A stretch of DNA of 38,808 nt from Calditrichia bacterium (GTDB lineage: Bacteria > Calditrichota > Calditrichia > Calditrichales > J004): assembly GCA_027006055.1 (NCBI GenBank), contig JALTKX010000241.1:1-38808 (forward strand), given 5' to 3'. The notes below the pieces were generated by a model. It was not told the DNA's origin and made no database searches. It was given only the letters and a program-made list of their open reading frames with translations. The position numbers were made by a program, and so were the translations under genes. Positions 1 to 38,808 of this stretch are shown in pieces; positions within the stretch are counted from its first letter, which is position 1; the number at the start of each line of letters is the position of its first letter.

Positions 1-2
1 AG

Positions 3-446
3 CTGGTATTGCCCCTAAAGGCGATCCATACCGACAGTATCATAAAAAAAGAGGCCAAATATCCCTTTACCACAAAGGTACGCCTCCTGTCGCCCCGGCC
101 GGGCATCATTTTTGTTACCCCACAAAAAGGCCAGGTAACCACCACCATAGAGCCCATCGTTGAGCGCACGCTCTATAATGTGCCCATAAAACTGGTCAAT
201 ATCCCAAAAGATTTACAGGCGGTGGCCGAGCCGGCCATGATCTCCGTGCGCGTAAAAGGCGGCGAAACGCGCATAACCAATCTGACAAACGATGAAATTA
301 CCGTTATTTTTGATTATAAACTGAGTTTCCGCAGGGGCGTGATGGAATATCCCATGCAAATTGTTACCCCGGCCGACATCACCTGGCTGGAAGTGGTGCC
401 GCAAAAATTTGTTTTGCAACTGATACAGAAAGGAAACACGCTTTGA
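3..446 (+). CDS. YbbR-like domain protein, C-terminal part (cut by window edge)
   Basis: The frame is open from the left edge, so the true start lies outside the window and about 147 residues are visible. The sequence is a series of beta-rich segments of the YbbR type: short strands with 'VRVKGGETRITNL', then 'PMQIVTPADITWLEVVPQKF' near the end. YbbR-like domains occur in CdaR, the extracytoplasmic regulator of the diadenylate cyclase CdaA, and in related envelope proteins. If this is CdaR-like, cdaA should lie just upstream, which cannot be seen. The stop codon overlaps the TTG start of tsaD by 4 bases, so the two genes are probably cotranscribed. The family call rests on overall pattern rather than a catalytic motif. 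Confidence 0.6.
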   Translation: MVLPLKAIHTDSIIKKEAKYPFTTKVRLLSPRPGIIFVTPQKGQVTTTIEPIVERTLYNVPIKLVNIPKDLQAVAEPAMISVRVKGGETRITNLTNDEITVIFDYKLSFRRGVMEYPMQIVTPADITWLEVVPQKFVLQLIQKGNTL

Positions 447-1441
447 TCGTCCTGGGTATAGAAACCTCCTGTGATGAAACGTCCGCCGCGGTTTTGGATG
501 AGGCGCGGGTTCTTTCCAATGTGGTCTCCTCGCAGTTGGTACATGTCCAATATGGCGGCGTGGTGCCGGAACTGGCCTCGCGCGCGCATTTGCGGCTGGT
601 TCAGCCGGTTATTGACCGGGCCCTGAACGAGGCGGGCGTGGAACGGCATCACATAGAAGGCATAGCGGTAACCCACGGGCCGGGGCTGGTGGGGGCGCTG
701 CTGGTCGGTCTGACCTTTGCCAAGGGCTTCTCCCTGGCGGCGGATATTCCCTATATCGGCGTGAATCACATGGAAGGCCATATTTACGGCAATCTGCTCA
801 CCGTAAAGGAGGTCGCCTTTCCCATTCTTTTTCTGATCGTTTCCGGCGGACACACCCAACTGGTCCTGATGCGGGATCATCAGGATTACCGTATTATCGG
901 CAGTACGCGGGACGACGCCGTGGGCGAGGCTTTTGACAAAAGCGCCAAGGTTATGGGGCTGGGCTACCCCGGCGGGCCGGTTATCGACAAGCTGGCCAGG
1001 GAAGGCGACCCGGACTTTGTACGATTTCCGCAGTCCTTCCTCCGGGATGACCATTACGACTTTAGTTACAGCGGTTTGAAAACAGCGGTTCTCACTTATG
1101 TGGAAAAGCATTCTCCGGAACATCTGGAAAAACACAAGGCGGATATCTGTGCCTCTTTCCAAAAAGCGGCCATAGATATACTCATCACCAAAACCCTGCG
1201 GGCCGCAAAGGCCTTTCGCGTTCGTGCCATCGCCTTTGCCGGAGGCGTTGCCGCCAACGGCTACCTGCGCCGGCATTTGGTGGAAAAAGGACGCGCGGCC
1301 GGTTTTGACGTCCATTCGCCCGAAATGGCTTATTGCACGGATAATGCCGCCATGATCGCCTACGCCGGGCTGCACCGTCTGCGCGGCGGAGAGTGCTCCC
1401 CACAGGACCTGAATGCCACTCCCTCGTTAACATTGGGATAA
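443..1441 (+). CDS. tsaD: tRNA N6-threonylcarbamoyladenosine synthase TsaD
   Basis: TsaD transfers the threonylcarbamoyl group from TC-AMP to A37 of ANN-decoding tRNAs, in a complex with TsaB and TsaE (neither is in this window). The 332-residue length is normal. It opens with the ASKHA nucleotide-binding segment 'MIVLGIETSCDETSAAV'. It carries the HxxxH metal motif in 'NHMEGH' (His109, His113), 'VSGGHT' at 133-138, 'GGPVID', and the C-terminal 'AGGVAANGYLR' and 'CTDNAAM' (Asp300, third metal ligand). The start is TTG, overlapping the previous stop (TTGA), with AGAAAGGA 9-16 bases upstream as ribosome binding site. All key residues are present. Confidence 0.97.
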   Translation: MIVLGIETSCDETSAAVLDEARVLSNVVSSQLVHVQYGGVVPELASRAHLRLVQPVIDRALNEAGVERHHIEGIAVTHGPGLVGALLVGLTFAKGFSLAADIPYIGVNHMEGHIYGNLLTVKEVAFPILFLIVSGGHTQLVLMRDHQDYRIIGSTRDDAVGEAFDKSAKVMGLGYPGGPVIDKLAREGDPDFVRFPQSFLRDDHYDFSYSGLKTAVLTYVEKHSPEHLEKHKADICASFQKAAIDILITKTLRAAKAFRVRAIAFAGGVAANGYLRRHLVEKGRAAGFDVHSPEMAYCTDNAAMIAYAGLHRLRGGECSPQDLNATPSLTLG

Positions 1442-1445
1442 AAAC

Positions 1446-3506
1446 GTGCCCGATCTTATCCAACTTAACATACCTTTCTTTTTTGTTTTTATGCTGTTCG
1501 CCCTGGGCATGCTGACCGCCTTTTTCTTTTACAGAAAGAGCTATCCCCCTCTCTCCCCGATGCGCCGCTACCTGCTTGTTCTGATCCGGGGGAGTTGGCT
1601 GGCGGGCCTGTTGCTTCTGTTGACAGGGCCGGTGTTAAAATTGCATTACAGTGAACAACGCCCCCGGAATGTGGCCGTATTTGTGGATCATTCCGCCTCG
1701 ATGGGTTTAGTAAACCGCTTTGAAAACCGCCGCGACTCCCTGCGGACGGCCCGCGTCCTGCTTGAGGAATACCTGGCCCAACGGGATGCCCGTCCCGTGT
1801 GGTTTTCCTTTAATCAACAGGTAAAAACCTTTGATGAACAGGATACGTTGTTTACGGGCCTTACCGATTTTGCGCCCCTGGTAAAAAACGCCCGTGAAGC
1901 GGGCGCGGATAATATCTTTGTTCTCAGTGACGGCATACGTACCGCCGGGGAGGGGGCTGTTCCGCCCGGCGTTCCTGTTTATGCGGTCGGTCTGGGCGCC
2001 ATAAAAGAGTTCCCCGATCTTTTCATAAGAAGGGTACGTTATGAACCGGAGGTGGTACAAAACGATACGGCAAGGCTAAGCATTATTGTCGGGCAGAAAG
2101 GTCTTGAAAAGCAGGCGGTCACTGTCTCCCTGTACCGGGGAGGCGAACGGATCGGGCAAAAGAGGATGTTTACGGCCGACGGTGGCGGAGACAGGGAACT
2201 CCGGTTTGAGTATATTCCCCGTAAAAAAGGCTTTCAAAAATACCGCGTTGAGGTGCGCGGGGACGCGGATGAGCAGAATATGAGAAACAACAGCTACCGT
2301 TTTACCCAATGGGTGCGTAAAAGCCGGATACGCATCGGTCTGTTCGCTTCCGCGCCTTCCTACGATTTAAAGTTTATACGGCGGGCCATCGACGGGGGCC
2401 GCAATCTGCGGGCGGAAATCTACCTTCCCGGCATAAAACTCTCCTCCAGGTTGCCCGCGGACAGTCTGGACGCCGCCTTTCTGATCGGCTTGCCGGCCCG
2501 GGGTATTGCGGCATCGTACCAAAAGCGCCTGGATAAGTTGTACGCTTCAAAAAGGGGCAAGGTTTATTATCTGACCTCCACAAGCGACGCCGCCGCTCTT
2601 TCCGCCATGTTGGGAGCGGATGTAACGATAAGCAGCACGACCAACAGGACGGAAGGGCAGATTGAGGTTCCTGAGACCCTGCATCCGCTCATGGCGGTTT
2701 TCCCGGATATGCAAAAGAGTCGCGGCTTTTGGCAAAAAAGCGCTCCCGTCCTAAGCGGATTTAAGGTTGGAACAGCGGAGCCCCTTGCTATATTGAATCA
2801 GGAGCGCAACAACGCCTTTCTCGCCCGACCGGCGCCTGATATCTTTTTGGTAAACGGAGAAGGCTTCTGGCGCACGGCCTTTGATCCCGGTGAAAACGAC
2901 CTCCTTATGCGGGAGGGCTATAATCGTTTTTTTCAGGGGCTGGCCTTTCGCGCGGCGGCCAGGGGAACGGAAAAAGCAGTCCGGCTGCAAACGGACAAGC
3001 GTGTATATAACACCGGCGAGAGTATCCGCCTTTCCGCTTATGTTTATGACAGCCGCCAGAGCGAGATAGGAAACGCCGTGGTGGAAGTAAGCGTAAGCCT
3101 GCGGGATCAGAACTTTAACTTTAACCTTTCGCCCGCGGCCGGGGGCGGCTATCAGGCCGCTTTTCCTGCCGTGGAAGAAGGCCAGTATACCTTTAACGCC
3201 ACGGCCCGCCGGGAAGGAACGGTTCTGGGGCGGGAGAGTATAAGCGTCCGCGTACAGGCGCCGGATGCGGAATTTACCCATACCCGGCAGGATAGCGCTT
3301 TTTTAAGAAACTGGGCCGCAAAAAGCGGAGGAGTCTATCTCTCGCTGGAGGAGCTGAGACGGGGACGGCGCCTCCCGCCCCTTAACCCTGTTACCGTGGA
3401 GCGGCATTACGAAACCGACCTGAAAAACAGTATGATGATGTTGACCGCTTTGCTTTTGCTGATATCCCTGGAGTGGATTTTACGTAAACGTTTTAACCTG
3501 ATATAA
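1446..3506 (+). CDS. Membrane-anchored von Willebrand factor A (VWA) domain protein
   Basis: A 686-residue protein of unknown specific role. Two hydrophobic helices lie at about residues 8-28 and 41-63, followed by a VWA domain with an intact MIDAS-type 'DHSAS' (Asp81-Ser85) and the second motif 'VLSDG' (159-163). The middle and C-terminal parts are predicted beta-rich ('YNTGESIRLSAYVYD' suggests an Ig/macroglobulin-like repeat). A last helix at about 665-682 ends in a positively charged tail. Topology therefore suggests a large extracytoplasmic portion anchored at both ends. Similar architecture is found in BatA/BatB-like and amidotransferase-like VWA membrane proteins of Bacteroidetes relatives. 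It starts with GTG four bases after tsaD. Function is inferred only at domain level. Confidence 0.7.
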   Translation: MPDLIQLNIPFFFVFMLFALGMLTAFFFYRKSYPPLSPMRRYLLVLIRGSWLAGLLLLLTGPVLKLHYSEQRPRNVAVFVDHSASMGLVNRFENRRDSLRTARVLLEEYLAQRDARPVWFSFNQQVKTFDEQDTLFTGLTDFAPLVKNAREAGADNIFVLSDGIRTAGEGAVPPGVPVYAVGLGAIKEFPDLFIRRVRYEPEVVQNDTARLSIIVGQKGLEKQAVTVSLYRGGERIGQKRMFTADGGGDRELRFEYIPRKKGFQKYRVEVRGDADEQNMRNNSYRFTQWVRKSRIRIGLFASAPSYDLKFIRRAIDGGRNLRAEIYLPGIKLSSRLPADSLDAAFLIGLPARGIAASYQKRLDKLYASKRGKVYYLTSTSDAAALSAMLGADVTISSTTNRTEGQIEVPETLHPLMAVFPDMQKSRGFWQKSAPVLSGFKVGTAEPLAILNQERNNAFLARPAPDIFLVNGEGFWRTAFDPGENDLLMREGYNRFFQGLAFRAAARGTEKAVRLQTDKRVYNTGESIRLSAYVYDSRQSEIGNAVVEVSVSLRDQNFNFNLSPAAGGGYQAAFPAVEEGQYTFNATARREGTVLGRESISVRVQAPDAEFTHTRQDSAFLRNWAAKSGGVYLSLEELRRGRRLPPLNPVTVERHYETDLKNSMMMLTALLLLISLEWILRKRFNLI

Positions 3507-3516
3507 AGGACAGACC

Positions 3517-4083
3517 ATGATCCGATGCGCCTGGGTTCCCGGGGATGATGATTTGTACATCGCTTATCATGACAAGGAGTGGGGCCGTCCCGTGCATGAT
3601 GACCGGCTTTTGTTCGAGTTCCTGATCCTGGAGACCTTTCAGGCCGGTCTGAGCTGGCGAACGGTACTCTATAAGCGAGAGAATTTCCGCAAGGCCTTTG
3701 CCGGATTCGATTACCGCAAGGTGGCCCTTTTTACCGAAAAAGATGAACAGCGCCTGTTGACCGACGCCGGCATTATCCGTAACCGCCTGAAGATAAAAGC
3801 GGCCGTCAGCAATGCCCGGGCTTTTATCGCCGTGCAAAAAGAATGGGGTAGTTTTGACGCCTATATCTGGTCTTTTGTGGATGGGAAACCCCTGCAAAAC
3901 CGCTGGAAATCCCTTAAGGAGGTACCGGCCAGCACGCCCCTTTCCGACAAGATCAGCAAGGATATGAAAAAGCGCGGTTTTAAATTTGTGGGCTCCACGG
4001 TGGTTTATGCCCATATGCAGGCCACGGGCATGGTCAATGATCATACCGTCGATTGTTTTTGCCATGAAGAAGTAAAGGGCTGA
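3517..4083 (+). CDS. tag: DNA-3-methyladenine glycosylase I
   Basis: Tag removes 3-methyladenine from alkylated DNA, starting base excision repair. The length (188 residues) matches the family. Diagnostic residues are all visible: 'MIRCAW' with Cys4, 'YHDKEWG' with Tyr17 and His18, 'LETFQAGLSW' with the base-recognition Glu39, and the C-terminal 'NDHTVDCFCH' with His176 and Cys180. Cys4, His18, His176 and Cys180 correspond to the four zinc ligands of E. coli Tag. AAAGGA lies just upstream of the ATG. It is followed after 2 bases by the epimerase gene, so the two are cotranscribed, although no functional link is evident. Confidence 0.95.
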   Translation: MIRCAWVPGDDDLYIAYHDKEWGRPVHDDRLLFEFLILETFQAGLSWRTVLYKRENFRKAFAGFDYRKVALFTEKDEQRLLTDAGIIRNRLKIKAAVSNARAFIAVQKEWGSFDAYIWSFVDGKPLQNRWKSLKEVPASTPLSDKISKDMKKRGFKFVGSTVVYAHMQATGMVNDHTVDCFCHEEVKG

Positions 4084-4085
4084 GA

Positions 4086-5021
4086 ATGCGTATCCTGATA
4101 GCGGGCGCTTCCGGTCTTATCGGCAGGGCCCTGATCAAACAGTTCCTCGGAAAGGGCTATCGGGTGTGGGCCTTGTCCCGCAATCCGGAGCGCATGCGTA
4201 AAAAAATTCCCGAAACGGATCGGCTGACCTGGCTCGGCTGGCGTAACGGGGAGAGCGGGCCATGGCAAAAGGCCCTGGTTCAAAGCGATGCGGTTATCAA
4301 TCTGATGGGCGCCTCCATTCTCGGCGGACGCTGGACGAAAAGGCGTAAGGATATTTTATACCGTTCCCGCGTGGACGGCAGCCGCTTTCTGGCCGAAACC
4401 ATCAAAAAACATCATCCCGATCTGCCCGTTTACATTCAGGCTTCGGCTATCGGTTACTATGACGTCGATCAGCCCCAGCCGGTGGATGAAGGCGGCCGCC
4501 CCGGCAGTTCCTTTCTTGCCCGGCTTACCCGGGAGTGGGAAGAGGCCGCGGACGTTCTGTCTCAATCGGGCGTTACGGTATACTTTTTAAGGCTGGGCAT
4601 GGTTCTGGCGCCGGACAGCCTGGTGGTCAGGCTGCTCAAACCGGTATTCTATATCTACATGGGCGGCCCCGTGGGCAACGGGCGGCAAATCGTTTCCTGG
4701 ATACATATCGATGACGTCTGCGCCATAGGCGACCTGTTGTTGCAAAGACCCTTTAAGGAACGGGCTGTTAACCTTACCGCACCCGGCGCCGTGGATATGG
4801 ATCACTTTTGCGGGGCCTTTGGCCGCGCGGTTAAGCGGCCATCATGGCTGAGAGTGCCGGCATGGGCGGTTAGAATGCTTTTTGGCGAGATGGGCCGCGA
4901 AACCATGCTCGGCGGAATCCGCGTTTCACCGGGGTTGTTGCGGGAAAAGGGCTATCGCTTTAAATATGCCGATATCGACGCCGCCTTCAGGGCCGTGCTT
5001 AGGAAGAAGGAAGCCTCTTAA
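4086..5021 (+). CDS. TIGR01777-type NAD(P)-dependent epimerase (SDR family)
   Basis: A 311-residue short-chain dehydrogenase/reductase-fold protein. The Rossmann motif 'GASGLIGRAL' is at 7-16, 'SAIGYYD' is at the active-site strand, and the C-terminal segment 'SWLRVPAWAVRMLFGEM...LLGGIRVSP' is the DUF1731 tail that defines the TIGR01777 family (E. coli YfcH-like). The substrate is unknown for the family. It closely follows tag and is followed by a likely terminator, so it ends this transcription unit. Confidence 0.88.
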   Translation: MRILIAGASGLIGRALIKQFLGKGYRVWALSRNPERMRKKIPETDRLTWLGWRNGESGPWQKALVQSDAVINLMGASILGGRWTKRRKDILYRSRVDGSRFLAETIKKHHPDLPVYIQASAIGYYDVDQPQPVDEGGRPGSSFLARLTREWEEAADVLSQSGVTVYFLRLGMVLAPDSLVVRLLKPVFYIYMGGPVGNGRQIVSWIHIDDVCAIGDLLLQRPFKERAVNLTAPGAVDMDHFCGAFGRAVKRPSWLRVPAWAVRMLFGEMGRETMLGGIRVSPGLLREKGYRFKYADIDAAFRAVLRKKEAS

Positions 5022-5026
5022 ATACA

Positions 5027-5056
5027 AAGGCCACTATTAAACGCGGCCTTCATTTT
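5027..5056 (+). terminator. Probable intrinsic terminator after the epimerase gene
   Basis: AAGGCC (5027-5032) and GGCCTT (5045-5050) form a 6-bp stem with a 12-base loop, followed by CATTTT. It lies directly after the epimerase stop and before the suf promoter, where a boundary is expected. The U-run is short. Confidence 0.5.
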
Positions 5057-5081
5057 AATCGTAAAATAGTCCTCTTCCGGC

Positions 5082-5111
5082 TTGACTGCTATCCCGCAAA
5101 CTGTGTATATT
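5082..5111 (+). promoter_or_regulatory. Candidate sigma-70-type promoter of the suf operon
   Basis: TTGACT (5082-5087) and TATATT (5106-5111) are separated by 18 bases, a close match to the housekeeping consensus. The predicted transcript would begin near 5118, leaving a leader of about 57 bases before the regulator ATG at 5175. Confidence 0.6.
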
Positions 5112-5116
5112 TGGAT

Positions 5117-5137
5117 ATCCGATCAAAAAGGTCGGAT
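5117..5137 (+). repeat. Short inverted repeat at the predicted 5' end of the suf transcript
   Basis: ATCCGA (5117-5122) and TCGGAT (5132-5137) are perfect inverted copies with a 9-base spacer, followed by TTTT. It could be a regulator site, a 5' stabilising hairpin, or a leader terminator; the sequence alone does not decide. Confidence 0.35.
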
Positions 5138-5151
5138 TTTTGTTTGTCTAT

Positions 5152-5176
5152 ATACAAGACTAAATGAGTCCTATAT
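5152..5176. promoter_or_regulatory. Candidate Rrf2/IscR-type operator overlapping the regulator start codon
   Basis: Half-sites ATACAAGACT (5152-5161) and AGTCCTATAT (5167-5176) form an imperfect 25-bp palindrome (8 of 10 positions match) around the spacer AAATG. The GACT...AGTC core with ATA/TAT ends resembles the known IscR type-1 operator. It lies between a good promoter and, in part, on the ATG of the Rrf2 gene, so autoregulation is the likely role. Confidence 0.55.
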
Positions 5177-5615
5177 GCTGCGTTTAAGTAAAAAAAGCGA
5201 ATATGCCATCATTGCCCTGGTGGATCTGGCCGGGCGTCAAAGCGGGGAACCGATCCCCGTAAAGCAGATGGCGGAGAGCTATATGATCCCCGGCGAGCTT
5301 TTGGGTAAGATATTTCAGACCCTGAAAAAGGCGGGGCTGGTATACTCCGTGCAGGGCACAAAGGGGGGCTACCAGCTTGCCCGCCGTCCGCAAGAGATTA
5401 ATCTCAGTGAAATCATCGAATCCATAGAAGGGCCAATTTCGCTGATGTCTTGTTTTTCCGAGCTGGACTGCGACTGCCTGCAGTTTAGCAGTTGCACCAT
5501 AAAATCACCATTGCAGTTTATTCAATCGGAAATTAAAAACTATTTTCAACAGATTACGCTGGATACCTTAAAGGACAATCTTGTAAAACCACTAAGTCAG
5601 CTTTCGGTGATGTGA
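5175..5615 (+). CDS. Rrf2-family Fe-S-sensing transcriptional regulator (IscR/SufR-like)
   Basis: A 146-residue regulator heading the SUF operon. The N-terminal winged helix begins 'MLRLSKKSEYAIIALVDLA', the standard Rrf2 opening, which fixes the start at 5175 rather than the longer upstream frame. 'GTKGGYQLAR' (61-70) is the wing. Four cysteines (Cys93, Cys99, Cys101, Cys107) lie in the loop where IscR has its cluster ligands, so it probably binds an Fe-S cluster. It likely senses cluster status and controls the downstream suf genes; the candidate operator lies on its own start codon. The ribosome binding site is weak. The stop overlaps the next gene. Confidence 0.9.
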   Translation: MLRLSKKSEYAIIALVDLAGRQSGEPIPVKQMAESYMIPGELLGKIFQTLKKAGLVYSVQGTKGGYQLARRPQEINLSEIIESIEGPISLMSCFSELDCDCLQFSSCTIKSPLQFIQSEIKNYFQQITLDTLKDNLVKPLSQLSVM

Positions 5616-5920
5616 TGGCCGATGAAGAAGAAATCCTCGACGCGTTGCGGGATGTATACGACCCTGAAATAAGGGTTAATATTGTGGAACTGGGGTTGAT
5701 CTATAAAATCATCATCGGGGAAGATGGCTTTGTAACGGTGCGCATGACACTGACGTCGCCCAACTGTCCGGCGGTGGAGGAATTGAAAAGAGAGATACTG
5801 CGCACGGTAAAATCGCAGGACGGCATAACGGGCGCGGAACTGGATTTGGTCTGGGAACCCGAATGGACGCCGGCCATGATGAGCGAGGAAGCGCGCCTTG
5901 AACTTGGATATGATATTTAA
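5615..5920 (+). CDS. MIP18-family (DUF59) Fe-S maturation protein, first copy
   Basis: A protein of about 101 residues of the MIP18/SufT/PaaD family, which assists Fe-S cluster maturation or delivery. Visible family marks are '[11 protein letters not shown]', 'NIVELGLIY', 'LTSPNCP' with the conserved cysteine, and the C-terminal '[12 protein letters not shown]'. The ATG at 5615 shares one base with the regulator stop (TGATG); a GTG one codon earlier (5612) is the alternative. It is clearly paralogous to the MIP18 gene at 9530 but diverges around the cysteine (PAVEEL against SAQSLP). Its place between regulator and sufB supports a SUF role. Confidence 0.88.
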
Positions 5921-5937
5921 AAGAAAGGAAGCAAACG

Positions 5938-7380
5938 ATGAGTACGGAAGCCGAACAGCTTGAATCGTTAGCCCAACAGGAATATAAATACGGTTTTGTA
6001 ACCGACATAGAAGCCGACGCCTTGCCGCCCGGCCTGAACGAGGATGTTATACGCATCATCTCCCAAAAAAAGAAGGAGCCGGCATTTATGCTGGAATGGC
6101 GTTTAAAGGCCTATCGGCGCTGGCTTAAGATGGAAGAGCCCAAATGGCCCAAGGTGGAGTATCCCGAAATAAATTTTCAGGACATCATATACTACTCCGC
6201 CCCTAAAAACACGCCTAAGTATAACAGCCTTGATGAAGTAGACCCGCAATTACTGGAAACCTACAATAAGCTGGGCATTCCCCTGGAAGAGCAGAAAATG
6301 CTGGCCGGGGTGGCGGTTGACGCTGTTTTTGACAGTGTGTCCGTGGCGACAACCTTTAAGGAAAAACTTTCGGAAATGGGCGTTATCTTCTGTCCCATCT
6401 CCGAAGCCTTGCAAGAATATCCGGATTTGGTAAAAAAATACCTGGGCTCCGTGGTGCCGGCAACGGACAACTTTTACGCCGCCTTAAACTCGGCCGTGTT
6501 CAGTGACGGCTCCTTTGTTTATGTGCCCAAGGGGGTGCGTTGCCCCATGGAGTTGTCCACATACTTTCGCATCAACGCCCAGAATACCGGGCAGTTTGAA
6601 CGTACCCTGATCGTGGCCGACGAAGGCTCTTATGTCAGTTACCTGGAAGGCTGCACCGCGCCGCAAAGGGATGAAAACCAGTTGCATGCCGCCGTGGTGG
6701 AACTGGTGGCGCTCAAGGGTGCCGAGATAAAATATTCCACCGTTCAAAACTGGTATCCCGGTGATGACGAGGGCAAGGGCGGTATTTACAATTTTGTCAC
6801 CAAGCGCGGCATCGCCCATGAAAATGCCAAAATTTCCTGGACGCAGGTGGAAACGGGTTCGGCCATCACCTGGAAATATCCCAGCGTTATTTTAAAAGGG
6901 GATAATTCCATCGGAGAATTCTATTCCGTGGCCATGACCAATAAATTTCAACAGGCCGATACGGGTACCAAGATGATCCACATCGGCAAGAACACACGTA
7001 GTAATATCGTTTCGAAGGGTATCAGCGCCGGACGCAGTAACAACAGTTACCGCGGATTGGTAAAAGTCATGAAATCCGCAGAGAATGCCCGCAACTTCTC
7101 TCAATGTGACAGTTTGCTGATCGGCGATAAGTGCGGCGCGCATACCTTTCCCTATATTGAAGTAAACAATACCACCGGCCGCGTGGAACACGAGGCCACC
7201 ACGTCAAAGATCGGCGAAGATCAGATATTTTACTGCAACCAGCGCGGGCTGGATACCGAACAGGCGGTTTCCCTGATCGTTAACGGCTATTGCAAGGAAG
7301 TTTTCCGCGAACTGCCCATGGAATTTGCCGTGGAAGCGCAAAAGTTGTTAAGCATCAGTCTGGAAGGCAGCGTGGGGTAA
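5938..7380 (+). CDS. sufB: Fe-S cluster assembly scaffold protein SufB
   Basis: SufB forms the SufBC2D scaffold on which Fe-S clusters are built, accepting sulfur from SufS. The 480-residue length is typical. The long conserved core is intact: '[20 protein letters not shown]', 'EGCTAP', 'VQNWYPGD', '[10 protein letters not shown]', '[13 protein letters not shown]', '[19 protein letters not shown]', and the C-terminal '[20 protein letters not shown]'. The Cys in 'SQCDSLL' and the Glu-rich C-terminal region correspond to residues needed for cluster assembly. AAGAAAGGA precedes the ATG by about 9 bases. It lies 17 bases after the first MIP18 gene, in the same operon. Confidence 0.98.
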
Positions 7381-7420
7381 AATAGCCGGCGCATGCCGAT
7401 AATCATTAACAGAATATATA

Positions 7421-7440
7421 GCGGGCCGTTAAATGCCCGC
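7421..7440 (+). repeat. Hairpin between sufB and sufC
   Basis: GCGGGC (7421-7426) and GCCCGC (7435-7440) pair around an 8-base loop, in the 81-base gap between sufB and sufC. No U-run follows, so it is not a standard terminator; it may stabilise or separate the two cistrons. Confidence 0.35.
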
Positions 7441-7461
7441 GTTAACATTTTGGAGAAAGCA

Positions 7462-8199
7462 ATGTTACAAATAAAAGATTTACATGCCTCCATAGAAGGC
7501 AAGGAAATTTTAAAGGGCATCGACCTGGAAGTGAAAAAAGGCGAGGTGCACGCCATTATGGGGCCCAACGGTTCCGGGAAAAGCACGCTGGCCAATATCC
7601 TGGCCGGCCGCGAGGAGTACGAGGTTACCTCGGGCAGTATCAACTACCTGGGCGAGGACCTGTTGGAGCTTGACCCGGAGGAGCGGGCTCACAAGGGGAT
7701 TTTTCTGGCCTTTCAATACCCGGTGGAGATTCCCGGCGTTTCCAACGTCTATTTTTTGAGAACCGCCCTGAATGAAGTGCGCAAATCACAGGGGCTGGAA
7801 GAGCTGGACGCGGCTCAGTTCCTGAAACTGGTGCGCAGGAAAATAGACCTGGTGGAACTTGATAAATCGCTGCTCAACCGCGCCGTAAACGAAGGCTTTT
7901 CCGGCGGCGAGAAGAAACGCAATGAAATATTTCAGATGGCTGTGCTGGAACCCAAACTGGCCATTCTGGATGAAACCGATTCCGGTCTGGATATCGACGC
8001 GCTGCGCATTGTGGCCAATGGGGTCAATTCCCTTAAAAGCAAGGATAACGCCACCATCGTCGTTACGCACTATCAGCGCCTGTTGGACTATATCGTTCCA
8101 GACGTGGTGCATGTGCTTTTTAAGGGGAAAATAGTAAAATCGGGCGGCAAGGAACTGGCGCTGGAATTGGAATCTAAAGGTTACGACTGGTTAAAGTAA
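7462..8199 (+). CDS. sufC: SUF system ATPase SufC
   Basis: SufC is the ABC-type ATPase of the SufBC2D complex; its ATP cycle drives conformational change of the scaffold. The protein has 245 residues. The Walker A 'GPNGSGKST' is near residue 34, the SufC-type signature '[14 protein letters not shown]' near 143, and Walker B '[16 protein letters not shown]' near 163. '[12 protein letters not shown]' supplies the switch His. The start at 7462 ([11 protein letters not shown]) is chosen over an in-frame ATG at 7393 because GGAG sits 7 bases upstream and the family begins here. Confidence 0.97.
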
Positions 8200-8211
8200 G
8201 GAGCGCATCCG

Positions 8212-9528
8212 ATGCAAAATGAAATTAAACACTATCTTGACCAGTTTGAACGGTTTCATAACGGTTCGGCCGGCCAGGCCGTGCATGCCCTGCGTAAAAA
8301 GGCGCTAAGGGAATTTGAACAGGAAGGTTTCCCCACCACGCGGCAGGAGGAATGGCGTTTTACCAATGTCAAGCCCCTGGCTCAAACCCCTTTTATGGTG
8401 AGCGGCGGGGCACAACTGCAACAGCCGGAAGTGGAAACGTTTTTGTTCCCCGGCTGGCAAAAACCGCTTATCGTACTGGTAAACGGCCGTTTTGACAGGG
8501 AACTCTCCCGTAACTGGCAGGATATTCCCGGCGTGGACGTTATTCCGCTGAAACAGGTGCTTGACGAGGACAAAACCCTGTTCAATGCTTATCTGACAAA
8601 AATAGTACAGGATCATGAAACCGTCTTTTCGCGGCTGAACAGCGCCTTTATGCATGACGGCGTCTGTCTGCATATCAATGACAAGGTGCGCGTTCAGGAA
8701 GAGATTCACATCGTTCATGTGATGAAGGGCGGAGAAAAACCGCTGGCCGCCTATCCGCGCAATCTGATCATTGCCGGAAAGGGTAGCGAGGCCTGCCTGA
8801 TAGAAACCTTTCATTCCTCGGGCGCCGGGGTAACCTTTACGGATATGGTCAGCGAAGTGTTTGTGGGCGAAAACGCCCGTTTAAAACATTACCGCATTCA
8901 AAATGAGTCCCCGGAAGCCTTTCATGTCAGCAATACGGCGGTCAGTCAAAAAGAGAACAGCAACTATAAATCCGTCACCTTTACCTTTGGCGGCAGGCTG
9001 GTGCGCAACAACATCAGCACGGCCCTGAACGGGCAGGGTATCGAATCCACGCTTAACGGACTTTATATGGTCCGCGACAAGCAGTTGATCGACAATCATA
9101 CCTTTATAGATCACGCCAGGGCCCATTGCGACAGCCACGAGTTGTATCGCGGTATTTTAAGGGACAGCGCCCGCGCTGTTTTCAGCGGAAAAATTCTTGT
9201 GCGTCCCGACGCGCAGAAAACAGACGCCAAGCAGAGCAATAACTGTCTGCTGCTTTCCGATGAAGCCCGGGTGGATACAAAACCCCAGTTGGAGATATAT
9301 GCCGACGACGTAAAATGTACCCACGGCGCCACCGTGGGGCAGTTGGATGAGGAAGCAGCCTTTTATCTGCGCGCCCGGGGCATCCCCCGGCACAAGGCCA
9401 CCGGCATACTCACCTATGCTTTTGCCGAAGAGATTATCGCGGCCATAGAAGTGGCGGAAGTGCGCGACGCCGTACATGCCCTGCTGGCCGACAGGCTGGG
9501 ACACGAAATAGACTTTACCGAGGTTTAA
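8212..9528 (+). CDS. sufD: Fe-S cluster assembly protein SufD
   Basis: SufD is the non-identical partner of SufB in the SufBC2D scaffold. The 438-residue length fits. The N-terminal helical part contains 'TRQEEWRFTNVKPL'. The beta-helix core and the conserved end 'SGKILVRPDAQKTDAKQ', 'NNCLLLSDEARVDTKPQLEI', 'DVKCTHGATVGQLDEEAAFY' and 'RGIPRHKATGILTYAFAEEI' are all present, including the His in 'CTHGA'. TAAGGAG lies 9 bases before the ATG. It is tightly placed between sufC (12-base gap) and the second MIP18 gene (1-base gap). Confidence 0.97.
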   Translation: MQNEIKHYLDQFERFHNGSAGQAVHALRKKALREFEQEGFPTTRQEEWRFTNVKPLAQTPFMVSGGAQLQQPEVETFLFPGWQKPLIVLVNGRFDRELSRNWQDIPGVDVIPLKQVLDEDKTLFNAYLTKIVQDHETVFSRLNSAFMHDGVCLHINDKVRVQEEIHIVHVMKGGEKPLAAYPRNLIIAGKGSEACLIETFHSSGAGVTFTDMVSEVFVGENARLKHYRIQNESPEAFHVSNTAVSQKENSNYKSVTFTFGGRLVRNNISTALNGQGIESTLNGLYMVRDKQLIDNHTFIDHARAHCDSHELYRGILRDSARAVFSGKILVRPDAQKTDAKQSNNCLLLSDEARVDTKPQLEIYADDVKCTHGATVGQLDEEAAFYLRARGIPRHKATGILTYAFAEEIIAAIEVAEVRDAVHALLADRLGHEIDFTEV

Positions 9529-9529
9529 C

Positions 9530-9847
9530 GTGACCATGGATGAACAAAAAATCACCCGGGAACAAATTGTTGACGCCCTGAAAACGGTATACGATCCGGA
9601 AATTCCGGTGGATATTTATGAACTGGGGCTGATATATGACATCAAAATAAAGGATAAAAAGGTTTTTATCCTGATGACGCTGACCACGCCCAACTGTCCC
9701 TCGGCGCAGTCGTTGCCCATGGAGGTGAAGGATCGCGTTATCCGCGTGCCGGGCGTGGAGGATGTGGAGGTGGAAATTGTATGGGACCCGCCCTGGGGCA
9801 TGGAAATGATGTCCGAGGAGGCCCGCCTGGAACTGGGGTATTTTTAA
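9530..9847 (+). CDS. sufT: MIP18-family (SufT-like) Fe-S maturation protein, second copy
   Basis: A 105-residue protein of the MIP18/DUF59 family, closest in pattern to SufT, an Fe-S maturation factor. Landmarks are 'VYDPEIPVDIYELGLIYD', 'LTTPNCPSAQSLP' with the conserved Cys, and '[13 protein letters not shown]' at the C-terminus. The GTG at 9530 is preceded by GAGG at a good distance; the ATG at 9536 is the alternative start. It lies between sufD and sufS, as SufT often does. The gene name is by family and position. Confidence 0.88.
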   Translation: MTMDEQKITREQIVDALKTVYDPEIPVDIYELGLIYDIKIKDKKVFILMTLTTPNCPSAQSLPMEVKDRVIRVPGVEDVEVEIVWDPPWGMEMMSEEARLELGYF

Positions 9848-9879
9848 AGAATGGGCCAACTTAAGAGGGGATGGCGTTT

Positions 9880-11130
9880 ATGATGCGGGAAAAAGAGATT
9901 GCCTCGCCCATGGAGCTTGTGGACGTTAAAAAAATCCGCGCGGATTTTCCGGCCTTGCATCAACAGGTGCATGGCCGTCCGCTCGTCTATCTGGATAACG
10001 CGGCCACCACGCAAAAACCGTTGGCCGTGCTGGAAGCCCTGCAAAACTATTACCGCAGGGATAACGCCAATGTACATCGCGGCCTGCATACCCTGGCGGA
10101 AAGGGCCACCGAGGCTTTTGAACAGGCCCGCGAGGCCGTTGCCCGTTTTATAAACGCGCCGAAAAGCAGCGAGCTTATATTTACCCGGGGCACAACGGAA
10201 TCCCTGAATATGCTGGCCCATTCGTATGGCCACAGCTTCCTGAAGGATGATGACGAAGTCATCGTGAGTGAAATGGAACACCACAGCAACATCGTTCCCT
10301 GGTTCCTTTTGCGGGATCGCCTGAAAATAAAGGTGCGTTTCTGGCCGGTGGAAAAGGATGGAACCCTGGATTTGGAAAAGCTGCGCAAGTTGATAAGTCC
10401 CCGAACGCGGCTAATCTCCATAAGCCACATGTCCAATGTGTTGGGCACGCATAATCCGGTAAGGGAAATAGTGAAGATCGCCCATGAACAGGGCATTCAT
10501 GTAAGCGTGGACGGGGCCCAAAGCGTTCCCTCCATGCCGGTGGATGTCCGGGAGCTCGGTTGTGACTTTCTGGCCTTTTCCGCCCATAAAATGGGCGGCC
10601 CCACGGGAATAGGCGCCCTGTGGGGCAGGGCGGAGCTGTTGAATAAAATGACCCCCTATATGGGGGGCGGCGAGATGATCGCCCATGTAACCACCTCCGG
10701 GGCGAGCTGGGCGGAAATTCCCCATAAATTCGAGGCGGGAACCCCCAATATTGCCGGGGCCATCGGTTTCGGGGCCGCCGTGCGCTATATAGAAGAGATA
10801 GGCATGTCTAAAATCCATGATTATGAGCAGGCCCTTACAGCGACCCTGCTGGAAAAAATGCGCACCGTGGAGGGACTGACGATATACGGGCCGCTGCAAA
10901 AGCGCGGGCCGGCCATTTCCTTTAAACTGGATGGCGTGCATCCTTTCGATCTTACCCAGTTCCTGGATCAACTGGGCATCGCCATCCGCGTGGGGCACCA
11001 TTGCGCCGAACCGCTTATGAACGCGCTTGGCGTTAGCGCCACAACCCGCGTTAGCCTCTATTACTATAATACCCCCGATGAAACCGACTATTTTGTGGAC
11101 GCCCTTAAAAAGGCCCGGGACTTCTTTTAA
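9880..11130 (+). CDS. sufS: Cysteine desulfurase SufS
   Basis: SufS is a PLP enzyme (group II cysteine desulfurase) that releases sulfur from cysteine as a persulfide for the SufBCD scaffold. The PLP lysine lies in 'FSAHKMGGPTGIGALWG' (Lys237 from this start) and the catalytic Cys in 'RVGHHCAEPLM' (Cys375). 'DGAQSVPSMPVDV' and 'TRGTTESLN' are standard. I chose the ATG at 9880 because GAGGGG lies 9 bases upstream; the ATG at 9871 would have it touching the start. No SufE or SufU gene is seen in the operon or elsewhere in the window. It is the last suf gene. Confidence 0.97.
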   Translation: MMREKEIASPMELVDVKKIRADFPALHQQVHGRPLVYLDNAATTQKPLAVLEALQNYYRRDNANVHRGLHTLAERATEAFEQAREAVARFINAPKSSELIFTRGTTESLNMLAHSYGHSFLKDDDEVIVSEMEHHSNIVPWFLLRDRLKIKVRFWPVEKDGTLDLEKLRKLISPRTRLISISHMSNVLGTHNPVREIVKIAHEQGIHVSVDGAQSVPSMPVDVRELGCDFLAFSAHKMGGPTGIGALWGRAELLNKMTPYMGGGEMIAHVTTSGASWAEIPHKFEAGTPNIAGAIGFGAAVRYIEEIGMSKIHDYEQALTATLLEKMRTVEGLTIYGPLQKRGPAISFKLDGVHPFDLTQFLDQLGIAIRVGHHCAEPLMNALGVSATTRVSLYYYNTPDETDYFVDALKKARDFF

Positions 11131-11150
11131 GCGCCTGTCCTTCCGATCTG

Positions 11151-11159
11151 TGTTATTAT
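11151..11159 (+). promoter_or_regulatory. Candidate extended -10 promoter before the MurF-like gene
   Basis: TGTTATTAT gives a TGn extension plus a TATTAT -10 box; no convincing -35 is present. It lies in the gap between sufS and the next gene, where a new promoter would be useful. Confidence 0.35.
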
Positions 11160-11216
11160 TGCCCACATCAAATCTATTTGATTGCTTGGGGGCGGAGGAT
11201 TAAATTACACGGCTAT

Positions 11217-12365
11217 ATGAAGGATAATGAGACCCCCAAGCTTACTCTTTTAGAAAAAAGACACTTTCTGCATCTGCGCAGGCAATTTATGAAACCCGTT
11301 ATTGGCGTGACCGGCTATCTGGGCAAAACCACGCTGATAGAGATGTTGACCACCGTTCTTTCCACACGCGGCAAGGTGCTGAAAACACCCCACGGCAAGG
11401 GAACCTGGAACAACAATCTGAAAACCCTTAAACGGCTCTCCTCCGAATTTGACTACGCCATATTTGAGTTTGATTCCTACAGTGGCAGGAATTTTGCAGG
11501 CCTTTTAAGACTGATCAAGCCCAATGTGGGGGTGGTGACCAATATTGGCGACGCCCATCTGAGTTATTTAAACGATGCCATGGCCCTGGCCCTGCAGCGT
11601 TCGGCCATGGTTAAATACCTGGCCCGGGACGGGAAGGCCGTGCTGAATCACGATGATGACCTGAGCAACGCCCTGAGCCGTTTTATCACAAAAGCACAGA
11701 TACAGCGTTTTGGGTTAAATCAGGCCGCGGATTTTTTTGCAACGGAGATGGAGCAACTGGGTCCGGAGGGCCTGCGGTTTTTACTCAATATCGAAAGAGA
11801 GGTGCATCTCCCGCTTTACAGTGTTAGCGATGTTTACGCCTTTCTGGCAACATGCGCCGTGTTGACGGGGCTCGACTTTACAATTGACGAGATTGTAAAC
11901 ACATTACAGCGGTCATTTAAAATGCCCAAGGGACGGGGCAATCTGGAACGGATAAATTCCTGTTTTTTGCTGGATGAAAGTTTCCATGGCTCCTCGCGCG
12001 CCGTTAGCAAGGCGGCCCGTTCCCTGATCAGCTTTAAGCCCCATGCCTCCCAGCTTATTTTTATTGTGGGCGATATGCATGGCACCGGGGTGAATGTGGA
12101 AGACCGCCATTTGAACATGGGACATTTTTTGGCGGCCCTGCCCTTTGATCACATGATCACACTGGGGCACTATGCCCGCTATATCGGTGACGGGGCGCGA
12201 CTGATCCCCTCGCCCCAAAGAAAGGTTAAGCATGTGGAGGATGTAAACGCGCTTTTGACATACCTTGAACAGATTTTAAAGCCCGGATCGGCCATCGCCG
12301 TTAAAGGGCTGGGCAATGTGGCCTTTCACAGAATACGAACAAAAATTGAAAATTTTAAAGGATAA
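11217..12365 (+). CDS. Mur-ligase-fold ATP-dependent ligase, MurF-like but without the N-terminal UDP-binding domain
   Basis: A 382-residue protein whose ATPase part matches Mur ligases: P-loop 'GVTGYLGKTT' (30-39), 'EFDSYSGRNFAGLLRLIKPNVG', 'TNIGDAHLSYL', and 'LLDESFHGSSRAVSKA' in place of the 'DDTYNANP' of MurF. Its end 'IAVKGLGNVAFHRI' matches the Mur C-terminal domain. Only about 25 residues precede the P-loop, so the usual UDP-substrate-binding domain is missing, as in the ligase half of cyanophycin synthetase or PgsB/CapB. The substrate is therefore probably not a standard UDP-MurNAc peptide. The ATG at 11217 is favoured; a TTG at 11178 is in frame. GGAGG lies 18 bases upstream, which is far. 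The next gene is OmpA-like, after 5 bases. Confidence 0.72.
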   Translation: MKDNETPKLTLLEKRHFLHLRRQFMKPVIGVTGYLGKTTLIEMLTTVLSTRGKVLKTPHGKGTWNNNLKTLKRLSSEFDYAIFEFDSYSGRNFAGLLRLIKPNVGVVTNIGDAHLSYLNDAMALALQRSAMVKYLARDGKAVLNHDDDLSNALSRFITKAQIQRFGLNQAADFFATEMEQLGPEGLRFLLNIEREVHLPLYSVSDVYAFLATCAVLTGLDFTIDEIVNTLQRSFKMPKGRGNLERINSCFLLDESFHGSSRAVSKAARSLISFKPHASQLIFIVGDMHGTGVNVEDRHLNMGHFLAALPFDHMITLGHYARYIGDGARLIPSPQRKVKHVEDVNALLTYLEQILKPGSAIAVKGLGNVAFHRIRTKIENFKG

Positions 12366-12370
12366 AACAG

Positions 12371-13783
12371 ATGAAAAAACTCCATATACTTTTTTTGGTC
12401 GCCTGGTCGCTGATAATGATCGCCCAGGGAGCGACGGCTCAAAGCAGCGCCAAGGACAAGTTTTTTGCCGATTATGAGGCGATAGTAAACAAAATGCAGG
12501 CGGACAATGCGGAGGTGCTTTCTCCCGGGAATTACAAAAAGGCCATAGCGCTTTTTGAAGAGGCGAACAAGGCTTACGAGGAAAAGGAAAGTACGCGGGA
12601 GATAAGGGAAATGCTGGAAGAATCGGCCGCCTATGCCCGTAAGGCCGCGGAAGTGATAAGGCTGGCCCATGTGACCCTGGAAAACGCCATAGAAGCCCGT
12701 GACGCGGCCATAGAGGCCGAAGCGGCCTTGTATGCCTCCCGGCTATGGGAAGAAGCGGAGGAGGTTTTTAACAAGGCCGCGGAGAACCTGGAGGATAATG
12801 ACGTTGAGGACGCCAGGGAATATGGCGATGAGGCGGAGCAGCTTTATCGCCAGGCGGAGCTGCTGGCCATAAAAAACGGCATCCTCGGCGAGGCGCGAAA
12901 CGCCATTGGCGTGGCCCGTGATTTAGACGCCGGGGAACTGGCCTATCATACCTTTTCGGACGCCCAAAACCTTTTGGCGCAAACGGAGAAACTTCTGGAG
13001 GGCAACCGCTATGCCCGGGAAGAAGCCATGGAAAAAGCGGAAAAGGCCGCCTACCAGGGGCGCCATGCCGCCTATCTGGCCAAAACCATTAAAAGCCTCT
13101 CGGAAAAGGAAGAGAACTGGGAAAAGCTGATACTGAAGTTCGAAGAGATTCTGACGGAAATCGGCAGCCAGTTCAATTATGTCCCCGAGTTTGATCAGGG
13201 CTTTGACAGCAGCGTAAAGAATATAACCAATTACATCATGAAGCTGAAAGAGGAAAAGAAAAAGCTGATTGCCGAAAACGGCCGTCTGCGGGAAGAGCTG
13301 AACACCGTAAAGGAAAAAGAGGCCAGTTCCAGCGCGGAATTGCAAAAAAAACTGGAACGCGAGGCGGCCATTGCAAAGATAAAAGGCTTTTTTAATACTG
13401 AGGAAGCCCGCGTTATTTATGAAGGCGACAATATCACCATCCGTCTTAAGGGGCTTACTTTTCCCTCGGGACAATACATCATCCAGCCCGAATATTTTTC
13501 CCTGCTTACAAAAGTGCAAAAGGCCCTGCGCGTGTTTCCGGAAAGCCATTATACCGTGGAAGGGCATACCGACGCCCTGGGTAATGCCCGCAAAAACAAA
13601 GATTTAAGCGATCAAAGGGCCCGTTCCGTGCGTGAATACCTGATGGCCAATATGGACCTGGATGAGAACCAGATAAGTTCCGTCGGTTATGGCGAGGAAA
13701 GACCCGTGGCGACCAATGAAACGCGGGAAGGACGCGCCAGCAATCGCCGGATCGACATCGTTATCCATCTGAATGAGGATTAA
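12371..13783 (+). CDS. Exported OmpA-family protein with long helical middle
   Basis: A 470-residue envelope protein. A signal peptide covers residues 1-23 (charged 'MKK', hydrophobic core, probable cleavage ATA|QSS). The stretch to about 340 is Ala/Glu/Lys-rich and strongly helical, probably coiled coil with repeat-like segments. The last 120 residues form an OmpA/Pal peptidoglycan-binding domain: 'YTVEGHTDALGNARKN', 'LSDQRARSVREYLM', 'VGYGEERPVATN' and 'ASNRRIDIVI'. The Asp and Arg that bind diaminopimelate are present. No beta-barrel is evident, so it may be periplasmic, spanning from envelope to wall. AAAGGA precedes the ATG by 9 bases. Cotranscription with the MurF-like ligase is likely. 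Confidence 0.87.
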   Translation: MKKLHILFLVAWSLIMIAQGATAQSSAKDKFFADYEAIVNKMQADNAEVLSPGNYKKAIALFEEANKAYEEKESTREIREMLEESAAYARKAAEVIRLAHVTLENAIEARDAAIEAEAALYASRLWEEAEEVFNKAAENLEDNDVEDAREYGDEAEQLYRQAELLAIKNGILGEARNAIGVARDLDAGELAYHTFSDAQNLLAQTEKLLEGNRYAREEAMEKAEKAAYQGRHAAYLAKTIKSLSEKEENWEKLILKFEEILTEIGSQFNYVPEFDQGFDSSVKNITNYIMKLKEEKKKLIAENGRLREELNTVKEKEASSSAELQKKLEREAAIAKIKGFFNTEEARVIYEGDNITIRLKGLTFPSGQYIIQPEYFSLLTKVQKALRVFPESHYTVEGHTDALGNARKNKDLSDQRARSVREYLMANMDLDENQISSVGYGEERPVATNETREGRASNRRIDIVIHLNED

Positions 13784-13787
13784 ACAG

Positions 13788-13833
13788 GCGGAGCGGCTTT
13801 CACATATTTTAGGAATAAACTATACTCCGCTTT
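13788..13833 (+). terminator. Weak terminator-like structure after the OmpA gene
   Basis: GCGGAG (13788-13793) pairs with CTCCGC (13825-13830), followed by TTT. The 31-base loop and short U-run make this weak. Confidence 0.25.
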
Positions 13834-13837
13834 AGAT

Positions 13838-13866
13838 TTGACGAAAAACGAAGAATCGGTTAAACT
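13838..13866 (+). promoter_or_regulatory. Candidate sigma-70-type promoter for the TPR-regulator pair
   Basis: TTGACG (13838-13843) and TAAACT (13861-13866) have an ideal 17-base spacer, in a 145-base intergenic region. The start codon at 13929 lies about 56 bases after the predicted transcript start. Confidence 0.55.
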
Positions 13867-13928
13867 TTTAAACGCCACATGGCATGGCCAGGCGGAATTT
13901 GAATCACATCAAATAAAGAAGGCACTCG

Positions 13929-15080
13929 TTGAAAGGCATTGGATTAAGAGGACAACTAAAGATTGACGGCCGGGAATTCAGCATCACTACCGGAAATGAC
14001 CCTCAAAAAAATGTAATACGCAGCGAGGTATTTGAATCCGGTAAGTACCTGTTTGGCAATGAGGATTTTTACAATATCCGGGAAGCGGCCTCCGATGACA
14101 AGCCGGATGAGGATTATCTGAAGCAGGTTACCGAAAATACCCATAAAACAACGGTAAATGAAATAAAAGTCCTCTTTCGCATCTTTGAAAAAATTAAACA
14201 ACTCCGCCAATATCTTCCGCATTACAGGCTGGGCAAGGTATTCTACACGCGTAACTTTTTGCCCGAGGCCATGGACAATTTCAAACGGGTTGTGGAGCTG
14301 AACCCCACATTCGTCAGAGGCTATCAACGCCTGGGTCAGGCCTGTTTGCAGGCCGGTAAACCGGAAGAAGCCCTGGAAGCCTTTAAAAAAGCCTATGCCC
14401 TTCATCCCGAATATCCGGATATTAACAACGCTTTGGGCGTCACCTATACCGCTCTGAATAATCTGCCGATGGCTTCCCGTTTTTTTAAGGAAAGCCTGAA
14501 GTTAAAGGAAGATTTTAAGGAAGCCAACTTCAACCTCGGCGTTGTGCTTTTCCTTTCCACCCTGGATGAAAAAAACAGCGACGACCGTGTCATTATTCCC
14601 GCCCGGTTCATGCGCTCCTATAAAGAAATTAGCAAGGACCCCCAGTACAGTTCCAAAATATGGGAGTTGCAGTTTGAGCGTACCAATGACGCCCTTAACA
14701 GCGGCAAAAGGGATGTGGTGGTCGAGAAGGTGCTGGAGCTGCAACAAAAGATTCTCTGTTTTGATGATTCCGGCGATGTGATGGACCTCTTTTTCCTTCA
14801 GTTTATGTATGGCGGGCAGGAGATCGACAACGACGGCATCCGGCATTTTACCGAAATGATCAACGAAGAGGTGGAGCAGCATCAAAACTATGCGGACTAT
14901 TGGAATGAACTGGGCATCATTCACCTGATACAGTGCCGGGAGTACTTTTTAAAAGCCCTTTCCGAATTTGAAAAATCAAAAAAGAGCGATCCTAATTTTC
15001 AGGCCGCTCAAAAAAACACCCAGCTTTTGCAGCGAGGCAAAAAAGGGTTCCTTATTTTATTACGCGCTATTCTGAAATAA
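13929..15080 (+). CDS. Tetratricopeptide-repeat protein
   Basis: A 383-residue protein without signal peptide, so probably cytoplasmic. Residues 1-80 match no family I recognise. Then come at least three TPR units: about 97-126 ('PHYRLGKVFYTRNFLPEAMDNF'), 131-160 ('YQRLGQACLQAGKPEEALEAF') and 164-193 ('NNALGVTYTALNNLPMASRFF'), with a partial fourth after 198 and another near 320-350 ('YWNELGIIHLIQCREYFLKA'). TPRs mediate protein-protein contacts; the partner is unknown. The TTG start has AAGAAGG 6 bases upstream. It sits 6 bases before the sigma-54 regulator, suggesting a shared signalling role. Confidence 0.78.
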   Translation: MKGIGLRGQLKIDGREFSITTGNDPQKNVIRSEVFESGKYLFGNEDFYNIREAASDDKPDEDYLKQVTENTHKTTVNEIKVLFRIFEKIKQLRQYLPHYRLGKVFYTRNFLPEAMDNFKRVVELNPTFVRGYQRLGQACLQAGKPEEALEAFKKAYALHPEYPDINNALGVTYTALNNLPMASRFFKESLKLKEDFKEANFNLGVVLFLSTLDEKNSDDRVIIPARFMRSYKEISKDPQYSSKIWELQFERTNDALNSGKRDVVVEKVLELQQKILCFDDSGDVMDLFFLQFMYGGQEIDNDGIRHFTEMINEEVEQHQNYADYWNELGIIHLIQCREYFLKALSEFEKSKKSDPNFQAAQKNTQLLQRGKKGFLILLRAILK

Positions 15081-15086
15081 ATCATC

Positions 15087-16436
15087 ATGGCCGCATCCGT
15101 ACTTGTCGTCGATAATGAAAAACGCATGTGCGCCCTTATCCGGGGCACGCTGGAGATGGAACCGGACCTTTCGGTTCAAACCGCGTATTCCGGCGACCAG
15201 GCCCTGTCTCTCCTTAATTCTTCTGCTTTTGACATCGTGCTTACCGATCTTAAAATGAGCCCCATGGATGGCCTGACTCTGCTTAAAAAGATAAAGGAGG
15301 ATTTCCCCGCCACGGATGTGTTGTTAATGACCGCCTATGCCTCTCAGGAAACCGCCGTGGAAGCCATGCAGTCCGGGGCGTTTGACTATCTGATTAAGCC
15401 CTTCAGCATGGATGAGCTGCTCCTGCGCATCCGGCGCATTTTGCGGCAACGCGACCTGGAAAAGGAAAACGCCCGCCTCCGGGAAAAAGAGCTGCATACC
15501 TCGGGGATGAGCGGCATTGTTGGCAAAAGCAAAAAAATGCGTCAGGTATTTGACATGATCCACCGGGTGGCTGAAAAAGAGGCCACGGTGCTTATACGCG
15601 GAGAAAGCGGCACGGGGAAGGAACTGATCGCCCGGGCCATCCATGCCCATTCGCCCCGAAAAGAGAAGCCGTGGATCGCCATCAACTGCGCCGCTCTTCC
15701 CGAAACGCTTTTGGAAAGCGAACTTTTTGGCTACGAAAAGGGGGCCTTTACCGGAGCGGTAAGCGCCAAACCCGGCTTGTTTGAAAGGGCTAACGGCGGC
15801 ACGCTGTTTCTTGATGAAATCGGCGATCTGCCCCTGAGCCTGCAATCCAAGCTGTTGCGGGTTCTACAAAACCGGGAGGTAATCCATCTTGGGGGACATA
15901 AGCCCATTCCCATCGATGTCCGTCTGATCACGGCCACACATCAGAATCTGGAGGCCATGATTGAGAAACAGACCTTTCGCGCGGACCTCTATTACCGTAT
16001 CAACCTTTTTCCCATTCGGCTGCCCGCCTTGAGGGAACGCAAGGAAGATATTCCCGAACTGATTGAATTCATTATGCGCGACTACCCGGATAAAATCATG
16101 CATCCCCGGGCAAAGCTTAAACTGATGCAATATGATTTTCCCGGTAATATCCGCGAATTGAGGAATATTATAGAACGCGCCGCCATCCTAAGCGAGAATA
16201 TGATTGAGGATGTGGACTTACCTGTCGCCGCGGCCCCCGTAAACAGGGAAACGCCATCGCCGGAAGCGGGGCGGGAACTGTTACCCGAGGAAGGGCTTGT
16301 TCTCGATGAGCATCTTGAGCGGCTTTTGCGCGAAGCGTTGCGCCGGGCGCCAAATAAGTCGGAAGCGGCCAAACTTTTGGGCATCACCCGTCGCCGGCTC
16401 TATTCCATGATGGAAAAATTTAATATGGGTAAATAA
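15087..16436 (+). CDS. NtrC-family sigma-54-dependent response regulator
   Basis: A 449-residue three-domain activator. The receiver domain (1-120) has phospho-acceptor Asp54 in '[12 protein letters not shown]' and Lys104 in 'IKPF'. The AAA+ domain (about 142-380) has Walker A 'GESGTGKE' (172-179), the sigma-54-contacting 'GAFTGA' loop (219-224) and 'FLDEIGDLP'. The C-terminal Fis-type helix-turn-helix is '[20 protein letters not shown]'. It should activate sigma-54 promoters after phosphorylation. One of the usual paired acidic residues near the N-terminus is Asn ('VVDNE'). No histidine kinase gene is in the window. Targets are unknown. Confidence 0.95.
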
Positions 16437-16439
16437 ATC

Positions 16440-17291
16440 TCAGGAAATTTTAAAACTATCCGCCCGTATTAAATCGCGTATCACCCACCACAGCATTTGC
16501 GGTTTCTTTTTTATCATGGACAGGCCGTAGGGCAAACAGGCCCGGCCATAGGGGATATAAAACCGTACCGGTATGCCTTCCCCCCGGGCCATGCGCACGG
16601 TTTGCATGGGCAGCCCGTATAGCTGCTCCAGCTCCCATGAATTTTCTTTTTCACGCACAATGCCCATGCATCTTTTTAAAAGAGGAACATTATGCGTGGC
16701 CACGGCGATATGGCGGGCCCGGCCCGAAAGGGCGCTCAATACATCGGTAAAACCGGCTTCGGGGTCTTTATGCGGATCGGCGGGGTCGGCCCATTCCCCC
16801 TTAACAATGCGCACGGGCACGCCCATTTCAATGATCTTTTCGGCGTCGCCCAGGCTGCGGTTCCAGCGGGCGGGCAGGGTATAGCTCAGATTATTATAGT
16901 CACTCAGTGTTTTTTCAAACAGAGAGAGGTTGCGATCCGCCGTATCGGGGCTCTGCGCGTCAAAATGGATGCGCAGATTTCCCCCGCGGGCCACGGAAAC
17001 GATTTCATTCATTAACGAGGCATCATAACCGATGGCGGGTGTTTTTATGGAAAGGTAGCAGTTCAGCCTATGGCGGATAATCTGTTCGGCGGCCTCAATA
17101 TAGGCGTCGGCCACAATACGGAAATCATCGCCATTATTGTTCCAGGGACAAATGGTGGCGGAAAAGCCCAGGGGCTCAATTTTCCGGCAGGCTTCAATGG
17201 CCTCTTCCACACGGGTTCCCACGATATAGCCCATGGAAATCCGCTTAAAAATTTTATCTTTAATGCCCGCGGCCTTAGTTGTCGTTTCCAT
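16440..17291 (-). CDS. Proline dehydrogenase-like FAD protein, divergent
   Basis: A 283-residue TIM-barrel protein of the proline dehydrogenase family, which oxidises proline to pyrroline-5-carboxylate using FAD. Family marks are 'RIVKGEW' (161-167, FAD contact), 'VATHN' (197-201), 'ELEQLYG' (220-226) and 'VRFYIPYGRACLPYGLSM' (242-259). In this last segment the Arg-Arg pair that binds the proline carboxylate in PutA is replaced by Ser258-Met259, so the substrate may differ. No P5C dehydrogenase is adjacent. The start overlaps the end of the upstream acetyltransferase gene by 17 bases, so they form a unit. It converges on the sigma-54 regulator with only 3 bases between stops. Confidence 0.75.
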   Translation of the reverse strand: METTTKAAGIKDKIFKRISMGYIVGTRVEEAIEACRKIEPLGFSATICPWNNNGDDFRIVADAYIEAAEQIIRHRLNCYLSIKTPAIGYDASLMNEIVSVARGGNLRIHFDAQSPDTADRNLSLFEKTLSDYNNLSYTLPARWNRSLGDAEKIIEMGVPVRIVKGEWADPADPHKDPEAGFTDVLSALSGRARHIAVATHNVPLLKRCMGIVREKENSWELEQLYGLPMQTVRMARGEGIPVRFYIPYGRACLPYGLSMIKKKPQMLWWVIRDLIRADSFKIS

Positions 17292-18342
17292 GTTCCGACC
17301 AAATTTTATTTTTTATGTAACAGGCGGAGTCCAGGGCCAAACCTTTTAAACCCCGCGCGGAAAAGGGATAGATTAACGGTGACTTATAACGGCGCACCTT
17401 GTCGGTCCAAACATGCATCCATTGTGCGTCCCATCCCAGAAACTCAAAACTTTTTAGCTGTTCCCTAAAGGCATATTCAATGGCCCCGTGCATCAGCAGA
17501 ACACCCGGCGAGCAGCGGGCGTACGCTTCGTCATAGCCTATTTTAAACACCCAGAAGCGTTTCGCTTCACGCAGGCCCAAAAGCACGCCCACCACTTTAT
17601 TGGCGATGGTCATCGTACCCACGCGCAGCGTACCCTTGCGCGCGGCCTTATGGCCGTAAACAGTGTAAAACCGCGCCAGATCCCGGCGATGCAGAAGAGA
17701 ACTGCCATTGCGCCCTTTCCAGTTGGCCGCTTCCACGCGGAAGACCTCCTCCAGCAGCGGCTCCACATCCGTTTCGGCAACGTCATGTATACGGAGGGTT
17801 ACCTCTCCCAGTTTTTCGGCGCGTCTGCGGGCCCGGCGCATATCGGATTTCCGTCGCGATGAAAGGCTCTGCTCAAAGGTCTCCCAGTCACTGTCGATGG
17901 ATATCCAGGGGCAGCCGCCTCCTTCCCGCAGGGAGTGCAGGGAATGATAGTGAAAAACCTGCCGGATAAGCGACAGCTCCTCGGATTCCTTTGGGAGGCG
18001 TCTCAGGGAAATGGGCAATCCCTGTTTTAGCAGGCTCTGCAAAAGCGTTTGGAGGGCTTCACGGTCTTTGTATAAAAGTCCGCCCGGTTCACCGAGGGCG
18101 GGGGTGCCCAGTATCTCCAGCTTGCGGAATCCGTTCTCTTCATGGATAAACAGGGGAGCGATGGCTGTGATCGCGTCGTCGTCTTCTTCCGCCAGAACAT
18201 ACAGTTCATCCTCGCCGCAAAAGGCCCGGGCGCAGGAACTCATCCAATCCCAACCGATCAGCGGATTGTTCATCTTCTTTTCAAGTTCAAGCCAGCCGTC
18301 CTTTAATTCTTCAAGTTCGCTGAGTTTTTTTATAATACGCAT
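17275..18342 (-). CDS. GNAT-fold acetyltransferase, CelD/BcsL-like
   Basis: A 355-residue soluble protein with the two-part GNAT arrangement of the CelD/BcsL/FemAB-like group: an N-terminal half ending near 'LRRLPKES', then 'FEQSLSSRRKSDMRRARRRAEKLG' (around 155-177, typical of the family), and 'VGVLLGLREAKRFWVFKIGYDEAYARCSPGVLLMHGAIEYAFRE' with the acetyl-CoA-binding 'SPGVLLM'. Such proteins often act in polysaccharide or lipid modification, but the substrate here is unknown. It shares an operon with the ProDH-like gene through a 17-base overlap. Confidence 0.78.
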   Translation of the reverse strand: MRIIKKLSELEELKDGWLELEKKMNNPLIGWDWMSSCARAFCGEDELYVLAEEDDDAITAIAPLFIHEENGFRKLEILGTPALGEPGGLLYKDREALQTLLQSLLKQGLPISLRRLPKESEELSLIRQVFHYHSLHSLREGGGCPWISIDSDWETFEQSLSSRRKSDMRRARRRAEKLGEVTLRIHDVAETDVEPLLEEVFRVEAANWKGRNGSSLLHRRDLARFYTVYGHKAARKGTLRVGTMTIANKVVGVLLGLREAKRFWVFKIGYDEAYARCSPGVLLMHGAIEYAFREQLKSFEFLGWDAQWMHVWTDKVRRYKSPLIYPFSARGLKGLALDSACYIKNKIWSEHGNDN

Positions 18343-18358
18343 GGGGAAATTCCGTAAT

Positions 18359-18387
18359 ATTATTTACTCTTACCGCTTCAGAGACAA
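18359..18387 (-). promoter_or_regulatory. Candidate promoter of the acetyltransferase-ProDH pair
   Basis: On the minus strand, TTGTCT (18382-18387) and AATAAT (18359-18364) are 17 bases apart, 17 bases upstream of the ATG at 18342. A TTGACA further upstream has no good -10 partner. Confidence 0.35.
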
Positions 18388-18446
18388 CCTTCGGCATCCG
18401 CGGCGTGTCAAATTAAAGCCACACCTTAAATGGTTACTTTACACAC

Positions 18447-18489
18447 AAAAAAACGGCGCCGCATACATAAAAAGGGGCAAGGGGCCGTT
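18447..18489 (-). terminator. Probable intrinsic terminator of the alkaline phosphatase gene
   Basis: Read on the minus strand, AACGGC (18484-18489, overlapping the stop) pairs with GCCGTT (18452-18457), and a run of 7 T residues (18447-18453) follows. The loop of about 26 bases is long but the U-run is strong. Confidence 0.5.
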
Positions 18490-19852
18490 ATTCTCTTAAA
18501 AAATCTTTTAGCACCCGGCCGATGGCTGTATTATCTATGTATTTCCCACGCACGGAATCCTCGCCGGCGACATAGGCAAAAAAACGGGAACTACCCGTTC
18601 CGCTGGCGAAAAAAGGTATCAGGCTGTTGCTATGGTAATCCGAGTGAAACTCCATGCCGGGAAGTTTCCCCCGGCCCTTGTTCCCCACGGGCTTCCATGT
18701 CATGCGTCCCCCGCTTTTCATACCCGGACCGGAGAGCAGGCCCGTTTCATGATCCCCGGTGACGATAAGCAGATTCTTTTGCCATCCGCCATGGGCCTCG
18801 ATCCATTGCATCACCGCGCGCACGGCCTTGTTGAAGGCGATTTCCTCTTCGATCAGCCTTCCGGGACGGTTGGCGTGTCCCGCCCAATCCACCGCGCCGC
18901 CCTCAATCATCAGATAAAAACCGCCGTGGTTCGTGTTTAAAACATTAAGGGCGGCCAGGCTCATTTCGCTCAATGTGGGTACGTTTTCGTTAAAGGGAAC
19001 CACAAAGGGATCGGCGTTCACATCACCGGGGCGCTCTTCCTGTAAGGTGGTGCCGGCATAGGGTACGGCCAACACTCTTTTGATATCGCCGCTGGAGGCC
19101 AAATCGCGGATATCCCCGCGTTTTTCAACAAGCGTCCAGGGATCATTCGTTCCGTCGCCATCGGCGTCGGCGCCCGCGCGGCCCGCAAGCACCTTCTCCC
19201 AGGTTTCCCGGCCGCCCACCTTATCATAAACCGCGGTCTCTCTTTTTTTGCCCCCGGCGTCATAATCCGGATGCCCGGCGCCCATAATCACCTCCAGGGG
19301 ACTTTCCAGAATCATCTCCCGGGCGATTTGGGCGTAGTTTTTTCTGGATACATTATGGACGGAAAAAGCGGCGGGCGTGGCATGGCTTAGCGGTACGGTG
19401 GTGACCACCCCGGTGGCCTTGCCCAGGCTGTCGGCAATTTCCAGAATGTTTTTAAGCGGTTTCTTGTTTACATCCACGCCTATGGCGCCATTATAGGTTT
19501 TATGCCCCGTGGCCATGGCGGTTGCGGCGGCGGCGGAATCCGTGGGCTTACGCAAAATATAGTCCATGCTCAGCCAGGCGGAGTCCGACAGGTAATCTCC
19601 CCCGGCGGAAAAGGTGCTCATGGCCAGCTTGACGGCAAAGCTGTCGTAGGGCTGCTTCCCCAGTTCTCCATATTGATAGTAGGAAGCCGCTTCGATCTGC
19701 GAAAAGCCGCAGCCGTCGGCAATCATAATGATAACATTTTGCGGCGCAGGGGACTGAAGCGGGGAAATATCCTTTGCGGATGGCGTATGTTGGGGTGAAT
19801 TACAGCCGGCAAGGAAAATAAGGCCGATGATTAAAAGTGACGGGAAACGCAT
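18488..19852 (-). CDS. Alkaline phosphatase lipoprotein (PhoA family)
   Basis: A 454-residue periplasm-facing phosphomonoesterase. The start at 19852 is chosen because AGGAG precedes it by 5 bases and it gives a clean lipoprotein signal with lipobox 'LAGC' (Cys17). Catalytic features are 'MIADGCG' (Asp46, metal), 'KPTDSAAAATAMATG' with nucleophile Ser106, 'IEGGAVDWAGHAN' (Glu317, Asp322, His326), 'GDHETG' (Asp367, His368) and His407 in 'SDYHSNS'. A loop 'DADGDGTND' (229-237) resembles a calcium-binding DxDxDG motif. It is monocistronic with its own promoter and terminator candidates and is divergent from yifB. Confidence 0.94.
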   Translation of the reverse strand: MRFPSLLIIGLIFLAGCNSPQHTPSAKDISPLQSPAPQNVIIMIADGCGFSQIEAASYYQYGELGKQPYDSFAVKLAMSTFSAGGDYLSDSAWLSMDYILRKPTDSAAAATAMATGHKTYNGAIGVDVNKKPLKNILEIADSLGKATGVVTTVPLSHATPAAFSVHNVSRKNYAQIAREMILESPLEVIMGAGHPDYDAGGKKRETAVYDKVGGRETWEKVLAGRAGADADGDGTNDPWTLVEKRGDIRDLASSGDIKRVLAVPYAGTTLQEERPGDVNADPFVVPFNENVPTLSEMSLAALNVLNTNHGGFYLMIEGGAVDWAGHANRPGRLIEEEIAFNKAVRAVMQWIEAHGGWQKNLLIVTGDHETGLLSGPGMKSGGRMTWKPVGNKGRGKLPGMEFHSDYHSNSLIPFFASGTGSSRFFAYVAGEDSVRGKYIDNTAIGRVLKDFLRE

Positions 19853-19865
19853 GGCAACTCCTGGC

Positions 19866-20015
19866 AATGTTATGAGAATTTATTTTTATTTATGGGGAAT
19901 AGAAAATATCTCCCCGCGATTAAAAGAGCAACATAGGGAAACCTCCCGCACGGGGCAAGGGGCCGGGTCTTTTCAGTGGAGCGAAATAACCCGAGATATC
20001 CCTTTTCATAACATT
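19866..20015. repeat. Inverted repeat pair in the phoA-yifB divergent region
   Basis: AATGTTATGA (19866-19875) and its exact reverse complement TCATAACATT (20006-20015) flank about 130 bases. With the next bases the match is 12 of 13. A second nested pair, ATATCTC/GAGATAT, lies inside. They could be regulator sites for the two divergent genes; no target-site duplication supports a transposable element. Confidence 0.4.
19903..19931 (-). promoter_or_regulatory. Candidate promoter of the alkaline phosphatase gene
   Basis: Minus-strand TTGCTC (19926-19931) and TATTTT (19903-19908), 17 bases apart, about 50 bases upstream of the start codon. Confidence 0.4.
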
Positions 20016-20050
20016 TCCCGGAACAGGTGGAATAATTTATCCAAAACCCT

Positions 20051-20078
20051 TTGCCAAAAAGACGGGATAACGTATATT
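20051..20078 (+). promoter_or_regulatory. Candidate promoter of yifB
   Basis: TTGCCA (20051-20056) and TATATT (20073-20078) with a 16-base spacer. The predicted transcript start (near 20085) argues for the ATG at 20102 as the translation start rather than any start further upstream. Confidence 0.45.
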
Positions 20079-20101
20079 GGACTGTTCTCACTAACCCCGA
20101 A

Positions 20102-21652
<1,551 letters not shown>

Positions 21653-21693
21653 CTTTATACCGCCGACAAGGCAAAAAAGAAAGCGTGGAAAGA

Positions 21694-22431
21694 ATGAATT
21701 ACAGGCGTACGAAAAACTTCATTTTGGCAATGACACTGCTGCCCGCTCTCCTTTGGGCTCAGGATAGCACCGGGCGGGGCGCCAGGGCGGCCGATTCCAC
21801 GAAGGTCAATCTGCTATACCTACCCGTTTCCCTGCTGCATGATTCCACCGCCCATTTCAATCTGGAGCTCTCTCCGGACAGCAGTCACCGGATTTATATC
21901 CCGAAGATCACCCTGCCGGAAAATCCCCTTGAAATCGACAGGCGCGGGACTTCCTATTACACGCCGCGGGTGGTGCGGGATGAACTGGACAGGGCCATGA
22001 ACCGGCCCCGCGCGGAGAGTTTTGTGCCGGTTCTGGCGCTGGCGCCGTTGGCCATCCGGCTGGCGGAAAAACATTTGTCGATAGAAAAACTCTTACAAAA
22101 AAACGCGCGGGACTATCTGGTTCCCGAAAGAAGCTGGCGTCTGCTTAAAATTCTTTGGCAAAAGGCGCCGCTTAATGTGGCGGAGTTATACGCCATGCGC
22201 CAGAGTTACAGCGCCGGCGCCCTGGAAAAGGAATTACAGGCTCTTTCAGAAAAAGGTTTGCTGAAAACACGGAAGACGGGAAACGGTATTGTCCTTTTTT
22301 TTCCGGCGGAGAAACCGCGCCGGGTGTTGAAATATTTTACAGAGGCCATATCTCTTGAAAAAAACGACGCGCAGACGCTGAAAATTTTATTGCAACGAAA
22401 GAAGGAACTGGAGGCGTTGACCACTCCATGA
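21694..22431 (+). CDS. Exported protein with winged-helix-like C-terminal segment
   Basis: A 245-residue protein I do not recognise as a named family. The start at 21694 gives a good signal peptide (residues 1-22, probable cleavage LWA|QDS); earlier in-frame starts would put charged residues before it. Residues 24-145 are proline- and aspartate-rich with no clear fold. Residues 146-205 ('SWRLLKILWQKAPLNVAELY', then 'ALEKELQALSEKGLLKTRKT') look like a MarR/BlaI-type winged helix including a beta-wing. An exported DNA-binding-like fold is odd; it may serve protein contact. The 3' end overlaps the next gene by 4 bases. Confidence 0.6.
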   Translation: MNYRRTKNFILAMTLLPALLWAQDSTGRGARAADSTKVNLLYLPVSLLHDSTAHFNLELSPDSSHRIYIPKITLPENPLEIDRRGTSYYTPRVVRDELDRAMNRPRAESFVPVLALAPLAIRLAEKHLSIEKLLQKNARDYLVPERSWRLLKILWQKAPLNVAELYAMRQSYSAGALEKELQALSEKGLLKTRKTGNGIVLFFPAEKPRRVLKYFTEAISLEKNDAQTLKILLQRKKELEALTTP

Positions 22432-23351
22432 AAACGGCCATAATGATACACGGCGGCGCCTGGGATATTCCCGATGCTCTGCACGCGGCCCATGAAGAAG
22501 GCCTGATGCGCGCCCTTGAGGCGGGATACGCGCGGCTCAGGGCAACAAACGACGCCCACGCGACCTGTTTAAGCCTGTTGCGGATTTTAGAGGATGAGCC
22601 CGTCTTTGACGCCGGCACCGGTTCCTTTTTAAACGCCGAGGGCGAGGTGGAGATGGACGCGGGCATTATGTCCGGCGAGGATTTAAGCGTTGGCGCCGTG
22701 GCCGCTCTGAAAAATATAAAGAACCCCATCCTTGTGGCCGAGGCGGTACGCGCGAAGACCCAGCATGCCATGCTGGCGGGCGAAGGAGCCTTGCGTTTCG
22801 CTCTCGGAGAGGGCTTCCGTCGCGTGGAAACGGAAGAGCTGCTTACGGGCAGGGAAAAAGAACGCTATCTGGCCCTGAAAAAGAAAAAAAATGTACGCAT
22901 AAAATCCTTTTTTGAGCATCGGCCCTCGGATACCGTGGGCGCTGTTGTTCTGGACGGCCGGGGAAGGCTGTCCGCGGGGACAACGACGGGCGGCACGCCC
23001 TATAAGCTGGCGGGAAGGGTAGGCGATGTGCCTGTGGCCGGCAGCGGTTTTTATGCCGATAACAGGAGCGGCGCCGTTTCGGCTACCGGTTGGGGTGAAG
23101 GTATTTTGCGCGCGGGGCTGGCGCTGCGGGTAATACGGGCAATGGAGTCGGGCAGGGAACCCGGCGCGGCGGCCCGTGAAGCCATTTCCTTTTTAAAATC
23201 CCGCATTAACGGCGAAGCTGGCGTTATTGCCTTAAATAACGAGGGGCGGGCCGGGTTTTATTTTAATACGCCCTGCATGGCTGTGGGTTATGCTGGGCCG
23301 GCCGGGATTGAGTATGCTCGGGTTATGCGGCGCGGCGAGCGGGAAATATGA
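22428..23351 (+). CDS. Isoaspartyl peptidase / plant-type L-asparaginase (Ntn hydrolase)
   Basis: A 307-residue precursor of the Thr-nucleophile family that cleaves isoaspartyl dipeptides and asparagine. It opens 'MIHGGAWDI', and has 'FDAGTGSFLNAEGEVEMDAGIM'. The autocleavage/nucleophile site is 'SDTVGAVVLD' with Thr169. Beyond it lies the substrate loop 'GTTTGGTPYKLAGRVGDVPVAGSGFY'. No signal peptide, so cytoplasmic. It overlaps the upstream exported-protein gene and the downstream UbiA gene by 4 bases each (ATGA), forming one unit through Maf. Confidence 0.93.
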   Translation: MKTAIMIHGGAWDIPDALHAAHEEGLMRALEAGYARLRATNDAHATCLSLLRILEDEPVFDAGTGSFLNAEGEVEMDAGIMSGEDLSVGAVAALKNIKNPILVAEAVRAKTQHAMLAGEGALRFALGEGFRRVETEELLTGREKERYLALKKKKNVRIKSFFEHRPSDTVGAVVLDGRGRLSAGTTTGGTPYKLAGRVGDVPVAGSGFYADNRSGAVSATGWGEGILRAGLALRVIRAMESGREPGAAAREAISFLKSRINGEAGVIALNNEGRAGFYFNTPCMAVGYAGPAGIEYARVMRRGEREI

Positions 23352-24178
23352 TGAGCGCCCTTTTCAGAATTATCCGTCCCGGTAATGTGTTAATCACCTT
23401 CCTTTCCGTGCTTACCGCCGCCTGGCTGGTAAGCGACGCCCTATTTACATCGCTCCTGCTGCGCGCCGCCCTGGCCGCCTCTTGTGTGACGGCCGCCGCC
23501 AATATCATAAACGACATTTTTGATCTGGATATAGACCGTGTTAACCGCCCCGGACGGGTATTACCCTCCGGCAGGCTTAGCCTGCCCGCCGCGCGCCTTT
23601 TTTACAAAATCCTGAACATGGTCGCCCTGGCCCTGGTTATTGATCGTCCGCCCTTGTTCCTGATCATAGCGGGCTCTCAACTAGTGTTGTATGTTTACAG
23701 TCGTTCCTTTAAAAAGATGATGCTTATCGGCAATGTGCTGGTGGCTTTTATGGGCGGATTGGCCTTTGTGTACGGCGCTTTGGCCGCCGGCGACGCTACG
23801 GCCGGACTTTTTCCCGCGCTGTTTGCCGCTCTGTTTCATTTTTCGCGGGAACTGATCAAAGACCTTCAGGATGTGGAAGGGGACAGAAAATATCAGGCGC
23901 ATACCTTCGCCGTCCGCTTTGGCGCGGAAAATGTTGTAAAAATGGTCGACGCCGTCTTCGTTCTGCTCAGTGGAATTTTGTTGCTGCCATTTTTGTTAAG
24001 TATGTATAATGTTTATTATATTTACATGGTAGTGCCGGGAGTTATGCTGGTGATGCTCTATTGTTCGTGGCAACTCCATAAAGACCCGGGCGCGGAGACT
24101 CTTTCCCGCATGAGCGCTCTGTTAAAGGCAGATATGCTGATTGGCCTTGTATCCATAATCGTGGGGGTGAAATTATGA
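23348..24178 (+). CDS. UbiA-superfamily prenyltransferase, DGGGP-synthase-like
   Basis: A 276-residue polytopic membrane enzyme with about eight hydrophobic helices. The two aspartate-rich motifs are 'NDIFDLDIDRVNRPGRVLPSG' (55-75, first 20 quoted in part: N55 to P68 are key) and 'KDLQDVEGDRKYQAHTF' (171-187). Their form, especially NRP..P.G and RE.IKD..D.EGD, resembles archaeal digeranylgeranylglyceryl-phosphate synthase more than the quinone-synthesis UbiA enzymes. In FCB bacteria such genes commonly sit beside maf, as here. It may attach a prenyl chain to a polar acceptor; the actual product is inference. Confidence 0.85.
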   Translation: MMSALFRIIRPGNVLITFLSVLTAAWLVSDALFTSLLLRAALAASCVTAAANIINDIFDLDIDRVNRPGRVLPSGRLSLPAARLFYKILNMVALALVIDRPPLFLIIAGSQLVLYVYSRSFKKMMLIGNVLVAFMGGLAFVYGALAAGDATAGLFPALFAALFHFSRELIKDLQDVEGDRKYQAHTFAVRFGAENVVKMVDAVFVLLSGILLLPFLLSMYNVYYIYMVVPGVMLVMLYCSWQLHKDPGAETLSRMSALLKADMLIGLVSIIVGVKL

Positions 24179-24804
24179 TCTTTTCCTTGATAGAAAACCT
24201 GGAACATGTGGATATCATTCTCGCATCCGCCTCGCCGCGACGTTTTGAGCTGTTAAAAAGCGTGGGGCTGGACTTTAAAGTGGTTCCGGCCAATATAGAC
24301 GAGGAAAATATACGGATTACGGAACCGGGGTCACTGGTGCAGGAGTGTGCCCGGCAAAAGGGTGAGGAAGTGGCCCGGCTTTACCCGGATCATCTGGTGA
24401 TCAGCGCGGATACGCTGGTTTCCCTGAATGGTACGATTATGGGCAAGCCTAAAAATGAAGACGAGGCTTATGACATGCTGGCCGGGTTATCGGGTAAAAC
24501 GCACCAGGTTTATACCGCTTTCGGTTTGTTTTACAAACGTTATGAAAAAGAGCTGCTGCACCTAGTATCCACCGATGTAACCATGCGGGAATTGAGCGAT
24601 GACATTATAATGGCCTATATCGGAACGGGAGAACCCATGGATAAGGCCGGGGCCTATGCCATACAGGGGCAGGGCGCCATGCTGATCGAAGGCATTCATG
24701 GCAGCTATTCCAATGTGGTGGGCTTTCCGCTGGCACAGTTTTTTGACAAGCTGGATCACTTTTTAGGAACACTGGTATTAACCGAAACAGCAGGTGACAT
24801 TTGA
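24175..24804 (+). CDS. maf: Maf-like nucleoside triphosphate pyrophosphatase
   Basis: A 209-residue house-cleaning pyrophosphatase of the Maf/YhdE type, likely acting on dTTP/UTP and modified nucleotides. Visible are the signature 'LASASPRRFELLKSVGLDF', 'ISADTLVSLNGTIMGKP' with the catalytic Asp, 'SGKTHQVYTAF' and 'DKAGAYAIQGQGAMLIEGIH' plus 'GSYSNVVGFPL'. The Gly-Ala-Tyr-x-Ile-Gln motif fits the dTTP/UTP subgroup. An ATGA overlap joins it to the UbiA gene, and a TTGA overlap to the response regulator. Confidence 0.95.
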   Translation: MIFSLIENLEHVDIILASASPRRFELLKSVGLDFKVVPANIDEENIRITEPGSLVQECARQKGEEVARLYPDHLVISADTLVSLNGTIMGKPKNEDEAYDMLAGLSGKTHQVYTAFGLFYKRYEKELLHLVSTDVTMRELSDDIIMAYIGTGEPMDKAGAYAIQGQGAMLIEGIHGSYSNVVGFPLAQFFDKLDHFLGTLVLTETAGDI

Positions 24805-25154
24805 AAAAAATACTTTTTGTGGATGATGATCCCAATATGCACCGCATGGTTGAACTGTTTTTACGGTCGGCGGGAGTGGAGCTTATATTCGCGGGCAACG
24901 GGCGCTCCGCGCTGAAACACATGGAAAATCACAACTTTGATATGATTTTTTCCGATATTCAAATGCCGGAGATGGATGGCATAACCCTGTTAAAACATCT
25001 GCGGGAAAAAGGGGATGCCACGCCTTTTATCATCGTATCGGCATTCGGTCAGGAAAGTGTGGCGGAAAAAGCGTTGGCCCTGGGCGCCAGCGATATTGTA
25101 AACAAACCCTTTGACCGCGAAACTTTGCTTGCAAAAATAGGGAAAACGGAATAG
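24801..25154 (+). CDS. Receiver-domain-only response regulator
   Basis: A 117-residue CheY/Spo0F-like protein with no output domain. It has the acidic pocket 'FVDDDP' (Asp8-Asp10), phospho-acceptor Asp52 in 'FSDIQMPEMDG', Ser in 'IIVSAFG' and Lys in 'VNKPFD'. The TTG start overlaps the maf stop; AGGTGA lies 4 bases upstream. It may relay phosphate to another protein; no kinase or partner lies nearby. It ends 4 bases from the convergent Rrf2 gene, with no room for a terminator. Confidence 0.9.
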   Translation: MKKILFVDDDPNMHRMVELFLRSAGVELIFAGNGRSALKHMENHNFDMIFSDIQMPEMDGITLLKHLREKGDATPFIIVSAFGQESVAEKALALGASDIVNKPFDRETLLAKIGKTE

Positions 25155-25158
25155 CGCG

Positions 25159-25584
25159 TCAGGCCAGCCGTTTGCCGAATATCTCCAGCTTTTCCGCCAG
25201 GTGCGCCAGCGAAGTGGCGCGGAACTGGCGTTCGATCTGTAAGCGCAGGGGCCTCCACTCCTCATGCAGGGGACAGGGCGCGTCATCCTCGCAGCCCGGA
25301 ATGCCTAAAATACACTCCGTAAACATGGGCCGGGTTTCCAAAATTATTACGATCTCATAAATAGAAATGTCTTCCGGCTTTTTGGAAAGGCGTACACCTC
25401 CCTTGGGTCCCCTGTAGGAGACAAGAAGATTGTTTTGTGTTAGCTTCTGCAGGATTTTGGTTAAAAAATGAAATGATATTTTTAACTCTTCTGACATTTT
25501 GGAGATGGATATATATTGATCCTGGTCGCTGTTAGCCAGGTGAATCATGGCCCGCAGGCCATATACTGTTGTATTCGATAGCAT
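25159..25584 (-). CDS. Rrf2-family transcriptional regulator, second copy
   Basis: A 141-residue winged-helix regulator. 'MLSNTTVYGLRAMIHLA' is the Rrf2 N-terminus; the wing is 'RGPKGGVRLSKKP' (58-70). Three cysteines, Cys91, Cys98 and Cys104, have near-IscR spacing, so an Fe-S cluster is likely. It differs strongly from the suf-linked Rrf2 protein. GAGG lies 6-7 bases upstream of the ATG. It is divergent from a PLP sulfur-amino-acid enzyme gene, which is its most likely target: the Rrf2 protein CymR controls cysteine metabolism in Bacillus, although CymR lacks the cysteines. Confidence 0.9.
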   Translation of the reverse strand: MLSNTTVYGLRAMIHLANSDQDQYISISKMSEELKISFHFLTKILQKLTQNNLLVSYRGPKGGVRLSKKPEDISIYEIVIILETRPMFTECILGIPGCEDDAPCPLHEEWRPLRLQIERQFRATSLAHLAEKLEIFGKRLA

Positions 25585-25611
25585 AGATGTTCCTCGTTTT
25601 CGGATGCGCTT

Positions 25612-25641
25612 ATCTTATTCAAAACTTTTTATTTATTCAAA
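25612..25641 (-). promoter_or_regulatory. Candidate promoter of the second Rrf2 gene, with direct repeats
   Basis: Minus-strand TTGAAT (25635-25640) and TAAGAT (25612-25617) are 17 bases apart. TTATTCAAA occurs twice on the plus strand (25615-25623 and 25633-25641, 18 bases apart) and covers parts of both boxes, a possible regulator target. Confidence 0.5.
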
Positions 25642-25753
25642 TAATCTTCGTCACGTACTCCGCGCCGCTAATTAATATCTTCGGGAAAATAATTAAAAAA
25701 TGAAGAAACGGCAGCACAGGGAGGATAAATACGGAATACAGTGGGGTTTCCGG

Positions 25754-25774
25754 GACTTTTACTTAAAACAAGTC
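25754..25774. promoter_or_regulatory. Possible operator between the Rrf2 gene and the gamma-lyase-like gene
   Basis: GACTT (25754-25758) and AAGTC (25770-25774) form an inverted pair across 11 bases, with a nested ACTT/AAGT. The remaining 281-base divergent region is AT-rich with no ORF, riboswitch or clear forward promoter that I can see. Confidence 0.25.
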
Positions 25775-25865
25775 TCCAGGGTTTATTTGTATCCCCGTCT
25801 GTTTATTTAATGCAAAAGATTGCCTAAATTAAAGTCGTAAATTTTTGACGTGAAAGGAAATTGAA

Positions 25866-27062
25866 ATGGGACACAAGGTTGACAAGAACTGGAAGATAAG
25901 CACCATGTGCGTTCATGGAGCGGGTGGATACGATAAAGCCACGGGTTCCGTGGGCAAACCCATCTATCAAACATCCACCTTCGCCTTTGAAAGCGCCCGG
26001 GCCGGAGCGGAAATATTTTTGGGGGAACGGGAAGGTTACGTTTACACGCGCATCAGTAACCCTACCCAGGAAGCCTTTGAAAAAGAGATGGCTTTTTTGG
26101 AGGGCGGCGAGGCGGCGCTGGCCTTTGGTTCCGGCATGGCGGCCATTTCGGGCGTGATTATGGCGCTTTGTAAAAACGGAGACAATATCGTCTCTTCCGA
26201 TACCCTGTATGGCGGTTCGCACCAGTTGTTTACCGAAACGCTGCCGCGCTGGGATATCTCAGTGCGCGAGGTGGACGGCACCGATTGCCGGAATGTGGCC
26301 GAAGCCCTGGATGACAGAACACGGGCCATCTATATAGAAACCCCGGCCAATCCGACCCTGGCCCTGATCGATATTGAACAATGCGCGGAAATAGCCCATA
26401 AGCACGGTATTCCCCTTATTGTGGACAACACTTTCCCGACGCCTTATTTCCAACAACCCTTAAAATTAGGCGCGGATGTGGTGGTGCATTCGGCCACAAA
26501 ATATATCGGCGGTCACGGCGATACCGTTGCCGGCGTGGCCATAGGTAAAAAAGAGTTTATCGATGAACTGCGCATGGGAATTCTGCGCGATATGGGCGGT
26601 ATAATCAGTCCCCTGAACGCCTGGCTATTGGTGCGCGGATTAAAAACGCTGGCCATTCGCATGGAGCGGCATCAGGAAAACGCCATGCAGATTGCCAAAT
26701 ACCTGCAATTTCACCCCAAGGTAAAAAATGTATTTTATCCGGGACTGAGCACCCACCCGCAGCACAATCTGGCCAAAAAACAAATGAGCGGATTTGGCGG
26801 AATGGTCAGCTTTGAGGTTAAAGGTGGGCGAAAAGCGGGCGAAACTCTAATGAATTCCGTGGAATTGATCACCCTGGCGGTAAGCCTTGGCGACGTCGAC
26901 TCCCTTATCGAGCATCCCGGCTCGATGACACATTCGACTTACGCGCCGGAAGAGCTGGCCGCCGTGGGCATAACGGAAGGGTTGGTACGTCTTTCCGTGG
27001 GCATTGAAGACCCGAAAGATATTATCAACGATCTTTCCCAGGCACTGAATAAAATTAAATAG
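25866..27062 (+). CDS. Methionine gamma-lyase-like PLP enzyme (Cys/Met metabolism family)
   Basis: A 398-residue fold-type I PLP enzyme. The PLP lysine lies in '[14 protein letters not shown]', phosphate contacts in 'YTRISNPTQ' and 'GSGMAAIS', and the C-terminal part '[18 protein letters not shown]' and '[18 protein letters not shown]' closely follows methionine gamma-lyase, which splits methionine into methanethiol, ammonia and 2-oxobutanoate. However, the 'LYGC' cysteine typical of characterised methionine gamma-lyases is Gly here ('[10 protein letters not shown]'), as in cystathionine gamma-lyases/synthases. Substrate is therefore open. GAAAGGA lies upstream of the ATG. It is divergent from an Rrf2 gene. 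Confidence 0.87.
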
Positions 27063-27070
27063 GAGCGGAT

Positions 27071-28012
27071 ATGCGCGTTTTGGTCACCGGTGGAGCGGGG
27101 TTTATTGGGTCGCATCTTTGTGACAGGTTGATAGAGCAGGGACATGATGTTATCGCCCTGGATAATTTTTTTACCGGCAGCAAGGAAAATATCCGTCACC
27201 TGATCGATCACTGGAACTTTGAACTGGTGCGGCATGATATTACCGAGCCGATTATGCTGGAGGTGGACCGCATATATCATTTTGCCTGCCCCGCCTCGCC
27301 GGTGCATTATCAGTACAATCCCGTAAAAACCATAAAAACCAATGTTATGGGTACCATTAACATGCTGGGCATGGCCAAAAGAGTACGCGCCCGGGTTATG
27401 CAGGCCAGCACGTCGGAGGTTTACGGCGATCCCCAAATACATCCGCAAAAAGAGGACTACTGGGGGCATGTCAATCCCATAGGCGTGCGCAGTTGTTACG
27501 ACGAGGGCAAGCGGGTGGCCGAAACGCTGATGATGGACTATCATCGCCAGAGCGGGGTGGATATTAAAATCATCCGCATATTCAATACCTATGGTCCGCG
27601 CATGGCCCTGAACGACGGACGGGTGGTAAGCAATTTTATCATCCAGGCCCTGCAAAACAAACCCATCACCATTTACGGCGACGGCAGCCAGACCCGCTCG
27701 TTTCAATATGTGGATGACCTGGTAAACGGCAGCATGATCATGATGGAAAAGGAAGACTTTATCGGCCCGGTCAATCTGGGCAATCCTAACGAATTTACCA
27801 TACTTTCCCTGGCCGAGCAGGTTATTGAACAGACCGGCTCCCGCTCCAGGATTGTTTTTAAGGAACTGCCGCAGGACGACCCGACACAGAGGCAGCCCGA
27901 CATAAGCCTGGCCAGGGAAAAACTGGACTGGCAACCCGGCATAGAACTTAAGGAAGGTCTGCAAAAGACCATCCCCTACTTTGAGCAGAAACTTAGGGAA
28001 CAGCAGGCCTGA
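27071..28012 (+). CDS. UDP-glucuronate decarboxylase / UDP-xylose synthase-like SDR enzyme
   Basis: A 313-residue extended SDR enzyme that would convert UDP-glucuronate to UDP-xylose for polysaccharide synthesis. The motif '[19 protein letters not shown]' binds NAD. '[16 protein letters not shown]', '[11 protein letters not shown]', the catalytic 'YDEGKR' (Tyr and Lys spaced by three), '[10 protein letters not shown]' and '[16 protein letters not shown]' are characteristic of the UXS group. AGGAG precedes the ATG by 5 bases. It follows the gamma-lyase-like gene after 8 bases, with no metabolic link evident. Confidence 0.92.
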
Positions 28013-28064
28013 CTGTTCACCCCCTAAATAAGTTTGGAAAACCCTGCCTTTTTTAGTAAATTTT

Positions 28065-28095
28065 CACCTTTTTCGTAAGGGATTTAGGTGTTTTT
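28065..28095 (+). terminator. Weak terminator-like hairpin after the UXS-like gene
   Basis: CACCT (28065-28069) pairs with AGGTG (28086-28090) across 16 bases and is followed by TTTTT. The stem is only 5 bp. Confidence 0.35.
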
Positions 28096-28123
28096 GCCTT
28101 TTTTTTACTCACTTTTTTATAAC
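28094..28123 (+). promoter_or_regulatory. Candidate promoter of the yebC-cysS operon
   Basis: TTGCCT (28094-28099) and TATAAC (28118-28123) are 18 bases apart, across a T-rich spacer. The predicted start near 28130 gives a leader of about 36 bases before yebC. Confidence 0.5.
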
Positions 28124-28165
28124 ATTCACATCGATCGATTTTAAGGCAGAGAAGGAGACGATTTA

Positions 28166-28918
28166 ATGTCGGGACATTCCAAGTGGCATTCTATAAAACA
28201 TAAAAAAGCAAAAGTAGACGCGGCACGCGGAAAAATTTTTACAAAACTGATCAAGGAAATTACCGTGGCGGCCCGCATGGGCGGCGGCGACCCGGATATG
28301 AATCCCCGCCTGCGGGTGGCGGTGGCGGCGGCCAAGGCAGCCAACATGCCTTCCAAAAACGTGGATAATGCCATAAAAAAAGGTACGGGAGAAATGCCCG
28401 GCGTGGTTTATGAGGACGTCTCGTATGAAGGATACGGTCCCGGAGGCGTGGCCATGTTTATCGAAGCGGTTACCGACAATAAAAACCGCACCGTGGCGGA
28501 AATACGGCATCTTTTTTCCAAGCATGGCGGTAATTTGGGGGAAAGCGGCAGCGTGGCCTGGATGTTTGAACGCAAGGGCATGATAACCGTACCCGCGGAA
28601 AATTACAGTGAAGACGAGCTGTTTGAGATAATCATTGAAGCCGGCGCGGAGGAAATGGAAAGGGAAGGCGACAGTTATGTCATCTATACCGCCTTTGAGG
28701 ATTTTAACGAAGTACGCAACCATTTGGAGGAAAAGGGCGTAACCATTGAGTCCGCCGAGCTGACGCGCATTCCGCAAAATACGGTTTCCCTGGCCGGTAA
28801 GGAGGCCGAACAGTTAATGAAGATGATGAACATTCTGGATGAGCATGATGACGTGCAGAACGTATTCGCCAATTTTGATATTGAAGACGCGGAAATGGAA
28901 AGGATTTTAGGCGAATAA
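28166..28918 (+). CDS. yebC: YebC/PmpR-family protein (TACO1-like)
   Basis: A 250-residue protein of the YebC family, described as transcription regulators and, more recently, as factors that relieve ribosome stalling. The hallmark N-terminus 'MSGHSKWHSIKHKKAKVDAA' is intact, as are 'PRLRVAVAAAKAANMPSKNV', 'YEGYGPGGVAMF', and 'FSKHGGNLGESGSVAWMF'. GGAG precedes the ATG by about 9 bases. It heads a ten-gene run that continues with ruvC, a common bacterial arrangement. Its TAA stop overlaps the proposed ruvC start. Confidence 0.96.
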   Translation: MSGHSKWHSIKHKKAKVDAARGKIFTKLIKEITVAARMGGGDPDMNPRLRVAVAAAKAANMPSKNVDNAIKKGTGEMPGVVYEDVSYEGYGPGGVAMFIEAVTDNKNRTVAEIRHLFSKHGGNLGESGSVAWMFERKGMITVPAENYSEDELFEIIIEAGAEEMEREGDSYVIYTAFEDFNEVRNHLEEKGVTIESAELTRIPQNTVSLAGKEAEQLMKMMNILDEHDDVQNVFANFDIEDAEMERILGE

Positions 28919-29412
28919 AAAAGTCCAAGCGAATACTGGGCATAGATCCCGGATTAAATGTGACGGGTTACGGGATCATAGACGTGGCGGGCAGCAGGCT
29001 GCTGCCGGTTACCTACGGGCATGTAAGAACCTCTTCCGCGACGGGTCTGCCCGAAAGACTGTTAAAAATACATGAGGCGATAACGTCATTGCTGGCCGAA
29101 TTCAGACCGGATGATGTGGCCGTTGAAAATATTTTTTATGCCGACAATGTAAAAACGGCCATTGTAATGGGTCATGCCCGGGGAGCGATCCTGGTGGCGG
29201 CGAAAACCGCGGGCGCCGATGTGTACGAATATAGTCCGCGCGAGGTAAAAATGTCCGTGGTGGGCAACGGAGCGGCATCGAAAAGCCAGGTTAAGTTTAT
29301 GGTGGCCCGTCTGTTGAGCATAAAGGAGACCATCACGCCCGATGACGCCAGCGATGCCCTGGCCGTGGCCTTGTGCCGCTGGCATCGCCAAAAATTGAAT
29401 CTCAGGGGTTAA
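28915..29412 (+). CDS. ruvC: Crossover junction endonuclease RuvC, probable ATA start
   Basis: RuvC resolves Holliday junctions made by RuvAB. Catalytic acidic residues are present: Asp11 in 'RILGIDPGLNVTGYG', Glu71 in 'VAVENIFYADN', and Asp144/Asp147 in 'DDASDALAVAL' (numbers from the ATA start, 165 residues, family-typical). The first ATG/GTG/TTG in frame is GTG at 28960, which would delete Asp11 and the first beta strand. Between the last in-frame stop (28882-28884) and Asp11 only ATA (28915, 28933) and CTG (28936) could start. ATA at 28915 overlaps the yebC stop like the ATGA junctions elsewhere, has GGAAAGGA about 10 bases upstream, and gives 'MKKSKRILGID'. A base-call error (ATG read as ATA) is the main alternative. 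Confidence 0.9.
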   Translation: MKKSKRILGIDPGLNVTGYGIIDVAGSRLLPVTYGHVRTSSATGLPERLLKIHEAITSLLAEFRPDDVAVENIFYADNVKTAIVMGHARGAILVAAKTAGADVYEYSPREVKMSVVGNGAASKSQVKFMVARLLSIKETITPDDASDALAVALCRWHRQKLNLRG

Positions 29413-29424
29413 GTAAAAACATCG

Positions 29425-30021
29425 ATGTTTGAATATATACAGGGAATCCTGGAAACAAAAACGCCAACGCATACCGTGCTTGATGTACAGGGTCTAGGTT
29501 ACAGATTATCCACATCGCTTTCTACTTTCGAGAAACTGCCCTCCGTTGGAGAAAAGACAAAACTGTATGTATATACCCATGTGCGCGAAGACCAGTTTAA
29601 CCTGTTCGGCTTTAGCGATACGCGTGAAAGGGACGTATTTTTGGCCCTGCTCTCCATTTCGGGAATCGGTCCCAGGCTGGCGCAAACCATTTTATCCGGG
29701 ATGACCCCGGCGGAGCTTATCGCGGCCATCGGGCAAAAAGATGAAAAACGGCTTAACGCCATCAGCGGGGTGGGGAAGAAGACGGCCCAGCGGTTGATTG
29801 TTGAGCTAAACGGAAAATTTGAGGATGATATGCTCATTCCCGGACAGCCGGAAGAAGAGAAAAGCCCTCCCCTTAACAGTATGGAAAAAGAGGCCTTAAT
29901 GGCCCTGCTGGCCCTGGGGTATAAAAAGCCCGTTGCCGAAAGGGCGCTGGCGCGCATAAAAAAACAGGGGCGCTATACAAGTTTGGAAGCCTTGTTAAAA
30001 GACGCCCTGCAGGTGGTGTAG
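29425..30021 (+). CDS. ruvA: Holliday junction branch migration protein RuvA
   Basis: RuvA binds four-way junctions and loads RuvB. 198 residues, normal length. The N-terminal OB-fold begins 'MFEYIQGILETKTPTHTVLDVQGLGYRL'; two helix-hairpin-helix motifs are 'SISGIGPRLAQTILSGM' and 'AISGVGKKTAQRLIVEL'; the C-terminal RuvB-contacting domain is 'EALMALLALGYKKPVAERAL'. It lies 12 bases after ruvC; its stop is directly followed by the ruvB ATG. Confidence 0.97.
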   Translation: MFEYIQGILETKTPTHTVLDVQGLGYRLSTSLSTFEKLPSVGEKTKLYVYTHVREDQFNLFGFSDTRERDVFLALLSISGIGPRLAQTILSGMTPAELIAAIGQKDEKRLNAISGVGKKTAQRLIVELNGKFEDDMLIPGQPEEEKSPPLNSMEKEALMALLALGYKKPVAERALARIKKQGRYTSLEALLKDALQVV

Positions 30022-31047
30022 ATGAGCGATATCATCAGGCCCGGCTTTAACGAAGACGACGCGGACATAGAGCTTAGCCTGCGTCCGCAAAGCCTAAAGG
30101 ATTTTATCGGTCAGGAAAAGGTGAAGGAAAACCTGTCCGTTTTTATCGAGGCCGCGCTGCAAAGGGAAGAAGCCCTGGATCATGTTCTGCTATACGGACC
30201 GCCGGGCTTGGGCAAAACCACGCTGGCCATGATCCTGAGCCGGGAACTGAACGTGGACATAAAAACCACTTCCGGGCCCGTTTTGGAACGCGCGGGAGAC
30301 CTGGCGGGCCTGCTGACGAACCTGAACGACAAAGACGTCATGTTCATCGATGAGATTCACCGCGTGAACAATGTGGTGGAAGAATTCCTCTATTCGGCCA
30401 TGGAAGACTTTCACATAGACATCATGCTGGATAAGGGCCCCAACGCCCGCTCCGTTCAACTGGCGCTGGCCCCTTTTACCCTTGTGGGGGCAACGACCCG
30501 CGCCGGTTTGTTAACGGCGCCCATGCGGGCACGCTTTGGCGTTGTGTTGCGCATGAACTATTATGAGGCCGGGGAGTTGGCGCTTATCATCAAGCGATCG
30601 GCTCATATTTTAAATATTCCGATCGATGAGGCCGCCGCCCTGGAGATAGCGGGTCGCTCGCGCGGCACGCCGCGCGTGGCCAACCGTCTTTTGCGACGCA
30701 TCAGGGATTTTGCCCAGGTGCTGGCCGATAACCGGATCACGCTGGACGTGGCCCGCGACGCCCTGGAGCGGCTGGATGTGGACAGCAGGGGGCTGGATGA
30801 AATGGATAAACGCATCTTAAAGGTTATTATTGAAAAATATAACGGCGGGCCCGTGGGGCTGAATACCATTGCCGTGGCCGTTGGAGAGGAGAGCGATACC
30901 ATAGAAGAGGTCTATGAGCCCTTTCTGATTCAACAGGGATTTATAAAAAGGACGGCCCGGGGCCGTATGGTTACCCAAAGCGCTTATGAGCACTTTGGGC
31001 TAAGCAGGGGAAACAATCCGGACTCTTTGCAAGAGAGTCTGTTCTAA
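30022..31047 (+). CDS. ruvB: Holliday junction ATP-dependent helicase RuvB
   Basis: RuvB is the AAA+ motor of the RuvAB branch migration complex. 341 residues. It has '[21 protein letters not shown]', Walker A '[12 protein letters not shown]', Walker B 'MFIDEIHR', sensor '[20 protein letters not shown]', the arginine finger region '[20 protein letters not shown]', and the C-terminal winged helix '[23 protein letters not shown]' with 'FIKRTARGR'. The ATG abuts the ruvA stop (TAG|ATG). Confidence 0.98.
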
Positions 31048-31075
31048 TTTAATAAACGTAGTTAGGAGTTTACGT

Positions 31076-32107
31076 ATGAAGCTTTCCGAAATAACATTTG
31101 ATGTTCCCGGAAAATTGGTTGCCCAGTACCCGATAGAGAAACGGGACGAGTGCCGCTTAATGGTTGTCAATCGCAAGGAGCGTTCCTACGATGAGAAGAT
31201 ATTCAAGGACGTTATCGACTATTTAAACGAAGGCGACGCCATTGTGGTAAACGACACCCGTGTTTTTCCGGCCCGGGTATTTGGCGTCAAGGAAAAAACA
31301 GACGCCCAGGTGGAGCTTCTTTTGCTGCGCCAACTGGAAAAAACCATGTGGGAAGTTTTGGTAAAGCCGGCCCGAAAAGTGCGCGTGGGGAATCGTATTC
31401 AAATTACCGAAGACCTGGGCTGCGATGTTATTGATAATACCACCTCCGGCGGCCGCGTGGTTCGTTTTGATTATAACGGCGCGGATTTTTTTGATCTGAT
31501 CGGCAAGGTGGGTAAAACGCCCCTGCCGCCTTATATCAAGCGCGAAGCGGAAGAAAAGGATAAAACCACCTACCAGACGGTTTATGCCAAAAAGAATGGC
31601 GCCATTGCCGCCCCGACGGCGGGATTGCATTTTACCGAAGAGCTTTTGGAAAAAATAAAGGCCAAGGGCGTTAAGATTATTCCCATTACCCTGCATGTCG
31701 GCCTGGGCACCTTCCGGCCCATACAGGTGGAAGATATCTCCCGTCACAGCATGGACTCCGAATATTATGAAGTTTCTCCCGAGTCCGCCGAAGAGATAAA
31801 TGAGGTGAAGCGCAACGGCGGTAAGATTTTTGCCGTGGGCACCACCGTGGTGAGGGCCCTGGAAACCATTGCCACCGTGGACAAGTTTGTAAAAGCCAAT
31901 TCCGGCTGGACCGACAAGTTTATCCATCCGCCCTATATGTTTAAAATAGTGGACGGTTTGATCACCAACTTTCACTTTTCCGGTTCAACGCTCTTTTTAC
32001 TGACCTGTGCCTTCGCCAGCCATGACATGATGATGGAAGCCTATAAAATGGCCATCAAGAAGAAATACCGTTTTCACAGTTATGGCGACGCCATGTTGAT
32101 CGTCTAA
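31076..32107 (+). CDS. queA: SAM:tRNA ribosyltransferase-isomerase QueA
   Basis: QueA transfers the ribosyl group of S-adenosylmethionine to preQ1 in tRNA, giving epoxyqueuosine. 343 residues. Characteristic blocks are 'FDVPGKLVAQYPIEKRDECRLMV', 'AIVVNDTRVFPARVFG', 'GKTPLPPYIKR', 'YQTVYAKKNGAIAAPTAGLHFT', 'LHVGLGTFRPI', 'AVGTTVVRALE' and 'TNFHFSGSTLFLLTCAF'. TAGGAG lies upstream of the ATG. It follows ruvB by 28 bases, a frequent order in bacteria. No preQ1 riboswitch is seen. Confidence 0.97.
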   Translation: MKLSEITFDVPGKLVAQYPIEKRDECRLMVVNRKERSYDEKIFKDVIDYLNEGDAIVVNDTRVFPARVFGVKEKTDAQVELLLLRQLEKTMWEVLVKPARKVRVGNRIQITEDLGCDVIDNTTSGGRVVRFDYNGADFFDLIGKVGKTPLPPYIKREAEEKDKTTYQTVYAKKNGAIAAPTAGLHFTEELLEKIKAKGVKIIPITLHVGLGTFRPIQVEDISRHSMDSEYYEVSPESAEEINEVKRNGGKIFAVGTTVVRALETIATVDKFVKANSGWTDKFIHPPYMFKIVDGLITNFHFSGSTLFLLTCAFASHDMMMEAYKMAIKKKYRFHSYGDAMLIV

Positions 32108-32110
32108 GCG

Positions 32111-32719
32111 ATGATGGCATGGATTGAGCAGCTCATTGCGCATGTTGATCCGCTCACCGCTTATCTGTTGCTTTTCATCAGCGCCTTTGTGGAAAATACC
32201 TTTCCCCCGGTTCCCGGGGATACGGTAACCGTTATAGGCGCCTATCTTATTACAACGGGTAAGCTTTCCTTTTACGGAGTATGGCTTTCAACCACAATGG
32301 GCAGTGTTCTGGGTTTTTTCACGATGTTTGTCATCGGCTCACGCTTTGGTACCGCCTTTATTGAAAAAGGCCGTCGCTCAAGCTATTTTCAGCCGGAGAA
32401 CATCGTAAAAACAGAACTTTGGTTTGATAAATATGGTTACTGGATTATTGCCGCCAACCGCTTCCTGAGCGGAACACGCAGCGTAATCTCTTTGTTTGCC
32501 GGTATCTTTAAGCTAAAATGGATGCCGGTTCTTTTTTTGGCAACCCTCAGCGCCTTGGTCTGGAACGGTTTATTGATGCTGGCGGGTTACCTGCTGGGTT
32601 CCAACTGGCCGCTGATTCTGGACTATATCAGCCAGTACAACAAGGTTGTGATTGTGTTGACCGTAGTCGTGGCAGGCGGCTTTATTATTTATCGTTATTT
32701 AAAAAAGAGAAAAAAATGA
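32111..32719 (+). CDS. DedA-family (VTT domain) membrane protein
   Basis: A 202-residue integral membrane protein with about four to five hydrophobic segments. It has the DedA marks 'SAFVENTFPPVPGDTVTVIGAYL' near the N-terminus (conserved Glu and Pro-Gly-Asp) and 'AANRFLSGTRSVISLFAG' (conserved Arg residues). DedA proteins are needed for membrane homeostasis; some recycle undecaprenyl phosphate or move phospholipids. It ends in the basic tail 'RYLKKRKK'. It starts 3 bases after queA, and its TGA overlaps the gltX ATG. Confidence 0.93.
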   Translation: MMAWIEQLIAHVDPLTAYLLLFISAFVENTFPPVPGDTVTVIGAYLITTGKLSFYGVWLSTTMGSVLGFFTMFVIGSRFGTAFIEKGRRSSYFQPENIVKTELWFDKYGYWIIAANRFLSGTRSVISLFAGIFKLKWMPVLFLATLSALVWNGLLMLAGYLLGSNWPLILDYISQYNKVVIVLTVVVAGGFIIYRYLKKRKK

Positions 32720-34170
32720 AGAATACGGTTCGGGTACGCTTTGCTCCCAGTCCCACGGGGTATGTGCATATTGGCAGTTTACGCACGGCCCTGTATAATT
32801 ATCTGTTTGCCCGCAAAAACAAGGGCGCTAATATTTTGAGAATCGAGGATACGGATCGCAACCGCCTGGTGGAAGGCGCGGTGGAAAACCTTGTGCGCAC
32901 CATGGCATGGGCCGGCATCGATTTTGACGAGAGCGTGGAAAAAGGAGGGCCTTTTGGCCCCTACCGTCAGTCGGAACGCCTCGATATCTATAAAAAACAT
33001 ATCGACCTTTTGCTGGAAAAGGGTCATGCCTATTATTGCTTTGCCACGGCGGAAGAGCTGGATGAGATGCGCCGGCAACAGGAAGCGCGCGGCGAGGCCC
33101 CCAAATATGACGGCCGTTACCGGGATTATCCCCCGGATCAGGCCCGGAGGCGCGTTGAACAGGGCGAGGCTTATGTCGTCCGCATGCGCGTGCCGGACTC
33201 CGGCGAAACCCGTTTTAGGGATGTGGTGCGCGGCGAGGTGGCTTTTCAAAACGATCTCCTTGACGATCAGGTATTGCTTAAGGGGGACGGCTTTCCCACC
33301 TACCACCTGGCCAATGTGGTGGATGATCATCTGATGGGGGTGACCCATGTTATCCGGGGAGAAGAGTGGCTGCCCAGCACGCCTAAGCATGTGCTGTTAT
33401 ACCGCTTTTTCGGCTGGGAAATGCCCCAATTTGCCCATCTGCCCCTGTTGTTAAATGCCGATCGCAGTAAGCTGAGTAAACGTCAGGGCGATGTAGCCGT
33501 GGAAGATTATATCAAAAAAGGCTATCTGCCCCAGGCCCTGGTTAATTTTGTGGCCCTTTTGGGCTGGAATCCCGGTGAAGACCGCGAACTGTTCGGCATG
33601 GACGAGCTCACGGAAGCCTTTAGCCTGGAAAAAGTGAACAAGGCCGGCGCGGTGTTTGATGTGGATAAACTCAACTGGATGAACGGTCAGTATCTGCGCG
33701 AGATGGAAACCGGGCCCTTGACGGCCTTCCTTAAGCCTTTTTTTGAACGGGCCGGGCTCGACGTCAGTGATCCTCAGGTGCTGGAGAAGATGGCCCGGGC
33801 CGTGGCTCCCAGGATAAATAAGGGCGAGGATGTGGCCGCCTTTGCCGATCTGTTAAGGGGTGAAATGCCCGATATAACCGAAGCCGAAGCCCTTGAAATT
33901 TTAAACCTTCCCGATACACCCAGGGTATTGCAACGCTTTGTCCAAAAAGCATCCGTCCCCGGTCATTTAAGTCCGGAATCCTTTAAGCAGATTATGAAGG
34001 AGATTCAGAAGGAAGAGGGCGTAAAGGGTCCCGCGCTGTGGAAACCCGTGCGCGTGGCCATAACCTCGGGCACTGCCGGCCCGGACCTGCCGTTGGTAAT
34101 CGATATCCTCGGCCGGGAAAAGGTTGTGGCCATGGTAAGGCATGTTCTTGAAAAATACTGCAACTCTTAA
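32716..34170 (+). CDS. gltX: Glutamyl-tRNA synthetase
   Basis: A 484-residue class I aminoacyl-tRNA synthetase. The start at 32716 (ATGA overlap with the DedA gene) gives '[20 protein letters not shown]', the usual beginning; the frame is open further upstream inside dedA, but that is not used. HIGH-type motif '[13 protein letters not shown]'; '[19 protein letters not shown]'; KMSKS-type '[13 protein letters not shown]'; the C-terminal anticodon domain follows. It is not truncated. A full GlnRS gene follows after 17 bases. Confidence 0.97.
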
Positions 34171-34187
34171 TCACGGTGAGTTTAACG

Positions 34188-35876
34188 ATGGCTACGGAAA
34201 ATACAACACAGCAAAACAATTTTATACGAACGATTATCGACGAACATAATGCCAGTAACCGTTTTGGCGGACGGGTGCAACTACGCTTTCCCCCGGAACC
34301 CAACGGCTATCTGCATATCGGACATGTAAAATCCATATGTCTGAATTTCGGATTGGCCAGGGATTATAACGGCAAGTGCAATCTGCGATTTGATGACACC
34401 AATCCCGTTAAGGAAGAAGATGAATATGTGCGGGCCATTAAGGAAGATATTAAATGGCTCGGTTTTGACTGGGGGGAAACGGAGTTTTATGCCTCGGATT
34501 ACTTTGACACGCTCTACGAATATGCGCAAAAGCTGGTAGGGAAGGGCCTGGCCTATGTGGACGATCTCTCATCCGAGGAGATCCGCGCCTATCGCGGCAC
34601 CTTAAAGGAGCCGGGAAAGAACAGTCCCTGGCGGGAGCGCTCCGTGGAAGAAAACCTTGATCTGCTGGAACGCATGAAACGGGGGGAATTTCCCGACGGA
34701 ACAAAGGTATTGCGGGCCAAGATCGATATGAGCTCACCCAATATGAATATGCGCGATCCGGTCATGTACCGCATTCTGCATGCCCGTCATCACCGCACGG
34801 GCGACAAATGGTGCATCTATCCCATGTACGACTGGGCTCACGGCCAGTCCGATTCCATCGAGGGGGTTACGCACTCCATCTGCACCCTGGAGTTTGAAGA
34901 TCACCGCCCTTTATATGAATGGTTTTTGGAAAAGCTTGAAATCCACAAACCGCAACAAATAGAATTTGCCCGCCTTAACCTGAGCTATACGTTGATGAGC
35001 AAGCGTAAGCTTTTAAAACTGGTCAATGAAGGCATCGTCGACGGCTGGGATGACCCGCGCATGCCCACGATTGCCGGTATGCGCCGCCGCGGAGTTAGTC
35101 CGGCCGCCCTGCGTAATTTTAGCGAGGGCGTCGGCGTGGCCAAAAGCAACAGCGTGGTTGACGTGGCTCAGTTCGATTTTGCCGTCCGCGAGGATTTGAA
35201 TAAAACCGCCCTGAGGGCCATGGCCGTTCTTGACCCCATTCGGCTGGTTATTGAGGATTATCCCGAAGGCAAAACGGAATGGCTGGAAGGGGTAAACAAC
35301 CCCGAGGATGAAAGCGCCGGTAAGCGAAAAATACCTTTTGAACGGGAGCTTTATATCGAGCGTGATGATTTTATGATCGATCCGCCCAAAAAATACTTCC
35401 GTTTGGCCCCGGGCAGGGAGGTACGCCTTAAACACGCCTATTATGTCACTTGCACCCGCTATGAAACCGACGACGAGGGCAAGGTGACCACGGTTTACGC
35501 CAGCCATGACCCCGAAACGCGGGGCGGCTGGTCTGACGACGGGCGCAAGGTAAAGGGCACGCTGCATTGGGTGGCTGTTAACCATGCCGTGGAGGCCGAG
35601 GTGCGTTTGTATGAGCATCTGTTTACCGAGGCCAACCCATCCGCCGCCAGGGATGATGAAAGCTTTTACGCCATCATAAATAAGGAGTCGCTTAAGGTGC
35701 TGCCCCGGGTGAAAATTGAGCCCGCCATTGCCGATTGCGCTCCGGGTACCCGTTTTCAATTTTTACGACAGGGCTATTTCTGCGCCGATCTAAAGGATCA
35801 CACGGCCGGACGTCCGGTATTTAACCGCACCACTTCCCTGAGGGACAGTTGGGCGAAAATAAAAAAGAAAAGCTGA
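34188..35876 (+). CDS. glnS: Glutaminyl-tRNA synthetase
   Basis: A 562-residue class I synthetase that charges tRNA-Gln directly. The start at 34188 is chosen because GGTGAG lies 7 bases upstream; a GTG at 34176 is part of that region. HIGH motif '[20 protein letters not shown]', 'LRFDDTNP', '[19 protein letters not shown]', KMSKS-type '[11 protein letters not shown]', and the two-part beta-barrel anticodon-binding region ending '[17 protein letters not shown]' are visible. With gltX adjacent, both specificities are present; no gatCAB gene is in the window. Confidence 0.97.
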
Positions 35877-36802
35877 TGCATATTATCGTTTTACTGGGCG
35901 GTGATTCCCCCGAGCGCGAGGTGTCGCTCTCATCGGGACAAAATATCGTCAGCGCCCTGCGGGAAAACGGCCACAGGGTAACGCCGCTCGATCCGGGAAA
36001 GGATCCCCTGCGTGTTCTGGAAACTATTTATGAGGCTATCCGCAAGGAAAAACCCGATGTGGTCTTTAACGCCCTGCACGGCGGAAGGGGAGAGAATGGC
36101 ATCATCCAGGGCCTTTTGGAAATGATGCATATTCCCTTTACCGGCTCCGGCGCCGAGGCCAGCATGCTGGCCATGGATAAGGTGGTCAGCAAACTATTGG
36201 TGGGCGGCGACGACATCATCACGCCGGCGTTTATGGAGATAAGAGCACACGACTTCTCCGATGTACGGGAGCGTCTGGGGCTGCCTTTTATCGTAAAACC
36301 GGTGGACGGCGGTTCTTCCCTGGGATTTCATATCATCGAGCGGGAAAGCGATTTTAGGCCTTCGCTGGAAGACGCGCGGAAATATGGCAAAATGATACTT
36401 GCCGAACAATACATTGCCGGGGCGGAAATAGCCGCCGGGGTTTTAAAGGGCGAGGCGCTGCCTTTGGTGCACATCATCCCCTCGCACAGGGTGTATGACT
36501 ATACCTGTAAATATACCGAAGGCATGAGCCGCTATGTGGTGCCCGCCGATATCGACGACGCGCTGACCCGGCGCATACAACAGATCGCCCTGAAGGTTTA
36601 CCGCGTTTTAAGACTGAAAAACTATGCCCGCATAGATTTTTTGCTTGGTAATAAAGATACCCCTTATTTTATCGAGGCCAATACGTTGCCCGGCATGACG
36701 TCGACCAGCCTGTTGCCCAAGGCCGCCGGGGCCGACGGCATAACATTTAAAGCTTTACTTGAAATTATCATTCAGGACGCCGTGGACAGTTATGGAAATT
36801 AA
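35876..36802 (+). CDS. ddl: D-alanine--D-alanine ligase
   Basis: A 308-residue ATP-grasp enzyme making D-Ala-D-Ala for peptidoglycan. It begins '[21 protein letters not shown]' with the N-terminal Glu; 'NALHGGRGENGIIQGLLEMM', 'PFTGSGAEASMLAMDKV', 'PFIVKPVDGGSSLG' (ATP loop) and 'YARIDFLL' then 'FIEANTLPGMTSTSLLPKAA' are diagnostic. The ATG shares one base with the glnS stop (TGATG). A TTG at 35849 is possible but lies inside glnS. It overlaps cysS by 11 bases. Confidence 0.96.
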   Translation: MHIIVLLGGDSPEREVSLSSGQNIVSALRENGHRVTPLDPGKDPLRVLETIYEAIRKEKPDVVFNALHGGRGENGIIQGLLEMMHIPFTGSGAEASMLAMDKVVSKLLVGGDDIITPAFMEIRAHDFSDVRERLGLPFIVKPVDGGSSLGFHIIERESDFRPSLEDARKYGKMILAEQYIAGAEIAAGVLKGEALPLVHIIPSHRVYDYTCKYTEGMSRYVVPADIDDALTRRIQQIALKVYRVLRLKNYARIDFLLGNKDTPYFIEANTLPGMTSTSLLPKAAGADGITFKALLEIIIQDAVDSYGN

Positions 36803-38249
36803 AGAAAACAATCTGACACTCTACAACAGCCTTTCGCGCAAAAAGGAACGGTTCGAACCCCTGCATCCCGGATTCGTGGGCATCTATGTCTGCGGGCCCA
36901 CGGTATATGGAGATTCCCATCTGGGGCATGCCAAAAGCTATATCAGCTTTGACGTCATCGTGCGCTATTTTCGCTATCTGGGTTATAAGGTACGCTATGT
37001 GCAAAATATCACCGATGTGGGACATCTGCAAAGCGACGCCGATGAAGGGGATGACAAGATTCAGGTGCAGGCCCGCCTGGAGCGGCTGGAACCCATGGAG
37101 GTGGTGGAACGCTATACCCGCTCTTATTTTGAGGATATGGATGCTTTGAACGTTTTGCGTCCCGATATATCCCCGCGGGCTTCCGGCCATATTCCCGAAC
37201 AGATCGAGATGGCCGAGACCCTGATAAAGAAGGGCTTTGCCTATGAGGTGGACGGTAATGTTTACTTTTCGGTGGAAAAATACCCCGAATACGGTAAGCT
37301 GTCGGGCCGGAGCCTGGACGATATAAAATCCGGCACGCGGGTCAATGTGGCCGGAGACAAAAAGCATCCCGCCGATTTTGCCCTGTGGAAAAAAGCCGAC
37401 CCCGATCACATCATGAAATGGAACAGTCCCTGGGGCAGCGGTTACCCCGGATGGCACCTGGAGTGCTCCTGCATGTCTTCCAAATATCTCGGTGAAACTT
37501 TTGATATTCATGGCGGTGGCATGGAAAACAAATTTCCGCATCATGAATGCGAAATTGCCCAAAGCGAGGCCGCCAATGAAAAACCGTTCGCCCGCTACTG
37601 GCTGCACAACAACATGGTGACGGTGGACGGCGTCAAGATGGGCAAGTCCCTGGGCAACTTCATCACCCTCAAGGATGCTTTCGGGAAAAACAGCCCCATG
37701 GAAATACGCTTTTTCATTTTGGGCAGTCATTACCGTTCCACCCTTGATTTTAGCGAGGAGGCGTTGCATGGCGCCGCCAGCGGCTGGCGTAAGATTCAAT
37801 CTTTTTCCGAACGGCTGAAACGTGTCAAAGGCCGGGAAGGAACAGGGGAAGGGGAACTCACCGTCTTAACCCGGCAATACATTCAGGCCTTTCGCCAAAG
37901 CATGGATGATGATTTTAACACCCCCCGGGCTATTGCTGCCACCTTTGATTATATCCGTCAGGCGACGCCTGTTCTGGAAAAAGGCGGGGTCGGTGCCGGA
38001 GAGCTGGATCATGCCCGTGAAACTTTTACGACATTTACCGCCGATATTCTGGGACTTAAAGCGGAAACCAACACCCTGGAAAATTCCGACAATCACTTTG
38101 AGGAGGTCATGCAACTGATTCTTCAACTGCGCGACCGGATGCGCAAGGAGAAGAACTGGGAAACGGCCGACTTTATCCGTGACGAACTGGCCAGGCAGGG
38201 CATTGTTATAAAAGACACCCCCCGGGGTACGGTGTGGGAGTATAAATAG
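36792..38249 (+). CDS. cysS: Cysteinyl-tRNA synthetase
   Basis: A 485-residue class I synthetase. The start at 36792 ('[19 protein letters not shown]') fits the family; GGA lies 6-8 bases upstream. HIGH-type '[19 protein letters not shown]' supplies the first zinc Cys; further zinc ligands lie in '[10 protein letters not shown]' and '[16 protein letters not shown]'. KMSKS-type '[11 protein letters not shown]' is present. The C-terminal '[20 protein letters not shown]' is typical. Last gene of the operon; the DNA changes character after its stop. Confidence 0.97.
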
Positions 38250-38513
38250 GGACGCCGTGCCGCAACCCGGCAAGGGACATGTATAACTTCGACAACGTCA
38301 AGCCGCGATGCTATGCGAAGGCCCGGCCGCACAGGCCAACGCCCGTTCCCGTGCTGCTGCCTTTCTGCCATCTCTCCCAATTCCGAGCAGGTCAATTTTA
38401 GATAATAAAGAAATAAGATATATTCATTGCGATGAAATCCGTTTTTGCCTATGCTTTACAAGTTATATAAAACTCCCTTTAATACAATGCCAGGCATTTA
38501 AGGAAAGGATATT
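38250..38513. other. Gap after cysS: GC-rich block, then abrupt AT-rich DNA
   Basis: This 264-base stretch holds no gene I can support. The first 145 bases are GC-rich, with small hairpins: TGCCG/CGGCA around CAACC just after the cysS stop, and GGCC/GGCC around GCACA. A 40-codon frame at 38279-38401 ('MYNFDNVKPRCYAKARPHRP' at its start) has no recognised relative. After about 38400 the base composition falls sharply in G+C. No U-run terminator or tRNA gene is present. Confidence 0.45.
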
Positions 38514-38808
38514 ATGATTAAAAGTTTCATTGGATTATCAGTCATATCTATTATTGTTTATTTTATTTTTGTGTATATGGATGCACCAAAAGTATATCTG
38601 TTTTTATTTTTAGCTATTGCGGGTATAATTAGAATTTCAATTTTATTATCTAAAAAAACTTTTACTAATTTTAAGATTTTAGAAATAGAAAAAAATGTTT
38701 TCGAAAAAATTTATCATGACTTACCATTTGAAATAAAAGCCATAGAAAAACTTGATTTTTTTCTTTTTGATAAATTTAAAATCAAATCCACAAGGATAGA
38801 TACTGTTG
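38514..38808 (+). CDS. Small AT-rich membrane protein, 5' part only (runs off window)
   Basis: The first 98 residues are visible. Two hydrophobic helices, about residues 5-22 ('FIGLSVISIIVYFIFVYM') and 27-45 ('VYLFLFLAIAGIIRISILL'), are followed by a charged soluble part starting 'SKKTFTNFKILEIEKNVFEK'. The ATG has a strong AAGGAAAGGA 5 bases upstream. G+C is roughly one quarter by eye, against about half elsewhere, and codons are A/T-ending, which suggests recent transfer. I do not recognise the family. Confidence 0.75.
   Translation, partial: MIKSFIGLSVISIIVYFIFVYMDAPKVYLFLFLAIAGIIRISILLSKKTFTNFKILEIEKNVFEKIYHDLPFEIKAIEKLDFFLFDKFKIKSTRIDTV

Follow-up and report, generated by a model that had tools for sequence, protein, structure and literature searches.

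A conserved pair of GAC-N7-GTC-type palindromes at the rrf2-suf promoter of Calditrichota, most likely operators for autorepression

The window, by which we mean the whole stretch of 38,808 nucleotides analysed here (contig JALTKX010000241.1 of the Calditrichia bacterium assembly GCA_027006055.1), carries a suf operon headed by an rrf2 gene, which is followed in order by a gene for a DUF59-type protein, sufB, sufC, sufD, a second DUF59-type gene, and sufS (Table 1). Upstream of rrf2 stands the near-consensus promoter reported in the preliminary description of this DNA (TTGACT-18 bp-TATATT, 10 of 12 matches), and two palindromes of one motif, O1 and O2, lie downstream of its -10 element, the position of which places the inferred transcription start near 5118. 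The -35 consensus TTGACN is kept in most relatives with a spacer of 17-18 bp to the -10, and in two divergent congeners the -35 element is identical at 6/6 and 5/6 positions, against an identity of 27-50% for the spacer and the stretch upstream. The rrf2 start is without a good Shine-Dalgarno signal, its anti-SD pairing (-2.2 kcal/mol) being the weakest among the gene starts checked as compared to -5.6 to -8.4 kcal/mol for sufB to sufS, and O2 occupies the place where such a signal would be. This poor signal may keep the regulator low relative to the Suf proteins.

Table 1. Features of the rrf2-suf promoter region and operon in the window
Feature	Positions	Strand	Basis
-35 element TTGACT	5082..5087	+	motif scan; conserved in relatives
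-10 element TATATT	5106..5111	+	motif scan; TATATT in most relatives
Putative operator O1, ATATCCGATCAAAAAGGTCGGATTT	5115..5139	+	best profile match in window
Candidate O1 RNA hairpin, terminator-like with T tract after it	5117..5137	+	scan; fold of O1 stretch -10.3 kcal/mol
T tract, TTTTGTTT	5138..5145	+	-14 to -7 from O2
Putative operator O2 (palindrome reported earlier), ATACAAGACTAAATGAGTCCTATAT	5152..5176	+	overlaps ATG; second-best profile match
Rrf2-family regulator (Cys93/Cys101/Cys107)	5175..5615	+	TIGR00738, 120.4 bits (curated cut-off 73.3)
SUF-associated DUF59-type protein	5612..5920	+	TIGR02945, 120 bits, below cut-off of 143
SufB	5938..7380	+	NCBIfam, above cut-off
SufC	7393..8199	+	TIGR01978, above cut-off
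SufD	8212..9528	+	TIGR01981, above cut-off
Second SUF-associated DUF59-type protein	9530..9847	+	TIGR02945, above cut-off
SufS cysteine desulfurase	9871..11130	+	TIGR01979, above cut-off

The preliminary description took O2 alone, as a palindrome with 8 of 10 arm matches that covers the start codon about 35-60 bases downstream of the transcription start. We recovered it at 5152-5176, where it reads ATACAAGACT-AAATG-AGTCCTATAT, and window shuffles gave no match to it, so it stands above chance; it ends on the A and T of the rrf2 ATG (5175-5177), and with a start near 5118 it spans about +35 to +59. The site overlooked at that time, O1, emerged from comparison with relatives and lies upstream of O2 at a centre-to-centre distance of 37 bp, beginning 3 bp past the -10 element and, if numbered from the inferred start, covering approximately -3 to +22. 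Both palindromes share the geometry GA(C/T)-N7-(A/G)TC within A/T ends, O2 being exactly GAC-N7-GTC, as is the consensus over 43 sites, and O1 being GAT-N7-GTC; the full Calditrichota motif is AAATACGACnAAAAnAGTCGGATTT. A 25-position profile trained on 39 sites, all from genera other than that of the window, scored O1 at 27.6 bits, O2 at 20.6 bits, and the next-best place in the window at 8.2, compared to a mean maximum of 8.0 bits in 60 simulated windows (one of which reached 19.7). O2 is thus the weaker operator of the pair and O1 the stronger. The genome-wide scan that had been proposed as a check was run with R1, a sequence model built from 43 sites, and returned O1 and O2 as the sole matches in the draft genome among the best candidates scored (E = 2.6e-4 and 0.026), although these E-values are not independent because R1 includes the sites of the window's own genus.

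Both palindromes are conserved well beyond their surroundings. Among divergent congeners, O1 is 92-96% and O2 84-96% identical, as compared to 50-58% for the linker between them, 33-50% for the promoter spacer, and 27-43% for the upstream stretch. Matches to R1 at E<=0.01 were found in 32 of 40 class genomes, all of which carry an orthologue of the suf-linked Rrf2 (partly masked in G034). The motif, whose conservation in relatives was another check suggested at the outset, accompanies the orthologue in 32 of 33 class genomes and is present in 0 of 7 genomes without it (Fisher p = 4e-7, kinship ignored); the lone exception, G022, is cut at a contig end. The Rrf2 protein of G018 is not an orthologue, and no operator site was found there. 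In G033, rrf2 has been relocated and has no site at its new location (L099), and the site stays at the sufB promoter (L090). What is directly established is that two palindromes sharing one motif are present and conserved, where they lie, and that they are linked to the regulator and to suf promoters. Outside the class, only 2 of ~250 genomes match R1 at E<=0.001. Because sites occur mainly at suf and at few other genes, among them an A-type Fe-S carrier gene in G028 (L066), the regulon seems to be a small one with suf at its centre. Weak extra model matches inside genes (L069-L072) were taken as chance.

The protein encoded directly downstream belongs to the Rrf2 superfamily by its score against TIGR00738, and Cys93, Cys101, and Cys107 as well as the wing glycines Gly61, Gly64, and Gly65 are invariant in its alignment with E. 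coli IscR. It falls below the cut-offs of both IscR models (TIGR02010, 89 bits against 207.55; NF008110, 58.6 bits against 275); in the alignment, IscR residues Ser40, Glu43, Gln44, and Arg59 correspond to Glu41, Gly44, Lys45, and Gln60, and the position of the ligand His107 is Lys/Arg. Judged by these comparisons, the regulator is a member of the Rrf2 family but not IscR.

We consider it very probable that O1 and O2 are operators of this downstream-encoded Rrf2 protein and that its cluster-bound dimer autorepresses rrf2-suf. Autorepression by the cluster-bound regulator is the likeliest function of what appears to be a real, conserved operator pair, and the arrangement suggests that the operon turns itself off at two steps. 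A dimer loaded with its Fe-S cluster would bind O1 at the transcription start and prevent initiation, and the same dimer on O2 at the ATG would serve as a backup that may halt polymerase already escaped from the promoter. When Fe-S clusters are scarce, Rrf2 would lose its cluster and leave the DNA, and rrf2-suf would be derepressed. Binding by the operon's own Rrf2, the repressing sign, cluster sensing, and the step blocked at each site are what we infer from the locus, and the replacement of the IscR base-contact residues, including Arg59 by Gln, counts against the model. The preliminary description favoured a roadblock-type or close-range mechanism over the common case in which the operator overlaps -35/-10. 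This contrast does not hold: the stronger O1 directly follows the -10, in the window as in nearly all relatives, so an ordinary block of initiation is expected; a roadblock at O2 may act as a second tier on top of O1.

Among characterised regulators, the one that behaves most like this is RisR of Myxococcus xanthus (Rrf2 group IS6), which recognises a GAC-N7-GTC site and in its cluster-bound form, probably with a [4Fe-4S] cluster, represses both suf and isc (PMC9973013). In both systems an Rrf2 gene heads the suf operon, a GAC-N7-GTC palindrome with A+T flanks lies at the suf promoter, and the regulator has three cysteines without conserving the IscR base-contact residues. However, RisR footprints cover a single site per promoter, over -35/-10 at suf or -10/start at isc (PMC9973013), whereas the window locus has one site after the -10, a second over the ATG, and a fixed T tract. 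In addition, RisR retains Arg59 where the window protein has Gln, and RisR also controls isc whereas the window genome has sites at the suf promoter only.

One further conserved element is new here, the T tract before O2. Most relatives show TTGACN-17-TATATT followed by O1 after 1-13 bp, with two operators in 18 loci (11 genera) and one in 10 loci. In the 18 double-operator loci, the second operator ends anywhere from 2 bases inside the ATG to 8 bases before it, and the centres of O1 and O2 are 35 to 73 bp apart. Nevertheless, every one of these loci (18/18, in 11/11 genera) has at least six Ts among the eight bases at -14 to -7 from O2, a composition found in 2.3% of background 8-mers, and the tract keeps a sharp edge at -6 from O2 although the distance between the operators varies. 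Where the spacing is short, the tract opens with one or two Ts that belong to the end of O1. We rejected several accounts of this element. A second promoter within it (TTGACA-18-TAGATT) appears in L021 and is absent in the others, so it is not general. Because most single-operator loci lack the tract (L013 does have one), it is not part of the binding site. A role as a translation enhancer is less likely, since the spacing that stays constant is the one to O2 and not the one to the ATG. Searches for T6-N6-operator outside the class gave 7 matches as compared to ~11 in a reversed control, as expected by chance.

Sequence context leaves a terminator or pause coupled to O2 as a possible role for the tract. 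On the fuller reading, which we consider less likely than not, control would be two-tiered: O1 would block initiation, and Rrf2 bound at O2 would halt escaped polymerase over the T tract, where a leader hairpin (either O1 or a separate one) would aid transcript release. This reading extends the autorepression model without excluding it. It would account for a tract fixed relative to O2 across so wide a range of operator spacings, and a strict hairpin-plus-T test was passed by 14 of the 18 double-operator loci as opposed to 1 of the 10 single-operator loci; the same combination arose in 2.2% of shuffles, a control that does not keep, and so overlooks, the inherent palindrome of O1. Hairpins separate from O1 precede the tract in some loci (G+C-rich in L022, A+T-richer in L023 and L024). 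A T8-N6-operator unit likewise stands before an rrf2 gene in a Bacteroidetes MAG (L003, 3950-4000), heading an isc-type operon for a cysteine desulfurase, an IscU-like protein, an A-type carrier, and HscB-like and HscA-like proteins. A precedent for the O2 roadblock is LacI autorepression at O3 (PMC3711431), in which a repressor bound downstream of its own promoter stops elongation, as proposed for O2; the protein family and operator are different, and in the window locus it is the start codon of the regulator gene that the site covers, with a T tract before it and a second site at the transcription start. Against termination coupled to the operator, L026 and L028 have T tracts without a good adjacent hairpin. 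The leading edge of RNA polymerase extends ~15-18 bp, so polymerase stopped at O2 would have barely entered the T tract, a little too soon for intrinsic termination. The most specific version, a conserved leader terminator coupled to the operator, with its T tract exactly 6 bp upstream of O2 and O1 serving as the hairpin in short-spaced lineages including that of the window, is likewise less probable than not. At L029, 20-60 bases before rrf2, an apparently decayed O2 has kept a T tract at a distance of six bases on its upstream side.

Returning to autorepression by the downstream-encoded Rrf2, the window genome holds five Rrf2 genes, so it is by linkage that O1 and O2 are assigned to this one. 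Another paralogue or a different regulator could therefore occupy the sites, and a second rrf2 gene in G009 does have a similar site upstream (L064), but we regard this as unlikely when the motif tracks the suf-linked orthologue and its operon so closely across the class.

Still less probable is that the palindromes act as RNA, as a leader hairpin or attenuator, rather than as DNA operators. The O1 hairpin is stable and followed by Ts, and O1 folds more strongly than O2 (means of -9.7 and -2.4 kcal/mol, paired p = 3e-4), but O2 scarcely folds at all, as though the start codon were being kept free of structure. In the alignment of 43 sites, 4 of 10 pairs are invariant, covariation is barely above that of shuffles, and pairs 7-23 and 12-18 fail in 22 and 23 sequences, respectively; it is letters that are conserved and not compensatory changes that are seen, which favours a protein-binding DNA site. 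The motif also lies directly after other promoters (among them those of a sufB and an Fe-S carrier gene) and resembles known protein-binding sites.

The likeness of O2 to IscR type 1 sites, claimed in the preliminary description, received support, though not along the whole site: O2 fits the published consensus at 19 and O1 at 18 of 25 positions (in the GAC...GTC core and A/T ends, with the other flanks fitting in part only), and in the E. coli isc locus the type 1 site of iscR was the sole match to the Calditrichota model (10.9 bits), so the motifs are alike. As at the iscR promoters of E. coli and P. aeruginosa, a tandem pair of 25-bp GAC...GTC palindromes precedes an Fe-S operon. That the regulator is nonetheless a genuine IscR, acting on type 1 sites as in Enterobacteria, is very improbable given its low IscR scores, the replacement of the ligand His and all four recognition residues, and the placement of the sites, which in Calditrichota pairs follow the -10 with centres 35-73 bp apart, whereas the two type 1 sites of an IscR pair adjoin each other and in P. 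aeruginosa occupy -67 to -18 (PMC6599224).

Our literature search found no paper mentioning both Calditrichota and Rrf2, so this would be the group's first map of operators, and it offers a rule open to testing: motif, positions, and narrow regulon. A type 1-like GAC-N7-GTC site is retained while all IscR base-contact residues are replaced, so that the way Rrf2 proteins recognise DNA can be tested directly. If the T8-N6-operator unit does work as a repressor-gated terminator, no other example of such an arrangement is known to us.

Several minor observations accompany these results. A second Rrf2-family gene in the window (25159-25584, minus strand; 28% identical to the suf regulator) adjoins a cystathionine gamma-synthase-like gene (25866-27062) and possibly encodes a CymR-like cysteine regulator; a site of the O1/O2 type was looked for near it and not found. 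In three genomes of one family, operator-like sites lie upstream of Fur-family genes (L067, 2026-2047; L068, 2054-2075; L089, 2008-2032), which suggests that Fe-S control is tied to the control of iron or peroxide. In two genera, such a site precedes a gene for an outer-membrane-like protein with a signal-like start and no Pfam match (L065, 2071-2096; L088, 1960-1986). Finally, in a genome outside the class, a near-perfect site stands immediately ahead of a gene for a 4Fe-4S ferredoxin (L095, 2051-2077).

Follow-up and report, generated by a model that had tools for sequence, protein, structure and literature searches.

Known systems of non-canonical initiation and gene coupling

Lineage-conserved non-canonical start codons, AUA included, are already known in bacteria. 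AUA starts have been documented for infC and ccpN of Staphylococcus aureus, the latter being conserved with Bacillus subtilis, and in S. aureus reporters AUA yields approximately 10% of the level obtained with AUG; in rich medium, ccpN reaches up to 30% (PMC13009471). Further non-canonical starts are found under the control of IF3, namely the AUU codons of infC and pcnB in Escherichia coli (cited in PMC13009471) and the GTC codon of sigR in Streptomyces (PMC5472188). A different line of work concerns adjacent genes. Pairs whose stop and start codons overlap are widely coupled through termination-reinitiation (PMC6728339), a process that is aided by a Shine-Dalgarno (SD) sequence and declines with the distance between stop and start (PMC2268962).

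The ruvC gene of a genus of uncultured Calditrichota, described in the following sections, is a further instance of a lineage-conserved non-canonical start. With infC and ccpN of S. aureus it would share an AUA start that occurs naturally in a chromosomal gene and is conserved within a lineage, which in their case was reported to lower translation; the S. aureus genes, however, possess strong extended SD sequences and are supported by ribosome profiling (PMC13009471), whereas ruvC has a modest SD-like motif within yebC, overlaps a stop codon, and is known from sequence only. As in E. coli infC and pcnB and in Streptomyces sigR, where a weak start keeps the product low, discrimination by IF3 would be expected for ruvC, although both the codon and the gene are different ones. 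Coupled ATGA and TAATG pairs show the same four-nucleotide stop/start geometry (AUAA in place of AUGA) and an SD-like motif in the upstream gene (PMC6728339), but ruvC would start with AUA rather than AUG or GUG. Neither an AUA start for ruvC nor an AUA sharing bases with an upstream stop codon was found in the literature searched, which comprised few subscription journals.

The yebC-ruvC junction

The window, i.e. the whole stretch of 38,808 nucleotides under analysis, corresponds to contig C241 of a metagenome-assembled genome (MAG; G000) 3.0 Mb in size. Among named organisms, its closest relatives belong to the Calditrichota: Calditrichales bacterium S144_8, Calditrichaeota bacterium J004, and Caldithrix abyssi HyVt-577. 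The plus strand carries yebC, ruvC, ruvA, and ruvB in this order, each confirmed by curated profiles. The yebC/PmpR-family gene (28166..28918; NF001030, 357 bits; TIGR01033, 334 bits) begins with ATG and ends with TAA at 28916-28918, and is 96% identical in the congener G001 and 88% identical in the congener G002. ATG starts are likewise present in ruvA (29425..30021; TIGR00084, 207 bits) and ruvB (30022..31047; NF000868, 517 bits). Read from the ATA codon considered below as its probable start, ruvC occupies 28915..29412 and consists of 165 codons plus TAA. Its product exceeds the curated cut-offs of PF02075 (172 bits; cut-off 22), TIGR00228 (152; 100.65), and NF000711 (180; 163), and is by these profiles a member of the RuvC Holliday-junction resolvase family (PF02075/TIGR00228), i.e. 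a predicted resolvase. It aligns with the solved E. coli RuvC (1hjr) from ILGIDPG onward, which places the first catalytic Asp, located in the GIDPG motif, at the GAT codon 28945..28947.

The open ruvC frame extends from 28885 to 29409, preceded by an in-frame TGA at 28882-28884, and between this stop and the Asp codon it contains no ATG, GTG, or TTG. This absence had been claimed in the first-pass annotation, and all of its coordinates in the window proved correct on re-reading. The near-start codons it listed (ATA 28915, ATA 28933, and CTG 28936) are present as well, but an in-frame ATA at 28942, adjoining the Asp codon, had been overlooked. Direct reading also bears out that the ATA at 28915..28917 shares the bases TA with the yebC stop and that it is preceded by GGAAAGGA (28897..28904), an SD-like sequence within the C-terminal coding region of yebC with AAGGA at 28900-28904. 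The first in-frame GTG of ruvC (28960..28962) had been predicted to be the choice of automatic callers, and the ORF lister indeed begins the gene there. The catalytic Asp of the GIDPG motif is retained only when translation begins upstream of this GTG. Gene finding restricted to ATG, GTG, and TTG clips this residue off RuvC in the window's genus, a warning for the annotation of these genomes.

Among 52 distinct ruvC loci drawn from the order, the class, and beyond, 49 possess a canonical start before the catalytic Asp. The three without one are exactly all members of the window's genus in which the locus is assembled: the window itself, G001 (WGCN01000097; RuvC 87% identical to that of the window), and G002 (RFFS01000066; 73% identical), the latter two likewise carrying no ATG, GTG, or TTG upstream of the Asp. 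The locus is known from these three species of the genus only; a fourth congener (G003) was left out of the comparison owing to a contig gap, its matching contigs ending at about window position 25846 and resuming at 29766. All three species show ATA at the identical ruvC position, overlapping the yebC stop (TAA, TAA, and TAG, respectively), and in G002 the ATA is kept even though the end of yebC differs (last codon GAA to GCA, stop TAA to TAG). Since about 30% of the sampled genes of G000 end with ATAA or ATAG, the overlap by itself means little, and the weight of the case lies in the absent canonical start together with the shared position of the ATA.

Proposed initiation at AUA 28915

Of the near-cognate codons, only ATA 28915 is both identical in the three species and located at the usual distance, 10 codons before the Asp. 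In relatives, whose canonical starts were counted only from at least five codons upstream of the Asp, the nearest such start lies 6-11 codons before this residue in 44 of the 49 loci and never closer than six. The AAGGA motif is found 10 nt upstream of the ATA in all three species, and GGAAAGGA is unchanged in G001 and G002. SD sequences are in use in the genus, their modal spacer being 6 nt, so that the spacer at this locus is longer. AAGGA also encodes conserved YebC residues; its selection as an SD sequence is unproven, and it is treated here as SD-like, a putative element. Conservation of the ATA is only modest evidence of selection, because two of its three letters are set by any TAA or TAG stop. 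From these comparisons, we strongly infer that AUA 28915 is the ruvC start used in the window's genus, which would make ruvC a conserved DNA-repair gene whose AUA start is clearly supported by phylogeny. The best overall explanation, and a probable one, is that ruvC would be translated from this codon by reinitiation after yebC, at low RuvC output.

The stop and start codons share bases in the ATAA at 28915-28918 and point in the same operon direction, a geometry that is identical in G001 and G002. It is supposed that a ribosome or 30S subunit finishing yebC is held by the AAGGA inside the end of this gene and restarts with fMet-tRNA at the overlapping AUA (AUAA; AUAG in G002). The combination of a weak codon with coupling to yebC would make RuvC scarce; here, the expected low output is derived from what was measured for AUA in S. 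aureus. Initiation of ruvC may also, as other non-AUG starts suggest, be sensitive to IF3. The junction offers a natural setting in which to ask whether near-cognate codons are tolerated better in termination-reinitiation than in ordinary initiation. Folding of the junction RNA of the three species revealed no common structure by eye.

A stricter version of this model holds that the AUA start works only via reinitiation after yebC and is kept weak by selection, thereby setting the RuvC dosage. A single step from TAA to TGA at the yebC stop would create ATGA and leave YebC unaltered, and this change has been fixed in none of the three species; TGA constitutes 22-26% of the stops, and the yebC stop itself varies between TAA and TAG. 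Such selection for a low dosage is possible, but it is put forward tentatively.

It is improbable that ruvC starts at a different near-cognate codon, for which the Ile codon at 28933, giving fMet-LGIDPG, would be the main candidate and ATA 28942 or CTG 28936 less likely ones. These candidates are in frame, the codon at 28933 remains ATH in the three species, and infC in the same order uses ATC or ATT starts. A protein beginning at 28933 would, however, start four codons before the Asp, nearer than any of the starts counted in relatives, and no conserved SD sequence precedes this codon. The Ile codons at 28933 and 28942 vary among the species (ATA/ATT/ATC and ATA/ATT/ATT, respectively), and CTG 28936 is replaced by CTC in G001.

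Far less probable still is a YebC-RuvC fusion produced by yebC ribosomes that shift into the -1 frame ahead of the stop. ruvC does lie in the -1 frame relative to yebC, and both frames stay open together until the stop, with an SD-like motif located upstream. Inspection, however, reveals no slippery heptamer in the yebC frame, neither in the window (AGG ATT TTA GGC GAA TAA) nor at the end of yebC in G002 (AGG ATT CTG AAC GCA TAG). As for the A AAA AAG run, it follows the stop and is missing from G001.

The translated N-terminus of RuvC

The residues predicted downstream of the ATA are KKSKR/ILGIDPGLNVTGYGIIDVAGSR. The three species show zero nonsynonymous changes in codons 6-15 after the ATA (RILGIDPGLN), against a level of synonymous change at or near saturation; as judged from this pattern of substitution, these codons are therefore translated. 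Purifying selection also acts on the remainder of ruvC (dN 0.086 and dS 1.2 between G000 and G001), which indicates that the gene is not decaying. Conservation is lacking in codons 2-5 after the ATA, a common feature of RuvC tails, and the protein sequence by itself does not fix the exact start. Across the three species, the lack of a canonical start at a translated N-terminus is conserved without exception.

This pattern bears on the notion that only a truncated RuvC is produced, from GTG 28960 or a later GTG, by a gene that is dying or has adopted a new role without its first catalytic Asp. GTG 28960 is the first canonical start in frame. In all three species, however, the region before it has been kept by strict purifying selection while its synonymous change is saturated, and at the position of the GTG the congeners read ATT (G001) and ATC (G002). 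Given these replacements and the selection on the upstream codons, GTG 28960 is not a conserved arrangement, and exclusive production of the truncated form is extremely unlikely.

A sequence or assembly error, with G as the true base at 28917 (giving ATGA) or some other start hidden by a mistake, is hardly conceivable either: the MAG of the window is fragmented (298 contigs, 86% complete), but G001 and G002 are different species from separate public assemblies that carry the same ATA and lack a canonical start, and it is not credible that matching errors arose three times among proteins 73-87% identical. The first-pass annotation had left the choice between such an error and genuine use of ATA by the cell; the three species favor the latter and contradict the former.

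Origin of the junction

The yebC stop is found 29 nt before the Asp codon in all five genomes of the family (f1), which allows the junction to be aligned without gaps. The sister genus (g2; G004 and G005) reads CGA ATA ATG at this place, i.e. the same ATA followed by ATG, and ATAATG also occurs in two genomes of a neighboring family (G008 and G013). The codon homologous to 28918..28920 is ATG in G004 and G005, AAA in the window and G001, and GCC in G002. Because the sister genus and the two neighboring-family genomes carry ATAATG at an ungapped junction, the ancestral ruvC start was most likely an ATG one codon downstream of the ATA, in a TAATG overlap, at the site of the present AAA codon, and was lost in the window's genus. 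The AUG would have changed to AAA or GCC, with initiation shifted to, or forced onto, the adjacent AUA. The loss of the ATG between sister genera is a datable event.

Two earlier proposals have to be modified in this light. Relatives with ATG at the junction had been named as a sign of error; the congeners have ATA, and the ATG of the sister genus lies one codon downstream (ATAATG) and not at the ATA. It had also been pointed out that a single change from A to G at 28917 would restore a standard ATGA junction, which is arithmetically right but does not describe the history of the locus, the ancestral junction most likely having been TAATG.

A related arrangement is seen in G011, which belongs to another genus and family. 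Its ruvC junction reads ATA AAA ATT GTG, with AAA following the ATA and a GTG two codons further on. A similar but independent loss of the ATG, with rescue by the canonical GTG, may have occurred in this lineage.

Occurrence of genes without canonical starts in the genus

A partial survey compared 506 kb of G000 with 596 kb of G001, about one sixth of each genome. It included 85 ORFs that did not overlap one another and matched G001 at 65% identity or more; 23 of them were flagged, and 16 of these 23 were inspected in detail. A canonical start was absent only from ruvC, infC, and a prfB-like ORF in its post-frameshift frame, while the other inspected ORFs are accounted for by gene overlaps, antisense shadows, or matches that continue through stop codons. 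infC appeared in one pass of the survey and was hidden in another, an antisense ORF being the probable reason. On this basis, a general use of ATA starts across the genus is rejected, and the survey of about one sixth of the genome points to ruvC as an individual case.

The infC gene (G000:C94 3317-3826) has no ATG, GTG, or TTG at its conserved N-terminus and an apparent ATC start behind AAGGAG in all four congeners. Across the order, infC shows ATC or ATT behind an SD sequence in nearly all genomes, the usual arrangement for IF3 autoregulation. The ORF at L075 14490-15551 resembles prfB (release factor 2) by eye and displays a conserved reading without a nearby start codon, as expected from a programmed +1 frameshift. 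Within the window, the ORF at 320-1438, with the N-terminus LIVLGIETSCDE, is apparently tsaD with a TTG start, as named from its sequence; the conservation upstream of this start seems to be due to overlap with the preceding gene.
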